Below, piece by piece: positions 1-64,000 of a stretch of DNA of 64,000 bases. This DNA comes from an uncultured SAR86 cluster bacterium. Its GTDB lineage: Bacteria; Pseudomonadota; Gammaproteobacteria; Magnimaribacterales; AG-339-G14. The notes below the pieces were generated by a model, which was not told the origin of the DNA, made no database searches, and was given only the letters and a program-made list of their open reading frames with translations. The position numbers and the translations under genes were made by a program. How positions within the stretch are numbered: the stretch's first letter is position 1; each line of letters opens with the position of its first letter. The stretch covers positions 1 to 64,000 of the forward strand of contig CABZIF010000001.1 in assembly GCA_902525735.1 (NCBI GenBank), given 5' to 3'.

Positions 1-715
1 TGTCTTTAGCTTTGTATATTAAATCTTGCGTACCTTGAAGCTTTCTTACGTCTACTTCGTTTTCAGCATAAACAATACCCGCCATGCCTTCAGGCCAGAA
101 GAAAGACAACATACTATCGAGCATTGATAATTCTATGTGTTGCCCTTTGCCATTTTTTTCTCGGGCATACAAAGCCGAAGATACAGCTTGAGCCGAGGTA
201 AGGGCGGTTACTTTGTCAGCAATGATAATTCGAAACATCTTCGGCGTTTGGGTTTCTCTATCGGCTTGGATGTCAGTTGCGCCAGATAAGGCTTGAATGA
301 TTGGGTCATATACTCTTGAGTTGGCATAAGGTCCTTTGTTACCAAAACCACTAATAGAAACGTAAATTATTTTTTTATTTATTTCTCTAATAGTTTTTTC
401 TCCTATGCCCATGCGATCCACAGCACCAGGACGGAAATTTTGCATGAAGACATCTGCATCTTCTGCCAGCTTGAATAATATCTCTTTGCCTTCTTCAGAT
501 TTGAGATTTAAGGCAATCGATTTTTTGCCTCGATTGCAAGAAAAGAAAACTGGGTTTACACCGTTGTGAGGTGCCGCCATGTGACGAACTAACTCGCCAG
601 TTATCGGCTCCACTTTGATGACTTCAGCTCCCTGATCCGCAAGCATCATAGCGCCAACCGGTCCTGACACCATGCCAGTTAGATCTAATACTTTTACTCC
701 ATTTAGTGGTCCCAT
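1..715 (-). CDS. CaiB/BaiF family (class III) CoA-transferase, partial at 3' end
   Basis: This reading frame has no stop before the left edge, so only the first 238 codons are present. It starts at the ATG on the minus strand at 715, and the protein begins MGPLNGVKVLDLTGMVSGPV. That is the typical class III CoA-transferase N-terminus, and it is followed by family phrases such as VIKVEPITGE, NRGKKSIALNLKS, DVFMQNFRPG and YVSISGFG. Members move CoA between an acyl-CoA and a carboxylic acid through an aspartyl-CoA anhydride; the catalytic Asp lies in the family's later conserved region. Substrate cannot be assigned; alpha-methylacyl-CoA racemase belongs to the same fold and is an alternative. 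It lies 5 nt downstream of the GST gene and is probably co-transcribed with it. Confidence 0.88.
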   Translation of the reverse strand, partial: MGPLNGVKVLDLTGMVSGPVGAMMLADQGAEVIKVEPITGELVRHMAAPHNGVNPVFFSCNRGKKSIALNLKSEEGKEILFKLAEDADVFMQNFRPGAVDRMGIGEKTIREINKKIIYVSISGFGNKGPYANSRVYDPIIQALSGATDIQADRETQTPKMFRIIIADKVTALTSAQAVSSALYAREKNGKGQHIELSMLDSMLSFFWPEGMAGIVYAENEVDVRKLQGTQDLIYKAKD

Positions 716-720
716 CTTAT

Positions 721-1353
721 TTAACTTTGAAAATTTATTTCCATTGCTTTTTTAAAAGCTTTCCTTTTTGAAATTGTATCTCTATAAATTGTAATATTTT
801 TTGGTAAGTTAAATTCATAATAGACTGCCCAATCTAAGCAGGACATTAAAAATATATCAGCCAAACCAAATCCTTGATCTAAAATAGAGCCTTTTTGTTC
901 TAGGTAAGGATCAATAACTCGAAACTGACGTTCTAAATACTCCCTACAAGATTTTACAACATTTGGCGCTGCCCCATAAATATCAGTCAAATCATAATGA
1001 CGTCTCATGACGTAAAGGCAAGTTTCATCAAGCTCACCATAAACAAAACTGCACCATTCATCTTCTCTAGCCAAATCTTTAGGTGTTTGAGGGATGAATA
1101 AATTTTTAGAGGGAAAGGTGTTTTGTAAATACTTACACATGGCAAGGCTTTCTGAGAGCTTAAAGTCACCATGCTCCAAAAAAGGAATTTTTTGTTTTGG
1201 ATTAAGTTTTGTATATTCCTCAGATAAAGTTTCGCCGGTTCTTGGACCTATTGGTAGAAGCTCATAATCAATTTCAAGTTCTTCTGCCATCCATATAGGA
1301 CGGAGACTTCTTGCAGTTTTTGCTCCCCAAATTTTTACCATATCAGATGACAT
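721..1353 (-). CDS. glutathione S-transferase family protein
   Basis: A 210-residue protein with a thioredoxin-like N-terminal domain (about residues 5-85) and an all-helical C-terminal domain. The SES motif at residues 67-69 (context KLSESLAMCKYL) matches the glutathione gamma-glutamyl-binding signature, and NPKQKIPFLE contains the cis-Pro region. GSTs conjugate or otherwise use glutathione on electrophilic substrates in the cytoplasm; the class and substrate are not evident. The first ATG is used, but the second Met at residue 5 (MVKIWGAK) is an equally good start because neither has a clear ribosome-binding site. It precedes the CoA-transferase gene on the same strand, which suggests joint transcription. 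Confidence 0.85.
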   Translation of the reverse strand: MSSDMVKIWGAKTARSLRPIWMAEELEIDYELLPIGPRTGETLSEEYTKLNPKQKIPFLEHGDFKLSESLAMCKYLQNTFPSKNLFIPQTPKDLAREDEWCSFVYGELDETCLYVMRRHYDLTDIYGAAPNVVKSCREYLERQFRVIDPYLEQKGSILDQGFGLADIFLMSCLDWAVYYEFNLPKNITIYRDTISKRKAFKKAMEINFQS

Positions 1354-1378
1354 GGATTGATTTTAGTTAAATTTGAGC

Positions 1379-1403
1379 AAAAAAAAAGGGGCCTTTCGGC
1401 CCC
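1379..1403 (-). terminator. rho-independent terminator of the small heat-shock gene
   Basis: Read on the minus strand, a perfect 6-bp GC stem (GGGGCC/GGCCCC) with a GAAA tetraloop is followed by nine T residues. It lies 6 nt after the ibpA stop and separates ibpA from the downstream GST gene. Confidence 0.9.
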
Positions 1404-1408
1404 ATTCT

Positions 1409-1855
1409 TTAACCTAAAAGTTTACTTTTCGAAGTGAAATTTATTTTTTTAGGTTTCTGATCTTCCGGAATAACTCTTTCAAGTCCAATGTAGAGCATGC
1501 CATTGTTCAAAGCAGCGCCCTTTATGACCATATCATCAGAAAGAACGAATTTCTTCACAAAATTCCTTGCTGCAAGACCTTGATGAACAATGCCTTCACT
1601 AGCATCTTTGTCTTTAGATCCTGTAACAGTAAGGTTTTCTCCAGCAGCTTCTATATCAAGCTCACTTTCTTCAAACCCAGCTACAGCAAGTTCTATCGTA
1701 TATTGTTCATCGCTAATCTTTCTTATGTTGTAAGGCGGATAATTTGATGTTTGTTTTGAATTTGCTAGCAATGACAGAGTGTCAAAAGTTCTATCAAATC
1801 CTACTGTGAGAGGGGAGATATCCCTCCATAAAAGTTCAAATGTATTATTAACCAT
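1409..1855 (-). CDS. ibpA: small heat-shock protein, IbpA/Hsp20 type
   Basis: A 148-residue ATP-independent holdase that binds unfolding proteins for later rescue by DnaK/ClpB. The alpha-crystallin domain spans about residues 38-130. It carries IbpA hallmarks: YPPYNI at the domain start, AVAGFEESELDI, the HQGLAARNF segment, NGMLYIGLERVIPE and a C-terminal basic tail. The length and these phrases match enterobacterial IbpA/IbpB closely. The ATG at 1855 is preceded by an AGGAG-like ribosome-binding site 6-8 nt upstream (minus strand). A sigma-32-like promoter and a GC-rich terminator bracket the gene, so it is likely a single-gene heat-shock transcript. Confidence 0.95.
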   Translation of the reverse strand: MVNNTFELLWRDISPLTVGFDRTFDTLSLLANSKQTSNYPPYNIRKISDEQYTIELAVAGFEESELDIEAAGENLTVTGSKDKDASEGIVHQGLAARNFVKKFVLSDDMVIKGAALNNGMLYIGLERVIPEDQKPKKINFTSKSKLLG

Positions 1856-1919
1856 TTTTATACTCCTATATTTAGCAAGTTAAAATTACGTGAATCCTCA
1901 AGAGGCATCCACAATATAT

Positions 1920-1947
1920 ATATAGGTTCTAAAATCTTAATTTCAAG
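1920..1947 (-). promoter_or_regulatory. sigma-32-like heat-shock promoter of ibpA
   Basis: On the minus strand CTTGAAA (plus coordinates 1941-1947) is followed after 14 nt by CCTATAT (1920-1926). The E. coli sigma-32 pattern is CTTGAAA, 13-15 nt, CCCCATNT, so the -35 is exact and the -10 partial. It ends 65 nt upstream of the ibpA start. Confidence 0.6.
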
Positions 1948-2004
1948 GCTCATATAAAAAATTAATAACTAGATTTGTAGTTTAAATTTTATGATAATCC
2001 ATTT

Positions 2005-2415
2005 ATGGGAGAAGAAGATAAATCCGTTGATCAGGTTCATTGGTTAACAGTTGCAAGCGAAAAGGTTTTACTTGCGATAATAGGAATAGCAACTTGCGTA
2101 GCTGCTTTACAACATCTCTATCAAATGTATTTGGTTCGAGAAATTGTATTGGCAGATTTATTTATGCTTTTTATTTTTACTGAAATTCTTGCTATGGTAG
2201 CCGCTTTTTATAGCTCCAAAAGAATTCCAGTAACTCTGCCAATTATCATTGCCATAACAGCTCTTTGTAGATTAATTGTTATGCAAAACAAAGATATGGA
2301 TGCATTGATAATTATTGCTGAAGCAAGTGCTGTGATTATTCTCGCTGGAGCAGCATACATAATGAGCCTGAAAGATAAAATAAGTTTAGAGAAACTGCAA
2401 GATCGAGAAAGCTAG
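2005..2415 (+). CDS. PsiE family membrane protein
   Basis: A 136-residue protein with about four hydrophobic segments (roughly residues 20-40, 48-68, 75-92 and 100-122). The stretch FTEILAMVAAFYSSKRIPV followed by ITALCRLIV is the most recognisable part of the phosphate-starvation-inducible PsiE family. The biochemical role of PsiE is unknown; in E. coli its gene responds to phosphate and carbon starvation. The gene stands alone between the divergent ibpA promoter and the next plus-strand gene, and no Pho box was recognised upstream. Confidence 0.75.
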   Translation: MGEEDKSVDQVHWLTVASEKVLLAIIGIATCVAALQHLYQMYLVREIVLADLFMLFIFTEILAMVAAFYSSKRIPVTLPIIIAITALCRLIVMQNKDMDALIIIAEASAVIILAGAAYIMSLKDKISLEKLQDRES

Positions 2416-2479
2416 TTAAAGGTCTTTATATATTTTTCTAAAAAATGTAATATTTTTATTCATTTTAAAGGAGAGAAAA

Positions 2480-3223
2480 ATGAAAAAAATATTTAAATTT
2501 TTTGTTATGGTTTTTACCCTAACAAGTGGAAATTTATTTTCACAACAATTTGCTTCGACTGGAATCGAAGTTAACTTTGGAATTAATTCTATAAATCCTC
2601 TAGCGACACTGAACAATGTCACCACATATATGGAATCTGATGATTTTAATTCCTTAGGGATTTCAGCGGGTCTTTATCAAGTCAATACGAATGGTTCTGA
2701 TAGCACTACTCACAGCATAGCTTTCTATTATTCCGATACGGAAGAATTACAAAAAGCATACGATGTTTCTCTTACGTCCTCAGCTGTAGCGACTTTACTT
2801 ATGAATTCAGCTAAAAATGGCACAACCAATACCAATGAAAGCACTTATATCAACACGCGAGAAAAAATTACTCCCGAGGATGTTGCAAAAAATAAAACTT
2901 TTTATATATGGAGAATCAAAACGGCCGATGTTCCAAGATACTTAAAAGATTGGGATAAGCTTATTTCTGAAATAGAGGATAATGGAACAGCAGCTGACTC
3001 ATACGGCTTAAAAGTAACTTTTGCTGGCGGAATAAAAGATGAAGATTTATTTGTTTGGGCAGGCTATGAAAGTCAAAAACAAATGATGGATCAATTAGCT
3101 ATTTTCAATGCTTCACAAAGCTCGATAGATTTTAATAGAAAAATTTCTAGTTATACAGAAACTGTTTCAACAGAAATATGGTCTCAGATAAATCTTTGGA
3201 ATGGTGAGGCCTATACGGAATAG
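2480..3223 (+). CDS. secreted protein of unknown function, possible two-repeat alpha/beta-barrel
   Basis: A 247-residue protein with a clear Sec signal peptide: MKK, a hydrophobic core at about residues 5-18, and cleavage probably near residues 20-22 (NLFSQQ). I do not recognise a named family. The mature part looks like two units of about 95-100 residues with a beta-alpha-beta-beta-alpha rhythm. The second unit (from about residue 145, WRIKTADVPRYLKDW) resembles in spacing the whole of the 103-residue protein encoded next, including a GG turn followed by a strand and a helix. The start has a strong AGGAG ribosome-binding site (AAAGGAGAG, 6 nt before ATG). It is 8 nt upstream of its partner and probably shares its transcript and terminator. 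Confidence 0.75.
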   Translation: MKKIFKFFVMVFTLTSGNLFSQQFASTGIEVNFGINSINPLATLNNVTTYMESDDFNSLGISAGLYQVNTNGSDSTTHSIAFYYSDTEELQKAYDVSLTSSAVATLLMNSAKNGTTNTNESTYINTREKITPEDVAKNKTFYIWRIKTADVPRYLKDWDKLISEIEDNGTAADSYGLKVTFAGGIKDEDLFVWAGYESQKQMMDQLAIFNASQSSIDFNRKISSYTETVSTEIWSQINLWNGEAYTE

Positions 3224-3231
3224 AGGTAAAT

Positions 3232-3543
3232 ATGATTGTAATAGCTGTTACAAAGTGGGAAGGAACCCCTGAAAAAATACAAGAAACTGTCGACAATGTT
3301 AAAGCTGCCGCTGATCTCCACGTTTCTTTAGGAGCCAAGAACCCAAGATTTTGGCGTTCTGTTTCTGGAGGCGGAGTTCAAAAAGCATACTATTCTATAG
3401 AGTTTGATTCTCATGAAGATTATGGGAAATGGCAAGATGCAATGATGGAATCAGAGTTTTGGCCTGAGTTTCAAAAATTTATTAATGAAGGTTATCCAGA
3501 TATTGAATATATAAGTACAGATATATACTACAGCGTGATTTAA
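3232..3543 (+). CDS. small cytosolic protein, dimeric alpha/beta-barrel-like, unknown function
   Basis: A 103-residue protein without signal peptide. The predicted pattern is strand (MIVIAVTKW), helix (about 12-30), strand around PRFWRSV, a GGG turn, strand (KAYYSIEF), helix (HEDYGKWQDAMM), and a final strand. This is the ferredoxin-like layout of dimeric alpha/beta-barrel proteins such as NIPSNAP and ABM domains. No catalytic motif can be named. It follows the secreted protein by 8 nt with a GAGGT ribosome-binding site, and a terminator follows it. Family assignment is by fold rhythm only. Confidence 0.7.
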   Translation: MIVIAVTKWEGTPEKIQETVDNVKAAADLHVSLGAKNPRFWRSVSGGGVQKAYYSIEFDSHEDYGKWQDAMMESEFWPEFQKFINEGYPDIEYISTDIYYSVI

Positions 3544-3546
3544 ATG

Positions 3547-3569
3547 AAAGGGCCTTAAGAGGCCCTTTT
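3547..3569 (+). terminator. rho-independent terminator
   Basis: An 8-bp stem AAAGGGCC/GGCCCTTT with a TTAAGA loop (3555-3560) is followed by a long T-rich tract on the plus strand. It ends the 2480-3543 unit, and its last bases overlap the stop codon of the converging tusA gene. Confidence 0.85.
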
Positions 3570-3783
3570 ATTTTTTTTTTATTTTAAAAATTAACTGATC
3601 ATCTTTTTTTTCAAAAGATAACAACTGGTGACAAAGAAATTCACAAAATTTTTCAACATCTTTTTTTGCTGCAGGATCAGTAGCAATTAGTTCAATTATT
3701 TGACCTGAATCAGATTCATGAATAGCTTTGTGAAGAAGCATAATTGGTTCAGGACAAATCAAACCAATTGCGTCAATCTTCAT
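3568..3783 (-). CDS. tusA: TusA family sulfurtransferase
   Basis: A 71-residue protein matching TusA over its whole length: IDAIGLICPEPIMLLHKAI carries the family CPxP motif with the sulfur-carrying cysteine at residue 10, and IATDPAAKKDVEKFC matches the second conserved block. TusA accepts persulfide sulfur from IscS and passes it to the TusBCD/E relay for tRNA 2-thiouridine, or to other sulfur pathways. Its start lies inside the end of the upstream nucleotidyltransferase-cupin gene (11-nt overlap), so the two are translationally coupled. No tusBCD genes occur in this window. Confidence 0.9.
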   Translation of the reverse strand: MKIDAIGLICPEPIMLLHKAIHESDSGQIIELIATDPAAKKDVEKFCEFLCHQLLSFEKKDDQLIFKIKKK

Positions 3784-4549
3784 TTTTAAAATATCTTAAA
3801 CGTTCTATGTCATCTTCGTTAGTTTCTTCCCCATATTGAATTTCAACAATATGACACGGCTGATCGAATGGATTAAAAATTTGATGCCAGGATTCTTTTT
3901 GCACATGAAAAGTGTCTTCGGTATTTAAAGATATTTCTTCATAATTTTCAGGATCTTTTTTACTGTAATTTACAGAACACTTCCCTTTGCTGATAAACCA
4001 AATTTCGTTCCTTAAAAAATGTCTTTGAAAGCTCATACCTTTGCCAGGTGCAATGATCAATTCCTTGAGTTTAAGAAAATTATTTGAAAATAATTCATAA
4101 AACTCTCCCCAAACCCTTTCTTCTCTGTCATATTGAAAATTTTTTAAAATCCAACTCGATGAATTTTTTTTGTCCTCACCGCCAACTCCAAACTCGAAAG
4201 TAATATCTTCAACTTCCATCTCGGTAATGTTATCTTTTGTTCGATCTCCGCCATTACAAAATATAATTTCTTCATTCGGGTAAGAATTTTTTACTTTTAC
4301 CAATGCTTGTGAAGCACTGCCATTTTCATCATCTTCAAAATCTATTACTTCATCAACCATTTTTAGATTTTCAATAATGATACTTCGTTCATCAAAAGGC
4401 ATAAAAAATTTTCCCTTTTTATTTATAAGCCAATCATCGCTATTCAAAGCTACAATCAACTTGTCTCCTAGCTTTTTAGCGGCATTAAAATAAGCTATAT
4501 GCCCAGAATGAACTGGATCGAAACCACCACTTACAACAACGACTTTCAT
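3773..4549 (-). CDS. nucleotidyltransferase-cupin fusion protein
   Basis: A 258-residue two-domain protein. Residues 1 to about 125 form a cytidylyltransferase-like domain with the HxGH signature (GGFDPVHSGHIAYF) and an FDERSIIIENLKMVDEV segment typical of the RfaE/HldE C-terminal domain and glycerol-phosphate cytidylyltransferases. Residues about 150-250 form a cupin like the C-terminal domain of type II mannose-6-phosphate isomerases (APGKGMSFQRHFLRNEIWF, ESWHQIFNP, VEIQYGE). The expected reaction is transfer of a nucleotidyl group to a phosphorylated sugar or alcohol, with the cupin isomerising or binding it, but no substrate can be named. It overlaps tusA. There is no lipopolysaccharide or sugar cluster nearby to suggest a pathway. 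Confidence 0.8.
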   Translation of the reverse strand: MKVVVVSGGFDPVHSGHIAYFNAAKKLGDKLIVALNSDDWLINKKGKFFMPFDERSIIIENLKMVDEVIDFEDDENGSASQALVKVKNSYPNEEIIFCNGGDRTKDNITEMEVEDITFEFGVGGEDKKNSSSWILKNFQYDREERVWGEFYELFSNNFLKLKELIIAPGKGMSFQRHFLRNEIWFISKGKCSVNYSKKDPENYEEISLNTEDTFHVQKESWHQIFNPFDQPCHIVEIQYGEETNEDDIERLRYFKNED

Positions 4550-4574
4550 ATAAAAAAATATTTTAAATTATTTC

Positions 4575-5936
4575 TTAATTAAAAATTTTAAAATTTTTAT
4601 CTTGTATGGCTTTTTTGGTAGTTTTATCCAATCTAAATAAGACCAAAATAGAAGCTAAAATCACTCCACAACACATCCCAATCCACATGCCGTAGGCACC
4701 TTGAGCTGGAACAAAAAGATCAGTTAACCCCAAAGAGTATCCGATAGGAAGGCCAAAACACCAAAACGCTATAATCATAATATACATGGGAGCATAAGTA
4801 TCTTTGTAACCTCTTAAAGCACCTTGGCCCGTAAAGCTTATTCCGTCTGATAACTGCATAAAAGCTGCAACGAATAGAAGAGAACTGGAAAGAGCAATTA
4901 TTGAAGGATCAGCATTGAACCAAGATGCAAATGTATCTCCAAATAATATTAAACCTACGAAATTAAATGAAGCCAATGTAACAGCTGTCAATATTGCAAA
5001 AAAAGAAGAATATCTAGCTGCAACAAATTCTTTTGCTCCAAGAAGATTGCCAGATCGAACAGCAGCTGCTAACCCAACTGATAATGGCAACATAAAGGTA
5101 ACTGTAGTTACTTGCATGGCAATGGCATGGGAGGCAATTGTTTCCTCACCAAGATTACTAAGCAGAAGACCAGAACCACTAAAAAGACCAAACTCGACAA
5201 ATATGCAGGCACCTATTGGAAAACCTAATTTAAAGATCTCTGAAATCTTTGCTAGGTTCGGTTTTTCATACTCCGAAAATAAATTTGCAGATTGATAATA
5301 TTTAGAAGAATAAATATAAATTACTAACGCTAATAAAGCTCCCCATGATGAAATAGCAAAAGAAATACCACAGCCTGCTCCGCCAAGCTCTGGCAGGCCA
5401 AATTTTCCAAATATAAACCCATAATTCAATAGAGCATTTGAAGCCACCATTCCTAAATTGATTATTGTTATTGGAATTGGTCTTGTAATACCTTCACTGA
5501 AGGATTTAAGGGGTTGAAATAAAAATAATGCTGGAGTTCCTATCATTAAACCATTTAAGTAACTTTTGGTAATTTTTTGAACATCATCAGGAGTGCCAAA
5601 AAAATCAAGTACTTGCCCAGCATAGGATAAATATATTGTTACAAGAATTATCAGAGGAACACATAACCAAAAAGCTTGTTTCAATAACGGCCCAATTTCA
5701 TGATTCTTTTTGGCCCCATAGAACTGAGCTACAAATGCAGTGACAATGAATAAACTTCCACCCAATCCAAAAAAAACTGGCCAAAAAAGCATATTGCCCG
5801 TTGCCACCGCTGCTTGATCTAAAGTGCTGTAACTTCCTGTCATTAAAGCTGCAATGACGCCAGTAGCATGTGAAGCAAGCTGGGAAAAATAAATGGGTAT
5901 AGCTAAACTTGCAAAAGTTTTAAGTTCAAAACTCAT
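4575..5936 (-). CDS. MATE family multidrug/toxin efflux transporter
   Basis: A membrane protein with about 12 transmembrane segments in two similar halves. It has the MATE N-terminal signature (LAIPIYFSQLASHATGVIAALMTG), and the usual QFYGAKK and RSGNLLGAKEF loop motifs stand at equivalent positions in the two halves. MATE proteins export cationic compounds by Na+ or H+ antiport. The open frame extends upstream to an ATG at 6092, but that would overlap the divergent acyltransferase gene. I chose the Met at 5936, which gives 453 residues, the usual family length, and begins just before TM1. Another candidate is 5990. None has a clear ribosome-binding site. Confidence 0.88.
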   Translation of the reverse strand: MSFELKTFASLAIPIYFSQLASHATGVIAALMTGSYSTLDQAAVATGNMLFWPVFFGLGGSLFIVTAFVAQFYGAKKNHEIGPLLKQAFWLCVPLIILVTIYLSYAGQVLDFFGTPDDVQKITKSYLNGLMIGTPALFLFQPLKSFSEGITRPIPITIINLGMVASNALLNYGFIFGKFGLPELGGAGCGISFAISSWGALLALVIYIYSSKYYQSANLFSEYEKPNLAKISEIFKLGFPIGACIFVEFGLFSGSGLLLSNLGEETIASHAIAMQVTTVTFMLPLSVGLAAAVRSGNLLGAKEFVAARYSSFFAILTAVTLASFNFVGLILFGDTFASWFNADPSIIALSSSLLFVAAFMQLSDGISFTGQGALRGYKDTYAPMYIMIIAFWCFGLPIGYSLGLTDLFVPAQGAYGMWIGMCCGVILASILVLFRLDKTTKKAIQDKNFKIFN

Positions 5937-6062
5937 TTTTTTTGAATCTTGGCTAACTATTTTAGGAAGCTTATCTTCGATCTCTTTCATAAAGGTAGGG
6001 TATGATACTACTTGAAACTGTCTTGGAGATAAAAAATTAGAAGAGATAATCGCCCCTTTTGG

Positions 6063-6758
6063 TTGAAACGCGTTCATTGGTGGTTTGATCAAAAATACAT
6101 CAAAAACGTTTTAGCGCCCCAATTTGAAAACTTAGGTGTTGGGCCTTTGGTTTTGGGCGTTAAATATTTGCATATAAATGGTGAGGGAATCTCAGTAGGA
6201 GACTTTGCAACTTTTATTTCTGCACCAGACTCGCATATTCATTTAACCACTTGGAATGCAGATAAGCATAATGGAAAAATAGAAATAGGAGATTATTGTT
6301 TATTCAGTCCTGGAGTGAGAGTTTCAGCTGCGACAAAAGTTAAAATAGGAAATTCTTGTATGTTTGCTAACAGTGCATACATATCTGACTCAGATTGGCA
6401 TGGGATATATGATCGTGCACTGCCTGTAGGCCAATCGAAGGAAGTAGTACTTGAGGATAATGTTTGGATTGGTGATGGAGCAATAGTGAGCAAGGGCGTG
6501 ACTATTGGACAAAATTCAATCGTAGGTGCTAGAACAGTAGTAATAAAAGATGTGCCGGCAAATGTAGTAGTAGCAGGAAATCCCGCAAAAATAGTTAAAG
6601 AATTAGACTCTGAAGAAAAAATTGTTTCAAGAGCAGATATGTTTTCTAGTCCGAAAGAATTAGATGACCTTTACCTGGAAATCGATCGAATTAGTTTGAA
6701 AAAAAACACTCTAATTAGATGGTTAAAAAGTAAATTTTATCCAAGTTCTGATCAATGA
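6063..6758 (+). CDS. hexapeptide-repeat (left-handed beta-helix) acyltransferase
   Basis: A 231-residue protein with isoleucine-patch repeats between about residues 75 and 180 (IEIGDYCLFSPGVRVSAATK, VWIGDGAIVSKGVTIGQNSI, ANVVVAGNPAKIV). This is the maltose/galactoside O-acetyltransferase type of coil, which uses acetyl- or acyl-CoA. The acceptor is unknown; surface sugars or lipids are plausible. The only canonical start is TTG at 6063, because an in-frame TAA lies at 6030. The N-terminal HWWFDQKYIKNVLAPQFENLG looks like a genuine domain start. The stop overlaps the pdxB start by 4 nt (ATGA), so the two are translationally coupled. Confidence 0.82.
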   Translation: MKRVHWWFDQKYIKNVLAPQFENLGVGPLVLGVKYLHINGEGISVGDFATFISAPDSHIHLTTWNADKHNGKIEIGDYCLFSPGVRVSAATKVKIGNSCMFANSAYISDSDWHGIYDRALPVGQSKEVVLEDNVWIGDGAIVSKGVTIGQNSIVGARTVVIKDVPANVVVAGNPAKIVKELDSEEKIVSRADMFSSPKELDDLYLEIDRISLKKNTLIRWLKSKFYPSSDQ

Positions 6759-7852
6759 TTGAGATAGTTGCTGACAAAGATATTCCATATTTAAAAGAAG
6801 TTTTTGAAAACTCAAAAACCTTCCGTTTAAAAACTTTACCCTTCGATGAAATAAATAAAAAAACTTTAAAAAACTCACAAGCTTTGCTGTCTAGATCTGC
6901 AACAATTTTAAATAATGAGCTAATTGACGGCACAGATATTAGATTTATTTTTTCTCTAACTTCTGGAGAGGATCACATAGATCATGATTTTTTATCTTCT
7001 AGAGAAATTTTTATAAAAACCGCTAAAGGTGCCAATGCTCAAGCTGTTTTAGAATACACATTGAACGCACTGAGCTTTTCTTCAGAAAAAAAAGTTGGAT
7101 TGATTGGAGAGGGACATATCGGAAGTAAATTAAAAAAAATACTCTCTTTTTTTAATTACGAAACTGTAACCTTTGATCCATATAAGTTTGAAAACAGTAT
7201 TGATCAAAAGGATACTGCATTAAGATGTCCAATTATAAGTGTAAATGCGTCTTACTCAAAAAAAGGTGATTATCCATCTCACAACCTAATTTCGAATTTA
7301 GAGCCTGAGCAAATGCTTATAAATACTTCTAGAGGAGAAGTTGTCGATTACAAAGCAATTATGAAAAATACCAATGCAAAACTTATTTGCGATGTATGGA
7401 ATAAAGAACCAAATTTAAATGTGGATGATATCGGGGATACCTTTATAGGAACTCCTCATATTGCTGGAAACACTTTAAATTCTAAAACTGAGGCGCTTAA
7501 TTTAGCAATTGATTCAATGAAAGAGTTTTTCGAAATAAATGATTTAAATAATTTAAAACCAATAAATAAAACGCTTAATTTAGATAAGTTTTTAGACAAA
7601 GATGAAATTAAAGAGGGTGAAATTCCATTTAAATTTATTAAACGCTTTATCGATATTAAAAGCATAAACGACTCTTTTAAAAAAGATTTAAATTTATTTA
7701 ATGGAAAGGATTCATTTTCCAACTTTTTTCAGGCAGTTAGAAAAAAAAATGAAAGAATGGGCTTTGGAGATTATCTTCTGTCTACAAAACTGTTAAACGA
7801 TGAAAAAAAAGAATTACTAACTTTATTAGGATTCAAGATTCACGAAGAATAA
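6755..7852 (+). CDS. pdxB: erythronate-4-phosphate dehydrogenase
   Basis: A 365-residue NAD-dependent 2-hydroxyacid dehydrogenase of the PdxB type, acting in the DXP-dependent route to pyridoxal 5'-phosphate (4-phospho-erythronate to 2-oxo-3-hydroxy-4-phosphobutanoate). It has the start ADKDIPYLKEVF, FIFSLTSGEDHIDHDF, the dinucleotide loop GLIGEGHIG, the catalytic Arg (INTSRGEVVD), Glu (CDVWNKEPNL) and His (GTPHIAGNT), and the PdxB dimerisation domain ending in LLTLLGFKIHEE. The length is close to E. coli PdxB (378). It is translationally coupled to the acyltransferase upstream. The later-step gene pdxJ, usually between recO and acpS, is not at that position in this window. Confidence 0.92.
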   Translation: MIEIVADKDIPYLKEVFENSKTFRLKTLPFDEINKKTLKNSQALLSRSATILNNELIDGTDIRFIFSLTSGEDHIDHDFLSSREIFIKTAKGANAQAVLEYTLNALSFSSEKKVGLIGEGHIGSKLKKILSFFNYETVTFDPYKFENSIDQKDTALRCPIISVNASYSKKGDYPSHNLISNLEPEQMLINTSRGEVVDYKAIMKNTNAKLICDVWNKEPNLNVDDIGDTFIGTPHIAGNTLNSKTEALNLAIDSMKEFFEINDLNNLKPINKTLNLDKFLDKDEIKEGEIPFKFIKRFIDIKSINDSFKKDLNLFNGKDSFSNFFQAVRKKNERMGFGDYLLSTKLLNDEKKELLTLLGFKIHEE

Positions 7853-7869
7853 ATCTTTATAATAAAAGG

Positions 7870-8244
7870 ATGAAAGACCTAAAAGATAAAATATCTGACA
7901 AAGCATATTATGTAACTCAAGAACAAGGTACTGAACCTGCTTTTACCGGAGAACTACTAGACGTAAAAGAAGATGGTGTTTTTAAATGCGTTTGTTGTGG
8001 AAATCCTCTCTTTGTCACTAAAACAAAATTCGAGTCTGGTACGGGCTGGCCAAGTTTTTGGCAACCAATAAATGAGACCGCAGTTAAAAATGTTGAAGAT
8101 AGGAGTCATGGAATGATAAGAGTTGAGGTGCAATGTGGAAATTGTAATGCTCATTTAGGGCATGTTTTCCCAGATGGCCCTCAGCCAACAGGATTGAGAT
8201 ATTGTATGAATTCTGTTGCCATGACTTTTGAGCCTGATGAGTAA
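7870..8244 (+). CDS. msrB: peptide-methionine (R)-S-oxide reductase MsrB
   Basis: A 124-residue single-domain MsrB. It reduces methionine-R-sulfoxide in proteins. Visible features are GTGWPSFWQPI, the catalytic cysteine in GLRYCMNSVAM, and two CxxC zinc pairs (CVCC at about 37-40 and CGNC at about 86-89). A cysteine rather than selenocysteine is used. AAAGG precedes the ATG. The end overlaps murJ by 8 nt. Confidence 0.95.
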   Translation: MKDLKDKISDKAYYVTQEQGTEPAFTGELLDVKEDGVFKCVCCGNPLFVTKTKFESGTGWPSFWQPINETAVKNVEDRSHGMIRVEVQCGNCNAHLGHVFPDGPQPTGLRYCMNSVAMTFEPDE

Positions 8245-9538
8245 GATTTGGCAATCTTCAGCTGGGTTTTCTTTTTTTACGCTCATATCAAGAATCTTTG
8301 GATACCTCAGAGATCTTGTTCTGACATCTCTACTGGGCGCTAGTTCTGCTCATGATATTTTTGTTGTAATTTTTAGAATTCCAAACGTTTTTAGAAGTTT
8401 TTTTGGAGAGGGAGCATTAGCGCAATCTTTGGTTCCTAGCATCATAGAAGCTAAGGAAAATTTGAATTCCTTTTTAAATCAAGTTTTTACCTTGTTGTTT
8501 GTAACTCTTTTATCTTTTGTGATGATCGCAGAACTTTTCCCAGGTTTATTTATCTCAATATTCGCACCTGGATTTTTCGCAGATCCAGAAAAATATCAAT
8601 CAGCTTCAGATTTTTTAAGGTTAGTTTTTCCTTATATTTTATTAATTTCATTTACAGCTTTTTTTGGGGCGATTCAAAATTCAAAAAAGATTTTCCAAAT
8701 TGTTGCTGCAACTCCAATTATTTTTAATATCACTTTAATCTGCTTTGCTTTATTTTCTAATGAATTTGATTTGCAAATTTTGGGAATTGCAATTTTGATT
8801 GCCGGATTAATCCAACTTGGCATTAATTTTATCGTTGTGATTTATTTCAATTTCTTTCCAAAATTAGTTTTAAATTTTGATAAAGAAGTACTTAAATCTT
8901 TTTTTAATAAATTAATTCCCGCTTTTTTTGCTGCAGGTATCTATCAATTAAACGTCTTAGTTGACACTATTTTTGCTTCTTTTTTGGTTACAGGCAGTCC
9001 TACTTGGCTCTATCTTTCAGAAAGATTGATTCAGTTTCCTCTTGGATTATTTGGCGTGGCTGTTGCTCTAGTAGCATTGCCGAATATGACCGAATTATTC
9101 CTCGAAAAAAAAATGGAAGAATTAACTCTTCAGAGTAAAAAATTATTAAAGGTATTATTTTTTTTAGGACTTTTATGCGTTATTGGAGCTTTTTTGTTTG
9201 GCGAATTAGCAATTAAATTACTTTTCTTGAGAGGAGAATTCACTTCTTTTGACGTTGGAATGACCTTTCTAGCCTTGCAAGGGTATGCTTTTTCAATGTT
9301 ATTTATCCTGCCTCAAAAATTTTTTAACAGCATCTTTTTTGCAATTTCTAAAGCCAATATGGTTGTTGTAACTGGGTTAGTTTCTTTAATTTCAAATATA
9401 ATTTTTAACTATTATTTTATTTATCAATTAGACTATGGCCACTTTGGTCTGGCTTTAGCGACTTCTATAAGTTCAGGCATTATTTTTGTAGTTAGTTTTA
9501 TTTGGCTTCGCAATCAGGGAATTTTAAAATTAATCTAA
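8237..9538 (+). CDS. murJ: lipid II flippase MurJ (short, about 12 TM)
   Basis: A 433-residue polytopic membrane protein of the MurJ/MviN family, which flips undecaprenyl-PP-linked peptidoglycan precursor across the inner membrane. The N-terminus SSAGFSFFTLISRIFGYLRD carries arginines corresponding to E. coli R18 and R24, and D40 and R53 match functional D39 and R52 (RIPNVFRSFFGEG). I start at ATG 8237 rather than TTG 8228 because MSKI begins the conserved region. The protein stops at SSGIIFVVSFIWLRNQGIL, where E. coli MurJ (511 residues) continues with TM13-14; ribF starts 1 nt later, so there is no room for the missing part. Confidence 0.93.
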   Translation: MSKIWQSSAGFSFFTLISRIFGYLRDLVLTSLLGASSAHDIFVVIFRIPNVFRSFFGEGALAQSLVPSIIEAKENLNSFLNQVFTLLFVTLLSFVMIAELFPGLFISIFAPGFFADPEKYQSASDFLRLVFPYILLISFTAFFGAIQNSKKIFQIVAATPIIFNITLICFALFSNEFDLQILGIAILIAGLIQLGINFIVVIYFNFFPKLVLNFDKEVLKSFFNKLIPAFFAAGIYQLNVLVDTIFASFLVTGSPTWLYLSERLIQFPLGLFGVAVALVALPNMTELFLEKKMEELTLQSKKLLKVLFFLGLLCVIGAFLFGELAIKLLFLRGEFTSFDVGMTFLALQGYAFSMLFILPQKFFNSIFFAISKANMVVVTGLVSLISNIIFNYYFIYQLDYGHFGLALATSISSGIIFVVSFIWLRNQGILKLI

Positions 9539-9539
9539 T

Positions 9540-10484
9540 ATGTATTTAATTAGAGACATACATAATATAGATTTCTTTAACAAAAAGTTTTCCTCAAAAC
9601 CATTAATTGCGACAATTGGTAATTTTGACGGCCTGCATCTAGGCCACAAAGAGATTATAAAAAAAATGAAATCAATTGGTGATAAGGATGATTTGCAATC
9701 TTTAGTAATTTTTACTGAACCTCATGCAAAAGAATTTTTTGCTGAGCAAAAAGCGTTATTTGAACAACCTACGCGAATTTCTCCATGGAGAGACAAATGC
9801 AAAAGACTTAAAGAAAACAAAGTTGATTTTGGATTTTTCCTTAGATTCAATAAAAAACTTCAAAACATGTCTCCAGATGAGTTTATTGACGAGATACTTT
9901 CAAAATTAAATATAAAATATTTAATGGTCGGCGATGATTTTAAATTTGGCAAAGAAAGAAGTGGAGATTTTGACTTTCTATCTGATTGGGGATCGAATAA
10001 TCAGATAGAGGTTGACAGGATTCCTACGCACAGTTTTAAAGGTAGACGAGTGAGTAGCACTTGGATAAGAGAAAGTATTGCTGATGGAAATTTTGATTTG
10101 GCTGCAAAATTATTAGATAGAAGATATACCTTTTCAGGTAAAGTTGTTTTTGGAAACAAGGTCGGCAGAACAATAGGTGTTCCTACTGCAAATATTTGGG
10201 TACCAAAAAGCAACCTTCCAATTAAAGGTGTCTATGCAGTAAAAGCTTTTGTAAAGGGTGAAACTTTCAATGGAATTGCTAATATGGGCGTTAGACCAAC
10301 TGTGGGTGGAACATCTCCTGTTCTAGAGATTCATATATTTGATTTTAATGAAGAAATATATGGTTGCAGAATAGAAGTTGAGTTTTGTCAAAAGATAAGG
10401 GACGAAAAGAAATTTGAGAACCTAGACAAATTAAAAGAACAAATTAATTTGGATATAGCAGAAACCAGAAAATATTTTTCTTAA
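9540..10484 (+). CDS. ribF: bifunctional riboflavin kinase / FAD synthetase
   Basis: A 314-residue protein that makes FMN from riboflavin and then FAD. The N-terminal adenylyltransferase domain has TIGNFDGLHLGHKEI and VGDDFKFGKERSGD. The C-terminal flavokinase domain (from about residue 185) has the conserved GRTIGVPTANI and IKGVYAVKAFVKGETFNGIA region. It begins 1 nt after murJ and ends 4 nt before ileS, the standard gammaproteobacterial order. Confidence 0.95.
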   Translation: MYLIRDIHNIDFFNKKFSSKPLIATIGNFDGLHLGHKEIIKKMKSIGDKDDLQSLVIFTEPHAKEFFAEQKALFEQPTRISPWRDKCKRLKENKVDFGFFLRFNKKLQNMSPDEFIDEILSKLNIKYLMVGDDFKFGKERSGDFDFLSDWGSNNQIEVDRIPTHSFKGRRVSSTWIRESIADGNFDLAAKLLDRRYTFSGKVVFGNKVGRTIGVPTANIWVPKSNLPIKGVYAVKAFVKGETFNGIANMGVRPTVGGTSPVLEIHIFDFNEEIYGCRIEVEFCQKIRDEKKFENLDKLKEQINLDIAETRKYFS

Positions 10485-10488
10485 TCAA

Positions 10489-13281
10489 ATGAAGAAATTG
10501 AAGGAAACATTAAACTTGCCTAGCACTGGCTTTTCTATGAAAGCCAACTTGGCACAGAAAGAACCTGAAATATTAAATTTTTGGGAAGAAATGGATTTAT
10601 ATTCAAAAATTTTAGAAAGAAATAAAAATAAACCAAAATTTATTTTGCATGATGGGCCTCCTTACGCAAACGGACCGATACATTTGGGGCATGTGGTTAA
10701 CAAAGTATTAAAGGATATAATAATCAAATCAAAAATTTTCTCAGGCTATAACTCGCCTTATGTGCCAGGTTGGGATTGCCACGGACTGCCAATTGAATTG
10801 AATGTAGAAAAAAAGTCTGGAAAAGTTAACATAGATATTTCTCCGGAAGACTTTAGATCTCAATGTAGAGAATACGCTAATCAACAAATTGCTATTCAAA
10901 GAAATGATTTCAAAAGATTGGGCGTGGTAGCGGATTGGAAAAATCCTTATAAAACCATGGACTATAAATTTGAAGCCAACATTATAAGGTCACTTGGAAA
11001 AATAATTGAAGCAGGGCATCTTCATCGTGGCTCTAAACCAGTTTATTGGTGTGAAGAATGTGGTTCAGCTTTAGCGGAGGCAGAAGTTGAATATATAGAT
11101 AAAGAATCTAAAGCTATTGATTTTTTATTTCCTATACAGTCCGATCAACTCAAAGATATTTTTAAAACTATTTCTTCGGAAAATGTTTTCGTGGCTTCTT
11201 GGACAACTACCCCATGGACTATTCCAAGTAATAAGGCGATATGTTTTAGCTCTAAATTCACTTATGAATTAATAGAGCTTAAATTCAAAGGAAAAATTTT
11301 AAACTTAATAATTTGTTCTGATCTTATTGAGGCGACCTTGGAAAGATATGAATTAGATAAATATACAAAATTAGGCAAAGTTAATGGAGACAAGCTTTCA
11401 GGTTTAATTTGTGATCATCCTTTTTTGGATCAAAAGTCTCCACTGATTTCAGGAGATCACGTTACTCAAGAAATGGGAACTGGGTTTGTTCATACTGCAC
11501 CGGCCCATGGACTTGAAGACTACGAAGCATGTAAAGATTTAGGATTTGACTTAACTAGTCCTGTCAAAGGAGAAGGAAAATTTACAGATGACATTTCTTT
11601 TGTAGGAGGGCAAACCATTAAAGAAGCTAATGAGACTGTAATCAACCTTTTAAGCGAAAAAAGCTTGCTGATGGCTAACCAAAAATATTTTCATAGTGTT
11701 TCAACCTGCTGGAGACACAAAATTCCATTATTTTACAGAGCGACACCTCAATGGTTTATTTCAATGAAGAAATCAAATCTCTTGAAAAATAGTGAAAGTA
11801 TGATTGAAGAAATAAATTGGTTACCTGATTGGGGTAAATCAAGAATATCTGCAATGATGACAAACAGACCTGATTGGTGTGTTTCAAGACAAAGAACTTG
11901 GGGAGTTCCAATACCATTAGTTATTCATAAAGAAACAGGAGAGCTACATAAAGATACTTTGGAAATAATTGAGAGGATTGCAAAAAAAGTTGAAACAAAA
12001 GGAGTTGAAGCTTGGTTCTCTGAAGAAATTAAAAACGTTTTAGACAAGGATTATGAAGATTACGAGAAGGTCACTGACATATTAGATGTTTGGTTTGACT
12101 CTGGGGTTACTCATAATTGTGTTTTGAAAGAAAATGAGAATTTAAACTATCCCGCTGATTTATATTTGGAAGGCTCTGATCAGCACAGAGGATGGTTTCA
12201 ATCATCGTTACTGTCATCTGTGGCTATGAATAAAGATACTCCTTATAGAACTGCTTTGACTCATGGTTTTGTAGTGGATTCAAAAGGAAAAAAAATGTCA
12301 AAATCTTTAGGCAATGTGATTTCTCCTCAATCGGTTTGGAACAAGCGTGGTGCAGAAATTTTAAGAGCATGGGTTGCATCTACTGACTTTAGAAATGAAA
12401 TGAATTTTTCAGAAGAGATTTTAGAGAGGACTTCAGATTCCTATCGACGCATAAGAAATACAATTAGATTTTTGATTAGTAATCTTTATGATTTTGATTT
12501 AAAAAATGATGATTTAGATCTATCTAAATATACCGAAATAGATAAATGGATAACTGAAAAAGCAAATGATCTTCAGGAACAAATTAAATTGGATTATGAT
12601 AATTATGAAATTCATCTTGCTTTCCAAAAAATACTCTCTTTTTGTACAAATGAATTAGGTGGTTTTTATTTAGATATTATTAAAGACCGCTTATATACAT
12701 CGAAAAAAGATGGAGTTGCTAGAAAATCAGCTCAATTAGCAATTTACCATGTTTTAAATGGCTTAATAAGGTGGATAGCGCCAATATTGAGCTATACGGC
12801 CGAAGAAGCTTATCAAGAATTTAAGAAAGACAAATCCTCGGTATTTTTCCTTGAATGGTATGAAGATTGGCCTAAATTCGAAACTTCAATAAATAATGAA
12901 ACATGGAATCTTCTTCTTCTAATGAAAACAGAAGTTAATAAATATTTAGAGGAAAAAAGGAATAATGGAGAAATAGGATCTTCTTTAGAAGCTGAGTTAG
13001 ATTTGGAATGTAACAATAAAATTTATATGCAATTAAACGAAATATCAAATGAATTAAAATATCTTTTCATCACTTCAAAAGTTAACTTAATCCTTAGAGA
13101 GGGAGAGAATTTTAATTCTGAAATTCCAGGTTTAAGTATTACTATTAAATCCACGGATTTAGAAAAATGTGCTCGTTGCTGGCATCATGTTGAACCTTTA
13201 GTTCCTTATGGCGAAGATAACATTTGTACAAGATGCAACGAAAATATAACAGGAAAAGGTGAGACTAGATTTTTTATATAA
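10489..13281 (+). CDS. ileS: isoleucyl-tRNA synthetase
   Basis: A 930-residue class I aminoacyl-tRNA synthetase, close to the bacterial IleS length. The HIGH motif is PYANGPIHLGH (about residues 57-67) and the KMSKS motif is GKKMSKSLGN (about 600). The CP1 editing domain is present between them (GTGFVHTAPAHGLEDYEACK). The C-terminal zinc finger has CARCWHHVE...CTRCN. It charges tRNA-Ile and clears misactivated valine. Its last codons overlap the lspA start by 23 nt. Confidence 0.97.
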   Translation: MKKLKETLNLPSTGFSMKANLAQKEPEILNFWEEMDLYSKILERNKNKPKFILHDGPPYANGPIHLGHVVNKVLKDIIIKSKIFSGYNSPYVPGWDCHGLPIELNVEKKSGKVNIDISPEDFRSQCREYANQQIAIQRNDFKRLGVVADWKNPYKTMDYKFEANIIRSLGKIIEAGHLHRGSKPVYWCEECGSALAEAEVEYIDKESKAIDFLFPIQSDQLKDIFKTISSENVFVASWTTTPWTIPSNKAICFSSKFTYELIELKFKGKILNLIICSDLIEATLERYELDKYTKLGKVNGDKLSGLICDHPFLDQKSPLISGDHVTQEMGTGFVHTAPAHGLEDYEACKDLGFDLTSPVKGEGKFTDDISFVGGQTIKEANETVINLLSEKSLLMANQKYFHSVSTCWRHKIPLFYRATPQWFISMKKSNLLKNSESMIEEINWLPDWGKSRISAMMTNRPDWCVSRQRTWGVPIPLVIHKETGELHKDTLEIIERIAKKVETKGVEAWFSEEIKNVLDKDYEDYEKVTDILDVWFDSGVTHNCVLKENENLNYPADLYLEGSDQHRGWFQSSLLSSVAMNKDTPYRTALTHGFVVDSKGKKMSKSLGNVISPQSVWNKRGAEILRAWVASTDFRNEMNFSEEILERTSDSYRRIRNTIRFLISNLYDFDLKNDDLDLSKYTEIDKWITEKANDLQEQIKLDYDNYEIHLAFQKILSFCTNELGGFYLDIIKDRLYTSKKDGVARKSAQLAIYHVLNGLIRWIAPILSYTAEEAYQEFKKDKSSVFFLEWYEDWPKFETSINNETWNLLLLMKTEVNKYLEEKRNNGEIGSSLEAELDLECNNKIYMQLNEISNELKYLFITSKVNLILREGENFNSEIPGLSITIKSTDLEKCARCWHHVEPLVPYGEDNICTRCNENITGKGETRFFI

Positions 13282-13753
13282 TACTCGCCTGAAAGTAAAA
13301 TTATTTTGCTTAATATTTGCTCTAATATTACTTGATCAAGTCCTAAAATTATTTATTTTAAATAATTATGAAATTAATCAATCTAAACAAATTTTTAGCG
13401 TTGTAAGTTTTACGTTTGTAAAGAATTATGGGGTTGCTTTTAGCTTTTTAAATAATGAAAGTTTTAATTTGTCACTCTGGATCTCAATTTTAGTACTAAT
13501 TATCTGCTTTGTATTATTTTTGTATATTTTCACTTCAGTTTTTAAAGAAAATTTTTCAACTATTGAATATTTTGCATTCTCTTTAATCCTAGCTGGCGGC
13601 TTAGGAAACTTTATTGACAGAATTAATCATGGGTTTGTAGTTGATTTTATTGATATATCTTTCAATCCATACATATTTAATTTAGCTGATTCATATGTCA
13701 CCATAGGTATATTGATTTATGTATTTAAATCTTTAATTTTTTATAAAAAATGA
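13259..13753 (+). CDS. lspA: lipoprotein signal peptidase (signal peptidase II)
   Basis: A 164-residue inner-membrane aspartic protease with four transmembrane segments, which removes signal peptides from diacylglyceryl-modified prolipoproteins. Conserved boxes are FTFVKNYGVAFSF, GGLGNFIDRINHGFVVDF (first catalytic Asp) and FNLADSYVTIG (second catalytic Asp). The start is a GTG inside the end of ileS; no better start precedes TM1. The stop overlaps the ispH start (ATGA). The fkpB gene often found between lspA and ispH is absent. Confidence 0.94.
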   Translation: MRLDFLYNTRLKVKLFCLIFALILLDQVLKLFILNNYEINQSKQIFSVVSFTFVKNYGVAFSFLNNESFNLSLWISILVLIICFVLFLYIFTSVFKENFSTIEYFAFSLILAGGLGNFIDRINHGFVVDFIDISFNPYIFNLADSYVTIGILIYVFKSLIFYKK

Positions 13754-14685
13754 AAGTAATTAAATTAGCTAATCCTCGAGGTTTTTGCGCTGGAGTCGAT
13801 AGAGCTATTGACATAGTCTCAATTGCTCTAGAAAAGTTCGGAGCACCAATTTATGTAAGACATGAAGTGGTGCACAACAGAAAAGTTGTTGAAGATTTAA
13901 AAAGGAAAGGAGCAGTTTTCGTAAAAGAATTATCAGAAATTCCAGAAGACGGCATCACAGTTTTTTCTGCCCATGGAGTTTCAGAAAAGGTCGAGCTTGA
14001 CGCACATCAAAGAAAATTGAAATTTTTCGATGCGACTTGTCCGTTAGTTTCAAAAGTTCACAAAGAAGTCATCAGGTTTGGTTTAGCTGGAAAAGATATC
14101 GTCATGATAGGACATAAAAACCATCCTGAGGTAGAAGGAACACTAGGTAGATTTCCTGAAAAATCTTCAGGAAATATGTACTTAGTTGAAAATTTAGATC
14201 AAGCAAAAACTGTCTCGATTGAGCAGCCAGAAAACTTATATTTGGTTACCCAAACAACCTTATCGGTCTCTGATACAAAAGAAATAATATCCGAACTAAA
14301 AAAAAGATTTCCGTCTCTTCAAGAACCAAACTCAGAAGATATCTGTTATGCAACACAAAACAGACAGGATGCTGTTAAACAATTAGCACTGGAAACTCAA
14401 CTTATCCTGGTAGTTGGATCGGAAAATAGCTCTAATTCAAATAGATTGAAAGAATTAGCAGAGAAATCTGGTTCTAAGTCTTATTTAGTGGACGATCCTG
14501 ATCAAATATCAAAGGAAATGTTAAAAAATGTTTCTGCTTTGGGTATAACTGCTGGGGCATCGGCTCCTGAAGAGTTGGTGCAATCTATAGTTCATAAGTG
14601 CGTTAGCTTTGGCTATTCTAATGAAGAAGAATTAGATGGTTTAGAAGAAAATATTTATTTCAAACTTCCAGCAGAATTACGATGA
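13750..14685 (+). CDS. ispH: 4-hydroxy-3-methylbut-2-enyl diphosphate reductase
   Basis: A 311-residue [4Fe-4S] enzyme for the last step of the MEP isoprenoid pathway, giving IPP and DMAPP. The three cluster cysteines are in NPRGFCAGVDRAI (Cys13), FDATCPLVSKVHKE (about Cys97) and ICYATQNRQ (about Cys199). The HNRKVVEDL and ITAGASAPEELV motifs are also intact. It is translationally coupled to lspA upstream and to dadA downstream. Confidence 0.97.
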   Translation: MKVIKLANPRGFCAGVDRAIDIVSIALEKFGAPIYVRHEVVHNRKVVEDLKRKGAVFVKELSEIPEDGITVFSAHGVSEKVELDAHQRKLKFFDATCPLVSKVHKEVIRFGLAGKDIVMIGHKNHPEVEGTLGRFPEKSSGNMYLVENLDQAKTVSIEQPENLYLVTQTTLSVSDTKEIISELKKRFPSLQEPNSEDICYATQNRQDAVKQLALETQLILVVGSENSSNSNRLKELAEKSGSKSYLVDDPDQISKEMLKNVSALGITAGASAPEELVQSIVHKCVSFGYSNEEELDGLEENIYFKLPAELR

Positions 14686-15920
14686 GAAAAAAAGTTGCAG
14701 TAATTGGAGCTGGAATTGCAGGAACAACTACTGCTTATTCTCTCGCCAAACAAGGCATGGAGGTCACACTAATTGACTCAAGAAGATATCCTGCTATGGC
14801 AACAAGCTATGCTAACGGCGGTCAATTAAGTGCAAGTAATTCAGAAGTTTGGAATACTCCAAAAAATATAATCAATGGTGTTAAATGGATGTTCAAAAAA
14901 GATGCACCCCTTTTATTCAATCCTTCCCCTAGCCTACAAAAATATAAATGGATTGTAGGATTCTTGATGGCTACCTTTGACGGCAAACACAAATCTAAAA
15001 CTCAAGAGACCATTGAGTTGGCTAAAAGAGCAAGACAGATATATTTTGATATTGCAGATCATGAAGGGATAGATTTTGATTTGCTCAAAGAGGGAATACT
15101 TCATTTTTATGATAATAAGAAAGAATTAAATGCAGCTGCAAGTAAGGCTTCATGGCTTCATCAAGACGGTATGGAATGGGAAGTCCTAGATTCAGACGAA
15201 GTTGAAGATTTAGAACCCGCTTTTAAATCAGCAAAAAATGATAAAAAAATTGTTGGCGGTATTTATACCAAATCAGATGCTAGTGGAGATATTCATAAAT
15301 TTTGTAAAAATATGCATGAAGTTCTTGAGAAAAAATATGGTGTTAAGTCTAAATTTAATACAGAAATTGAATCAATTTATAAAGATAAAGATAAAGTTAT
15401 TTTGTCTTCAACAAATGAATCTAGAGCCTCTGGAATGCAATTTGATCAAGTTGCAATTTGCGCGGGAATCGAGACACAAAGGTTTGCTGATACTCTTGGC
15501 GATTCTATGCGGGTTTATCCAGTTAAGGGTTATAGTGTAACGATTCAATTAGATGACGAAGAATCAAAACTGTCAGCTCCGAAAGTTTCACTTTTAGATG
15601 ATCCTAAAAAAATTGTTTCAAGCAGGCTCGGAGATAGACTGAGAGTAGCAGGAACTGCTGAATTAGCTGGAACTAACAAAGATATCAAGCAAGATAGAAT
15701 AAGGCCCTTACTAGGGTGGGTAAGAGAATATTTTCCAGGAGTAAGCACCGAAAATTACACACCCTGGGCGGGGTTAAGGCCGATGACTCCAAATATGATG
15801 CCACTAATCTTTGAGAGTAAAGCCAAAGGCATTTTTTACAACACTGGACATGGACATTTGGGCTGGACTTTAGGTGCTGCTACTGGAGATTTATTAGCCG
15901 AGAAAATGATTAATGACTGA
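14682..15920 (+). CDS. dadA: D-amino acid dehydrogenase
   Basis: A 412-residue FAD-dependent, membrane-associated dehydrogenase of the DadA type, oxidatively deaminating D-amino acids, chiefly D-alanine, into the respiratory chain. It has the N-terminal GxGxxG FAD fold (VAVIGAGIAGTTTAYSLAK), SYANGGQLS, YPVKGYSVTI, WAGLRPMTPNMMPLI and the C-terminal NTGHGHLGWTLGAATGDLLA. It overlaps ispH by 4 nt and ampD by 8 nt. Location just before ampD/ampG suggests use of D-Ala freed during peptidoglycan turnover (inference). Confidence 0.93.
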   Translation: MRKKVAVIGAGIAGTTTAYSLAKQGMEVTLIDSRRYPAMATSYANGGQLSASNSEVWNTPKNIINGVKWMFKKDAPLLFNPSPSLQKYKWIVGFLMATFDGKHKSKTQETIELAKRARQIYFDIADHEGIDFDLLKEGILHFYDNKKELNAAASKASWLHQDGMEWEVLDSDEVEDLEPAFKSAKNDKKIVGGIYTKSDASGDIHKFCKNMHEVLEKKYGVKSKFNTEIESIYKDKDKVILSSTNESRASGMQFDQVAICAGIETQRFADTLGDSMRVYPVKGYSVTIQLDDEESKLSAPKVSLLDDPKKIVSSRLGDRLRVAGTAELAGTNKDIKQDRIRPLLGWVREYFPGVSTENYTPWAGLRPMTPNMMPLIFESKAKGIFYNTGHGHLGWTLGAATGDLLAEKMIND

Positions 15921-16446
15921 AAAAAAAGGCTGGATAGATGGAGCTGAAATTTTAAAATCTCCTAATTTTGACGAAAGAAAGGATGATGTAAGTTTGATTG
16001 TAATTCACGCAATAAGTCTTCCCCCTGCTAAATACGGATCGAACCATATAGATAGGTTTTTTTTAAATGAATTAGATCCATCAGAAGATCCTTATTTCAA
16101 ACAAATATCTGATTTGAAAGTTTCTTCACATTTTTTAATTGAAAGAACAGGGATTCTGAAACAATTTGTTTCAACAAATAGCCGAGCTTGGCATGCTGGT
16201 GAGTCATCTTTTCAAGGCAAAAATAACTGTAATGATTTTTCAATTGGAATAGAGCTAGAAGGAACTGATAATAGTACGTTCGAAGATGTTCAATATTCAA
16301 AATTGATTGAATTGACGCGCAATTTAATGCAAAACTATCCTAAAATTAGTAAAGATAGAATTGTAGGCCATTCATTTATAGCTCCAGGAAGAAAGTCAGA
16401 CCCTGGAGATTTCTTTGATTGGAAAAATTATAAATCTAAGATTTAG
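15913..16446 (+). CDS. ampD: 1,6-anhydro-N-acetylmuramyl-L-alanine amidase AmpD
   Basis: A 177-residue cytosolic zinc amidase that releases the peptide from anhydro-muropeptides during cell-wall recycling. It matches E. coli AmpD throughout: VIHAISLPPAKYG (zinc His), SSHFLIERTG, SRAWHAGESSFQGKNNCND, SIGIELEGTDN, and GHSFIAPGRKSDPG (second zinc His and Asp). There is no signal peptide, consistent with the cytosolic form. It lies between dadA and yajQ, with ampG one gene further on. Confidence 0.95.
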   Translation: MTEKKGWIDGAEILKSPNFDERKDDVSLIVIHAISLPPAKYGSNHIDRFFLNELDPSEDPYFKQISDLKVSSHFLIERTGILKQFVSTNSRAWHAGESSFQGKNNCNDFSIGIELEGTDNSTFEDVQYSKLIELTRNLMQNYPKISKDRIVGHSFIAPGRKSDPGDFFDWKNYKSKI

Positions 16447-16448
16447 TT

Positions 16449-16931
16449 ATGCCGTCATTTGATATTGAATCCAAAGTTGATTTACACGAACTTACCAATG
16501 CCATAGATCAATCCAATAGAGTCATTGCCAATAGGTACGACTTTAAAGAGGCTAGTGCCAGTTTTGAGTTTGCCAACGAAGTTGTTAAGTTAAATGCAAA
16601 TGAAGCCTTTCAAATTGATCAAATGATTCCTATATTAAAAGAAAATTTAGCCAAAAGAGGCATCGACTTAAAAGCTTTGAAACTAGGAGAAAAAAATATA
16701 TCTAATAGTGTTGCATCCTTGGATGCTGAAATTAATCAAGGCATAAATCAAGATATAGCGAGAGAAATTGTCAAAATTATTAAGTCTTCTAAAATAAAAG
16801 TTCAAAGCTCAATTCAAGGAGACTCTTTAAGAGTCAACGGAAAAAAAAGAGATGAATTACAAGAAATTATCACTCTGCTCAAAAGTAAAGAGATAGCAAT
16901 ACCTCTCCAATTTAAAAACTTTAGAGATTAA
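16449..16931 (+). CDS. YajQ family nucleotide-binding protein
   Basis: A 160-residue YajQ (UPF0234) protein starting MPSFDIESKVDLHEL, with RYDFKEASASFEF and the C-terminal KSKEIAIPLQFKNFRD. It has two RNA-recognition-like folds. Some family members bind cyclic di-GMP in other bacteria, but that activity cannot be read from this sequence. It begins 2 nt after ampD and ends 2 nt before ampG. Confidence 0.93.
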   Translation: MPSFDIESKVDLHELTNAIDQSNRVIANRYDFKEASASFEFANEVVKLNANEAFQIDQMIPILKENLAKRGIDLKALKLGEKNISNSVASLDAEINQGINQDIAREIVKIIKSSKIKVQSSIQGDSLRVNGKKRDELQEIITLLKSKEIAIPLQFKNFRD

Positions 16932-16933
16932 AC

Positions 16934-18214
16934 ATGAGCTGGACTAATTCCTTGAGGAATTATCTACACCCTAGAGTAATTTTAGTGCTTTTTTTAGGTT
17001 TCCTTTCCGGTTTGCCACTAGGTCTTCTAATTGATCCTTTAAACTATTGGCTAGCTGAAATAGGAATTAAAAAGTCAACAATTGGGCTTTTGTCACTGGT
17101 TCTATTGGCATATTCCTTAAAAATGTTATGGGCTCCGTTGGTTGATAGGCTGAGAATTCCTTATTTTTATAGAATTGGTCAAAGACGAAGCTGGCTTTTT
17201 TTATCTCAGGTTTTGAGCTTTTTTACAATAATTGTAATTGGATTTCAAAACCCCTCTGAAAATTTACAGGTATTTGTCTTAGCGGTTATTTTTCTTAGTA
17301 TTTTTTCTGCAACACAAGATATCTGCGTAGATGCCCTAAGGATTGAACTAGTAAATAAAAAAGAGATTGGAGAGGCTTCTGCAGTTTATATTATTGGTTA
17401 TAGAATCGGAGCCGTTCTTCTTTCACAGGTTATTACTTTTTACATCGCAGAATTTTATGGCTGGAATATGGCATATATATTTGTTGGAATTTTATTTTTA
17501 GTTTTTTCTTTATCAATTTTATTTTTTTTACCTGAACCTGAGAGAGATGAAAAACCATATATTTCTATTTTAAATGCACCTATGATTTGGTTTAAAGATT
17601 CTTTTATTTCTCCTTTAACGGATCTCTTTCAAAGATACAAAAAACACCTATTTTTACTTTTACTATTAACGTTTACTTACCGTCTTAGTGACATGTTTCT
17701 GGGGCCAATGGCAATGCCTTTTTATCAATCAATAGGGTTTTCAAAAATTGAAGTAGCAGAAATAGCAAACTTTTATGGTTTGTGGATGGCTATTATTGGC
17801 GGACTTTTTGCTGGTTTAACTCTCTTTAAATTTGGATTAGTAAAAAATATGGTCTTTGGGGCTATTTTTGTGCCCTTAGCAAATTTACCTTTTATCTATT
17901 TAAATTCAGTTGGATATGATATTTGGGCATTGGTGATAACTATAACAATAGATAATTTTTCTCAAGGCTTTATTGGGGTAGTGGGTATTACTTTTTTATC
18001 TAGAATGGTATCAAAAACATATACCGCAACTCAGTACGCTCTGCTCTTTGGATTGGTTGCCATTCCCCCAAGGCTTATTTCCGGAGGCTCTGGATTTATA
18101 GTTGAAGATTTTGGATTTCATTATTTTTTTATCACTTGTGCTTTGTTGGGAATTCCAGCCATTATCTTTTCTTTGATCGTTTATAGGAAAAAGGAAATAT
18201 TTGGGTTCGACTAA
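16934..18214 (+). CDS. ampG: AmpG-type muropeptide permease
   Basis: A 426-residue major facilitator with about 12 transmembrane segments. FLSGLPLGLLIDPLNYWLAE, KMLWAPLVDRLRIP, GQRRSWLF and SATQDICVDALRIE are AmpG signatures. AmpG imports GlcNAc-anhydroMurNAc-peptides from the periplasm for recycling. Its closeness to ampD, with yajQ between, fits a shared pathway. Its C-terminal 14 nt overlap the VanZ-like gene. Confidence 0.9.
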   Translation: MSWTNSLRNYLHPRVILVLFLGFLSGLPLGLLIDPLNYWLAEIGIKKSTIGLLSLVLLAYSLKMLWAPLVDRLRIPYFYRIGQRRSWLFLSQVLSFFTIIVIGFQNPSENLQVFVLAVIFLSIFSATQDICVDALRIELVNKKEIGEASAVYIIGYRIGAVLLSQVITFYIAEFYGWNMAYIFVGILFLVFSLSILFFLPEPERDEKPYISILNAPMIWFKDSFISPLTDLFQRYKKHLFLLLLLTFTYRLSDMFLGPMAMPFYQSIGFSKIEVAEIANFYGLWMAIIGGLFAGLTLFKFGLVKNMVFGAIFVPLANLPFIYLNSVGYDIWALVITITIDNFSQGFIGVVGITFLSRMVSKTYTATQYALLFGLVAIPPRLISGGSGFIVEDFGFHYFFITCALLGIPAIIFSLIVYRKKEIFGFD

Positions 18215-18551
18215 AAGGATAAAATTTTCATATTTTTGGACTTCTATTTTCATAGTTGTTTTTTTAATTTCTTCTTACGCTCTTTTTTCTCAGCCTAGCG
18301 AAAGATCGTTAATAAATTTGCCAGACAAAGCAATGCATTTCTTTCTATTTTTAACTTTGTCTTTTTTAATAAATAAATCAAATGATTATTTAAAAAATTC
18401 ATTAATTTTTATTATTTCATACGCAGTTTTATCTGAAATCATTCAATGGTATCTTCCATATAGGGAAGGAGACTTTATTGATTTATTCTTTAATTTGTTG
18501 GGAATTTTAGTTATTTTTTGGAAAAAAATATTTTTCTTTTCTGGGGCTTGA
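18201..18551 (+). CDS. VanZ-like family membrane protein
   Basis: A 116-residue protein with about four hydrophobic segments and the VanZ-like signature: NLPDKAMHFFLFLTLSFL, then SEIIQWYLPYREGDFIDLF with NLLGI. The molecular role of this family is uncertain. The start is TTG at 18201, overlapping ampG by 14 nt; no ATG occurs before the first membrane segment. Its stop codon lies inside the groES promoter region. Confidence 0.75.
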   Translation: MGSTKRIKFSYFWTSIFIVVFLISSYALFSQPSERSLINLPDKAMHFFLFLTLSFLINKSNDYLKNSLIFIISYAVLSEIIQWYLPYREGDFIDLFFNLLGILVIFWKKIFFFSGA

Positions 18552-18574
18552 AAAAATAAAAGAAGAACATAAAT
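18547..18574 (+). promoter_or_regulatory. sigma-32-like heat-shock promoter of groES-groEL
   Basis: CTTGAAA (18547-18553), a 14-nt spacer and CATAAAT (18568-18574). The -35 and spacer are identical in form to the promoter upstream of ibpA in this window. The -10 is only a partial match to CCCCATNT. It ends 81 nt before the groES ATG. Confidence 0.55.
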
Positions 18575-18655
18575 ATATTTGGAGTTGTGTATTTCTTAAG
18601 TCTTATCTAGAATGCCGAACTCAGACAATAGATTAGAATTTATGGAGAAAGTTAA

Positions 18656-20610
<1,955 letters not shown>

Positions 20611-20634
20611 CAATCAAATAAACTTATAAAAAAA

Positions 20635-20663
20635 ATAGGGACCATGTGTCCCTATTTTTTTTT
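20635..20663 (+). terminator. rho-independent terminator of groESL
   Basis: An 8-bp stem ATAGGGAC/GTCCCTAT (20635-20642, 20648-20655) with a CATGT loop is followed by nine T residues from 20655. It lies 24 nt after the groEL stop. The matching A-run upstream could let it work in both directions. Confidence 0.9.
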
Positions 20664-20818
20664 ATAATTTATAATTAAATAATAGAATATGTAATAATTT
20701 TTTTTTAGATTATATTTTTTCTCATATTGAAATGATTTACTTTATTTTCCTTTTGAGAAAGAATTCGTATTTACTAATTTAATTGTGATTTTATCAGCAT
20801 AAATAAGGAGAAAATAAT

Positions 20819-21277
20819 ATGAGTTTTAAAGAAGTTTCAGCTCACTGTGACATACCATGCAAAATTTATGATCCCATTGTGATTCAGATAGCTGCTCTTA
20901 CTATAGTAAGGATAATCGATATAATCGAAGAAAAAAATTTTGATACTTCTAAATCAGAAGACTCTTCAGAATTAGCGAGACTTACTTTAGAAAAAGAAAA
21001 TCAAGCTCGTATTGTAAAAGACGAAACGAGAATAATTTGGGGAGATTATTTTAAAGATCCTCAAATTGAAGCTTTTCCAAATATTCATGAAGTTGTTCAC
21101 TCAATTATGATGCAAGGTTCTAAATGCAAACAAAGCCTTGAAAGAGGAAATGCAGAAAAACTCGTTGAGCTTGTTAATAATTTTAGTGAGATATTTTGGA
21201 GTACAAAAAACATCGAGATTTTAAGAGTGACCGCGCCTTATCCTCCTGCTTTGGAAATGGTCGTTCCCAATCTTTAA
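20819..21277 (+). CDS. sodN: nickel superoxide dismutase
   Basis: A 152-residue NiSOD precursor. The nickel hook HCDIPCKIYDP begins at residue 9, after an 8-residue leader MSFKEVSA. In characterised NiSODs the leader is removed so that His1, Cys2 and Cys6 can bind Ni and dismutate superoxide. The remaining sequence is helical (ETRIIWGDYFKDPQIEAFP, MMQGSKCKQSLERG), as in the four-helix-bundle subunits. The seventh hook position is Lys where Streptomyces has Gly. The start has an AGGAG ribosome-binding site. The upstream 155 nt are AT-rich with no operator I can name. The maturation protease gene follows with no gap. Confidence 0.93.
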   Translation: MSFKEVSAHCDIPCKIYDPIVIQIAALTIVRIIDIIEEKNFDTSKSEDSSELARLTLEKENQARIVKDETRIIWGDYFKDPQIEAFPNIHEVVHSIMMQGSKCKQSLERGNAEKLVELVNNFSEIFWSTKNIEILRVTAPYPPALEMVVPNL

Positions 21278-21541
21278 ATGTCTCAGATTTTTCGTGTTAA
21301 AGGTAACAGCATGAATCCATCTTACAATGATGGAGATTTTGTCTTAACCGAGCGATTGCCCAAATACTGTATAGATGATGTAGTTGTACTAAAACTTCCG
21401 AAACTTGGATACGTCATAAAGAGAATCATAGATATAAAAAAAAGCGGAATTATTTTAAAGGGAGATAACTATAAACTTCATTCTTCTGTTTGCGATCAAG
21501 TGCATAGCGAAAAAGATATTATCGGAAAAGTTATTTCCTAA
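21278..21541 (+). CDS. sodX: nickel-type superoxide dismutase maturation protease
   Basis: An 87-residue S26 (signal-peptidase-like) protease. The catalytic Ser is in RVKGNSMNPSYNDGDFVL and the general-base Lys in GYVIKRIIDI; KGDNYKLHSS matches the later GDN box. Unlike LepB it has no membrane anchor, as expected for the enzyme that trims the NiSOD leader in the cytoplasm. It begins directly after the sodN stop, and this strict pairing supports the role. Confidence 0.92.
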   Translation: MSQIFRVKGNSMNPSYNDGDFVLTERLPKYCIDDVVVLKLPKLGYVIKRIIDIKKSGIILKGDNYKLHSSVCDQVHSEKDIIGKVIS

Positions 21542-21548
21542 AGTGGGC

Positions 21549-21902
21549 CTAAGTTTTCTTCCTTGCAAATATAAAGGATTTAATATTGAGATAAGTAAAG
21601 ATAAAACCTGTCACTACAAGCATAATTTTGGAAAGGTCTCCCCAAAAATTTGAGAATATATCTGGGAAGCTTCTCAAAACATCTAATCCTCCTAAGAAAA
21701 TGATAATTCCAAATAGGACGACAATATGCATTAAAAGTTTCTTTCTTCTTGGCAATCTTAGACTAAGAAATCCAAATAAGATTAATGGCAAACCAAAAAA
21801 AGATGGAATATATGAGGTAATCGAATCACTTTGAGACAAAGCTGAAATAATTATTCCCCAAAATAATAGGAAAAAACCAAAAAAGATTGATATTTTTTCC
21901 AT
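21549..21902 (-). CDS. small four-TM membrane protein, unknown function
   Basis: A hydrophobic protein of about 117 residues with four predicted membrane spans. The N-terminal MEKISIFFGFFLLFWGIIIS is followed by the conserved-looking YIPSFFGLPLILFGFLSLRLP. I recognise the pattern as a recurring small membrane protein but cannot name a function. The frame is open upstream to 21968, with further Met codons at 21935 and 21968. I chose 21902 because it begins just before TM1. It converges on sodX, with 7 nt between. Confidence 0.6.
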   Translation of the reverse strand: MEKISIFFGFFLLFWGIIISALSQSDSITSYIPSFFGLPLILFGFLSLRLPRRKKLLMHIVVLFGIIIFLGGLDVLRSFPDIFSNFWGDLSKIMLVVTGFIFTYLNIKSFIFARKKT

Positions 21903-22006
21903 TTCATAACCCAAAATAGTAAATTCTTTAGACATTTTATTTATTATTTTATTAAAAATACTACACATTGGGAACTTATACTTGTTTTATAATTAAAATA
22001 ATAAAT

Positions 22007-22011
22007 GGAGG
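22007..22011 (+). promoter_or_regulatory. Shine-Dalgarno that fixes the start at 22017
   Basis: GGAGG lies 5 nt before ATG 22017. It overlaps the earlier in-frame ATG at 22005, which has no ribosome-binding site of its own, so initiation at 22017 is preferred. Confidence 0.75.
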
Positions 22012-22016
22012 TTAGA

Positions 22017-22664
22017 ATGGAATATTTTGCATATGTTCTTTTTAGATTCGCCCACACAGCTGTGGGGATAGTTTGGATTGGATTGCTTTATTACTTTAAT
22101 TTTGTTCAAACGGAATATTTAAAAGAAGCTGAACCTGATGCTAGATCAGATGTCTTAAAAAAATTAGCCCCTAATGCTCTGTGGTGGTTCAGATGGGCAG
22201 CCTTCTTTACTTTTTTAACGGGCCTTTATTTGCTGTATATTCTTCAAACTGGGGCATCTGCAATAATAATTTTAGGCGCATTGATGGGAACAATAATGAT
22301 GCTCAATGTTTGGGGAATTATTTGGAGAAATCAAAAAATTGTCATCGGACTTAAAGAAGGGGATGTTGCATTAGCAGGAGCTAGAGCAGCGCTTGCTTCG
22401 AGGACTAATACTTTATTTTCCTTGCCAATGTTGTATTTTATGGTTTTCTCTGCTCACATGCCTATTGGAACTGAACATTATCCAACATTTATGCAGGGAT
22501 ACAGTGGCCTGGGATTTTTGATAGTCTTAGCGTTAATTTTGTTAATTGAAGCAAATGCTATATTTGGGAAAATGTATCCTGTAATAGCATCTGTAAGGGC
22601 AGTTATAACTTCAAGTTTCGTAATTACAGTTTTATTTTCTGGTCTAGTCTATTATCTAGTCTAA
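22017..22664 (+). CDS. PuuD-like membrane protein (urate oxidase N-terminal domain family)
   Basis: A 215-residue protein with about seven to eight transmembrane segments. The N-terminal RFAHTAVGIVWIGLLYYFNF, the WFRWAAFFTFLTGLYLL segment and FSLPMLYFMVFSAH resemble the membrane domain of the urate-oxidising PuuD proteins, where conserved histidines may hold haem. The cytochrome c domain that completes PuuD is absent here. No purine catabolism genes are nearby, so urate oxidation is not supported. Its end overlaps the convergent CBS-domain gene by 9 nt. Confidence 0.7.
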   Translation: MEYFAYVLFRFAHTAVGIVWIGLLYYFNFVQTEYLKEAEPDARSDVLKKLAPNALWWFRWAAFFTFLTGLYLLYILQTGASAIIILGALMGTIMMLNVWGIIWRNQKIVIGLKEGDVALAGARAALASRTNTLFSLPMLYFMVFSAHMPIGTEHYPTFMQGYSGLGFLIVLALILLIEANAIFGKMYPVIASVRAVITSSFVITVLFSGLVYYLV

Positions 22665-23936
22665 TTCTTCATCAAGGTTGGGAGCTTTTAGTTCTGTTAC
22701 CTTGGCGAACTTAATCATATTATCTTTGATAAGAACTGTTTCTATCAAATAGTTCTCAATCTCTAAGGAAATATTAGCTTCAGGGATAGTTTCAGTGTTT
22801 TCTAAAATTAGGCCATTTAAGGTTTTAGGACCAGAGAGAGGTAAATTCCATCCAAGTCTTTTATTAATTTCTCTAACAGATATACTTGCATCGACTAAAT
22901 AGGAACCATCTTTTTGTTCTTTAATATCTACCCTAACTTCTTCGTGTGGATCGGAAAGTTCACCAACGATTTCCTCTAAGATGTCCTTGATGTCAATTAT
23001 TCCTTTAACTGAGCCATATTCATCCAAAACTATGGCAACTTTTTTTTTGTCTTTTTGAAAATTATTTAGTTGGATATTTAGAGAAGTATTCTCTAAAGCA
23101 AAATAAACTTCTTCAGTATTATCTAATAATGAGTTCCTGTCATACTTATTTGAAGATAAAAAAGAGTTAATTCCGTATAAATCTATTATTCCCTTAATAT
23201 CATCAAGGTTTTGGTCAAAGATTGGAAAGAACTCTTTTTTCGAGCTTTCTAAAAAACTTTTTATTTCATCGATATCTTTTGAGAGATCAATTCCGATGAC
23301 ATCATTTTTAGGAATCATAACTTCATCAATGGAAATTTTGTCCAGTTCTAAAACACTCAAAAGCATTTCTTGGTACCTAGGCGGAATAAGATCTCCAGAA
23401 TTTTCTAAAATACTTTTTAATTCTTCTGGAGATATATCGTCGTCAGATTGTTTTTCTTCGACTCCAAAAAGTTTCAGAATAGAGTTAGAAAAAAAGTTAA
23501 CAATCCATACTAAGGGATAAAGAATTTTCTGAAGAAATTTAAGAATTATTGATGCAGGAAGAGCGACTTTTTCTGCATAATTCGCAGCAAAAGTTTTAGG
23601 AGTTACCTCTGCAAATATTAAGACTATCATTGTTAAAATTATTGAACCTATAAAAACTCCACTATCTCCAAATAATCTTAAACATAAAATTGTAGTTAAG
23701 GCAGCAGCTAATATATTTACAAAGTTATTACCTATTAAGATAATTCCGAGCAATCTATCGGGTCTCTGAAGTAATTTATTTGCTCTAATAGCTGATTTAT
23801 CTTTTTGTTTGATTAAATGTTTTAACCTAAATCGGTTAAGCGCCATCATTCCAGTTTCAGAGCTAGAAAAAAAAGCAGAGAGACAAAGTAAAATAAAGAT
23901 GCTGACAACGAGCATCCAGATAGGAAGTTCGTTCAA
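22656..23936 (-). CDS. CNNM/CBS-domain transporter (HlyC/CorC family, CorB-like)
   Basis: A 426-residue protein with an N-terminal DUF21/CNNM membrane domain (about residues 1-185, SAFFSSSETGMMALNRFRLK and EVTPKTFAANYAEKVALPAS), a CBS pair (about 195-320, with VAIVLDEYGSVKGIIDIKDI) and a C-terminal CorC_HlyC domain. The layout matches E. coli YfjD/CorB-like proteins linked to Mg2+ and Co2+ handling. The substrate is not shown by sequence. It is transcribed away from the rpsP operon. Confidence 0.88.
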   Translation of the reverse strand: MNELPIWMLVVSIFILLCLSAFFSSSETGMMALNRFRLKHLIKQKDKSAIRANKLLQRPDRLLGIILIGNNFVNILAAALTTILCLRLFGDSGVFIGSIILTMIVLIFAEVTPKTFAANYAEKVALPASIILKFLQKILYPLVWIVNFFSNSILKLFGVEEKQSDDDISPEELKSILENSGDLIPPRYQEMLLSVLELDKISIDEVMIPKNDVIGIDLSKDIDEIKSFLESSKKEFFPIFDQNLDDIKGIIDLYGINSFLSSNKYDRNSLLDNTEEVYFALENTSLNIQLNNFQKDKKKVAIVLDEYGSVKGIIDIKDILEEIVGELSDPHEEVRVDIKEQKDGSYLVDASISVREINKRLGWNLPLSGPKTLNGLILENTETIPEANISLEIENYLIETVLIKDNMIKFAKVTELKAPNLDEELD

Positions 23937-23994
23937 ATTTCAGTGAAGAATTTTAAGAAAATTAACATTGTTTCTTAATTATATGATGTTTTAC

Positions 23995-24022
23995 TTGAAT
24001 ACCAAATGAATTTACTTAGAAT
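23995..24022 (+). promoter_or_regulatory. possible sigma-70 promoter of the rpsP run
   Basis: TTGAAT (23995-24000), a 16-nt spacer and TAGAAT (24017-24022), placed 29 nt before the rpsP start in the divergent gap. In DNA this AT-rich such matches are common, so support is modest. Confidence 0.35.
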
Positions 24023-24051
24023 AGCCATTCTTAAAATAAAAATAGTAAATT

Positions 24052-24591
24052 ATGGTAACAATTAGACTTTCTAGAGCAGGTGCGAAAAAGCGCCCCTATT
24101 ATCATATTACTGTAACGGACTCTAGAAAACCAAGGGATGGAAGGTTTATTGAAAGGATAGGGTTTTTTAACCCAATTGCTCAAGGAAAGGATATTAGATT
24201 AAGTATAGATCATGAAAGGGTGGATTATTGGGTTGGCACAGGAGCTACATTAAGCGAAAGGGTTGAATCTTTGATAAAAGAATCAAAATTATCTCCAGAA
24301 GATTTATTAAAGGTACAAGAAAAGAAAGAACAACTTAGATTAAAAAAATTAGCTAAGAAAAAAGAAAATAAGGAAGCTCCAATCGAAGAAGCAGCAGAAG
24401 CTCCAACCGAAGAGGCAGCAGAAGCTCAAGCCGAGGAAGCTCCAGCCGAGGAAGCTCCAGCCGAAGAGGTAGCAGAAGCTCCAATCGAAGAGGCAGCAGA
24501 AGCTCCAGCCGAGGAAGCTCCAGCCGAAGAGGTAGCAGAAGCTCCAGCCGAGGAAGCTACTGAAGATTCAGAAAAAAAAGAAGATAATTAA
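24052..24591 (+). CDS. rpsP: 30S ribosomal protein S16 with long acidic repeat tail
   Basis: Residues 1 to about 85 are a normal S16 ([46 protein letters not shown]), which binds 16S rRNA early in 30S assembly. Usual bacterial S16 is 80-90 residues, but this one is 179. Residues about 86-107 are a Lys-rich linker, and 108-179 are an Ala/Glu/Pro repeat tail ([15 protein letters not shown] units). The frame stays open and clean through the repeats, and rimM follows after 11 nt, so the tail appears to be part of the gene product. It is first in the rpsP-rimM-trmD-rplS operon. Confidence 0.95.
24373..24588 (+). repeat. in-frame degenerate repeat encoding the S16 acidic tail
   Basis: Repeated GAAGCTCCAGCCGAGGA-type units encode Ala-Glu-Pro-rich peptide. 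A longer unit recurs with a 63-nt (21-codon) period: GCCGAAGAGGTAGCAGAAGC starts at both 24460 and 24523. All copies keep the rpsP frame, as expected if expansion is by in-frame slippage or unequal exchange. Confidence 0.85.
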
Positions 24592-24602
24592 AATTATTTA
24601 AT

Positions 24603-25106
24603 ATGAATAACCAAGATGACGAATTCATTTTGGTCGCTTCTGTGGGCAAACCAATAGGACTTAAAGGTTGGGCAAAAGTAAATTCTTTTACAAGACCTCC
24701 TGAAAATTTATTTAATTATAAAAATTTCTTCATTGATGAAGGTGGAACAAAAAAAGTTTTTAAAATAAAGAAATTCTCCAAATCAGGTAAAAACTATATT
24801 TTTAAAATTGAATCTTTTAATTCCCTTGAAGAAATAGAAAGGTATAAAAATAAAGAAATATTTATCAATTCAAAAGATCTTCCCAAACTTAAGGAAAATG
24901 AATTTTATTGGAAAGACTTAATCGGCAAAGAAGTAGAACTAGAAAATGGAACTTTCGTTGGAGTTGTCACAGAAATAATAGAAACTGGGTCTGATGATGT
25001 TTTGGTTGTCGAAAAAGAAAATAAAAAAGAACTTATTCCATTTAATTTTGGAGAAGTGATAAAAAAGGTGAGTGGTGATTTAATCATCGTAGATTGGCAT
25101 ACTTAA
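24603..25106 (+). CDS. rimM: 16S rRNA processing protein RimM
   Basis: A 167-residue assembly factor for the 30S head. The N-terminal RimM domain has VASVGKPIGLKGWAKVNSFT, and the C-terminal PRC-barrel region has NEFYWKDLIGKEVE and the closing GSDDVLVVEKENKKELIPF. It sits between rpsP and trmD in the standard order and abuts trmD with no gap. Confidence 0.94.
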   Translation: MNNQDDEFILVASVGKPIGLKGWAKVNSFTRPPENLFNYKNFFIDEGGTKKVFKIKKFSKSGKNYIFKIESFNSLEEIERYKNKEIFINSKDLPKLKENEFYWKDLIGKEVELENGTFVGVVTEIIETGSDDVLVVEKENKKELIPFNFGEVIKKVSGDLIIVDWHT

Positions 25107-25886
25107 ATGAAAGCGGTTTTCGTCACAATATTTCCCGAATTAATTGAATCTTTCTTTTCAGTAGGTGTAATCAATAAAGCTTTGGATGAATCTATTATAA
25201 ATTACGAAGTAGTAAATCCTATCAAATTCCTAAAAAATAATGAACGTTTAGATGACGCTCCATATGGAGGCGGTCCTGGAATGCTTTTCAGGTCTGAGCC
25301 TTTAGAAGAGGCCATCAATGAATCAAAAAAACTAACCTCCTGTAACGCAAAAGTTATTAATTTATCACCTCAAGGAAAAAAGCTAACACAAGAAAAAGCA
25401 AAAAAATTGGCACTAGATAAAGAATTGATTTTTGTTTGCGGAAGATATGAAGGAATAGATCAGAGAATAATCGATTCAAAGATAGATGAGGAAATTAGCA
25501 TCGGCGATTATGTGGTAACAGGTGGAGAATTACCTGCTTTAATAGTTTTTGAATCAATTGTAAGAAATATTGAAGGAGTACTAGGAGATATAAACTCGCT
25601 TGAAGAGGAATCATTTGCCCATCAATTAATTGAATATCCCCAATACACAAGACCAGAAAAAAATAATTTAGGCAATGTTCCCGAGATTTTATTATCTGGA
25701 GATCATAAAAAAATTAAAACTTGGAGAAAAAAACAGTCTCTTGGAAAGACTTTTCTTTTAAGAAGAGATCTTTTTCCGAAAGAATTAAGTTCTGACGATT
25801 TTAAGCTCTTAAAAGAATTTCTTAGTGACCTTGGGTACGAATCTGATAGAATTGCCGACTTATTAAAGAATATAAATAAAAAATGA
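25107..25886 (+). CDS. trmD: tRNA (guanine-N1)-methyltransferase
   Basis: A 259-residue SPOUT methyltransferase that makes m1G37 in tRNAs. The trefoil-knot SAM site is visible in [14 protein letters not shown] and [27 protein letters not shown] and the C-terminal helical domain are also present. It overlaps rplS by 4 nt (ATGA). Confidence 0.96.
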
Positions 25887-26236
25887 CAAGTTCAAGAAAA
25901 TCCGTTCAGATTGTTGAGGCTTCTCAATTAAAGAAAGATATAGCTGAGTTTTCTCAGGGAGACACAGTTCTTGTAGATTATCTTGTTAGAGAAGGTTCAA
26001 AAGAAAGGTTTCAGCCATACGAAGGCGTAGTTATCGCTATCAAAAATAGAGGTTTGAACTCAGCTTTTACTGTAAGAAAGATTTCTAATGGTGTCGGTGT
26101 TGAAAGAACCTTTCAAACTCATAGTCCTTTAATAAAATCCATTAAAAGAAAAAGAAAAGGTAAAGTAAGGCAATCTAAGCTTTTTTATCTCAGAGAAAGG
26201 TCAGGAAGATCGGCAAGGATCAAAGAAAAAATTTAA
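25883..26236 (+). CDS. rplS: 50S ribosomal protein L19
   Basis: A 117-residue L19 at the 30S-50S interface. Diagnostic phrases are [39 protein letters not shown] and the C-terminal [19 protein letters not shown]. It is last in the four-gene ribosomal/tRNA operon but followed at once by xerD. Confidence 0.97.
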
Positions 26237-26245
26237 AATCATTCT

Positions 26246-27145
26246 ATGAGTGGAGACGAGGGGCAAATTCTTGACGCCTTTATAGATACTATCTGGATAG
26301 AAAAAGGTTTAAGTCAAAATACTCTCAATTCTTATAAAAGCGATACTGAAAAATATTTTTTATGGTTATCAAAGAATTCTTTAAATTATAAAAAAGTCTC
26401 CAGAACTGAAATCCTTGAATATCTTTCCTTTTTATTTAGCCAAAAACTAGGAAGCAAATCAGTAGCAAGAAAACTTTCTTCATTAAGAGTTTTTTACAAA
26501 TATTTAGTCGTAAAAAATATTCTCACTATAGACCCATGTGAAAAAGTTGAGACTCCAAAAGTTATGAAATCCATTCCCAAAACTTTGGATGAGAAAGAAA
26601 TTGAAAAGCTCTTAGAATGTCCTGATGTTAATTCAGCCATAGGTCTTCGAGATAAGGCAATGATAGAAACTTTATATTCCTGTGGACTTAGAGTATCTGA
26701 GTTGATTAACCTAGAGCTGATACATGTAAATGCTCGTCAAGGAGTAATGAAAGTTTTGGGTAAGGGCCAAAAAGAAAGGTTAGTCCCTATGGGAGAGAAG
26801 TTAATAAATATAATGGATGCTTATTTAAACGACAGTAGGCCTAAATTGCTAAACAGAAACATTTCAGATTATTTTTTTATATCCTCAAGAGGCTCAAAAA
26901 TGACGAGACAAAGCTTTTGGCATAGAATAAAATTCTATTCCGATAAAGCAGGTCTTAATAAAAAAAATATATCACCTCATGTTTTGAGACATGCTTTTGC
27001 CACGCACTTGCTAAATAATGGTGCTGATTTAAGAGTGGTTCAGCTTTTATTAGGACATAGTGATTTAAATACAACTCAGATTTATACAGAAGTTGCTAAA
27101 TATAGACTAAAACAACTTCATAATGAACATCACCCAAGGGGATAA
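26246..27145 (+). CDS. xerD: tyrosine recombinase XerD
   Basis: A 299-residue recombinase for chromosome dimer resolution at dif. The N-terminal SAM-like domain (LSQNTLNSYKSD) is followed by a catalytic domain with the full R-K-H-R-H-Y set: SCGLRVSELI, GKGQKERLVP, HVLRHAFATHLL and LLGHSDLNTTQIYTEV. The length and the position before dsbC support XerD over XerC. It lies in a housekeeping run, not at the edge of a mobile element. Confidence 0.92.
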   Translation: MSGDEGQILDAFIDTIWIEKGLSQNTLNSYKSDTEKYFLWLSKNSLNYKKVSRTEILEYLSFLFSQKLGSKSVARKLSSLRVFYKYLVVKNILTIDPCEKVETPKVMKSIPKTLDEKEIEKLLECPDVNSAIGLRDKAMIETLYSCGLRVSELINLELIHVNARQGVMKVLGKGQKERLVPMGEKLINIMDAYLNDSRPKLLNRNISDYFFISSRGSKMTRQSFWHRIKFYSDKAGLNKKNISPHVLRHAFATHLLNNGADLRVVQLLLGHSDLNTTQIYTEVAKYRLKQLHNEHHPRG

Positions 27146-27859
27146 ATGAAAAAAATTATTTTTGTATTTCTTTTTATAATTTCCTGTTCTCAAATAGAAA
27201 ACGACTCTAGTCAATTGATTGAAGAACAGTTATCTAAAGTCATTCCCATAGAATTGAATATTGACTCCATAAAAGAATCTGAACTACCTAATTTCTACGA
27301 AGTCATACTATCCGATGGTTCCTTTTTTTATGTTGAGAAAGGAGGTCAATATTTAGTTCTAGGAGATATTTTTAAAATTAAAAACGAAGAATTAGTTAAT
27401 TTATCCAGAGAAAAAAATTATTCTAAAGCTAAGGATATGCTTCAGAAAATAGATGAAAAATCTTTAATAAAATTTTCCCCCAAAGAGATTAAGTATAAAG
27501 TTTACGTATTCACAGATGTGGATTGTGGATTTTGTAGAAAATTTCACAATCAAATTTCTTCTTATTTAGATCAAGGAATTCAAGTAAATTATTTAGCGTT
27601 CCCTAGATCTGGTACCGATAGTGATACCTATAAAAAAATGTCTATCGCTTGGTGTTCTCCAAATAGACAAGAAGTATTAACAGGATTAAAAAAAGATAAG
27701 GATTTTGAACAAATTGATTGTGAAGACAATCCAATAAAAACTCATTTTGAATTAGCCAAAAGCATAGATATACAAGGAACTCCGACTATAATCTCTCAAT
27801 CAGGTTTTACTATCCCAGGATATATCGAAGCTAAAGAATTAATTGAGCACTTAAAATAA
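27146..27859 (+). CDS. dsbC: thiol:disulfide interchange protein, DsbC/DsbG type
   Basis: A 237-residue periplasmic disulfide isomerase. It has a short N-terminal export signal ending in FIISCSQ, which may be a lipobox, so the protein may be lipid-anchored. A dimerisation domain (about 25-85) precedes a thioredoxin fold with active-site CGFC at residues 127-130 and a cis-Pro in QGTPTII. A second cysteine pair (AWCSPN and QIDCED) matches the structural disulfide of DsbC. It follows xerD with no gap, as in many gammaproteobacteria. Confidence 0.88.
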   Translation: MKKIIFVFLFIISCSQIENDSSQLIEEQLSKVIPIELNIDSIKESELPNFYEVILSDGSFFYVEKGGQYLVLGDIFKIKNEELVNLSREKNYSKAKDMLQKIDEKSLIKFSPKEIKYKVYVFTDVDCGFCRKFHNQISSYLDQGIQVNYLAFPRSGTDSDTYKKMSIAWCSPNRQEVLTGLKKDKDFEQIDCEDNPIKTHFELAKSIDIQGTPTIISQSGFTIPGYIEAKELIEHLK

Positions 27860-29037
27860 TGGATGAATTAGATAAAAATTTTTCTGCAATCAATAGGTTG
27901 CCTCCATATATTTTTGAACAAATTAATTCACTTAAGATGGAAGCCAGAAGAAAAGGAGAAGACGTTATAGATTTTAGTATGGGAAATCCAGACGGAGAGA
28001 CTCCGAAAAGCATTGTCGATAAACTTACTGAGACCGTTCAAAGGCCTGATACTCATAGATATTCTCAATCCATCGGCATACCAAGGTTAAGAAAAGCTAT
28101 TACAGATTGGTATGAACGAAAATTTGAAGTTGTCTTAAATCCAGAAACTGAAGCTATTGTCACAATAGGCTCAAAAGAGGGATTAGGCCATCTTGCAATG
28201 GCTACTGTAGATAAAGGAGACACTATTCTGGTCCCAAATCCTGCTTATCCAATTCATCCTTTTGGATTTGTGATTTCTGGTGCTGATATCAGACATGTTC
28301 CTATTGGACCAGACATTGATTTTTTTGAAAGCCTTCAAGAAGCCATAAAGTCTTCATTCCCTAAACCAAAAATGTTATTGATAAATTTTCCAAGTAATCC
28401 AACTACTCAGTGTGTTGATAAAGCTTTTTTTGAAAAAATAATAAAGATAGCTAAAGAAAATTCTATCTGGGTTGTTCATGATTTAGCCTATGCGGATTTA
28501 TGTTTTGATGGATATAAAGCGCCTTCAATTCTAGAAGTCGACGGAGCTAAAGACATTGCAGTGGAATTTTTTACACTCTCAAAAAGTTACAATATGCCTG
28601 GTTGGAGGATTGGCTTTTGCTGCGGAAATACTGAACTTATAAGCGCTTTAGCTAGACTAAAATCTTACTTTGATTACGGACACTTTACTCCAATTCAAGT
28701 TGCTGGAATTGAAGCTTTAAATAATGGTGACGAGTACGTAGAAGAAATTTGTAATATGTATAAATCTAGAAGAGATACTTTATGTGATGGATTAAATTCT
28801 TTAGGCTGGGAAGTAGATAAACCAAAAGCAACAATGTTTGTTTGGGCAAAAATCCCTGAAAGTTTTAATATGAAATCGTTAGAATTTTCCAGAATTTTAC
28901 TCGAAAAAGCCAACGTAGCTGTTTCTCCAGGAATAGGTTTTGGAGAATATGGAGATGATTTTATTAGATTTTCTTTAATTGAGAATGATCAAAGAACTAA
29001 GCAAGCTCTGAAAAATATCAAAAAACTTTTTAAGTAA
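27859..29037 (+). CDS. alaC: aminotransferase, AlaC-type (alanine transaminase)
   Basis: A 392-residue class I/II PLP aminotransferase. The start NRLPPYIFEQINSLKMEARR and DFSMGNPDGETP are typical of AlaC (YfdZ), a glutamate-pyruvate transaminase. The PLP lysine is in FTLSKSYNMPGWRIGF and the carboxylate-binding Arg in FIRFSLIEN. It overlaps dsbC by 1 nt and precedes hom by 3 nt. Amino-donor specificity is by similarity only. Confidence 0.88.
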   Translation: MDELDKNFSAINRLPPYIFEQINSLKMEARRKGEDVIDFSMGNPDGETPKSIVDKLTETVQRPDTHRYSQSIGIPRLRKAITDWYERKFEVVLNPETEAIVTIGSKEGLGHLAMATVDKGDTILVPNPAYPIHPFGFVISGADIRHVPIGPDIDFFESLQEAIKSSFPKPKMLLINFPSNPTTQCVDKAFFEKIIKIAKENSIWVVHDLAYADLCFDGYKAPSILEVDGAKDIAVEFFTLSKSYNMPGWRIGFCCGNTELISALARLKSYFDYGHFTPIQVAGIEALNNGDEYVEEICNMYKSRRDTLCDGLNSLGWEVDKPKATMFVWAKIPESFNMKSLEFSRILLEKANVAVSPGIGFGEYGDDFIRFSLIENDQRTKQALKNIKKLFK

Positions 29038-29040
29038 AGC

Positions 29041-30309
29041 ATGAAAAAATTAAGAATAGGGCTTTGCGGAACAGGAAACGTTGGTTTTGCATTTGCAGAA
29101 ACTATAATAAATTCAAAATCATTAATTAATCAAAATTATGGCCTTGATTTATCCATATCTTTAATTGGAGCAAGAAAAGGAAAAGTGCCAGGACTTGAGA
29201 ATATTAAAGTTATAAAAGATATCCAAGAAGTTCCCCTATCTGATGAAGTTGATGTAGTAGTAGAATTAATAGGAGGAGTCGAAGAATCCTTCAAGCTTGC
29301 AAAAGCCGCATTAAATAATAAAAAACACTTTGTAACGGCAAACAAAGCACTTATTGCTGCTCATTCAAAAGAGCTTTTTGAAATTGCAAAACAAAATCAA
29401 GTTCATTTGGGCTTTGAAGCTTCTGTTGCTGGAGGAATTCCTATTATTAGAGTTATAAGAGACGGATTAATGAGTAATCAAATTAACTCTTTTGCTGGGA
29501 TTTTGAACGGTACGTCTAATTTTATTTTTTCTAAAATGGCTGACGAAGGGTTATCTTTCGAAACAGCTCTCTCTTTGGCACAGAAAGAAGGTTTTGCAGA
29601 ACCAGATCCAACTTTTGACATATCGGGACAAGATGCAGCCCAGAAAACATGCATCTTAGCAACACTCTCATTTTTTAAACATGCAGTTATTGAAAACGTT
29701 CATTATGAAGGAATTGACAATATTTCACCTCAAGATATTGATTATGGGAAACAACTACAATTAGTTCTTAAGCCTCTATCGATAGGAATTTCAAAAGATA
29801 ATAAATTTACTTTAGGCAGTTTCCCAGCTTTTGTTAAAGAAAAATCATTATTGGCTTCAATTCAAAACGAAAGTAATGCTGTGTTGATGAATACTGAAAG
29901 TACAGGAGGAACAATGTACGCTGGACCTGGAGCAGGTGCAAAACCTACTTCTAATTCAGTGCTGACAGATATTATTGATATAGCAAGAGGCAAAATCTTT
30001 GATTATCAAGAATTTGTAAAAACTTCTCTAGATGCAAGTTTTGAAGATTTTTCATGTGGACACTACCTAAGAATGGAAGTAAGCGATGAGGCAGGAGTAA
30101 TTGTTAAAATATCTACAGCGATGGCAGAAAATGGTCTCTCTATAGATAATCTAATTCAGAAAGAATTAGACAAGAAAGAAGATGTAATCCCTTTAGTGAT
30201 AGTTACAAGTAATTCTGAAGAAAAAGTTATCCAGAAAGTTATTTCAGATTTACAAGAGTTATCCGAAGTAAAAAATTCGATTTCTCACTTGAGAATTCTG
30301 GATATGTAA
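29041..30309 (+). CDS. hom: homoserine dehydrogenase
   Basis: A 422-residue enzyme reducing aspartate semialdehyde to homoserine. Domains: N-terminal NAD(P) fold (GLCGTGNVGFAFAE), the catalytic region (VTANKALIA, GGIPIIRVIRDGL, GTSNFIF, GFAEPDPTFDISGQDAAQK) and a C-terminal ACT domain (about 345-420, LRMEVSDEAGVIVKISTAMA), which suggests threonine feedback. It is monofunctional, without a fused aspartokinase. It is followed 2 nt later by thrC. Confidence 0.95.
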   Translation: MKKLRIGLCGTGNVGFAFAETIINSKSLINQNYGLDLSISLIGARKGKVPGLENIKVIKDIQEVPLSDEVDVVVELIGGVEESFKLAKAALNNKKHFVTANKALIAAHSKELFEIAKQNQVHLGFEASVAGGIPIIRVIRDGLMSNQINSFAGILNGTSNFIFSKMADEGLSFETALSLAQKEGFAEPDPTFDISGQDAAQKTCILATLSFFKHAVIENVHYEGIDNISPQDIDYGKQLQLVLKPLSIGISKDNKFTLGSFPAFVKEKSLLASIQNESNAVLMNTESTGGTMYAGPGAGAKPTSNSVLTDIIDIARGKIFDYQEFVKTSLDASFEDFSCGHYLRMEVSDEAGVIVKISTAMAENGLSIDNLIQKELDKKEDVIPLVIVTSNSEEKVIQKVISDLQELSEVKNSISHLRILDM

Positions 30310-30311
30310 AA

Positions 30312-31700
30312 ATGAAATACTTTAGTACAAGAGGAGACTCAAGGAAATTAGACTTCATGGAGGTTTTAACATCTGGTACTGCAAAGGATGGTGGTTTGTA
30401 TATGCCTGAGAGATTTCCCAATTTTTCGGAAGATGAAATAAGATCATTTGAAAATTTAAGCTATGAGGAATTAGCTGCAAATCTTCTTTTTCCGTATATA
30501 GAAGGATTTCTTTCTAAGAATGATTTTGAAGAAATAGTTAAAAATGCTTATAGCTCATTTAGTATTCCTGAGATAGTGAGGTTGAATGAAACAAGAAGCT
30601 TAGGATTTGTTCTTGAATTATTTCATGGACCGACATTTGCTTTCAAAGACGTTGCAATGCAGCTTTTGGCAGCGCTTTTAGATAAAGCTGCAGAAAGATC
30701 AGATAAAAAGATTGTAGTATTGGGAGCTACTTCAGGAGATACAGGCTCCGCAGCAATAGAAGCTTGTAAGAATTTTAAAGATATTAATATTGTTATATTG
30801 TTTCCAGATCAAAAAATTTCGGCTGTTCAACAGAGGCAGATGACGACTTCTAATGCGGACAATGTTTTTCCCTTATCTGTAAAGGGTAATTTTGATGATT
30901 GTCAGAATCATGTAAAAAAAATATTTCTAGAAAACAATGATGAAAATGTTCGGTTTGTTTCGATAAATTCAATTAACTGGACAAGAATCATGGCACAAAG
31001 TGTTTATTTTTTTTATACCAAGCTAAAAATTAAAAAAGATTTTATAGCATCAATTCCTTCAGGAAATTTTGGTCATGCCTATGCAGGATGGACAGCCAAA
31101 AATATGGGTTTATCCTTCAAAGGAATTAATGTTGCTACTAATAAGAACGACGTACTGCATAGATTGTTTCTAAAAGACATTTATCAGCAAAAAGAAGCTA
31201 CGTCATCTTTAGCCCCTTCGATGGATATATCTGTTGCTAGTAATTTTGAAAGATTATTGTTTGAAGTTTATAAAAAAGATGGCTCATTTCTAAAAAATTT
31301 GTTCTCTTCATTCCCTTCTAAACCAATCAAACTAAGTAATTTCCCAGATGACGGATGGAATAGGATCAAGGATTTTTTTCAAAGCTCAACATGCAGTGAT
31401 GAAGATATAATTGATACGATCGTAAACAACTTCAATCATGAAGACCTTTTATTTGATCCTCACACAGCAACAGCTTTAAAAGGAAATAAAGACTTAAATT
31501 ATGATTTATCTGAGGTAGTAACATTTGCAACAGCTCATCCAGCTAAGTTTCCAGAAGCTGTAAATGCTAAATTAGATGTTCTAGAGGAAAATACCCCTTC
31601 AAAGTTGAAAGAAATTATGACAATGGATGAATCTTTTTCTGTAGTTGAAAATAATTATGAAGACGTAGTGAGCTTTATAAATTCTGAGGTATTGAACTAA
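30312..31700 (+). CDS. thrC: threonine synthase
   Basis: A 462-residue PLP enzyme of the long (group 2) threonine synthase type, converting O-phosphohomoserine to threonine. Visible are the start YFSTRGD, the PLP lysine in HGPTFAFKDVAMQLL, the phosphate-binding LGATSGDTGSAAIEA, and PSGNFGHAYAGW. It pairs with hom upstream. The stop is directly followed by the prfB ATG. Confidence 0.95.
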   Translation: MKYFSTRGDSRKLDFMEVLTSGTAKDGGLYMPERFPNFSEDEIRSFENLSYEELAANLLFPYIEGFLSKNDFEEIVKNAYSSFSIPEIVRLNETRSLGFVLELFHGPTFAFKDVAMQLLAALLDKAAERSDKKIVVLGATSGDTGSAAIEACKNFKDINIVILFPDQKISAVQQRQMTTSNADNVFPLSVKGNFDDCQNHVKKIFLENNDENVRFVSINSINWTRIMAQSVYFFYTKLKIKKDFIASIPSGNFGHAYAGWTAKNMGLSFKGINVATNKNDVLHRLFLKDIYQQKEATSSLAPSMDISVASNFERLLFEVYKKDGSFLKNLFSSFPSKPIKLSNFPDDGWNRIKDFFQSSTCSDEDIIDTIVNNFNHEDLLFDPHTATALKGNKDLNYDLSEVVTFATAHPAKFPEAVNAKLDVLEENTPSKLKEIMTMDESFSVVENNYEDVVSFINSEVLN

Positions 31701-32793
31701 ATGAGCGAACAATCCATAGGTGAGCGAATAAAATCTGCTTTTAAGTCTCTTGAAGAGCTTAGGGGGTATCTTTGACTTTGATGCTAAAAGAAAACGTTTA
31801 GAAGAAATAAATACCATACTCCAAGATCCAGAAATTTGGTCTAACCAAGAAAAAAGTCAAAAATTAGGCAAAGAAAAATCTTCTTCAGAGAAATTAGTTA
31901 ATCTAATTGAAAATTTGAGTTCATCTATAAAAGACTTAAACGAATTATTTGAATTAGTTTGTAACGATGAAGTTGAGCTAAATCAACTCGAAAAAGATCT
32001 TTTATATGTAGAAGAAATGATTAGCGATCTAGAGTTCCGAAGAATGTTTTCTGGAAAAATGGATCAGGCAAGTTCCTATCTTGACATTCAGTCTGGTTCG
32101 GGAGGAACGGAAGCACAAGATTGGGCAGAAATGCTACTGCGAATGTACTTGAGATGGGGAGAAAATAAAGGCTTCAAAACAGAGCTAATTGAAGTGTCTC
32201 CTGGAGAAGTAGCCGGTATAAAAAGCGCAACCATTAAATTTGATGGTGATTTTGCTTATGGGTGGTTGAGAACTGAATCTGGCGTTCATAGACTCGTAAG
32301 AAAATCTCCTTTTGATTCTGGAAGTCGAAGACATACCTCCTTTGCATCTATTTTTGTCTCTCCTGAAGTGGACGACGAAATTCAAATTGATCTAAACCCT
32401 GCTGATATTAGAATTGACACTTATAGAGCAAGTGGAGCCGGAGGCCAACACGTAAATAAAACTGATTCTGCAGTAAGACTAACGCATATTCCTTCTGGAA
32501 TTGTAGTTCAATGCCAAACACAAAGATCGCAACACAAGAATAAAGATAGTGCTATGAAACAGTTACGAGCAAAGCTCTTTGAGATAGAATTAAAAAAACA
32601 ACAACAAGAAATGGATAATTTAGAAGCGACGAAATCCGATATTGGATGGGGAAGTCAAATAAGGTCTTATGTTTTAGATTCGGCTAGAATCAAAGATCTC
32701 CGAACAGGAGTAGAGACGGGTAACTGTAATGACGTTTTAGATGGTAATTTGGATTTATTCATCGAAGCTAGTTTAAAGCAAGGAATAGAATAA
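31701..32793 (+). CDS. prfB: peptide chain release factor 2 (programmed +1 frameshift)
   Basis: RF2 ends translation at UGA and UAA. The zero frame starts at ATG 31701 and runs 24 codons to an in-frame TGA at 31773. After a +1 shift, reading resumes at GAC 31774 and continues to 32793, for about 363 residues against 365 in E. coli. RF2 marks are the SPF tripeptide ([15 protein letters not shown]) and the peptidyl-hydrolase motif [16 protein letters not shown]. Annotating only the second frame from a start near 31750 would lose the true N-terminus. The gene abuts thrC and overlaps lysS by 1 nt. Confidence 0.96.
31761..31776 (+). other. prfB programmed frameshift site
   Basis: AGGGGGTATCTTTGAC contains the internal Shine-Dalgarno AGGGGG, the slippery CTT codon and the TGA stop followed by C, the same as the E. 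coli prfB site. Low RF2 allows slippage past TGA, so RF2 controls its own synthesis. Confidence 0.95.
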
Positions 32794-34247
32794 TGACGCA
32801 AGACAAAGAAGAAAATCATTTAATTGAGGAGCGTCGTAAAAAACTAGCTGAACTCAGAGCTGCTGAGAAAGCTTATCCTAATGATTTCAAAAGAAAAAAT
32901 TTAGCTGGAGAAATCAAAGAAGAACTGGATCAATTTTCTAAAGAAGAGCTTGAAAAGAAAAAGAAAAAAGTCTCTGTAGCAGGAAGAATTATGCTTAGAA
33001 GAATGATGGGGAAGGCTAGCTTTACAACCATTCAAGACTTTTCTGGAAGAATCCAGTTATATGTAAGAGCCGATGAAGTTTCTAATTATGATGAATTTAA
33101 AAACTATGATTTAGGAGATATTGTTGGAACCGAAGGAACTATTTTTAAAACAAATACTGGTGAATTATCCATTCATGTAAAAAAAATTAGACTTTTAACA
33201 AAGTCTCTAAGACCACTTCCAGAGAAGCACTTGGGCTTAACAGATACAGAGTTGCGTTATCGTAAAAGATACTTGGATTTGCTTACAAATCCAGAAAGCT
33301 TGGAAGTTTTCAAGATAAGAGCAGAAATTGTAAAAAACATGAGGTCTTTTTTAGTAAATGAAAATTTCATAGAAGTTGAAACTCCCATGATGCATCCTAT
33401 TCCTGGTGGTGCGAGTGCTAGACCATTTGTAACTCATCACAATTCTTTAAATATGGATTTATTTTTAAGAGTAGCCCCAGAATTGTATTTAAAGAGATTA
33501 GTAGTGGGGGGCTTTGAGAAAGTATTTGAAATAAATAGAAATTTCAGAAACGAAGGATTATCTAAAAGACATAATCCAGAATTCACGATGTTGGAGTTTT
33601 ACACTGCTTTTGTAGATAGTAATTTTCAAATCGATTTCGTTGAAAGAATGTTCAAAACAATTGTTAAAAATTTAGCTTCAAAATATAAGATTTTTAAAAA
33701 ATCTTTTCTCAAATTGAGTATGGATGATGCCATTATCAAGAACACCTCTTTAAAGAAAAAGGATTTACTGGACTCAAAGCAGCTTAAAGAATTTTGCAAG
33801 AAACAAAATATTAAAGTTGACAATAAAGCTTCTATTTCAATAATTAAAAATGAAATTTTTGAAGCTTGTGTAGAAAATAAATTAATCGAACCAACTTTTA
33901 TTACGGATTATCCAATAGAGATTTCTCCATTGGCTAAAGCATCAATTTCTAACCCTGATATTGCTGAAAGGTTTGAATTATTTATTGATGGTAAAGAGAT
34001 AGCAAATGGTTTCTCAGAGCTTAATGATCCCGAAGATCAAGCACAACGTTTTAAAGATCAAGTGGCAAAAAAAGATTCTGGAGATAAAGAAGCTATGCAT
34101 TTTGATGAAGATTATATTGAGGCTTTAGAACATGGACTACCACCATGTGCTGGAGTAGGAATTGGAATAGATAGACTAACTATGTTAATTACAGGTACAG
34201 AATCTATTAGAGATGTTTTATTATTTCCCCAATTAAAAAATAAGTGA
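32793..34247 (+). CDS. lysS: lysyl-tRNA synthetase (class II)
   Basis: A 484-residue class IIb synthetase. The N-terminal OB-fold anticodon domain (VAGRIMLRRMMGKASFTTIQ) is followed by the catalytic core with motif 2 (FRNEGLSKRHNPEFTMLEFY) and motif 3 (GVGIGIDRLTMLI). It is about 20 residues shorter than E. coli LysS, with nothing essential obviously missing. The prfB-lysS order is standard for the group. Confidence 0.96.
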   Translation: MTQDKEENHLIEERRKKLAELRAAEKAYPNDFKRKNLAGEIKEELDQFSKEELEKKKKKVSVAGRIMLRRMMGKASFTTIQDFSGRIQLYVRADEVSNYDEFKNYDLGDIVGTEGTIFKTNTGELSIHVKKIRLLTKSLRPLPEKHLGLTDTELRYRKRYLDLLTNPESLEVFKIRAEIVKNMRSFLVNENFIEVETPMMHPIPGGASARPFVTHHNSLNMDLFLRVAPELYLKRLVVGGFEKVFEINRNFRNEGLSKRHNPEFTMLEFYTAFVDSNFQIDFVERMFKTIVKNLASKYKIFKKSFLKLSMDDAIIKNTSLKKKDLLDSKQLKEFCKKQNIKVDNKASISIIKNEIFEACVENKLIEPTFITDYPIEISPLAKASISNPDIAERFELFIDGKEIANGFSELNDPEDQAQRFKDQVAKKDSGDKEAMHFDEDYIEALEHGLPPCAGVGIGIDRLTMLITGTESIRDVLLFPQLKNK

Positions 34248-34252
34248 AAGAT

Positions 34253-35455
34253 ATGAGTAAAGACTGGACAAAAATAAGAGCAAAAGTAAAAGATTTCATT
34301 GAAAACGAAATTTATCCAAAAGAGAACGAGTTATCAAAGGGAACTCAAGAATCCAGAGAGATATTAGGTTCTTTAATGCAACTTGCTAAGGATGAAAAGA
34401 TTTGGGCTTTGGGGCATCCCAAAGATATTGGCGGAGGAGGAATGCCTTTTATGGAATACGTTTATGTGAACGAAGTCATTGGAAGATCTTCCTTTGCAAT
34501 GGTGGCTTTAGGAACTCACTCCCTTCAGGATTCAATCATGCTAAGAGAGTTCGCTTCATCTCATTGGCGAGATCAATATTTAGAACCTTTGGTTCAAGGA
34601 GAAATTTTTCCCAGTTTTGGGATGACAGAGCCAGATGTAGCTAGTTCTGATCCAACACAACTTCAAACAACCGCTATCTTAGACAATGGCTCTTGGAAGA
34701 TTAACGGAAGAAAATGGTTTACGACTGGAGCTTCTAGGGCGGCATACACGACAGTAATGTGTCGAACAGAATTAGATGCACCAAGTCATGGTGCTTTTAG
34801 TATGATTATAGTTCCAACAGACAATCCAGGTTATAAAATAATTAGAGAAACTCCTGTTTTAGGAATCAACGGAGGACATTACGAAGTTGAATATGACAAC
34901 GTCGAAGTTCCTGAAGAAAACTTATTAGGACCAAGAGGACAGGGATTTATTATTGCTCAGAAGAGATTAGGCCCTGGAAGAATTTTTCACTGTATGCGTT
35001 GGCTAGGACAAGCTCAGAGAGCTTTTGATTTGCTTTGTGAAAGAATGCACGAAAGGGAAACTTTTGGGACTCCTTTAACGAAAAAACAACTTCTTCAAAA
35101 GTTTGTCTTTGATAGCGCTTGTGAAATTCAAGCTTCTAGACATTTAACTTTAGATGCTGCAAAGAGAATTGATCAGGGCGATGATGCAAGAATTGAAATC
35201 GGTCTTATAAAAGTTCTTGGGGCTGAAATGTTGCATAATGTCATTGATAGAGCTATTCAAGTTCATGGAGCTAAAGGACTTACAGATGATACTCCTTTGA
35301 GTCTTATGTATCGTCACGCTCGTGAAGCAAGAATTTATGATGGTCCTGATGAAGTACATGTTCAATCTGTAGCTAGAAGAATTCTAAAAAATTATGAAAA
35401 TAATGGCCCCGGTTGGGATTTTGGAGAAAGAGACGCTTCTTTAATATCTTCCTAA
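34253..35455 (+). CDS. acyl-CoA dehydrogenase family protein, ACAD10/11-like
   Basis: A 400-residue flavin dehydrogenase with the three ACAD domains: an N-terminal helical domain, the middle beta domain (FGMTEPDVASSDPTQLQ, WKINGRKWFTTGA) and the C-terminal helical domain (GPGRIFHCMRWLGQAQRAFD, IQVHGAKGLTDDTPL). At the position of the usual catalytic Glu (YEG in medium-chain enzymes) it has RIYDGPDEVH, the DGPDEVH form typical of ACAD10/11-like proteins. I start at ATG 34253; a GTG at 34244 overlapping lysS is possible. It is 1 nt upstream of a kinase-like gene resembling the N-terminal domain of ACAD11. Confidence 0.9.
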   Translation: MSKDWTKIRAKVKDFIENEIYPKENELSKGTQESREILGSLMQLAKDEKIWALGHPKDIGGGGMPFMEYVYVNEVIGRSSFAMVALGTHSLQDSIMLREFASSHWRDQYLEPLVQGEIFPSFGMTEPDVASSDPTQLQTTAILDNGSWKINGRKWFTTGASRAAYTTVMCRTELDAPSHGAFSMIIVPTDNPGYKIIRETPVLGINGGHYEVEYDNVEVPEENLLGPRGQGFIIAQKRLGPGRIFHCMRWLGQAQRAFDLLCERMHERETFGTPLTKKQLLQKFVFDSACEIQASRHLTLDAAKRIDQGDDARIEIGLIKVLGAEMLHNVIDRAIQVHGAKGLTDDTPLSLMYRHAREARIYDGPDEVHVQSVARRILKNYENNGPGWDFGERDASLISS

Positions 35456-35456
35456 A

Positions 35457-36419
35457 ATGTCAATTTTTCAGGAATTTTTAGAAAGTTCACTCAAGCAAAA
35501 AATAAAAAATTTAATTCCACTTACAGGTGGAGCATCAGCAGATATAAATAGAATTATCCTTGCAAACAACAAAGAACTCATTGTTAGACGTTCAGTTATT
35601 AAAGACGAAGCCGTGATGGCAATTCCAAAACTTTTAGAAGCAAAAATTCAAAAAATAGTTAAGTCCTTTGGGGCACCAGTTCCTGAGATAATTATGGAGT
35701 TTTCAGAAGCAGATGAAATTGGAGAAGGCTATATTATGGAGGCAGTTTCCGGCGAGACTATACCAAGAAAAATACTGAAGAATGATAACTACGAATATAT
35801 AAGAGATAAATTACCATTCGAAATTGGAAGATCTTTAGCACAAATCCATCAAACTGAACTTGATCGATTACAGGAATTAGAGCAAGTTTCTTTTGAAGAA
35901 TCTTTAAATAAATTATTTATTATTTACGAAAATTTTAATCAGCCTCAGCCCGTATTTGATTTAGCCTTTAAGTGGCTAGAGACACGAAAAATAGTAGATT
36001 ACGGAAAGGTTTTGGTACATGGAGATTATAGATTTGGAAATTTTATTATTTCTGAAAGGAAACTAGAATCTATTATTGATTGGGAATTAGCTCACATTGG
36101 CAATCCGATGGAAGATTTAGGATGGCTATGTGTTCGCTCTTGGCGTTTTGGAAATATTGAAAAACGCGCTGCGGGTTTAGGAGATATTGACGATTTGATT
36201 GCAGGATACGAATCTAATTCAAAAATAAAAGTAGATAAATCTCAATTAGATATATGGCAATTATATGGCTCTTTGAAATGGGGCATTATTTGTATGATAC
36301 AAACTTTTGCTCATTTGAGTGGAGCAGTAAATTCATTAGAAAAAGCTGCAATAGGAAGAAGGGTATCGGAAACTGAGTTCGATCTGATGAATATGATTAA
36401 GAATAAAAATTTTTTATGA
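35457..36419 (+). CDS. phosphotransferase (APH-like kinase), ACAD10/11 N-domain type
   Basis: A 320-residue aminoglycoside-phosphotransferase-fold protein. LTGGASADINRIIL is the nucleotide-loop region, VLVHGDYRFGNFII the catalytic loop with the Asp base, and SIIDWELAHIGNP the metal-binding Asp. In this subfamily the substrate is more likely an acyl-CoA derivative than an antibiotic, judged from the adjacent dehydrogenase and from the fused order in vertebrate ACAD10/11. It starts 1 nt after the dehydrogenase and overlaps the next gene by 4 nt. Antibiotic resistance is not supported. Confidence 0.85.
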   Translation: MSIFQEFLESSLKQKIKNLIPLTGGASADINRIILANNKELIVRRSVIKDEAVMAIPKLLEAKIQKIVKSFGAPVPEIIMEFSEADEIGEGYIMEAVSGETIPRKILKNDNYEYIRDKLPFEIGRSLAQIHQTELDRLQELEQVSFEESLNKLFIIYENFNQPQPVFDLAFKWLETRKIVDYGKVLVHGDYRFGNFIISERKLESIIDWELAHIGNPMEDLGWLCVRSWRFGNIEKRAAGLGDIDDLIAGYESNSKIKVDKSQLDIWQLYGSLKWGIICMIQTFAHLSGAVNSLEKAAIGRRVSETEFDLMNMIKNKNFL

Positions 36420-36769
36420 ACATTTTTGATCGACCTACATCAAAGGAATTACTAGAGGCAGTTCTAGGCTTTGTAAATGAAGAAATAGAATCCAACGATT
36501 ATACAAAAGACAATAGGTTTAAATTTCTTATAGTTATGAATGTTCTTAATATTGTGAAAAGAGAAGTGAACTTGGGTAGAAAAATAGACGAATCCTTTTT
36601 TAATAAAGGCTTAGACTTATTGAAAGAGGATAATTTTTCTGTTAAAAAAATTTCAGAAAAAATTCGAAACGAAGAACTTAGTATTGAAGATCAACCTCTT
36701 TTAGAGTTTTTATATGATTTAACGATAGAAAAAATAAAGATAGATAATCCAAAATACCTAAAAGAATGA
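36416..36769 (+). CDS. DUF6285-like protein, unknown function
   Basis: A 117-residue mostly helical protein. The start (FDRPTSKELLEAVLGFVNEEI) and the later FLIVMNVLNIVKREVNLGRK match the small family that travels with acyl-CoA-linked APH kinases (DUF6285). No catalytic motif is visible; it may be an accessory subunit (inference). It is coupled by an ATGA overlap to the kinase, and its own stop overlaps the start of the next small gene. Confidence 0.7.
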   Translation: MNIFDRPTSKELLEAVLGFVNEEIESNDYTKDNRFKFLIVMNVLNIVKREVNLGRKIDESFFNKGLDLLKEDNFSVKKISEKIRNEELSIEDQPLLEFLYDLTIEKIKIDNPKYLKE

Positions 36770-36891
36770 GAAAAGGCATATTATTATTGATAGCAATCCT
36801 TTCAATTGGAAGCTTTTTTCTTTACAACTTATACCAAACTCAGTTGGTTAAGATGGAACATTCTTTTGAGCACATCATGCATCGTCACTGA
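36766..36891 (+). CDS. 41-residue single-TM membrane microprotein with His-rich tail
   Basis: This small frame begins at an ATG overlapping the upstream TGA (ATGA), which is how every neighbour here is coupled, and ends exactly one base before the converging mdh gene. The peptide is MRKGILLLIAILSIGSFFLY, an N-in membrane span, followed by a short linker and the tail MEHSFEHIMHRH, with four His in twelve residues. No family is recognised. Support comes from position, the ATGA coupling and a protein-like membrane pattern; conservation has not been tested. It could bind a metal or anchor the upstream enzymes, but both are guesses. Confidence 0.55.
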   Translation: MRKGILLLIAILSIGSFFLYNLYQTQLVKMEHSFEHIMHRH

Positions 36892-37887
36892 CTAAAGCAA
36901 GTCACTTATGTCTTTTTTCTCATCTAAAAGTTCCTGGGTAGTTAGATTGATTTTTTCTTGGGCATATCCGCTGATTGGTAATTTCTGGACTATTGATATT
37001 TCTCCTGATGAGTTTGTCCTTAGAGGAAAACCAAAAATAATACCCTCCGGTATATTGTAACTGCCATCGCTCATCACGGCTGCACTGAACCAGTCATCTT
37101 CAGCAGTTTCTCTTAATGTTGCTTTTACTGTATCTATAGCTGCGTTGGCTGCAGAAGTTGCTGATGATGCGCCTCTTGCGTCAATAATAGCTTTTCCTCG
37201 TTGTTGTACAATTTGTAAAAAATCTTTTTCAATCCAGCTTTTATCATTTATCAGAGTGCTGACAGATTCATTATTAATTTCAGCATTATCGAGATCTGGA
37301 TACATAGTAGGACTATGATTTCCCCATATGGTCATTTTTTTTATATCAGATATCGCAACATTGCATTTATTTGCAACTTGGGCCTTAGCTCTGTTTGAAT
37401 CTAAAGCTGTCATAGCCATCCAAGTTTGTGTCGAGTTATTTCCATGAGTGCACCCAATAAGCGCATTGGTATTAGCTGGATTTCCTACTACTAAAATTTT
37501 TGCATTTTGTTTTGCATTTTCTCCTAAAGCTTTGCCTTGTTCAGTGAAAATTCCTCCATTAATTTTTAACAAATCAGCACGTTCTTCAATTTTTTTACCA
37601 TTTATAGTTATCCCTCTTGGAATACTTCCCACTAATAAAGCCCAATCTATATCACCTGAAGCTTCGTTAATATCCGAAAAACTCTTGATTTCACCTAATG
37701 CATTAAATCCACAATCTTCTAATTCCATTCTAGAGCCTTCTAATTTTGAGACCACTTGAGGTACTTCCACCAAATTTAGATTTACTTTAGTATCTTTTCC
37801 AAACGTTTCTCCGCTTGCTAATCTCGTTAAGAGTGCGTAACCAATTTGACCTGCTGCCCCTGTAACTAAAACATTTATTTCTTTCAT
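36892..37887 (-). CDS. mdh: malate dehydrogenase
   Basis: A 331-residue NAD-dependent MDH of the cytosolic-type (type 2) branch, oxidising malate to oxaloacetate. It has NVLVTGAAGQIGYALLTRLA, the conserved VVGNPANTNAL, MTALDSNRAKAQVA, and the catalytic His in IWGNHSPTMYPDL. The active-site loop reads LLVGSIPRGITINGKKIEER instead of the common GAKPRGPGMER, a small insertion around the mobile loop that still contains the key Arg residues. It is 11 nt downstream of the thiolase-like gene on the same strand. Confidence 0.93.
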   Translation of the reverse strand: MKEINVLVTGAAGQIGYALLTRLASGETFGKDTKVNLNLVEVPQVVSKLEGSRMELEDCGFNALGEIKSFSDINEASGDIDWALLVGSIPRGITINGKKIEERADLLKINGGIFTEQGKALGENAKQNAKILVVGNPANTNALIGCTHGNNSTQTWMAMTALDSNRAKAQVANKCNVAISDIKKMTIWGNHSPTMYPDLDNAEINNESVSTLINDKSWIEKDFLQIVQQRGKAIIDARGASSATSAANAAIDTVKATLRETAEDDWFSAAVMSDGSYNIPEGIIFGFPLRTNSSGEISIVQKLPISGYAQEKINLTTQELLDEKKDISDLL

Positions 37888-37898
37888 TACTTTTTCCC

Positions 37899-39440
37899 TT
37901 AAATTAAGTTGAATATATTTTTTCCTTCTTTTTTTGAAACTGAAACTTTTACTTCCAACATTTCTTCTTCCATCATTTTTTCTAATAAAAAGTTATCTTT
38001 CTCACTGTTAGCAACAAAACGCCAGCCATTTTCTAATGTGCCTATTATTAAAGCAAATTCTGGACCTTTGCGACCATTTATTACGGTGTATGTATCTATT
38101 TTTCCATTTCCTTCGGGATTTTCAGTAAAGTTAGTAATGGCTTTTTGATTTATTTTTTTCTGTTCGACAGAATTTTTTATTTTTTCATAAGGTCTAGAGG
38201 GTTTTGAAGACATTATTACAGCAGCATGCTTTGTAATAAACCATGAGTTGGCAGTTAATAACCCAAAAGATTTTCGATCGTTTCTAAGCCGCCTTACCAT
38301 TTCTGTAGTTGAAAACATAGTATAAGAATTTCCTGGACCACCAAAATATGGCAATCCGCCGGTAACAGTTAAATCTTTTTTCTCCTGAGGAATGTTGAGT
38401 TCTTTTTTGGCTATTTGAACCGCAGAAGGAAAACAAGAGTACAAATCAAAGTATTTTATGTCAGATAAAGAAATCTCCGCTTTATCTAAAGTTTGATTGA
38501 CACACTTATTGATAGCAGGAGAACTATGAAAATTTGGTCTTTCAGTAACATTCCAAATATCATCTAATATTGAACACCCATGAACATATATTCTTTTTGA
38601 GATTGGTATGCTTAATTCATCAGCTTTTTTTTGAGACATCAATATAAAAGCAGAAGACATATTCACTCTTATAATGGAATTTAGATATTTAGTGTATGGA
38701 AAACCTATCATACGATTTTCTGGAGTTACTTCAGATATTTCTCGAGAACTTCGATAGGTTGGAAACCATGATAAAGGGTTATTGGCCGCAACTTTACTAA
38801 ATTCACTGAATAATTCGCTGCTCTCTTTCAGATGAGTTTTTGCTGTTTTGTTTTCTTGTCCTCTTAATGCATTTGCAAACAAAGGATAGACATTTGTAGG
38901 AAGATCCATGCCATGTAATTTTTCATGCTCAGAAAATCCGATAGAATTATTGCCAATCATCTCGGGGTTCCCTCCAGGCTCATCTAACCAATCTAGAGAC
39001 AAACCCGACTTCAATCTCGCTATCATAGTCTGCAAAGCTTCTCCTCCGGATAACAAAGCGCAATCTACTTCTCCAGCTGATATTTTAGTTAAAGCATCAT
39101 CAAGAAGAACTTGAGGGCTATTCCCTCCCATCGGTGCATATACTTCTTCTTTAGCAGAAATGCCTAGCTTATTTCCCAATGTTCTAGGAAAGTTTGAATA
39201 CTGAAAATTTGATTGATTTGAAGCCGTCAAAAAATCGACTGAAAATCTGACAACTCCAACATAATCAATATGATAATTTAAGTCTCTGATGCCGCTATCT
39301 TGAATTGCTAATGAACTCGCTTTGGCCAGAAGTTCTTGAAGATTCAAACCATCTTCTTTTGATTTATCAACATAATCACCAATGCCAACAATTACTGCAG
39401 TATTTTTTTCTACTATTTTATTTTGCTTAGCTTCAGACAA
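37899..39440 (-). CDS. thiolase-like protein type 1 (acetyl-CoA acetyltransferase family)
   Basis: A 513-residue thiolase-fold protein. GGEALQTMIARLKSG, YSCFPSAVQIAKKEL and VTGGLPYFGGPGNSYTMFST are typical of the thiolase-like TLP1 group. Where thiolases carry the nucleophilic Cys, this protein has YAPMGGNSPQVLL without cysteine, so ordinary thiolysis is unlikely. The C-terminal 90 or so residues (YTVINGRKGPEFALIIGTLE) look like the OB-type extra domain of TLP1. The role in lipid or acyl-CoA metabolism is unknown. It is divergent from the MFE-2-like dehydrogenase. Confidence 0.82.
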   Translation of the reverse strand: MSEAKQNKIVEKNTAVIVGIGDYVDKSKEDGLNLQELLAKASSLAIQDSGIRDLNYHIDYVGVVRFSVDFLTASNQSNFQYSNFPRTLGNKLGISAKEEVYAPMGGNSPQVLLDDALTKISAGEVDCALLSGGEALQTMIARLKSGLSLDWLDEPGGNPEMIGNNSIGFSEHEKLHGMDLPTNVYPLFANALRGQENKTAKTHLKESSELFSEFSKVAANNPLSWFPTYRSSREISEVTPENRMIGFPYTKYLNSIIRVNMSSAFILMSQKKADELSIPISKRIYVHGCSILDDIWNVTERPNFHSSPAINKCVNQTLDKAEISLSDIKYFDLYSCFPSAVQIAKKELNIPQEKKDLTVTGGLPYFGGPGNSYTMFSTTEMVRRLRNDRKSFGLLTANSWFITKHAAVIMSSKPSRPYEKIKNSVEQKKINQKAITNFTENPEGNGKIDTYTVINGRKGPEFALIIGTLENGWRFVANSEKDNFLLEKMMEEEMLEVKVSVSKKEGKNIFNLI

Positions 39441-39498
39441 GATGTAATATTAGCGACTTGAAATAATTAAACGCGTATTAAATAACAAGGAGAACTAA

Positions 39499-40407
39499 AT
39501 GACCATTAATTTTGAAGGAAAAGTAGCAATTGTTACTGGAGCAGGAGGCGGTTTAGGCAGATGTCATGCTTTAGATTTAGCCAAAAGAGGAGCCAAAGTA
39601 GTTGTAAATGATTTGGGCGGAAATGTTGATGGTTCTGATGATGGCTCTTTATCTGCAGCAGAAAAAGTGGTCGAAGAAATAACCGCTGCAGGAGGCGAGG
39701 CTATGGCCAACGGTGCAAGTGTTACAGATGTATCTCAAGTAGAAGAAATGGTTAAAGAAACCATGGATAAATGGGGTCGCATAGACATACTAGTCAATAA
39801 CGCAGGAATATTGAGAGATAAAAGCTTTGCAAAAGTATCCGATGAAGATTTTAGGCTTGTTTTAGAAGTTCATTTGATGGGAAGTGTGAATTGCTGCAAA
39901 GCTGTTTGGGAGATTATGAAAGAACAAAATTATGGAAGAATATTAGTTACTTCCTCCTCTAGCGGTTTATACGGAAATTTTGGACAAACTAATTATGGCG
40001 CAGCAAAACTTGGCTGTGTTGGTTTAATCAATACTTTAAAACTTGAAGGGGCAAAATATAATATCAAATGTAATGCTTTGGCTCCTGTAGCGGGGACAAG
40101 AATGACAGAAGATCTAATGCCAGGAGAAGTTTTAGAAAAACTTCAACCAGAATTTGTAACTCCTGCTGTAACTTATATGGTTTCTGAAGATGCTCCGAAT
40201 GGTGCAATAATAGCTGCAGGCGCAGGAGTCTTCACCAGAGTAATGATTCACGAAACAATGGGCGTTAATCTTGGAACAGGCGAAGATATGACTGCAGAAA
40301 ATATTGCTGATAATTGGGAACAAATATCAGATATGACTAATGCAAAACTTCCTTATCAAGGCGGCGATCAAACTGTCAAAATATTTGAGTTGATTGGAAA
40401 GAGCTAA
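39499..40407 (+). CDS. SDR dehydrogenase, MFE-2-like (R)-3-hydroxyacyl-CoA dehydrogenase type
   Basis: A 302-residue short-chain dehydrogenase. The NAD motif is VTGAGGGLGRCHALDLAKRG, and it has KVVVNDLGGNVDGS followed by a Ser-rich stretch as in the dehydrogenase domain of peroxisomal multifunctional enzyme 2. The catalytic set is NNAG, TSSSSGLYGNFGQ and NYGAAK. The C-terminal extension beyond a normal SDR (from about 210) also fits MFE-2. No hydratase domain is fused. It has a strong AAGGAG ribosome-binding site. It probably acts in beta-oxidation of branched or bulky acyl-CoAs. Confidence 0.87.
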   Translation: MTINFEGKVAIVTGAGGGLGRCHALDLAKRGAKVVVNDLGGNVDGSDDGSLSAAEKVVEEITAAGGEAMANGASVTDVSQVEEMVKETMDKWGRIDILVNNAGILRDKSFAKVSDEDFRLVLEVHLMGSVNCCKAVWEIMKEQNYGRILVTSSSSGLYGNFGQTNYGAAKLGCVGLINTLKLEGAKYNIKCNALAPVAGTRMTEDLMPGEVLEKLQPEFVTPAVTYMVSEDAPNGAIIAAGAGVFTRVMIHETMGVNLGTGEDMTAENIADNWEQISDMTNAKLPYQGGDQTVKIFELIGKS

Positions 40408-41330
40408 GGTTTTCCGGTTCCAGGGATATCTACTTCTATAGAGTGAATTTCTCCTTCAGGGCTTAGTTGGGCTTCTTCAGGATCAGAGCTGTTTGAAAGA
40501 ATCACGTACAAGGTTTTCCTTTCTTTCCCTCCCAATATACAAGCAAAAGCGCCTTTAGGAGTTTTAATAGTATCTGTGATTCTGCCACCTTTTTCTATTC
40601 TTACTACAGCATTAGATGTAGGAGAAGCTATCCAGATACCATCTTTTTCATCTAAACAAATTCCATCTGGCACATGAAGATTTCTTGAATATTTTGAAAA
40701 ATCAACTTTAGATAAATCAAAACCCAAAGCACTCAAAAACCTAATTATTAAAAGTGAAAATAAAGGTGAGGTCCTTGCCCACAATTTTCTATTTGTAAGT
40801 TCTCCATTCTCATCAATATCAAAAGAAGTTAATTTTGCTCCTAGGGTTTCAGCCACGATTAACTTTTTTCCATCTTCTGTTATTACAGTTCCGTTTGGAA
40901 AAAGAATCTTATCTGGACCTTTTAAAGCAGAACCATCAGATTTCACAATCATCAAATGAGTAGAATTTAGATTCTCACCAGCATCTTCCATTCCAAAATT
41001 ACCAACATACGCAGTGCCGTCTTTACTAACAACCATATCATTACACTTGTGAGTTACGTATTCTGATAAATCTGCGTGAACTGAGATTTGACCATTTGAA
41101 TATCTTAAAATTTTTCTATCCAACATAGAGACTATCAAAAGATCTCCGTTTGGCAACCAACCTAGACCAGATGGCTGATTAGGAACTTCACACACCGTTT
41201 CTAATAGATTGTTTTCATCCAATGTCATAACTTTGTGAGAGTAAAAATCTGAAAACCATAATTTACCATCATGCCATCTTGGACCTTCTCCAAAATAAAG
41301 CCCGCCAGTCAATTTTTTTAATTCATTCAT
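40404..41330 (-). CDS. SMP-30/gluconolactonase/LRE family protein
   Basis: A 308-residue six-bladed beta-propeller hydrolase. The start LTGGLYFGEGPRWHDGKLWF contains the conserved metal-binding Glu, and QPSGLGWLPNGDLLIVSM, CNDMVVSKDGTAYVGNFG and HVPDGICLDEKDGIWIAS carry the usual Asn/Asp ligands. Family members open lactones or related esters, but the substrate is unknown. The stop region overlaps the convergent SDR by 4 nt. No signal peptide is evident. Confidence 0.88.
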   Translation of the reverse strand: MNELKKLTGGLYFGEGPRWHDGKLWFSDFYSHKVMTLDENNLLETVCEVPNQPSGLGWLPNGDLLIVSMLDRKILRYSNGQISVHADLSEYVTHKCNDMVVSKDGTAYVGNFGMEDAGENLNSTHLMIVKSDGSALKGPDKILFPNGTVITEDGKKLIVAETLGAKLTSFDIDENGELTNRKLWARTSPLFSLLIIRFLSALGFDLSKVDFSKYSRNLHVPDGICLDEKDGIWIASPTSNAVVRIEKGGRITDTIKTPKGAFACILGGKERKTLYVILSNSSDPEEAQLSPEGEIHSIEVDIPGTGKP

Positions 41331-41358
41331 AATTTATTAAATACTGTTTAATGATAAG

Positions 41359-42114
41359 TTATTTTTTATTAAGAATCTTGATTAGTTTTTGCGGATAATC
41401 TGTGATGATGCCGTCAGCTTGCCATTTGGTAAGTTTTTTCATAAACCTGCTGTCATTAACTGTCCAAGTTAGGACAAAGTTTTCTTCTTTTTTTAATTTT
41501 TTTACAAGCTTAATGGATTCACTCGAATCTATATGGAGACTAATTCCATCCGAATTAGTACTTTCCATTAATTTTTTAATTTTTTCTGTCTCGTAATTAT
41601 AGAAGGCGGGTATTGTGTTTAAGGTTGCTTTAAAATTTGGAAAATCTTTTTTAATTTTTTTTATATTTGCTGGAATATAAGACAGAAAATGGCAGTCTTT
41701 TATTTTTAATTTAGATTTTTTTACGATCGATATTAATTCATCTATTTCTTTTAGAGCTCCTTTGATCTCAATAAAAACTTTTTTCCCTTTAGGAATAGTT
41801 GATAAAACCTTTGATAAAAGAGGCATTCTTTCATTTTTATATTCTTTAGATTTCCAAGAACCAACGTCTACTTCAGTTAACTCTGATAAGAGCATAGAAG
41901 ATATGCTCTTCTGGTTTGAAGATATTCTATTTAAATTATTATCGTGAGAGCATACGAGAAAACCGTCTTTGGTCTTTCTGATATCAATTTCAATAGCATC
42001 ACTATTTAATTTCCAAGCCAAACTATAAGCAGCTAAAGTATTTTCAGGCGCCTTGTAAGAGGCGCCTCTATGAGCTATGACTAACGGGCTTTTAGTCCCA
42101 ACTGAGTGCGCCAC
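41359..42114 (-). CDS. glycerophosphodiester phosphodiesterase
   Basis: A 251-residue TIM-barrel GDPD, UgpQ-like, hydrolysing deacylated phospholipids to glycerol-3-phosphate and an alcohol. The catalytic pattern is intact: [18 protein letters not shown] (His, Glu), [19 protein letters not shown] (Glu, Asp, His), KVFIEIKG, and the C-terminal [11 protein letters not shown]. There is no signal peptide, so it is cytosolic. The likely start is GTG at 42114, overlapping the end of nrdB by 23 nt; no ATG precedes the conserved IAHRG. Confidence 0.87.
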
Positions 42115-43336
42115 CAGTTTGATACTCGATGACTCTTGTCTCGAAAAAGTTTTTCTCTTTCCTTAAATCCATTATTTCGGACATCCAAGGGAAAGGATTT
42201 GTTGCGTTAGGGAACTCTTCGGTTAAGCCAATTTGAGTTAATCTTCTGTTAGCAATAAACCTTAGGTACTCAGCCATCATATCTGAATTCATTCCAAGAA
42301 TTCCAGTAGGCATAGTGTCTTTGGCATATTCTATTTCTAATGCAGTACCTTGAAGAATCATTTCGGCTGCTTCTTCTTGCATGGCCTCATCCCATAGTTG
42401 AGGGTTTTCAAGTTTAATTTGATTAATCATATCAATACCAAAATTAACATGCATTGATTCATCTCTTAAAATATATTGAAACTGTTCGGCTGTTCCAGTC
42501 ATTTTATTTCTATTTCCCATGGACAGTATTTGAGTAAATCCACAGTAGAAGAAAATTCCTTCCAAGACACAATAAAACGCAATTAAATTTCTTAGCAGAG
42601 TTTTATCGTCTTCTAAGGTGCCTGTTTTAAAATTTTCATCTGCCATTGAGTTTGTAAACGGCAAAGCCCAAGCTGCTTTTCGTGCCACCGAAGGAACTTC
42701 TTTATACATATTAAAGATTTCTCCTTCGTCCATTCCTAACGACTCGATCACATATTGATAAGCGTGAGTATGAATAGCTTCTTCTAAGGCTTGTCTAAGA
42801 AGATACTGTCTACATTCAGGGTTCGTTATTTGCTTGTAAACACTCAAAACAATATTGTTTGCAACTAAAGAATCAGCAGTAGAAAAGAAACCTAGGTTTC
42901 TCATGACTATTCTTCTTTCGTCTTGAGTCAAACCATCATTACTTTTCCATAAAGCCACGTCTGCAGTCATATTAATCTCTTGGGGCATCCAATGGTTTGC
43001 ACTTCCATCTAAATATTTTTGCCATGCCCAGTCATATTTGAAAGGCACAAGTTGGTTGACGTCAGCTCGACAGTTAATCATCATTTTTTCGCTTACATCG
43101 ACTCTACCCGATGCGCCTTCTAAATCTGCAAGTCCAGCTTCAGTGTCTAGATTTTCAAGACCATGTAGAGCTTTTTCTTCTCTGTTTGAACTGTTTTGTT
43201 CGGAAGATAAAACGGGCTCTACTTCTTCTTTTAAGGATTCAGTTTTTTCAATTACAGACTTTTCTATAACTTTGTTCTGATCTGGCTCTTCTTTTTTTAT
43301 TTCTTCGTTTTTATCGAAATCATCCCAAGATAACAT
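42092..43336 (-). CDS. nrdB: ribonucleoside-diphosphate reductase class Ia, beta subunit
   Basis: A 414-residue R2 subunit carrying the diiron-tyrosyl radical cofactor. Metal ligands are seen in [22 protein letters not shown] (ExxH, with the radical Tyr four residues after the His), the CVLEGIFFY helix and [10 protein letters not shown]. The first 90 or so residues are a Glu/Lys-rich extension lacking in E. coli NrdB. The C-terminal GALSWD would contact NrdA. It lies 17 nt downstream of nrdA. Confidence 0.96.
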
Positions 43337-43353
43337 AATTGTCCTCCTTTATT

Positions 43354-46173
43354 TTATTGGCATGCATCGCAATCAGGATCTAGTATGGAGCAAGCTGACG
43401 GAGCTTCTGGAGCTTCTGGGACTTGCGCTGCTGATTTGACTGCGTTAAGTTCTAAATTAGTAATTGTTGATTTTTCTGAAGTTGTAGCACTTCTTGATCT
43501 TAAATAATAAGTAGTTTTTAAACCTTTTAACCAAGCCATTCTGTACATGACATCTAATTTCTTACCATTAGGATCTGAAATATAGAGATTTAGTGACTGG
43601 CTTTGATCAATCCATTTTTGTCTTCTACTTGCAGATTCGATAAGCCATCTTGGCTCAACTTCAAAAGAGGTTGCGAAAAGTTTTTTTATATCCTCAGGTA
43701 CTCTATTTATTCCTTCTAAACTTCCATTGAGGTTTTTCAGATCATAAACCATGACTTCATCCCACATATCTATTTCCTTTAATGCATCAACTAAGTGCAT
43801 GTTGATTACAGTAAATTCTCCTGATAAGTTAGATTTAACAAATAGATTAGAATAAGTTGGTTCGATTGATTGAGTTAGCCCCGTTATATTTGCGATTGTT
43901 GCAGTAGGAGCAATTGCCATAACATTGGAGTTTCTCATTCCCTGAGCCTTTATTTTTTTCTTAAGGGCATCCCAATCCATCTTAGTAGACTTATCTACCT
44001 CAATGTATCCTTCACCTCTTTGTTCTTCTACAATGCTTATGGAGTCTAAAGGCATCACTCCTTGACTCCACAAAGAGCCCTCGTAAGAGGAATAAGTTCC
44101 CCTCTCTTTAGCTAAATCAGAAGATGACTTAATCGCGTAATAACTAATCATTTCCATTGAGTTGTCAGCAAATTCAACTGCTTCATCAGAAGCATATGGA
44201 GTTTTTCTTATATAAAGAGCATCTTGGAAGCCCATTAAACCCAGACCAATAGGTCTATGTTTAGCATTAGAATTTTTTGCTTGAGGAACCGCATAATAAT
44301 TAATATCGATGACGTTATCTAACATTCTTATAGCTGTTGCTACTGTTTTCTCAATTTTGCCTTCATCTAACTCGCCTTTTTCGTTGAGGTGATTTGGGAG
44401 GTTTACAGATCCTAAGTTGCAAACAGCTATTTCATCTTCAGAAGTATTAAGCGTAATCTCTGTGCATAGATTTGAAGAATGAATTACTCCTGCATGTTGT
44501 TGAGGAGATCTCAGATTACAGGCATCTTTAAATGTTATCCATGGGTGGCCCGTTTCGAAGAGCATCGAAATGATTTTTCTCCATAGCTCTTCTGCTTCTA
44601 CTTCTTTAAAAACTTTTATCTTGCCATCTTGTGCTGCCTTTTCATATTCTTCGTATCTTGTTTTGAAAGCAGACCCTGTTAAGTCATGTAGATCAGGTGT
44701 TTCATTGGGAGTAAAAAGAGTCCAGTTTTTTCCTTCAAAAACTCTTTCCATAAACAAATCAGGTACCCAATTGGCGGTGTTCATATCATGAGTTCTTCTT
44801 CGATCATCTCCTGTATTTTTTCTTAGTTCTACAAACTCTTCGATATCAAGATGCCAGGTTTCCAGATAAGAACAAACGGCTCCTTTTCTTTTGCCTCCTT
44901 GATTGACTGCAACGGCTGTATCATTGACAACTTTTAAGAAGGGAACTACCCCTTGCGATTTTCCATTTGTTCCTTTTATGTGTGCGCCCATTCCTCTTAC
45001 AGGAGTCCAGTCATTTCCGAGACCACCAGCCCATTTAGATAGCATAGCGTTATCCTGAAGAGCGCCATATATCCCATGGAGATCGTCTGGAACAGTTGTT
45101 AAATAACAAGAGGATAACTGCGAATGAGGCGTTCCAGCATTAAAAAGTGTTGGAGTCGAGCTCATATAGTCAAAAGATGATAGAAGATTATAAAATTCGA
45201 CAGCTCTCTCTTCTCTATTATCTTCTGCAATAGCAAGACCCATCGCAACCCTCATAAAAAAAACCTGAGGCAACTCAAATCTTACTTCATCGCTATGGAT
45301 AAAATACCTATCATAAAGCGTTTGAAGTCCTAAATATGAAAACAAAAGATCCCTTTCCGGCTTTATTTGACTTCCAAGGAATTCTAGGTCCATTTTTTGA
45401 AGCTCTGGGTCTATAAGCTCTAAAGAAATTGCCTTATCTATAAAAGCTTTTAACGACGTACCATATAAACTTTTCATTTCAGCAAAGGTTGCATTATCTT
45501 TTACTTTTAAAAAACTCAAGGCTTCAGTTCTGAGGCTATCAAGCAGGATTCTTGCAGTTGCGTAAGTATAATTTGGTTCAATTTCAACGAGAGACCTTGA
45601 AGAAAGAATTAAAGCCTCCTTAATCTCTTCTTCTGGCGCTCCCTCATAAAGATTTTTTCTTGCTTCACCTAATATTTTGGAAGGTTCTGTGCCTTTTAAG
45701 CCCTCGCAAGCTTCGTTTGCAATAAGCTCTGTTCTTTCGGAAGGCTCTACTTTATTTTCTGCAAGAAGCGGAGACTCTTCCTCTCTAACTTTTGTTCGTT
45801 CTGCTCTGTAAAGAACATAAGCACGAGCCACTTTTAACTCCTCAGTACGCATTAAGGCAAGTTCAACTTGATCTTGGATTTCTTCTATATGGATGGTTCC
45901 ACCTGAGGGCATACGATTTGAAAAAGTTTCGAAGACGCTTTTTGACAGTTCTTTTACTTTTTGTTGAACGCTAGAAGAAGCTGCTGCTGCACTAGTATGA
46001 ACCGCTAAAAAAGCTTTTGTAATTGCAACATCAATTTTAGATGAATCAAAGTTTACAACTGATCCGTTTCTTTTTATAACTCTTAATTTGCCTGGTTCTA
46101 TAACCTCTTTTTTCTGCGGTTGGGAACCCAAGTTCTCCATTGTTTTGGGCTGATTTCCTTCAGTTAAGTCCAT
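43354..46173 (-). CDS. nrdA: ribonucleoside-diphosphate reductase class Ia, alpha subunit
   Basis: A 939-residue R1 subunit that makes dNDPs from NDPs. An N-terminal ATP-cone (about residues 29-135, LRVIKRNGSVVNFDSSKI) gives dATP control. The catalytic barrel contains SSCYLTTVPDD, NLCTEITLN, VCNLGSVNLP and MAIAPTATIANITG. The C-terminal redox pair is in CSILDPDCDACQ. It is upstream of nrdB, and tandem NrdR boxes lie 38-84 nt before its start. Together with nrdB it is the complete aerobic RNR. Confidence 0.97.
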   Translation of the reverse strand: MDLTEGNQPKTMENLGSQPQKKEVIEPGKLRVIKRNGSVVNFDSSKIDVAITKAFLAVHTSAAAASSSVQQKVKELSKSVFETFSNRMPSGGTIHIEEIQDQVELALMRTEELKVARAYVLYRAERTKVREEESPLLAENKVEPSERTELIANEACEGLKGTEPSKILGEARKNLYEGAPEEEIKEALILSSRSLVEIEPNYTYATARILLDSLRTEALSFLKVKDNATFAEMKSLYGTSLKAFIDKAISLELIDPELQKMDLEFLGSQIKPERDLLFSYLGLQTLYDRYFIHSDEVRFELPQVFFMRVAMGLAIAEDNREERAVEFYNLLSSFDYMSSTPTLFNAGTPHSQLSSCYLTTVPDDLHGIYGALQDNAMLSKWAGGLGNDWTPVRGMGAHIKGTNGKSQGVVPFLKVVNDTAVAVNQGGKRKGAVCSYLETWHLDIEEFVELRKNTGDDRRRTHDMNTANWVPDLFMERVFEGKNWTLFTPNETPDLHDLTGSAFKTRYEEYEKAAQDGKIKVFKEVEAEELWRKIISMLFETGHPWITFKDACNLRSPQQHAGVIHSSNLCTEITLNTSEDEIAVCNLGSVNLPNHLNEKGELDEGKIEKTVATAIRMLDNVIDINYYAVPQAKNSNAKHRPIGLGLMGFQDALYIRKTPYASDEAVEFADNSMEMISYYAIKSSSDLAKERGTYSSYEGSLWSQGVMPLDSISIVEEQRGEGYIEVDKSTKMDWDALKKKIKAQGMRNSNVMAIAPTATIANITGLTQSIEPTYSNLFVKSNLSGEFTVINMHLVDALKEIDMWDEVMVYDLKNLNGSLEGINRVPEDIKKLFATSFEVEPRWLIESASRRQKWIDQSQSLNLYISDPNGKKLDVMYRMAWLKGLKTTYYLRSRSATTSEKSTITNLELNAVKSAAQVPEAPEAPSACSILDPDCDACQ

Positions 46174-46210
46174 AATTCTTAATTATTTATACGTTTTTTC
46201 TTTTTTGTAG

Positions 46211-46226
46211 ACCCTACATATAGTGC
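46211..46226 (-). promoter_or_regulatory. NrdR box, proximal to nrdA
   Basis: Plus-strand ACCCTACATATAGTGC agrees at 13 of 16 positions with the published-type NrdR consensus acaCwATATATwGTgt, recalled from memory. It lies 38 nt upstream of the nrdA start. Confidence 0.75.
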
Positions 46227-46241
46227 CACAATCTGAGATAT

Positions 46242-46257
46242 ATACAAGATAAAGTGT
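46242..46257 (-). promoter_or_regulatory. NrdR box, distal to nrdA
   Basis: ATACAAGATAAAGTGT agrees at 13 of 16 positions with the same consensus. It begins exactly 31 bp after the first box, which puts both on the same face of the helix, the usual arrangement for NrdR tetramer binding. Confidence 0.75.
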
Positions 46258-46306
46258 TTTTAATAAAAAATCAATAGAACAATTTATGAAAATTCAGTGG
46301 ATTAAG

Positions 46307-46315
46307 TGTGAATAA
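46307..46315 (-). promoter_or_regulatory. DnaA box in the nrdA/glpK divergent region
   Basis: TGTGAATAA is the reverse complement of TTATTCACA, a perfect TTATNCACA DnaA box in the nrdA direction. It lies about 135 nt upstream of the nrdA start. E. coli nrdAB is also controlled by DnaA, but one 9-mer in AT-rich DNA can occur by chance. Confidence 0.45.
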
Positions 46316-46334
46316 GTAGATATAAATATGACTC

Positions 46335-47786
46335 ATGAAAAGTTTCTTTATAACAATTGATCAAGGCACAACTAGTACAAGAGCCATACTTTATGACGAT
46401 AAAATAAGAAAACTAGACATCACACAAATTGAATTAACTCAATACTACCCAAAAGACGGTTGGGTAGAACATGATCTAGAAGAAATTTGGCTTTCCGTTA
46501 CTTCATGTGTCAGCGATTTAATTAAGAATAACTCTCTGAGATCCGATGAAATAGTAAGCATCGGTATTACGAATCAAAGAGAAACTGTTGCTATTTGGGA
46601 TAATAAAACACTGAAACCTTTATCTAGAGCAATTGTCTGGCAGGACAGAAGAACATCAATATACTGCCAAAAAATGAGAGAAGATGGAATTGAGGAAGTT
46701 ATTAAGGAAAAGACCGGACTTTTATTAGATCCTTATTTCTCTGCTTCAAAAATGAAATGGCTGAAGAATAATCTGGACCTGAAGAAAAATTCAAATTATC
46801 TTCTTGGGACAATTGATACGTTTTTAGTATCTAAATTAACTGAAGGTAAAAGTTTTTTAACTGATATTACTAATGCATCAAGAACATCTATATTTAACAT
46901 TCAGGATTGCAGATATGATGAAGATCTTCTTAAGATTTTTGATTTAGAGGACATTCAACTTCCTGAAGTAAAAGAAAATGCAGACTTTTTTGGCGAGACA
47001 GAATTGTTTGGAGGAAAAATTAGGATCTGTGGAGTCGCGGGAGACCAACAGGCAGCTTTAATAGGTCAAACATGTTTCGACCTGGGGTCGGTAAAGAGCA
47101 CGTATGGAACAGGATGTTTTTTGATGTTGAATACAGGACAAGATTTAGTGAAATCAAAAAATAAATTATTAACTACCATTGGATATAAACTGAATAATGA
47201 AATTACTTACGCATTGGAAGGAAGTATATTTGTTGCTGGATCTTCTATGCAGTTTTTAAGAGATAAGTTTAAATTTTTTAAGAAGGCAGAAGATTCAGAA
47301 GAGTTAGCTTTAGAAGCTGATAAGCATTCAAATGTTTTTTTAGTGCCAGCGTTTGCAGGTCTTGGAGCCCCTCATTGGGTGCCAGATGCTAAAGGAGCAA
47401 TATTTGGGTTAACCCTAAATTCAGGTATTGAGGAATTGACGTTAGCAACGCTTGAATCTATAGCATTTCAAACAAGAGAGCTGTTAGAGGCCATGAAAGC
47501 TGATGGAGGGGAAATATCTTCTATAAAGGTTGACGGTGGAATGTCTAACAATTCTTTTTTCTCGCAACTATTGGCTGATACGCTAAAAACAGAAATTTAT
47601 AGACCTGAAGATATTGAAACAACGGCATTAGGAGCGACATACCTCGCTGCCATCGGGTCAGGATTTGCTAAAAAGGAAGATTTAAAAGATTTTTGGAAAG
47701 TTGATGAAAAGTTTCTTCCAAAAAATGATCTAGATAGTAAGTTTAAGGCTTGGCAGAAGTATTTAAAAAAACTAATCGAGCAATAA
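46335..47786 (+). CDS. glpK: glycerol kinase
   Basis: A 483-residue FGGY kinase making glycerol-3-phosphate from glycerol and ATP. It has TIDQGTTSTRAILYD, WVEHDLEEIW, GITNQRETVAIWD, the STYGTGCFLMLNTG phosphate loop and IKVDGGMSNNSFFSQLLAD. No glpF or glpD is adjacent. Its end overlaps the convergent argF by 15 nt. Confidence 0.96.
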   Translation: MKSFFITIDQGTTSTRAILYDDKIRKLDITQIELTQYYPKDGWVEHDLEEIWLSVTSCVSDLIKNNSLRSDEIVSIGITNQRETVAIWDNKTLKPLSRAIVWQDRRTSIYCQKMREDGIEEVIKEKTGLLLDPYFSASKMKWLKNNLDLKKNSNYLLGTIDTFLVSKLTEGKSFLTDITNASRTSIFNIQDCRYDEDLLKIFDLEDIQLPEVKENADFFGETELFGGKIRICGVAGDQQAALIGQTCFDLGSVKSTYGTGCFLMLNTGQDLVKSKNKLLTTIGYKLNNEITYALEGSIFVAGSSMQFLRDKFKFFKKAEDSEELALEADKHSNVFLVPAFAGLGAPHWVPDAKGAIFGLTLNSGIEELTLATLESIAFQTRELLEAMKADGGEISSIKVDGGMSNNSFFSQLLADTLKTEIYRPEDIETTALGATYLAAIGSGFAKKEDLKDFWKVDEKFLPKNDLDSKFKAWQKYLKKLIEQ

Positions 47787-48668
47787 ATACTCAAGAATGG
47801 CTTTTTGAACGTGCATTCTGTTTTCAGCTTGCACCCATACTTTAGATGATTGATCCTCTAACATATCAACAGTTATTTCTTCTCCTCTGTGTGCCGGCAA
47901 ACAATGCAAAAAAATTGATTTATCTTTAGCCTTCTTCATATCATCTGTAGAAACGAAAAATTCTTTAAAGATTTTCTTTCTGTCTTTCAACTTTGTATTT
48001 GAACTCATTGAAGTCCAAACATCAGTTGTCACTATATCCGCGTTCTTTAGGGCATCTTCTTTGTTTGTCTCTAAAGATACGAACTTTTTAGAAGATTCTA
48101 AAATATTCGCATTTGGCTCATACCCTTTTGGACAAAAAATTGATAATTCAAAATTCAATAATTTGGCTGCCTCAATATAAGAATTGCACACATTGTTTCC
48201 ATCGCCTATCCAACAGACCTTTTCTAAGTTCTTGCCCTCGGAAACTTCCCGGAAAGTCATAAGATCTGCCATTATTTGGCAGGGATGAAATAAATTAGTT
48301 AAGCCATTTATTATAGGAACAGAAGAGTTTTGGGAAAATATTTCTAATTTTTCATGATTATCTGTTCTTAAGACTATTATATCTAGCAGGGATGATAAAA
48401 CTTTTGCCGTATCTGATATGGGCTCACCTCTGGAGAGCTGTAACTCACTACCCGAAAGAAATATAGAACTTCCTCCCAGATTATTAATGCCAACCTCGAA
48501 AGAAACTCTTGTTCTGGTTGAGGGTTGTTCAAAAACAAGTCCTAAAATCTTACCTTTTAAAGTTTTTTCAGTCTCATTAGAATTTTTGAGTTCAATCCCT
48601 CTTTCAATTATTGAAACAAATTCTTGATTTGAGATTTTTTCGAAATTTAAAAAATGTTTTGGTCCCAT
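47772..48668 (-). CDS. argF: ornithine carbamoyltransferase
   Basis: A 298-residue enzyme making citrulline from ornithine and carbamoyl phosphate. The carbamoyl-phosphate site is in QPSTRTRVSFEVGI, and the ornithine and Cys loop in FLHCLPAHRGEE. NGLTNLFHPCQIMADLMTF and the VCWIGDGNNVCNSY block are also typical. It is transcribed divergently from serA across a 49-nt gap. argF and argI cannot be told apart by sequence here. Confidence 0.94.
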   Translation of the reverse strand: MGPKHFLNFEKISNQEFVSIIERGIELKNSNETEKTLKGKILGLVFEQPSTRTRVSFEVGINNLGGSSIFLSGSELQLSRGEPISDTAKVLSSLLDIIVLRTDNHEKLEIFSQNSSVPIINGLTNLFHPCQIMADLMTFREVSEGKNLEKVCWIGDGNNVCNSYIEAAKLLNFELSIFCPKGYEPNANILESSKKFVSLETNKEDALKNADIVTTDVWTSMSSNTKLKDRKKIFKEFFVSTDDMKKAKDKSIFLHCLPAHRGEEITVDMLEDQSSKVWVQAENRMHVQKAILEYLLLD

Positions 48669-48717
48669 GGAATTTAGACTATAGAATTGCGAATCTGTTA
48701 ATTTTTTTCAAAGTTTT

Positions 48718-49899
48718 ATGAATTTTAAAGTAAAAACACATAATGCCATAGCTGAATCAGGCCTTACTATGTTAACTGAAGCTAGTTTTTCTGTTTCAGA
48801 AGAGGAAAACGATCCTGATGCAATTATCCTAAGGAGTTACAAACTGCCTGTAGATGAGTTGAATAACTCTCTTAAAGCTGTTGCTAGAGCGGGAGCCGGA
48901 TTTAACAATGTTCCTGTTAAAGAATGCTCTGAAAAAGGAATAGTTGTTTTTAATACTCCAGGTGCAAATGCAAATGCTGTTAAGGAAATTGTTCTTGCAG
49001 GCCTGCTTATGTCATCAAGAGGAATATATGCTGGAGCTAGCTTTGTTAATGAAATAGATGGCATCGACTCTAAAGATTTAAAGGCACACATAGAATTAGG
49101 TAAAAAAGAATTTAAAGGAAGGGAGCTCAAGGGATCAACCTTGGGCGTTGTAGGAATGGGGGCTATTGGAGCTCAAGTAGCTGGAATGGGAGTTTTTCTT
49201 GATATGGAAGTTATAGGATACGACCCAGCCATTACTGTAGAAGCAGCTTGGAAATTGCCGAATAATGTTTCTAGAACGGATAATTTAAAAACTATATTCA
49301 CAAACTCTGACTATGTTACGTTACACGTCCCAGCTATTGAGGCCACAAAAAACTTAATTGACCATTCTGTTCTCTCTGAATGCAAAGCAGGTTTAAAACT
49401 GATTAATTTTGCTCGAGACGAGATAGTTGACTCTGGAGCAATCATAAGAGCACTTGAGTCAGGGCTACTCGGCTCATACGTTACGGATTTTGCAGATCTT
49501 GATCTTATAAAGAGAGCCAAAGAAGTTGGAGATGTAATTATTTTGCCTCATATTGGAGCTAGTACTAGACAAGCAGAAGAAAATTGTTCTGTTATGGCGG
49601 CAGATCAACTTAGAGACTTTCTGGAAAATGGAAATATTAAAAATTCTGTGAATTTTCCAGAATTAATCGAAGAAAGACAGTCAGATTTTAGACTAACTTT
49701 GTCAAATCGAAACGTTGCAGGAATGATTGGTCAAATAACAACAATCCTAGCTGAAAATAACATTAATATCATAGAATTGATCAATAAAAGCAGAGAAGAA
49801 ATTGCATACAATGTAATTGATCTTGAAACCAAACCCTCTGATAAAGTAATTGAGGATTTAGAGGCTTTAGAAAACGTTATAAATGTGAGAGCTATATAA
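48718..49899 (+). CDS. serA: D-3-phosphoglycerate dehydrogenase
   Basis: A 393-residue short-form PGDH, the first step of serine synthesis. It has AVARAGAGFNNVPV, the Rossmann loop VVGMGAIGAQVAGMG, the Arg in INFARDEIVDSG, the catalytic His in ILPHIGASTRQAEEN, and a C-terminal ACT domain (about residues 322-393). The ACT ligand loop reads SNRNVAGMIGQIT rather than the usual N-x-P-G, so serine feedback cannot be assumed. It is followed 4 nt later by an SDR gene. Confidence 0.92.
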   Translation: MNFKVKTHNAIAESGLTMLTEASFSVSEEENDPDAIILRSYKLPVDELNNSLKAVARAGAGFNNVPVKECSEKGIVVFNTPGANANAVKEIVLAGLLMSSRGIYAGASFVNEIDGIDSKDLKAHIELGKKEFKGRELKGSTLGVVGMGAIGAQVAGMGVFLDMEVIGYDPAITVEAAWKLPNNVSRTDNLKTIFTNSDYVTLHVPAIEATKNLIDHSVLSECKAGLKLINFARDEIVDSGAIIRALESGLLGSYVTDFADLDLIKRAKEVGDVIILPHIGASTRQAEENCSVMAADQLRDFLENGNIKNSVNFPELIEERQSDFRLTLSNRNVAGMIGQITTILAENNINIIELINKSREEIAYNVIDLETKPSDKVIEDLEALENVINVRAI

Positions 49900-49903
49900 A
49901 AAT

Positions 49904-50686
49904 ATGACTAAATCAGAAAGAGCAACAGCAATAGTAACTGGTTCTAGTAGGGGCGTAGGAGCCTCTACAGCTATTAAACTTGCTTCTAAGGGTTGGAACG
50001 TAACAATTACATGTTCTAGCTCCGAAAAAGAAGCTATTGAGGTTTCTGAAGAATGTAAAAGCTTGGGCGGTGAGACCTTGGTAATAAAATCAGATGTGTC
50101 TGAAGAGAAAAACTGCAAAGATGTTGTCGATCAAACAATAAAAAAATGGGGAAGACTAGACGCTTTGATTAATAATGCAGGAACCACAAAATTTAATGCT
50201 CATGAAAACCTATCTGGCTTAACCTCAGAAGATTTTCTAAGGCTTTATAGTGTAAATACTGTTGGACCTTACATGATGCTTAAAGAAGCCCAATCACATC
50301 TACTTGAAAGTTCCAACCCTAGTGTCGTAAACGTGGGTTCTATAGCTGGGGTAACAGGAATTGGAAGTTCAATTGCATACGCTTCATCAAAGGGAGCTTT
50401 GTTGAATATGACAAAGTCATTAGCACGTGCTTTAGGACCAATTAGAGTAAATGCAATATGCCCAGGGTTTATTCAAGGCGATTGGTTAAGGAATGGTCTT
50501 GGAGATGAAGTTTACGAGATGGTTAAAGAAGCAACAGAAAAATCTACACCTTTAAAATTAACAGTTACTGCTGATCAAGTAGCTGATTCAATCATATATT
50601 TTGTTGAGGATGCTGTCACAACAACAGGCGAAACTCTTTTGTTAGATGGGGGGATGCACCTTGGTGGCCCAGTTCCCCTAAAATAA
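49904..50686 (+). CDS. short-chain dehydrogenase/reductase, FabG-like
   Basis: A 260-residue classical SDR. The cofactor motif is VTGSSRGVGASTAIKLASKG, followed by NNAG, the catalytic Ser in VGSIAGVTGIGSS and YASSK, the substrate loop CPGFIQGDWLRNGLG, and the C-terminal LLLDGGMHLGGP. The substrate is unknown; FabG itself usually sits in a fab cluster, which is not seen here. It probably shares a transcript with serA. Confidence 0.85.
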   Translation: MTKSERATAIVTGSSRGVGASTAIKLASKGWNVTITCSSSEKEAIEVSEECKSLGGETLVIKSDVSEEKNCKDVVDQTIKKWGRLDALINNAGTTKFNAHENLSGLTSEDFLRLYSVNTVGPYMMLKEAQSHLLESSNPSVVNVGSIAGVTGIGSSIAYASSKGALLNMTKSLARALGPIRVNAICPGFIQGDWLRNGLGDEVYEMVKEATEKSTPLKLTVTADQVADSIIYFVEDAVTTTGETLLLDGGMHLGGPVPLK

Positions 50687-51050
50687 ATACTTTAACCTGT
50701 TAATTTTTCTTTAATAGAAAAATGCAACATTTTTTTTTAATTTATAAGATTATTTATCAATAAAAAATTTTTTTTTTATATTTTTTTTTAAATATTTTGC
50801 TCAAGTTACACACAAACTCATCAAACTGCTTCAAATTCAAAAAATTTCAACTCCATCAATGATATAGCCATGCACTTTTATAATGCATTTATAAACTATT
50901 GATTTTATTGTTTTTTTTATATTGATCATTTTTTAACCAATTTAAGTTGAGTCCCTTTTACATAAGGGCCTCAGTTAAAAAGATTTTTTTATCCAAAGAC
51001 TTATCCACAGATTCTGTGGATAAAAAAAATCTCTTTGTTACGATATATAA
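50687..51050. other. gene-free 364-bp AT-rich region with DnaA-box cluster
   Basis: This is the only stretch above 300 bp without a gene. It opens with a weak AT hairpin (ATTTTTCT/AGAAAAAT, 50703-50723) ahead of a T-run, perhaps a terminator for the SDR gene. An almost pure A+T block follows at about 50726-50800. Its right end holds three DnaA-box-like sequences arranged as a palindrome at 50989-51023. I see no coding frame, tRNA or known RNA in it. It could be a DnaA-binding locus, an origin or a titration site; see findings. Confidence 0.7.
50989..51023. promoter_or_regulatory. cluster of three DnaA boxes with a perfect palindrome
   Basis: TTATCCAAA (50989-50997, one mismatch), TTATCCACA (51001-51009, consensus) and TGTGGATAA (51015-51023, consensus on the minus strand). 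The last two form a perfect inverted repeat with 11-bp arms about one T. Arms of T7 and A8 flanked by AGA/TCT extend a second, alternative pairing between the outer two boxes. The palindrome ends 27 nt before ung. Confidence 0.7.
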
Positions 51051-51722
51051 ATGGATTTTGCTATACCAAAAGAGTGGGAAAATTTTTTATCAAATGAGCT
51101 AAAAAAAGAGTATATGCTATCGTTGAAACTGAGACTTAAAGAAGAAAAAGCACTTCACAAAAAAATCTTTCCTTCAGAAAGAGAAATCTTTAAAGCTTTT
51201 GAATTAACGTCTCCAGAAAAAACTAAAGTAATTATTTTAGGACAAGATCCTTACCATAATCCTAACCAAGCAAACGGTTTATGTTTCTCTGTGAAAAAGA
51301 ATCAGGCTTTGCCTCCTTCATTAAAAAATATATACAAAGAAATTGAAGAAGACTTGGGAATAAAAAATGGTACGAATGGAGATTTATCTGATTGGGCAAA
51401 ACAAGGCGTACTTTTGATAAATTCTTCTCTAACAGTAGAGCAAGGCATTCCCGGTTCCCACCTAAAGTTTGGATGGGAAGAATTTACGGACCACATAATT
51501 AAATCTTTCAATATGAAAAAGGATATTGTTTTTATGTTATGGGGGAAATTTGCCGTTAATAAGAAAAAATTTATTAATCAAGAAAGACATTTTGTTCTTG
51601 AAGCCTCTCATCCATCGCCACTCTCTTACTATAAAGGCTTTTTTGGTTGCAAACACTTTAGCAAATGCAATGCTTTTTTAAAAAGCTCAGGAAGAAAAGA
51701 GATAAATTGGAAAATTATATAG
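51051..51722 (+). CDS. ung: uracil-DNA glycosylase, family 1
   Basis: A 223-residue base-excision enzyme removing uracil from DNA. The water-activating motif is ILGQDPYHNPNQANGLCFSV, the leucine-loop motif is ASHPSPLSYYKGFFGCKHFS, and LLINSSLTVEQG and FMLWGKFA lie between. The length matches E. coli Ung (229). Its end overlaps the convergent ygfZ by 8 nt. Confidence 0.96.
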   Translation: MDFAIPKEWENFLSNELKKEYMLSLKLRLKEEKALHKKIFPSEREIFKAFELTSPEKTKVIILGQDPYHNPNQANGLCFSVKKNQALPPSLKNIYKEIEEDLGIKNGTNGDLSDWAKQGVLLINSSLTVEQGIPGSHLKFGWEEFTDHIIKSFNMKKDIVFMLWGKFAVNKKKFINQERHFVLEASHPSPLSYYKGFFGCKHFSKCNAFLKSSGRKEINWKII

Positions 51723-52413
51723 ATTCGATATTTAAAAATTTAATTCTTTTAAGATTTTTATCAAATAACTCTTTCTTAATAGCAGATTTGTCTTTAAAAG
51801 TTATCAAACCTTTATTTCGTTCTTCGGAGACGACTTGCCCTAACTTTTTACCGTCTTTATCGAAAACATAATCTTGTTCTTTTAAAAAGTTTTCGTCGTT
51901 GACACTAAATTTTGCAAGACTAAATTTAAGTTTGCCTCTGTAATGCATCCTTGCAATGACTTCTTGACCAGTAAAACATCCTTTTTCAAAACTAATTAGA
52001 CCTAAATTCTGATAATTTAATTCATGCGGAGTGAAAGCTTCAGAAATTGACTCGTTTATTTCAACAAAACCTTTTTCAATGCAATCAAGTTTCCAATCTG
52101 ATAATGGAATTATTTCGATGCCATTTATTGCGTTATCTATAAATTCAATTTTTGTTTTAAAGAAAACTGCGTACTTTTCTAGATGATTTTTAAATTTTCT
52201 TGCTACAGTATTGTTAACAAAAATTAAAAAACCTGAACCAGTTTTTAAAATTTTAAAAACCGCTATTATTCTGCCTTTCACATTGCAAATAGCACTGATT
52301 GACATTTTGCTTTCTGACGCAAAATTTATGTCATTAGTAATTTGACCTTGAAGAAATTCGGCAGAATCAACACCTGAAATTTGTATAATAGAGTCTGAGG
52401 AAGAAATATTCAT
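51715..52413 (-). CDS. ygfZ: YgfZ/GcvT-fold folate-binding Fe-S cluster maturation protein
   Basis: A 232-residue protein with the YgfZ signature FEKGCFTGQEVIARMHYRGK around residues 143-162, including the conserved Cys. It starts with SGVDSAEFLQGQITNDI. YgfZ supports assembly or repair of certain Fe-S enzymes with folate. It is shorter than E. coli YgfZ (326), as in compact genomes. It is divergent from sdhE across a 24-nt gap, as ygfZ and ygfY are in E. coli. Confidence 0.9.
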   Translation of the reverse strand: MNISSSDSIIQISGVDSAEFLQGQITNDINFASESKMSISAICNVKGRIIAVFKILKTGSGFLIFVNNTVARKFKNHLEKYAVFFKTKIEFIDNAINGIEIIPLSDWKLDCIEKGFVEINESISEAFTPHELNYQNLGLISFEKGCFTGQEVIARMHYRGKLKFSLAKFSVNDENFLKEQDYVFDKDGKKLGQVVSEERNKGLITFKDKSAIKKELFDKNLKRIKFLNIESI

Positions 52414-52437
52414 GTTCAGTCTTTATTTTACAATTTA

Positions 52438-52701
52438 ATGGACAAAAAAGAGAGCTCATTTTTACTCGATAAGGCTATGTTTAAAAGCAGAAGAGGTCTG
52501 AATGAATTGGACCAAATTTTAGTTCCATTTGTAACAAAAAAATTTCAACAACTTGAAGAATTAGAAAAAATTCTTTTTTTGGAGTTATTAGAGTTCGAAG
52601 ATATAGATTTAGCAGATTTAATTCTATATAAAAAAATACAATCCTCAGAAAAGTTTAAAAAAATTATTTCGAAAATAATTGAATTTTCTAATGAAATTTA
52701 G
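52438..52701 (+). CDS. sdhE: FAD assembly factor SdhE
   Basis: An 87-residue helical protein of the SdhE/CptB (YgfY) family, which attaches FAD covalently to succinate dehydrogenase. The RGxxE motif is present (SRRGLNELDQIL, about residues 18-29), and LLEFEDIDLADLILYKK matches the second half. It is divergent from ygfZ and just upstream of the rpoE promoter. Confidence 0.88.
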   Translation: MDKKESSFLLDKAMFKSRRGLNELDQILVPFVTKKFQQLEELEKILFLELLEFEDIDLADLILYKKIQSSEKFKKIISKIIEFSNEI

Positions 52702-52703
52702 CT

Positions 52704-52730
52704 GAACTTATGCACAATGCACCTGTCAAA
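52704..52730 (+). promoter_or_regulatory. sigma-E-type promoter upstream of rpoE
   Basis: GAACTT (52704-52709), 16 nt, TCAAA (52726-52730). This matches the E. coli sigma-E pattern GGAACTT-N15/16-TCAAA except for the first G. It ends 16 nt before the rpoE ATG, implying self-activation with a very short leader. Confidence 0.7.
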
Positions 52731-52746
52731 CTGAAAAAGGACAATA

Positions 52747-53331
52747 ATGGACAAAGAAATAGCTCTTATAGAATTGGTCAAAAAGGGCGATAAGAAGGCC
52801 TACAATACCCTTGTTTTGAAATATCAAGACAGATTGGTCTTTTCTGTCTACAAATTTTTGAAAGATTTTGAGCTTGCTCAGGACATAGCTCAAGAAGCTT
52901 TTATAAAAGCTTATAAAAATATAGAAAAATTTAGAGGTGATAGCCAGTTTTACACTTGGATTTACAGAATAGCTATAAATACTGCTAAGAACGTAATCTC
53001 GACTAAAGCTCGAGCATCGGAAGTGTACGATAATGACACGACCGACCAATTATTATCTGAATCTGCTACGACGTCTGAAAATCCAGAAAATATTCTTCAA
53101 GCTGAGCAGTTAAGATCTGAAATTAATAAGGCTTTGCAAAATTTGCCTGAAGATATTCGAGTAACATTAAGTTTGCGTGAATTTGATGGGCTTAGCTATG
53201 AAGAAATAGCCAAGGTTCTCAGTTGTCCTATAGGTACTGTGAGATCCAGGATTCACAAAGGGCGTGAGATGCTAGATCAAACTTTTTCGAAATATAACCT
53301 GTCTAATTTTGAGGCTAGAAAATATGAATGA
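52747..53331 (+). CDS. rpoE: RNA polymerase sigma factor RpoE (sigma-E, ECF)
   Basis: A 194-residue ECF sigma factor directing the envelope-stress response. Region 2 is seen in FSVYKFLKDFELAQDIAQE and FRGDSQFYTWIYRIAINTAK; region 4 in LPEDIRVTLSLREFDGLSY and SCPIGTVRSRIHKGREML. It is followed by a membrane-anchored anti-sigma gene overlapping by 8 nt and by a DegP-type protease, the standard RpoE neighbourhood. Confidence 0.95.
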   Translation: MDKEIALIELVKKGDKKAYNTLVLKYQDRLVFSVYKFLKDFELAQDIAQEAFIKAYKNIEKFRGDSQFYTWIYRIAINTAKNVISTKARASEVYDNDTTDQLLSESATTSENPENILQAEQLRSEINKALQNLPEDIRVTLSLREFDGLSYEEIAKVLSCPIGTVRSRIHKGREMLDQTFSKYNLSNFEARKYE

Positions 53332-54034
53332 AACTTTAGAAGAAAGATTATCAATGTTAATGGATGGAGAAGTTACTCCATTCGAAACCAAAAGGCTTGT
53401 AGACGAAATTGACTGCAATCCTCATATGAAAGCTCTTTGGCTTAGGATGAATAAGCAAAGGGCAGCTCTAAAAGGGGAGCTTATAGATCCAGCCCTTGAT
53501 ATCTCTTCCTCAGTAATGATCCATTTAAACTCAACCTCTCAAACAAGTTCTCTTTTAAATACAAAACCCTGGCATATTTCACATTTTTTCCCTACACATT
53601 ATTTAAAGGCTTGCTGTTATTTATTAGGTTTTTTCCTAGTTCTTTCATCTCCTCTACTCAATCTAAATAACTTTTCTCCTTCAGACTCTTTCTCCAAAAC
53701 AAATTCTTCCAAAACTTTTAACAAAAATTTACCTTCACCAGGAAACGAAGCTCTTCTTGTTGATCTGGGTTCTAATTTTAATGGTAATTTAAAAAATTAT
53801 AGAATGGTGTCTGAAAACGCTTTAGAAGCTAATTATCAATTAGCTGGCAACGAAGCAGTGAAAATTAAAGTCTTTTTTAACGACGTGCCTCAGAGAGAAA
53901 AATTAAATTTACTTGAAAGTGGAATAACACTTCACACAAAAGCTGGAAATGAACCAATTGTCCTAAATGTTTCTAGCGATCAAATTTCTAATAGTAAGTT
54001 AATAAAAATTTCCAACACCTTTTTTAAAAAATAA
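53324..54034 (+). CDS. rseA: anti-sigma-E factor RseA-like
   Basis: A 236-residue protein. The N-terminal LEERLSMLMDGEVTPFETKR is the RseA sigma-binding start. A single membrane span lies at about residues 88-108 (LKACCYLLGFFLVLSSPLL), followed by a periplasmic domain of about 125 residues. I use ATG 53324 because it begins just before the conserved region; a TTG at 53309 is less likely. The periplasmic part has little resemblance to a recognisable RseA C-terminus and may have taken over sensing, as rseB is not found next door. Confidence 0.82.
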   Translation: MNETLEERLSMLMDGEVTPFETKRLVDEIDCNPHMKALWLRMNKQRAALKGELIDPALDISSSVMIHLNSTSQTSSLLNTKPWHISHFFPTHYLKACCYLLGFFLVLSSPLLNLNNFSPSDSFSKTNSSKTFNKNLPSPGNEALLVDLGSNFNGNLKNYRMVSENALEANYQLAGNEAVKIKVFFNDVPQREKLNLLESGITLHTKAGNEPIVLNVSSDQISNSKLIKISNTFFKK

Positions 54035-54048
54035 AATTTGTAATTTAT

Positions 54049-55467
54049 ATGCTTAGGAGAAGCTTAAACTTAATATTTTTTTTAATTTCGTCAACAGCCT
54101 TCTCTTTTTCTGGGATAGATTCAAAAGACTTACCTAATTTTTCATCTTTAGCGGAGTATACTTCGCCGGCTGTTGTAAACGTCAGTGTAGTAAAAACAAT
54201 TCCTTCAAGGAATGGCATGAATGGTTCTAGATCTCCTTTTCCTCCAGGAAGCCCATTTGAAGATTTCTTTAATTTTCCTTTTGAAGAAAGAAACCCGCCT
54301 GAAAGAAAAATTCAATCTGGTGGATCAGGATTTATTATTTCCTCTGATGGTTATGTGCTTACTAATCATCACGTAATTGAAGACGCTTCTGAAATAACAA
54401 TCAGTTTGAATGATAGAAGAGAGTTCAAGGCCAAACTAATAGGGAGCGACAAAAAAGCAGATGTTGCAGTGCTTAAAATTGATTCAGAAAAAGATTTACC
54501 TTTTTTAATTTTAGGAAATTCAGATGAAGTTAAAGTTGGAGATTGGGTTGTTGCTATTGGTTCACCATACCGATTAAATTTTTCCGTAACAGCTGGAATA
54601 GTAAGTGCAAAAACGAGAAGTGTTCCCGGTCGAGAAACATCATATATTCCTTTTATTCAATCCGATGTTGCTATTAATCCCGGTAATTCAGGAGGTCCTC
54701 TCTTTAATATGAATGGTGATGTCGTCGGAATAAACGCAATGATTTATTCTGGTTCTGGCGGTTACATGGGAATTTCTTTTACTATCCCGATGAACTATGC
54801 AAAAGAAATAGTTGATCAAATCATAGAAACAGGAGTTGTTGCTAGAGGCTGGTTAGGAGTTAGTGTTCAAGAAATTACCAAAGATTTAGCTGATTCTTTC
54901 CAATTAGGCACACCCAGAGGAGCTTTGATTGGCAGCGTAATTAAAGATAGCCCCGCAGAGAAAGCAGGCTTTAAGAATGGTGATGTGATTTTAGAATTCG
55001 ACGGAAAGAAAATAGTATATTCAGGCGATTTACCTTTAATTGTTGGAAGAATAAAACCAGATGCAAAGGTCCAAGCTTTAATATTTAGGGATAAAAAAGA
55101 AAAAATTATTTCTGTGAAAGTCGGACAATTAGAGGAAATTGATCCGAATCAACCGATAATTGCAGAGAAATCTAAAAAAAGAAATAAATTAGAAATAGTT
55201 GTTAGCTCGATAGATGAAATTTCTTCTGAAGATCAAGAGAGGTTTAACATCACTAATGGAGTGCTTGTTAAAGAAGTTTACCCAGGGCCTGCTCAGGAAG
55301 CAGGGATTCAGGTTGGAGACATAATAACTTCCATCGCACAGAAAGAAATTAAAAGCTTAAATGATTATAGAAAAATAGTTAGTTTTCTTAAAAATGGTTC
55401 GAGCGTTCCAGTAAGAATTATTAGAAATGGAAACGGTACTTTTCTGACGCTAAAAATCCAAAAATAA
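54049..55467 (+). CDS. periplasmic serine protease DegP/MucD family
   Basis: A 472-residue HtrA protease. A signal peptide spans about residues 1-20. The catalytic triad is His in [12 protein letters not shown], Asp in [10 protein letters not shown] and Ser in [10 protein letters not shown]. Two PDZ domains follow (about 270-355 and 385-470). It degrades misfolded envelope proteins. The position after rpoE-rseA matches mucD of pseudomonads, so it is probably part of the sigma-E operon; degP and mucD cannot be separated by sequence. Confidence 0.95.
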
Positions 55468-55481
55468 GACATAATCGCCTC

Positions 55482-57281
55482 ATGCCAAAGCATGAAAGAA
55501 AGGAGTCCACTAGAAATTTTTCAATAATTGCTCATATTGATCATGGGAAATCTACTTTAGCTGATCGTTTGATTGAATTTTGTGGAGGTTTGAGCAATAG
55601 AGAAATGCAGGCGCAAGTTCTTGACTCTCTCGATATTGAGAGAGAAAGGGGAATTACTATTAAAGCTCAATCTGTTGCATTAAGGTTCGAGACAAGCGAA
55701 GAGATCATAAATTTTAATCTAATTGATACGCCAGGACATGTTGATTTTGCATACGAAGTTTCAAGATCTTTGGCAGCCTGTGAAGCAGCAATTTTGTTAG
55801 TTGATGCTTCTCAAGGCGTGGAGGCTCAAACACTTTCAACTTGTTATAACGCAATTGATCAGGGATTAAGTATTTTGCCGGTGTTAAATAAAGTTGACCT
55901 ACCTCAGGCTGATCCAGAAAGAGTTAAAACTGAAATAGAAGAAATAATTGGGATAGACGCTTCAAAAGCACCAGTGATAAGCGCAAAAAACGGAGATGGT
56001 ATAGAGGAATTGCTTAATATCTTAGTTTCTTTCATACCTCAACCTGAAGGAAACATAGATGATAAGTTAGAAGCCTTAATAATTGATTCTTGGTTTGATC
56101 AATACTTGGGAGTAGTCTCCCTGGTAAGAGTTGTAAATGGAATTTTGGTCGCTGGAGAAAAAATTAAACTTAGTTCTAATAAAAACGTTCACATAGCAGA
56201 AAAAATAGGTGTCTTTACTCCCAAAAGATTAGAAAAAAAAGAATTAAAAGCAGGAGAGGTTGGTTTTATTTGTGCAGGAGTAAGGGATATAAGAGGGGCG
56301 CCAGTTGGTGACACCATTACTCATCCCGATCATGAAAAAGCACTTCCTGGATTTAAACCGGTTAAACCTCAGGTATACGCAGCTTTATATCCTCTTGATT
56401 CCTCTGAGTTTGAATTATTTAGAGAGTCTCTAGAAAGATTGTCTTTAAATGATGCAGCTTTAACTTTTCAACCAGAACAATCGCAAGCATTAGGCTCGGG
56501 CTTTAGGTGCGGATTCTTGGGTACATTACACATGGAAATTGTAATAGAAAGGCTTCAGGGAGAACATGGAATAGAGCTTTTAGCAACAGCCCCAACAGTT
56601 ATCTACGAAATAGAAGACACCTTAGGAAATCTTATTGAAGTAGAAAATCCTAGCAAATATCCAGATCAAAGTAACGTAAACGAAGTTAGAGAGCCTATCG
56701 CAAGAGCAACAATTCTCGTTCCAGAAAAATATATTGGTAATGTAATTTCACTTTGCATCGAAAGAAGAGGAGTCCAAAAATCGTTAAGATATGTTGGAGG
56801 ACAGATTGAACTTATTTATGAAATGCCCATGAATGAAATAGTTTTAGATTTTTTTGACAAATTAAAGTCATCTAGTAAAGGTTACGCTTCATTGGACTAT
56901 GATTTCCTAAGGTTTGAACCAAGTGATATTACAAAAATAGATATTTTACTGAATGGCGAAAAAGTCGACGCGCTTAATTTTATGGTGCACAAATCAAAAG
57001 CAGATTATAAAGCTAGAGAAATCGTTAAATCGTTAAGAGAAGTTATTCCAAGACAAATGTACGATGTCGCAATTCAAGGCGCAATTGGGAGTAAAATTTT
57101 AGCTAGAGAAACTGTTAAAGCATATAGAAAAGATGTAACTGCCAAATTGTATGGAGGAGATGTAACTCGAAAGAAAAAACTTTTAGAAAAACAAAAAAAA
57201 GGAAAGAAAAAAATGAGACAAATTGGAAAAGTTGAAGTTCCACAAGAAGCCTTTTTATCAGTTCTGCGAGTAACTAAATGA
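55482..57281 (+). CDS. lepA: elongation factor 4 (LepA)
   Basis: A 599-residue translational GTPase of the standard LepA length. G motifs are [26 protein letters not shown] and NKVDLP. The LepA-specific C-terminal domain is present ([15 protein letters not shown]-like segment and [14 protein letters not shown]). It acts on stalled or misassembled ribosomes. It overlaps lepB by 4 nt. Confidence 0.97.
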
Positions 57282-58252
57282 ATTTTGAATTGTTGCTAAT
57301 TATTTCAATTCTTATTCTATCTGGGCTTTTTTTTGGTTGGGTTTATTCCGAGACAAAACTAGAAGGAAAATTTAATAAGATCATTAATTGGATATCTTTT
57401 CCTTTTCCGCTTTTAGCTCTTTATGCAATTTTCAAATTAAATTTAGATTTTGGCTACGTTTTAGTATCTATAACTGCTTTGGCCTTTTTAGTTTGGGTAA
57501 CAAGTGCTTTTTTTAATCTTCATAGTTTAAAAAAAGAAGGAAGGTCTTTTTTTACTATCCTTTTTTTTATTACGATCTTTAGATCATTTATATTTGAGCC
57601 TTTTCAAATTCCTTCTGAATCTATGTTGCCGCAGTTAGAAATTGGAGATTTTTTGGTAGTGAATAAATATAGCTATGGCTTGAAAAATCCTATTGGCAAC
57701 AAAACATTATTTAATATTGGTTCTCCTCAAAGAGGCGATGTGATCGTTTTTACCCCCAAACATACAGTTTGTTCTTCTAATTTAAAAAGCGCTTATCCCG
57801 ATAGTCTTGATTTATTATCAAATCAACAGAGATTCAATTGGCAAAGATATTATGAAAGTTGTACTGAGCTGGGAGTTAAATACATTAAAAGAGTAGTTGG
57901 ACTGCCTGGAGACGAGGTTGTTTATCAGAACAAAAACTTTTTTATAAATGGCATGCCATTGAAAAAGAAATTTATGAACCAAGAATCAAATGAATTTATT
58001 TTTAAAGAGACACAAGCTTCTAAAGATTATTTAGTTCGACAAACTGACAAGAATAGAAATTTAAATAATTCATGGAAAGTTCCTGAAGGACATTACTTTG
58101 TTTCAGGAGATAATAGAGATAACAGTCTTGATAGCAGAAGTTGGGGATTTGTTTCAGAAGAAGATGTTTCAGGAAAAGCTAGCTTCATTTGGATGCATTG
58201 GGAATGCTTAGGCTGTCTTCCAAAATTTTCTAGAAATAAATTCATAAAATGA
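57278..58252 (+). CDS. lepB: signal peptidase I
   Basis: A 324-residue inner-membrane protease with two N-terminal membrane spans (about residues 4-20 and 38-75) and a periplasmic catalytic domain. The catalytic Ser is in [20 protein letters not shown], the general-base Lys in [13 protein letters not shown], and box E is [16 protein letters not shown]. It cleaves Sec signal peptides. It is coupled by ATGA overlaps to lepA and rnc. Confidence 0.96.
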
Positions 58253-58914
58253 CAAACAATTTAAATAGTCTTGAAAAGACATTAAATTATTCTTTTAAAA
58301 ATCAAAGTTATTTAACAAAAGCTCTCACACATAGTAGTAAGTCAAAAGATAATAATGAAAGACTTGAATTTTTGGGGGATGCGGTAATTAACCTTGCTGT
58401 TTCTGAACATTTAATTAAAAACTTTTCTGATTTAGATGAAGGCTCTTTATCTATATTAAGAGCGAAACTTGTAAGCAGAGATACGTTATCAAGATTAGCA
58501 TCCAACATAGAATTAGAAAGCTATCTAATTACGGGAAAATCTCTTTCAAACCAGGAAAATAAAAAAATCTCTATTTTTGGAAATGCTTTTGAAGCAATAA
58601 TTGGGGCAATTTATCTTGACGAAAACTTCGATAAAGCTGCAACTGTAGTAATGTACTTTCTGAAAGAAGAAATTAGAACCTTAACATTAAATCAAATTAA
58701 AGATAAAAAAACTCTTCTTCAAGAAGAGCTACAACAAAGAAAAATTAATCTCCCAGTTTATCAATTGAAAAACACAAGCAAGGGAATGTTTAAAGTTTTT
58801 TGTGAAGTGAAAGAGCTTAATCTTTTCAGTGAGGCAAACGGAAAAAATAAAAAAGACGCTGAACAAAAAGCCGCTGCAATTTTATTAGAAAAAATAATTA
58901 ATTCTCATGAGTAA
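58249..58914 (+). CDS. rnc: ribonuclease III
   Basis: A 221-residue dsRNA endonuclease. The catalytic signature NERLEFLGDAVINLAVSEHL is at about residues 37-56, with the second acidic pair in FGNAFEAIIGAIYLDENF. A C-terminal dsRNA-binding domain (about 150-220) follows. It processes rRNA precursors and some mRNAs. It overlaps lepB by 4 nt and era by 8 nt. Confidence 0.96.
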   Translation: MTNNLNSLEKTLNYSFKNQSYLTKALTHSSKSKDNNERLEFLGDAVINLAVSEHLIKNFSDLDEGSLSILRAKLVSRDTLSRLASNIELESYLITGKSLSNQENKKISIFGNAFEAIIGAIYLDENFDKAATVVMYFLKEEIRTLTLNQIKDKKTLLQEELQQRKINLPVYQLKNTSKGMFKVFCEVKELNLFSEANGKNKKDAEQKAAAILLEKIINSHE

Positions 58915-59803
58915 TAAAAAATTTGGCTTTGTATCTATCAGTGGAAGAACAAACGTTGGCAAGTCCACATTGATTAATTCTTTAATTGAAAAAAAAATTG
59001 CCATTACTTCGAGGAAGCCACAAACAACCAGGAATAGAATTTTAGGAATTTCAACGAGTCAACAATCTCAAATCGTATATCTAGATACGCCGGGTTTTCA
59101 TTCGGGTTATAAAAGAGCTCTCAACAAATACATGAATAAGTTAGCAAGACATTGTTACGAAGAGGTAGATTTAGTTGTTTTTGTCGTAGATAGATCAAAG
59201 TGGCTTAAAGAAGAAAAAGATATCTTGAATAATCTTATGCATCTAAATAAACCTGTTATCCTCGCGATTAATAAAATGGATCGATTAGAAAAAAAAGAAG
59301 AGTTGCTTCCATTAATAGACGAAATACAACAAAAATTTAATTTTCTGTCGGTAATTCCTATTTCTGCTTTACGTAAAAATAATCTAGAAACATTAACTAA
59401 TGAAATAGAAAAAGCTCTTCCAGAAGGACCTTTTCATTTTCCAGAGGATTCAGTAACAGAATTCCCGGAAAATTTTTTTATATCAGAAATCATAAGAGAA
59501 AAGGCTATCAACCGACTAGGTGATGAATTACCCTATAGATTGAACGTATCAATAGATAAAGTCGACAGAAAAAAGGGATTGATTACCATTTATGCAAATA
59601 TAGTTGTTGAAAGCTCAAGCCAGAAAGGCATTATCCTCGGCAAAGGAGGATCTATGATTAAAGCTATAGGTACTTCTGCAAGAAAGGATTTAGAAGCTGA
59701 GTTAAAAAGGAAAATAAATCTTCAGTTATTTGTAAAAGTAAGTAAAAAATGGACTAATAATATTAATACGATGAATAAATTTGGTTATGGAGACAATTTT
59801 TGA
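58907..59803 (+). CDS. era: GTPase Era
   Basis: A 298-residue GTPase needed for 30S assembly. G1 is SGRTNVGKSTLINSLIEKK, G3 DTPGFHSG, G4 NKMDRL. The C-terminal KH domain includes GIILGKGGSMIKAIGTSARK. It overlaps rnc by 8 nt and recO by 4 nt. Confidence 0.97.
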   Translation: MSNKKFGFVSISGRTNVGKSTLINSLIEKKIAITSRKPQTTRNRILGISTSQQSQIVYLDTPGFHSGYKRALNKYMNKLARHCYEEVDLVVFVVDRSKWLKEEKDILNNLMHLNKPVILAINKMDRLEKKEELLPLIDEIQQKFNFLSVIPISALRKNNLETLTNEIEKALPEGPFHFPEDSVTEFPENFFISEIIREKAINRLGDELPYRLNVSIDKVDRKKGLITIYANIVVESSSQKGIILGKGGSMIKAIGTSARKDLEAELKRKINLQLFVKVSKKWTNNINTMNKFGYGDNF

Positions 59804-60486
59804 AATCAAATTATAAGGAATCAGACGCTTTCTTATTGCACGCAACTAAATTCAAAGAGACTAGTTTATTGTGCGTCTTCTTTTCAAAAGAATTTGGAAA
59901 GGTATCTGCTGTCGCAAAAGGCGCAAGATCAAAAAAAAGCAAATTCCAAGCATTAACTGTTCCGGGCGCTATTTTTAAAATAGCCTTTTCTGGCAAGAAT
60001 GAACTAAAAACTCTTACAAGTTGCGAATCTTTAGAAACTCTAGACATAAAAAGAAATAATTTTAAGATTTACCTTTATTTAAATGAAATAATTTTAAAAT
60101 TATTAGAATCTTACGAACCAATGCCTGAAGTTTATGAAAATATCTTGCAGATTTTTAAATTTCTTGATGAGAATGACAAATATTCGGTTGAACTTAAGTT
60201 AAGACACTTTGAATATAACTTGATAAGCGAACTTGGATACGGATTTAATCTAGACCAAGATATTGAAGGGGAAAATATTGATAGCAAATCATATTATTCT
60301 TTTAATCCTCAATCAGGCTTTATAAAAGGTAAAATGGGGCAAAAAATTTTAGGATTACATTTAATCAATTTTCTCAATAATAACTTTTCTGATACGGAAA
60401 CTAGATTTTCTTTAAAAATGATAATGAGAGCAGCCATCGAAAATGTTCTTGAAAAACCAATTTCTTCAAGAGAGGTTTTTAAATGA
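59800..60486 (+). CDS. recO: DNA repair protein RecO
   Basis: A 228-residue protein with an N-terminal OB fold (SDAFLLHATKFKETSLLCVF, GARSKKSKFQAL) and a helical C-terminal domain (ELKLRHFEYNLISELGYGF). RecO loads RecA on SSB-coated DNA. The start is TTG, overlapping the era stop as TTGA; no ATG lies near the conserved N-terminus. No zinc cysteines are seen, as in E. coli RecO. Confidence 0.92.
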   Translation: MKSNYKESDAFLLHATKFKETSLLCVFFSKEFGKVSAVAKGARSKKSKFQALTVPGAIFKIAFSGKNELKTLTSCESLETLDIKRNNFKIYLYLNEIILKLLESYEPMPEVYENILQIFKFLDENDKYSVELKLRHFEYNLISELGYGFNLDQDIEGENIDSKSYYSFNPQSGFIKGKMGQKILGLHLINFLNNNFSDTETRFSLKMIMRAAIENVLEKPISSREVFK

Positions 60487-62471
60487 AAAAATTTTTAATT
60501 TTTTTGAGCATTTTGTTTATAAATAGCTGCACTAAAGAATACGATCAAATTATAGATTTTTCCTTAAATAAAGAAGTTGCGGATATTCCTTTGAATCAGG
60601 ACAGAAATCTGTATTTTGGAGATTTGCATGTGCACACCAAATACTCTTTTGATGCTTATCTCCTAGGTACCAACGTCACACCAGACATGAGTTATAGATT
60701 TGCAAAAGGGGAAACTATTTCCAATGGAGTTAGAGATATGACTTTAGCTGAACCCTTGGATTTTTACGCGGTAACTGATCACGCCATTCTTTTGGGCATG
60801 GCAAATCTATGGGCTGATCCAACTTCAGATGTTGGAAGACATCCAAAGGCCAAGCCTTATCACAATCTAAACAGACCAGAAAATTTAAGTCCCGAATCAG
60901 CATTTAACAGATTTTTGTTATTTAACGATATTCGAGGAGATTCAGGGGGATTTCCCCGAGAACGAGGAAGTATTTTAGATATTATGAGAGCTTTTTTCGC
61001 TCAAAATTTTATTTTTGCTTCCGCTGCTTATGATCATGAAGAGCATTTATCTGCTTGGAAAAAAATTATGGAGGCAGCTGAGGAGCATAATGATCCAGGA
61101 AAATTTACTACTTTCAATGCTTACGAGTGGACAGTTAGAAACCAAGAGCCAGAAAGTGCTTCTTATCATCGAAATGTAATCTTTAAATCTTCAAAGGCGC
61201 CGAAAAGACCTTTCTCTTCTTTTGATTCAAATAATCCAGAAGAACTTTGGAACTGGATGGATGGACTTCGATCAGATGGTTTAGATAGCTTGGCCATTCC
61301 ACATAATCCAAATGGTTCAAATGGCCAAGTTTTTAAAAAATATAAATTTGATGGGAATCCAATAGATAAAGATTATTCCATTCAAAGAATGAGAAACGAG
61401 CCAATAGTTGAAATTACTCAAATTAAAGGAACTTCTGAAACTCATCCACGATTATCCCCAAATGATAAATGGGCAAATTTTGAAATCGTAAATTCTAGAA
61501 AAGGCAAACGAACAGCTTATTCAGAGCCAGATGGAAGTTACGTTAGGCAAGGTTTGCAAAAAGGACTAGCATTAAACCATGAGGAAAGAGGTAATCCTTT
61601 TAAAATTGGATTTATTGGATCTACGGACACACACAACGGCGCTTATATCTTTGACGAATCTGACAATGTTGGAACTGCAGCTATTCTTACATCACCTGAA
61701 GTAAGAGGATCAATTCCTATTTCAAATGAAACACTAACTGAAGATATAAAAAACTCAGATTTTATCGCAGTAGATGATCAAGGTTTTTATAGCGGTGGTG
61801 AAACAATTTCTAATTCTGTTGGGGGACTTGCAGCGGTTTGGGCAAAAGCAAATACTAGAGATTCTATTTTTGAAGCTTTATCCAATAAAGAGACTTATGC
61901 CACCTCAGGAACAAGAATAAGATTAAGATTTTTTGCCGGTGAAAATTTAATTAATCTTGATTTTAACGATGAAGAATTTATTTCAAAAATTTATGAAAAC
62001 GGTGTTTCTATGGGGAGTGATCTAATTTTATCAGGAGTAAAAAAACCTTCTTTTATTATTTGGGCTCAGAGAGATAAAAATAGTGCACCATTACAAAGGA
62101 TTCAAATCATAAAGGGTTTTTATAGCGAACAAGACAGAGAAACCAAAGAGTATTTAATAGACGTAGTTTGTTCTGATGGATTAAAGCCAGACCCTATGTC
62201 TAAATTATGTGAATCGAACAATGCAACAGTTAGTACTGACACTTGTGAGTTTTCTGAAGATAAAGGTGCAAGCGAGCTTAAAACAGTTTGGGTTGACGAA
62301 GAATACGACCCAAAAATTGAAACTTTTTACTATGTAAGAGTTTTAGAAAATCCAACTTGCAGGTGGTCAACATGGGATGCCATAAAAAATAATTATGAGC
62401 CAAGGCAGGGAATTGATGAAATAATACAAGAGAGAGCTTGGTCTTCACCAATCTGGGTGAACTCAAACTGA
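60483..62471 (+). CDS. DUF3604 domain protein, probable lipoprotein
   Basis: A 662-residue protein. The N-terminus MKKFLIFLSILFINSCTKEY is an export signal with a likely lipobox Cys at residue 16. The body is the DUF3604 family: FGDLHVHTKYSFDAYLLG (metal-type HxH), VTDHAILLG, AYEWTVRNQEPESASYHRNV, GSTDTHNGA and ALSNKETYATSGTRIRLRFF. The PHP-like histidine pattern suggests a metal-dependent hydrolase, but no substrate is known. It overlaps recO by 4 nt and occupies the slot between recO and acpS, where pdxJ usually lies. Confidence 0.88.
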   Translation: MKKFLIFLSILFINSCTKEYDQIIDFSLNKEVADIPLNQDRNLYFGDLHVHTKYSFDAYLLGTNVTPDMSYRFAKGETISNGVRDMTLAEPLDFYAVTDHAILLGMANLWADPTSDVGRHPKAKPYHNLNRPENLSPESAFNRFLLFNDIRGDSGGFPRERGSILDIMRAFFAQNFIFASAAYDHEEHLSAWKKIMEAAEEHNDPGKFTTFNAYEWTVRNQEPESASYHRNVIFKSSKAPKRPFSSFDSNNPEELWNWMDGLRSDGLDSLAIPHNPNGSNGQVFKKYKFDGNPIDKDYSIQRMRNEPIVEITQIKGTSETHPRLSPNDKWANFEIVNSRKGKRTAYSEPDGSYVRQGLQKGLALNHEERGNPFKIGFIGSTDTHNGAYIFDESDNVGTAAILTSPEVRGSIPISNETLTEDIKNSDFIAVDDQGFYSGGETISNSVGGLAAVWAKANTRDSIFEALSNKETYATSGTRIRLRFFAGENLINLDFNDEEFISKIYENGVSMGSDLILSGVKKPSFIIWAQRDKNSAPLQRIQIIKGFYSEQDRETKEYLIDVVCSDGLKPDPMSKLCESNNATVSTDTCEFSEDKGASELKTVWVDEEYDPKIETFYYVRVLENPTCRWSTWDAIKNNYEPRQGIDEIIQERAWSSPIWVNSN

Positions 62472-62473
62472 TT

Positions 62474-62857
62474 ATGAAAATAAATTCTGGAATCGATTTA
62501 GTAGAAGTTGAACGTCTAAGGAAAGCTTATAAAAACTTTGGCTCGAGATTTTTAACAAGGATTTATGATCCTCTTGAAATTGAACAATTTAATAAAAAAT
62601 CGTACAGAGCTAAACCAAACTTTCTTGCTAAGAATTTCGCAGCAAAAGAAGCTGTGTCAAAGGTTCTTGGAGTTGGTTTTAGTCAAGGGGTAAGACCTAA
62701 AGATATTGTAGTTCTTAGAAGATATGGGCCCCCAAAAGTTGAACTAAAAGGCAAAGCAAAAGAACTTGCCAATAAAAAAGGCATTGATACTATTTCTTTA
62801 AGCTTAAGTGATACTGACAATTTAGCAGTTGCAGTTGCACAGGCGATAATTAGTTAG
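62474..62857 (+). CDS. acpS: holo-[acyl-carrier-protein] synthase
   Basis: A 127-residue phosphopantetheinyl transferase that activates ACP. The Mg-binding Asp is in SGIDLVEVERL and the Glu and Lys in KNFAAKEAVSKVLGVGF; LSLSDTDNLAVAVAQA ends the protein. I start at ATG 62474, 2 nt after the DUF3604 stop, rather than at an upstream in-frame start, because AcpS homologues begin just before GIDLVE. Confidence 0.95.
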   Translation: MKINSGIDLVEVERLRKAYKNFGSRFLTRIYDPLEIEQFNKKSYRAKPNFLAKNFAAKEAVSKVLGVGFSQGVRPKDIVVLRRYGPPKVELKGKAKELANKKGIDTISLSLSDTDNLAVAVAQAIIS

Positions 62858-62868
62858 GAAATAAAATT

Positions 62869-63516
62869 ATGAAAATAATCCTTTTAGGTCCTCCGGGAGC
62901 AGGTAAGGGCACTCAAGCAGAAATCATATGTAAAAACTTTTCTATTCCCCATATATCTACTGGGGATATGTTGAGAGAGGCCATAGCTAACGAAACGGCT
63001 ACTGGAAAACTAGCAAAGGAAATTATGGATGCTGGAAACCTTGTTTCAGATGATGTAATCATTAGTTTAGTCAAAGACAGAATAAAAGAAGAAGACTGCA
63101 AAAATGGTTTCCTTTTCGACGGCTTTCCAAGAACTATTCCGCAAGCTGATGCTCTGGAAAATCAGGAAATATTTGTTAATGTCGTTTTAGAGCTTACATT
63201 AAAAGATGAGCTGATTATAAACAGAATGTCTGGAAGAAGAGTCCATCAACCCTCTGGCAGAAGTTATCACCTTGAATTTAACCCTCCAGAAAAAGATGGA
63301 TTGGACGATGTCACGGGTGAGCCACTGATACAAAGAGATGACGATAAACCTGAGACGGTAAAAAATAGATTAGATGTTTATTGGGAACAAACCAACCCTT
63401 TGATTGTTTATTATCGATCGAAATCCGTTCAAACGGATTTAAAATACATTGAGATAGATGGTTCTAAGACTATGGAGAAAGTAAGCCTTCAAATACATGC
63501 TGCATTAGAGGATTGA
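62869..63516 (+). CDS. adk: adenylate kinase
   Basis: A 215-residue kinase equilibrating ATP, AMP and ADP. P-loop GPPGAGKGTQ is at about residues 7-16, with ISTGDMLREAI, FDGFPRTIPQADAL, the LID domain GRRVHQPSGRSYHLEFNPP without zinc cysteines, and RLDVYWEQTNPLI. The length equals that of E. coli Adk (214). Confidence 0.98.
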   Translation: MKIILLGPPGAGKGTQAEIICKNFSIPHISTGDMLREAIANETATGKLAKEIMDAGNLVSDDVIISLVKDRIKEEDCKNGFLFDGFPRTIPQADALENQEIFVNVVLELTLKDELIINRMSGRRVHQPSGRSYHLEFNPPEKDGLDDVTGEPLIQRDDDKPETVKNRLDVYWEQTNPLIVYYRSKSVQTDLKYIEIDGSKTMEKVSLQIHAALED

Positions 63517-63520
63517 ATTT

Positions 63521-64000
63521 TTGCCAAATATTTTATCGATAGAAACTTCGAGTGCTTGTTGTTCTGTTTGTATAAAAACAGATCACTTAGAAACACAACT
63601 ATACGAAAATAATGCTCCTAATACACACGGAGAAATTATTTTTGAATTTATTAAAACGGCTTTGCAAGAAAGCGGGATTAGCAAAGAAGACTTAGATTAC
63701 ATCGTTTTTGGTAGTGGACCCGGATCATTTACTGGTCTGAGAGTGGGATGTTCTGTTGTGCAAGGTCTTGGCTATGGTTTGAAAGTACCTATCATTCCAA
63801 TTTCTAGTTTGAGAATTACAGCTCAACAAGCCTTTGAAAAATTAAATTCTAAGAATATTGTAGTCATAAACGATGCACATATGGAAGAGCTATATGTTGG
63901 AGAATATAAATGTTCCAAAAACATTGCTGTAAACTTGAAACCTGATTATTCCATCCATAAAGACGAAATCAATGAATTAGTTAATTCTTTTCCAGAGGAT
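63521..64000 (+). CDS. tsaB: tRNA threonylcarbamoyladenosine biosynthesis protein TsaB, partial at 3' end
   Basis: The frame is open to the right edge, so only the first 160 codons are present. It starts with TTG at 63521: LPNILSIETSSACCSVCI. Family phrases are FGSGPGSFTGLRVGCSVVQG and INDAHMEELYVGEY. TsaB (YeaZ) is an ASKHA-fold scaffold that dimerises with TsaD for the t6A37 modification of tRNA. It follows adk after 4 nt. Confidence 0.9.
   Translation, partial: MPNILSIETSSACCSVCIKTDHLETQLYENNAPNTHGEIIFEFIKTALQESGISKEDLDYIVFGSGPGSFTGLRVGCSVVQGLGYGLKVPIIPISSLRITAQQAFEKLNSKNIVVINDAHMEELYVGEYKCSKNIAVNLKPDYSIHKDEINELVNSFPED

Follow-up and report, generated by a model that had tools for sequence, protein, structure and literature searches.

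A probable LvaABC-type module for 4-hydroxyacyl-CoAs with an uncharacterised acyl-CoA dehydrogenase branch in a SAR86 bacterium

Phosphorylation of 4-hydroxyacyl-CoAs followed by elimination of the phosphate has been reported for the bacterial LvaABC proteins and for ACAD10/11 (PMC6692424, PMC11342911, PMC12440821). The Lva pathway of Pseudomonas putida combines such a kinase with the 12-kDa protein LvaB and such an acyl-CoA dehydrogenase (ACAD) (PMC6692424, PMC12440821, PMC11342911); LvaB (~12 kDa) is reported to come down with LvaA in pull-downs and to be indispensable when the cells grow on levulinate (PMC6692424). In ACAD11, R626, H634, and R637 bind the 4-phosphate group, R631 orients the acyl-CoA, and D753 acts as the base; the majority of these residues are confined to ACAD10/11 and LvaC, and they are required for activity (PMC12440821). 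An APH-fold kinase also activates an alcohol for phosphate elimination in Sterolibacterium denitrificans, but this 25-hydroxy steroid kinase differs in taking a free steroid as substrate, and no DUF6285 protein is named for it.

We compared these systems with an operon in a 64,000-nt stretch of DNA (the window) from an uncultured SAR86 cluster bacterium, whose SAR86-type genome measures 1.18 Mb. The four genes at 34253-36891 lie as the initial annotation had placed them, with a 1-nt gap between the ACAD and kinase genes and ATGA overlaps at the kinase/DUF6285 and DUF6285/41-aa ORF junctions. The features are as follows.

34253..35455, + strand: ACAD, 400 aa, HCMR type, with three Pfam ACAD domains, placed by alignment with ACAD11 and by tree
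34964..34999, + strand: signature helix RLGPGRIFHCMR, with the ACAD11/LvaC phosphate- and acyl-CoA-binding residues (roles from PMC12440821)
35339..35359, + strand: DGPDEVH motif, with the catalytic Asp D363 equivalent to ACAD11 D753
35457..36419, + strand: APH-fold kinase, LvaA type, 320 aa (Pfam PF01636, E 5.6e-22; tree)
36416..36769, + strand: DUF6285 protein, LvaB family, all-helical, 117 aa (PF19802, E 3.6e-14, above cut-off)
36766..36891, + strand: 41-aa single-pass membrane ORF, coding, conserved in two SAR86 genera only
32793..34247, + strand: lysS (with prfB), the gene immediately upstream; genomic context, outside the system

The ATG of the ACAD gene lies 5 nt downstream of the lysS stop codon (34247), and the operon may thus be read together with prfB-lysS. 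Besides these two genes, the operon neighbours are MDH, thiolase-like, SDR, and SMP-30-like genes. NCBIfam gave no name for the ACAD, the kinase, or the DUF6285 protein. The SMP-30-like protein (40404-41330; recognized by eye, with no NCBIfam match) is kept near the operon across SAR86 genera and is encoded on the opposite strand in a separate transcription unit; if it is a lactonase, it could yield 4-hydroxy acids from gamma-lactones. In the sister SAR86 family f2, a gene of 578-579 aa stands directly upstream of the module (L053, L054, L055), and it is ketoacyl-synthase-like where tested (L052). Elsewhere in the window, an ORF at 24052-24591 encodes a bS16-like ribosomal protein of 179 aa with a long, repetitive Glu/Ala-rich tail.

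The DUF6285 protein had been annotated as a component with no known function. However, the RefSeq protein named "4-hydroxypentanoyl-CoA kinase subunit LvaB" from a P. aeruginosa plasmid (NZ_MF344569) matches PF19802 (E 4.8e-24), so that DUF6285 corresponds to the LvaB family. The lva operon of that plasmid comprises a regulator, the kinase, LvaB, the ACAD, an SDR, a CoA synthetase, a DUF485 protein, and a symporter, and a comparable plasmid of S. stutzeri has a protein named DUF6285 at the LvaB position. An LvaA-type kinase gene adjoins the DUF6285 gene on the same strand in all 30 sampled Pseudomonadota loci, and several Pseudomonadota loci encode natural single-chain kinase-DUF6285 fusions. 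One such fusion was predicted as a single confident unit (pTM 0.91), with a kinase part resembling 3dxp and the 25-hydroxy steroid kinase. DUF6285 itself was predicted to be all-helical (pLDDT 91); searching this model against the PDB gave no fold match (best E 1.7), and we found neither solved structures of DUF6285 or LvaB nor, among the papers searched, any that uses the name DUF6285. Six rows from plasmid records were left out of the structure modelling. In two Myxococcota loci (L218 and L220, from the genomes of L191 and L205), DUF6285 lacks a kinase neighbour over a distance of 1.5 kb.

The kinase contains the catalytic loop HGDYRFGN (D190, N195) and the sequence IDWE (D208), which satisfy the HxDxxxxN and DWE motifs. 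In a tree of 41 kinases, the DUF6285-linked kinases, including LvaA, split from the ACAD10/11-type kinases at 84/100 and in all 200 bootstrap trees sampled, the support on this branch being modest and the single outgroup row having a very long branch. The window kinase (P0002) falls on the DUF6285-linked side; it is not within the ACAD10/11 group and is not fused to an ACAD. It is 31% identical to LvaA and scores only 32-36 bits against ACAD11. Catalytic motifs, an adjacent DUF6285 gene, and grouping with LvaA are thus all those of an LvaAB-type kinase. In other loci (L110, L113, and L116-L120 of family f57, L084, L128, and L035), an LvaA-type kinase with DUF6285, often fused, adjoins an ACAD that has the normal Glu base (EGAEEIQ) and lacks HCMR, so this kinase might be used in several different chemistries; the f57 genomes checked carry an HCMR ACAD elsewhere.

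For the ACAD, the closest solved structures are mouse ACAD11 (240 bits) and human ACAD11 (235 bits). Its catalytic motif is YDGPDEVH, with the catalytic Glu replaced by Asp, and the HCMR motif is present. The active-site comparison with ACAD11 that the initial annotation had proposed gave a full match: in the alignment, R238, R243, H246, R249, and D363 correspond to R626, R631, H634, R637, and D753 (5/5 conserved). HCMR motif, upstream Arg, and catalytic Asp are also those that characterize LvaC. A tree of 45 ACADs separated the HCMR-type proteins from other ACADs (97/93) and divided them into three clades, namely, LvaC (99/96), ACAD10/11 (100/100), and a third containing the window ACAD (P0001; 100/99); in this tree the outgroup branches are long, as flagged by the program, and two proteins labelled ACAD10/11-type beforehand (L210, L213) fall outside the ACAD10/11 clade. 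The third clade is closer to ACAD10/11, as its sister (100/98), than to LvaC. The window ACAD is therefore, within this tree, a member of neither named clade by descent, yet it has the active site of both. Its identity to LvaC is 34-36%, and it is about equally distant from ACAD11. To our knowledge, the third clade is biochemically uncharacterised. The ACAD is 95% identical to that of genus g4, compared with 65% for lysS, 74% for the kinase, and 55% for DUF6285 (L051, L045, L040), which suggests an unusually strong constraint on the ACAD, far above that on its neighbours. Recent transfer was rejected as the cause of this identity because synonymous changes approach saturation (dS 1.6-2.2).

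The ACAD, kinase, and DUF6285 genes form a real, conserved module. They are adjacent in that order in 57 of the 80 named loci with a close ACAD homologue, contig ends cutting 7 more; 45 of the 57 are SAR86-like records and 12 come from other gammaproteobacteria, including Zhongshania, Parahaliea, and Spongiibacter. Of 61 relatives from the SAR86 order, 38 encode the ACAD and 37 encode DUF6285; the disagreements (G022, G027, G028) fall at contig ends, and two whole families have neither gene. Genomes G037 and G052 retain an ACAD that has been relocated away from the module. Eleven genomes have a third-clade ACAD with no neighbouring kinase, and DUF6285 is encoded elsewhere in 10 of them, 8 of these with a kinase adjoining or fused to it; the background frequency of DUF6285 in our Pseudomonadota sample is 46/397 genomes. 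The co-occurrence of DUF6285 with both enzymes, suggested earlier as a check, held up for the HCMR pattern as it had for the adjoining kinase: the pattern occurs in 42/46 genomes with DUF6285 versus 121/351 others (Fisher p 5e-14, uncorrected for relatedness). Genomes lacking DUF6285 thus often carry an HCMR ACAD, as would be expected if kinases of the ACAD10/11 type can work without this subunit.

The closest known system is thus the bacterial Lva pathway (LvaA, LvaB, LvaC), which ACAD10/11 resemble, and not a split ACAD10/11. With LvaABC of P. putida KT2440 and of the P. aeruginosa plasmid (L033), the SAR86 operon shares an LvaA-type APH kinase from the DUF6285-linked group, a DUF6285/LvaB protein, and an HCMR ACAD, but its ACAD comes from a different clade and its gene order is ACAD-kinase-DUF6285, after prfB-lysS, with no lvaR, lvaD, lvaE, or transporter gene adjoining. 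The vertebrate proteins share the expected two-step chemistry, the conserved active-site residues, and a sister ACAD clade; they differ from the SAR86 proteins, which are separate chains accompanied by DUF6285 and include a kinase of another group. Bacterial APH+ACAD pairs lacking DUF6285 (e.g., L210, L212) were grouped with ACAD10/11 for comparison. The cluster on Thermus plasmid pTT27 (TTH_RS10075-RS10060, L031) has the order ACAD-APH-DUF6285 and the HCMR motif, whereas its ACAD groups with LvaC and it is flanked by an SDR and an AMP-ligase upstream and a histidine phosphatase downstream. The operon had been put forward as a candidate for an undescribed system; since the P. putida pathway already pairs kinase, LvaB, and ACAD, it is better regarded as a well-supported example of an already known chemistry in which the ACAD represents an uncharacterised branch.

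On the basis of the gene order, the signature residues, the assignment to families and clades, and the co-occurrence that we observed, we consider it highly probable that the first three genes specify an LvaABC-type route for 4-hydroxyacyl-CoAs. The two reactions and the LvaA-LvaB interaction are known from published homologues, whose action the SAR86 proteins would match. The kinase, with DUF6285 as an obligate subunit, would phosphorylate the 4-hydroxyl of a 4-hydroxyacyl-CoA at the expense of ATP. In the FAD-bound ACAD, Asp363 would then serve as the base while R238, H246, and R249 hold and expel the phosphate of the 4-phosphoacyl-CoA, giving a 2-enoyl-CoA that would enter normal beta-oxidation with no net oxidation. 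This kinase and elimination chemistry, already proposed in the initial annotation, draws support from the residues restricted to ACAD10/11 and LvaC as well as from the relationship of the kinase to LvaA. Elsewhere in the genome, five acyl-CoA synthetase-type genes above the curated cut-off could supply the CoA esters.

As for the substrate, none of lvaR, lvaD, lvaE, lvaFG/transporter, or a sigma-54 regulator adjoins the operon, and in view of the missing linked lvaDEFG we rejected levulinate as unlikely to be the specific substrate. The substrate is probably instead a medium- or variable-chain 4-hydroxy fatty acid, which could arise by oxidation of lipids or derive from gamma-lactones or other dissolved organic material. 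We also entertain, as a possible but rather doubtful extension, that the third ACAD clade, which is accompanied by a DUF6285-kinase in nearly every case, acts on a substrate distinct from both levulinate and the ACAD10/11 substrates, e.g., a hydroxyacyl-CoA that is branched or derived from sterols and is plentiful in sea water. Such a distinct substrate would account for the strong conservation of the ACAD and for the presence, in so small a genome, of a second, ACAD10/11-type pair.

It is unlikely that the kinase and ACAD apply the same phosphorylate-then-eliminate logic to some other hydroxylated compound, such as a steroid or isoprenoid side chain. The bacterial 25-hydroxy steroid kinase has the same fold, carries out an ATP-dependent dehydration (PMC8449060), and was among the top structural matches to the fusion model, and SAR86 drafts have been reported with testosterone/cholate pathway genes (PMC4810484). 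That enzyme takes free steroids, however, while the HCMR residues seen here are those shown for 4-phosphoacyl-CoA, and we identified no steroid genes near the operon.

The initial annotation had likened the operon to a split ACAD10/11, in which the kinase and ACAD would be directly orthologous to the vertebrate fusion protein, with DUF6285 and the microprotein as extras. The shared chemistry residues agree with this, as does the position of the ACAD clade beside ACAD10/11 rather than LvaC, but we judge such orthology very improbable, and it appears largely refuted by the two trees. Placement outside the ACAD10/11 clades, named beforehand as a refuting outcome, was found for the kinase, which belongs to the DUF6285-linked group and barely scores against ACAD11, and for the ACAD, which lies in the sister clade, and this goes part of the way to that refutation. 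Moreover, the same genome encodes an HCMR ACAD (G000:C1 near 234466) scoring 461 bits to ACAD11 and a kinase (G000:C12 near 5747) scoring 239 bits; they fit far better, lie on different contigs, and have no DUF6285, the genome holding only one. By sequence comparison, the description as a split ACAD10/11 would suit these two better. A third ACAD of this genome with DGPDEVH (L072:6133-7350, G000:C4) has HCMN replacing HCMR.

The microprotein had been counted among the operon's components, and it could conceivably be a membrane anchor or regulator of a kinase-ACAD complex. Its ATGA overlap with DUF6285 would suit such a role, as would its conservation: identities are 49-100% in genera g1 and g3, with dN of 0.01-0.40 versus dS of 0.3-2.0, indicative of a coding sequence under purifying selection. 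Yet it occurs in only 18 of the 61 relatives, all in g1 and g3, is absent from most module-bearing SAR86 genera and was not seen at the Thermus and Pseudomonas loci, and in g3 it stands behind other genes that separate it from DUF6285. Restricted to two genera and detached in one, the 41-aa ORF was rejected as a module part, although it is cotranscribed with the operon here, and we regard an anchoring or regulatory role as very improbable. In g3 (L045:6358-6480, L046, L047), the ORF has a His-rich tail and overlaps a preceding ORF of ~76 aa, and in g4 a DUF411 gene occupies its position. Finally, that an ordinary beta-oxidation ACAD merely sits beside an unrelated small-molecule kinase, as the crowding of unrelated genes in streamlined genomes and the adjoining lysS might suggest, is scarcely tenable given an order kept in 12 other gammaproteobacterial loci and, with remote homologues, in Thermus, a co-occurrence that holds when the genes are unlinked, and the Asp and HCMR of the active site.

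Read as an LvaABC-type module, the locus gives DUF6285 a role as an LvaB-type kinase subunit, for which linkage, fusions, and co-occurrence all speak, and points to two lineages of kinases acting in the same chemistry, of which only one has this subunit. It also brings to light an ACAD clade, highly conserved and as yet uncharacterised, in bacteria that abound in the ocean, and the question of which marine organisms consume 4-hydroxy fatty acids becomes testable with three recombinant proteins.
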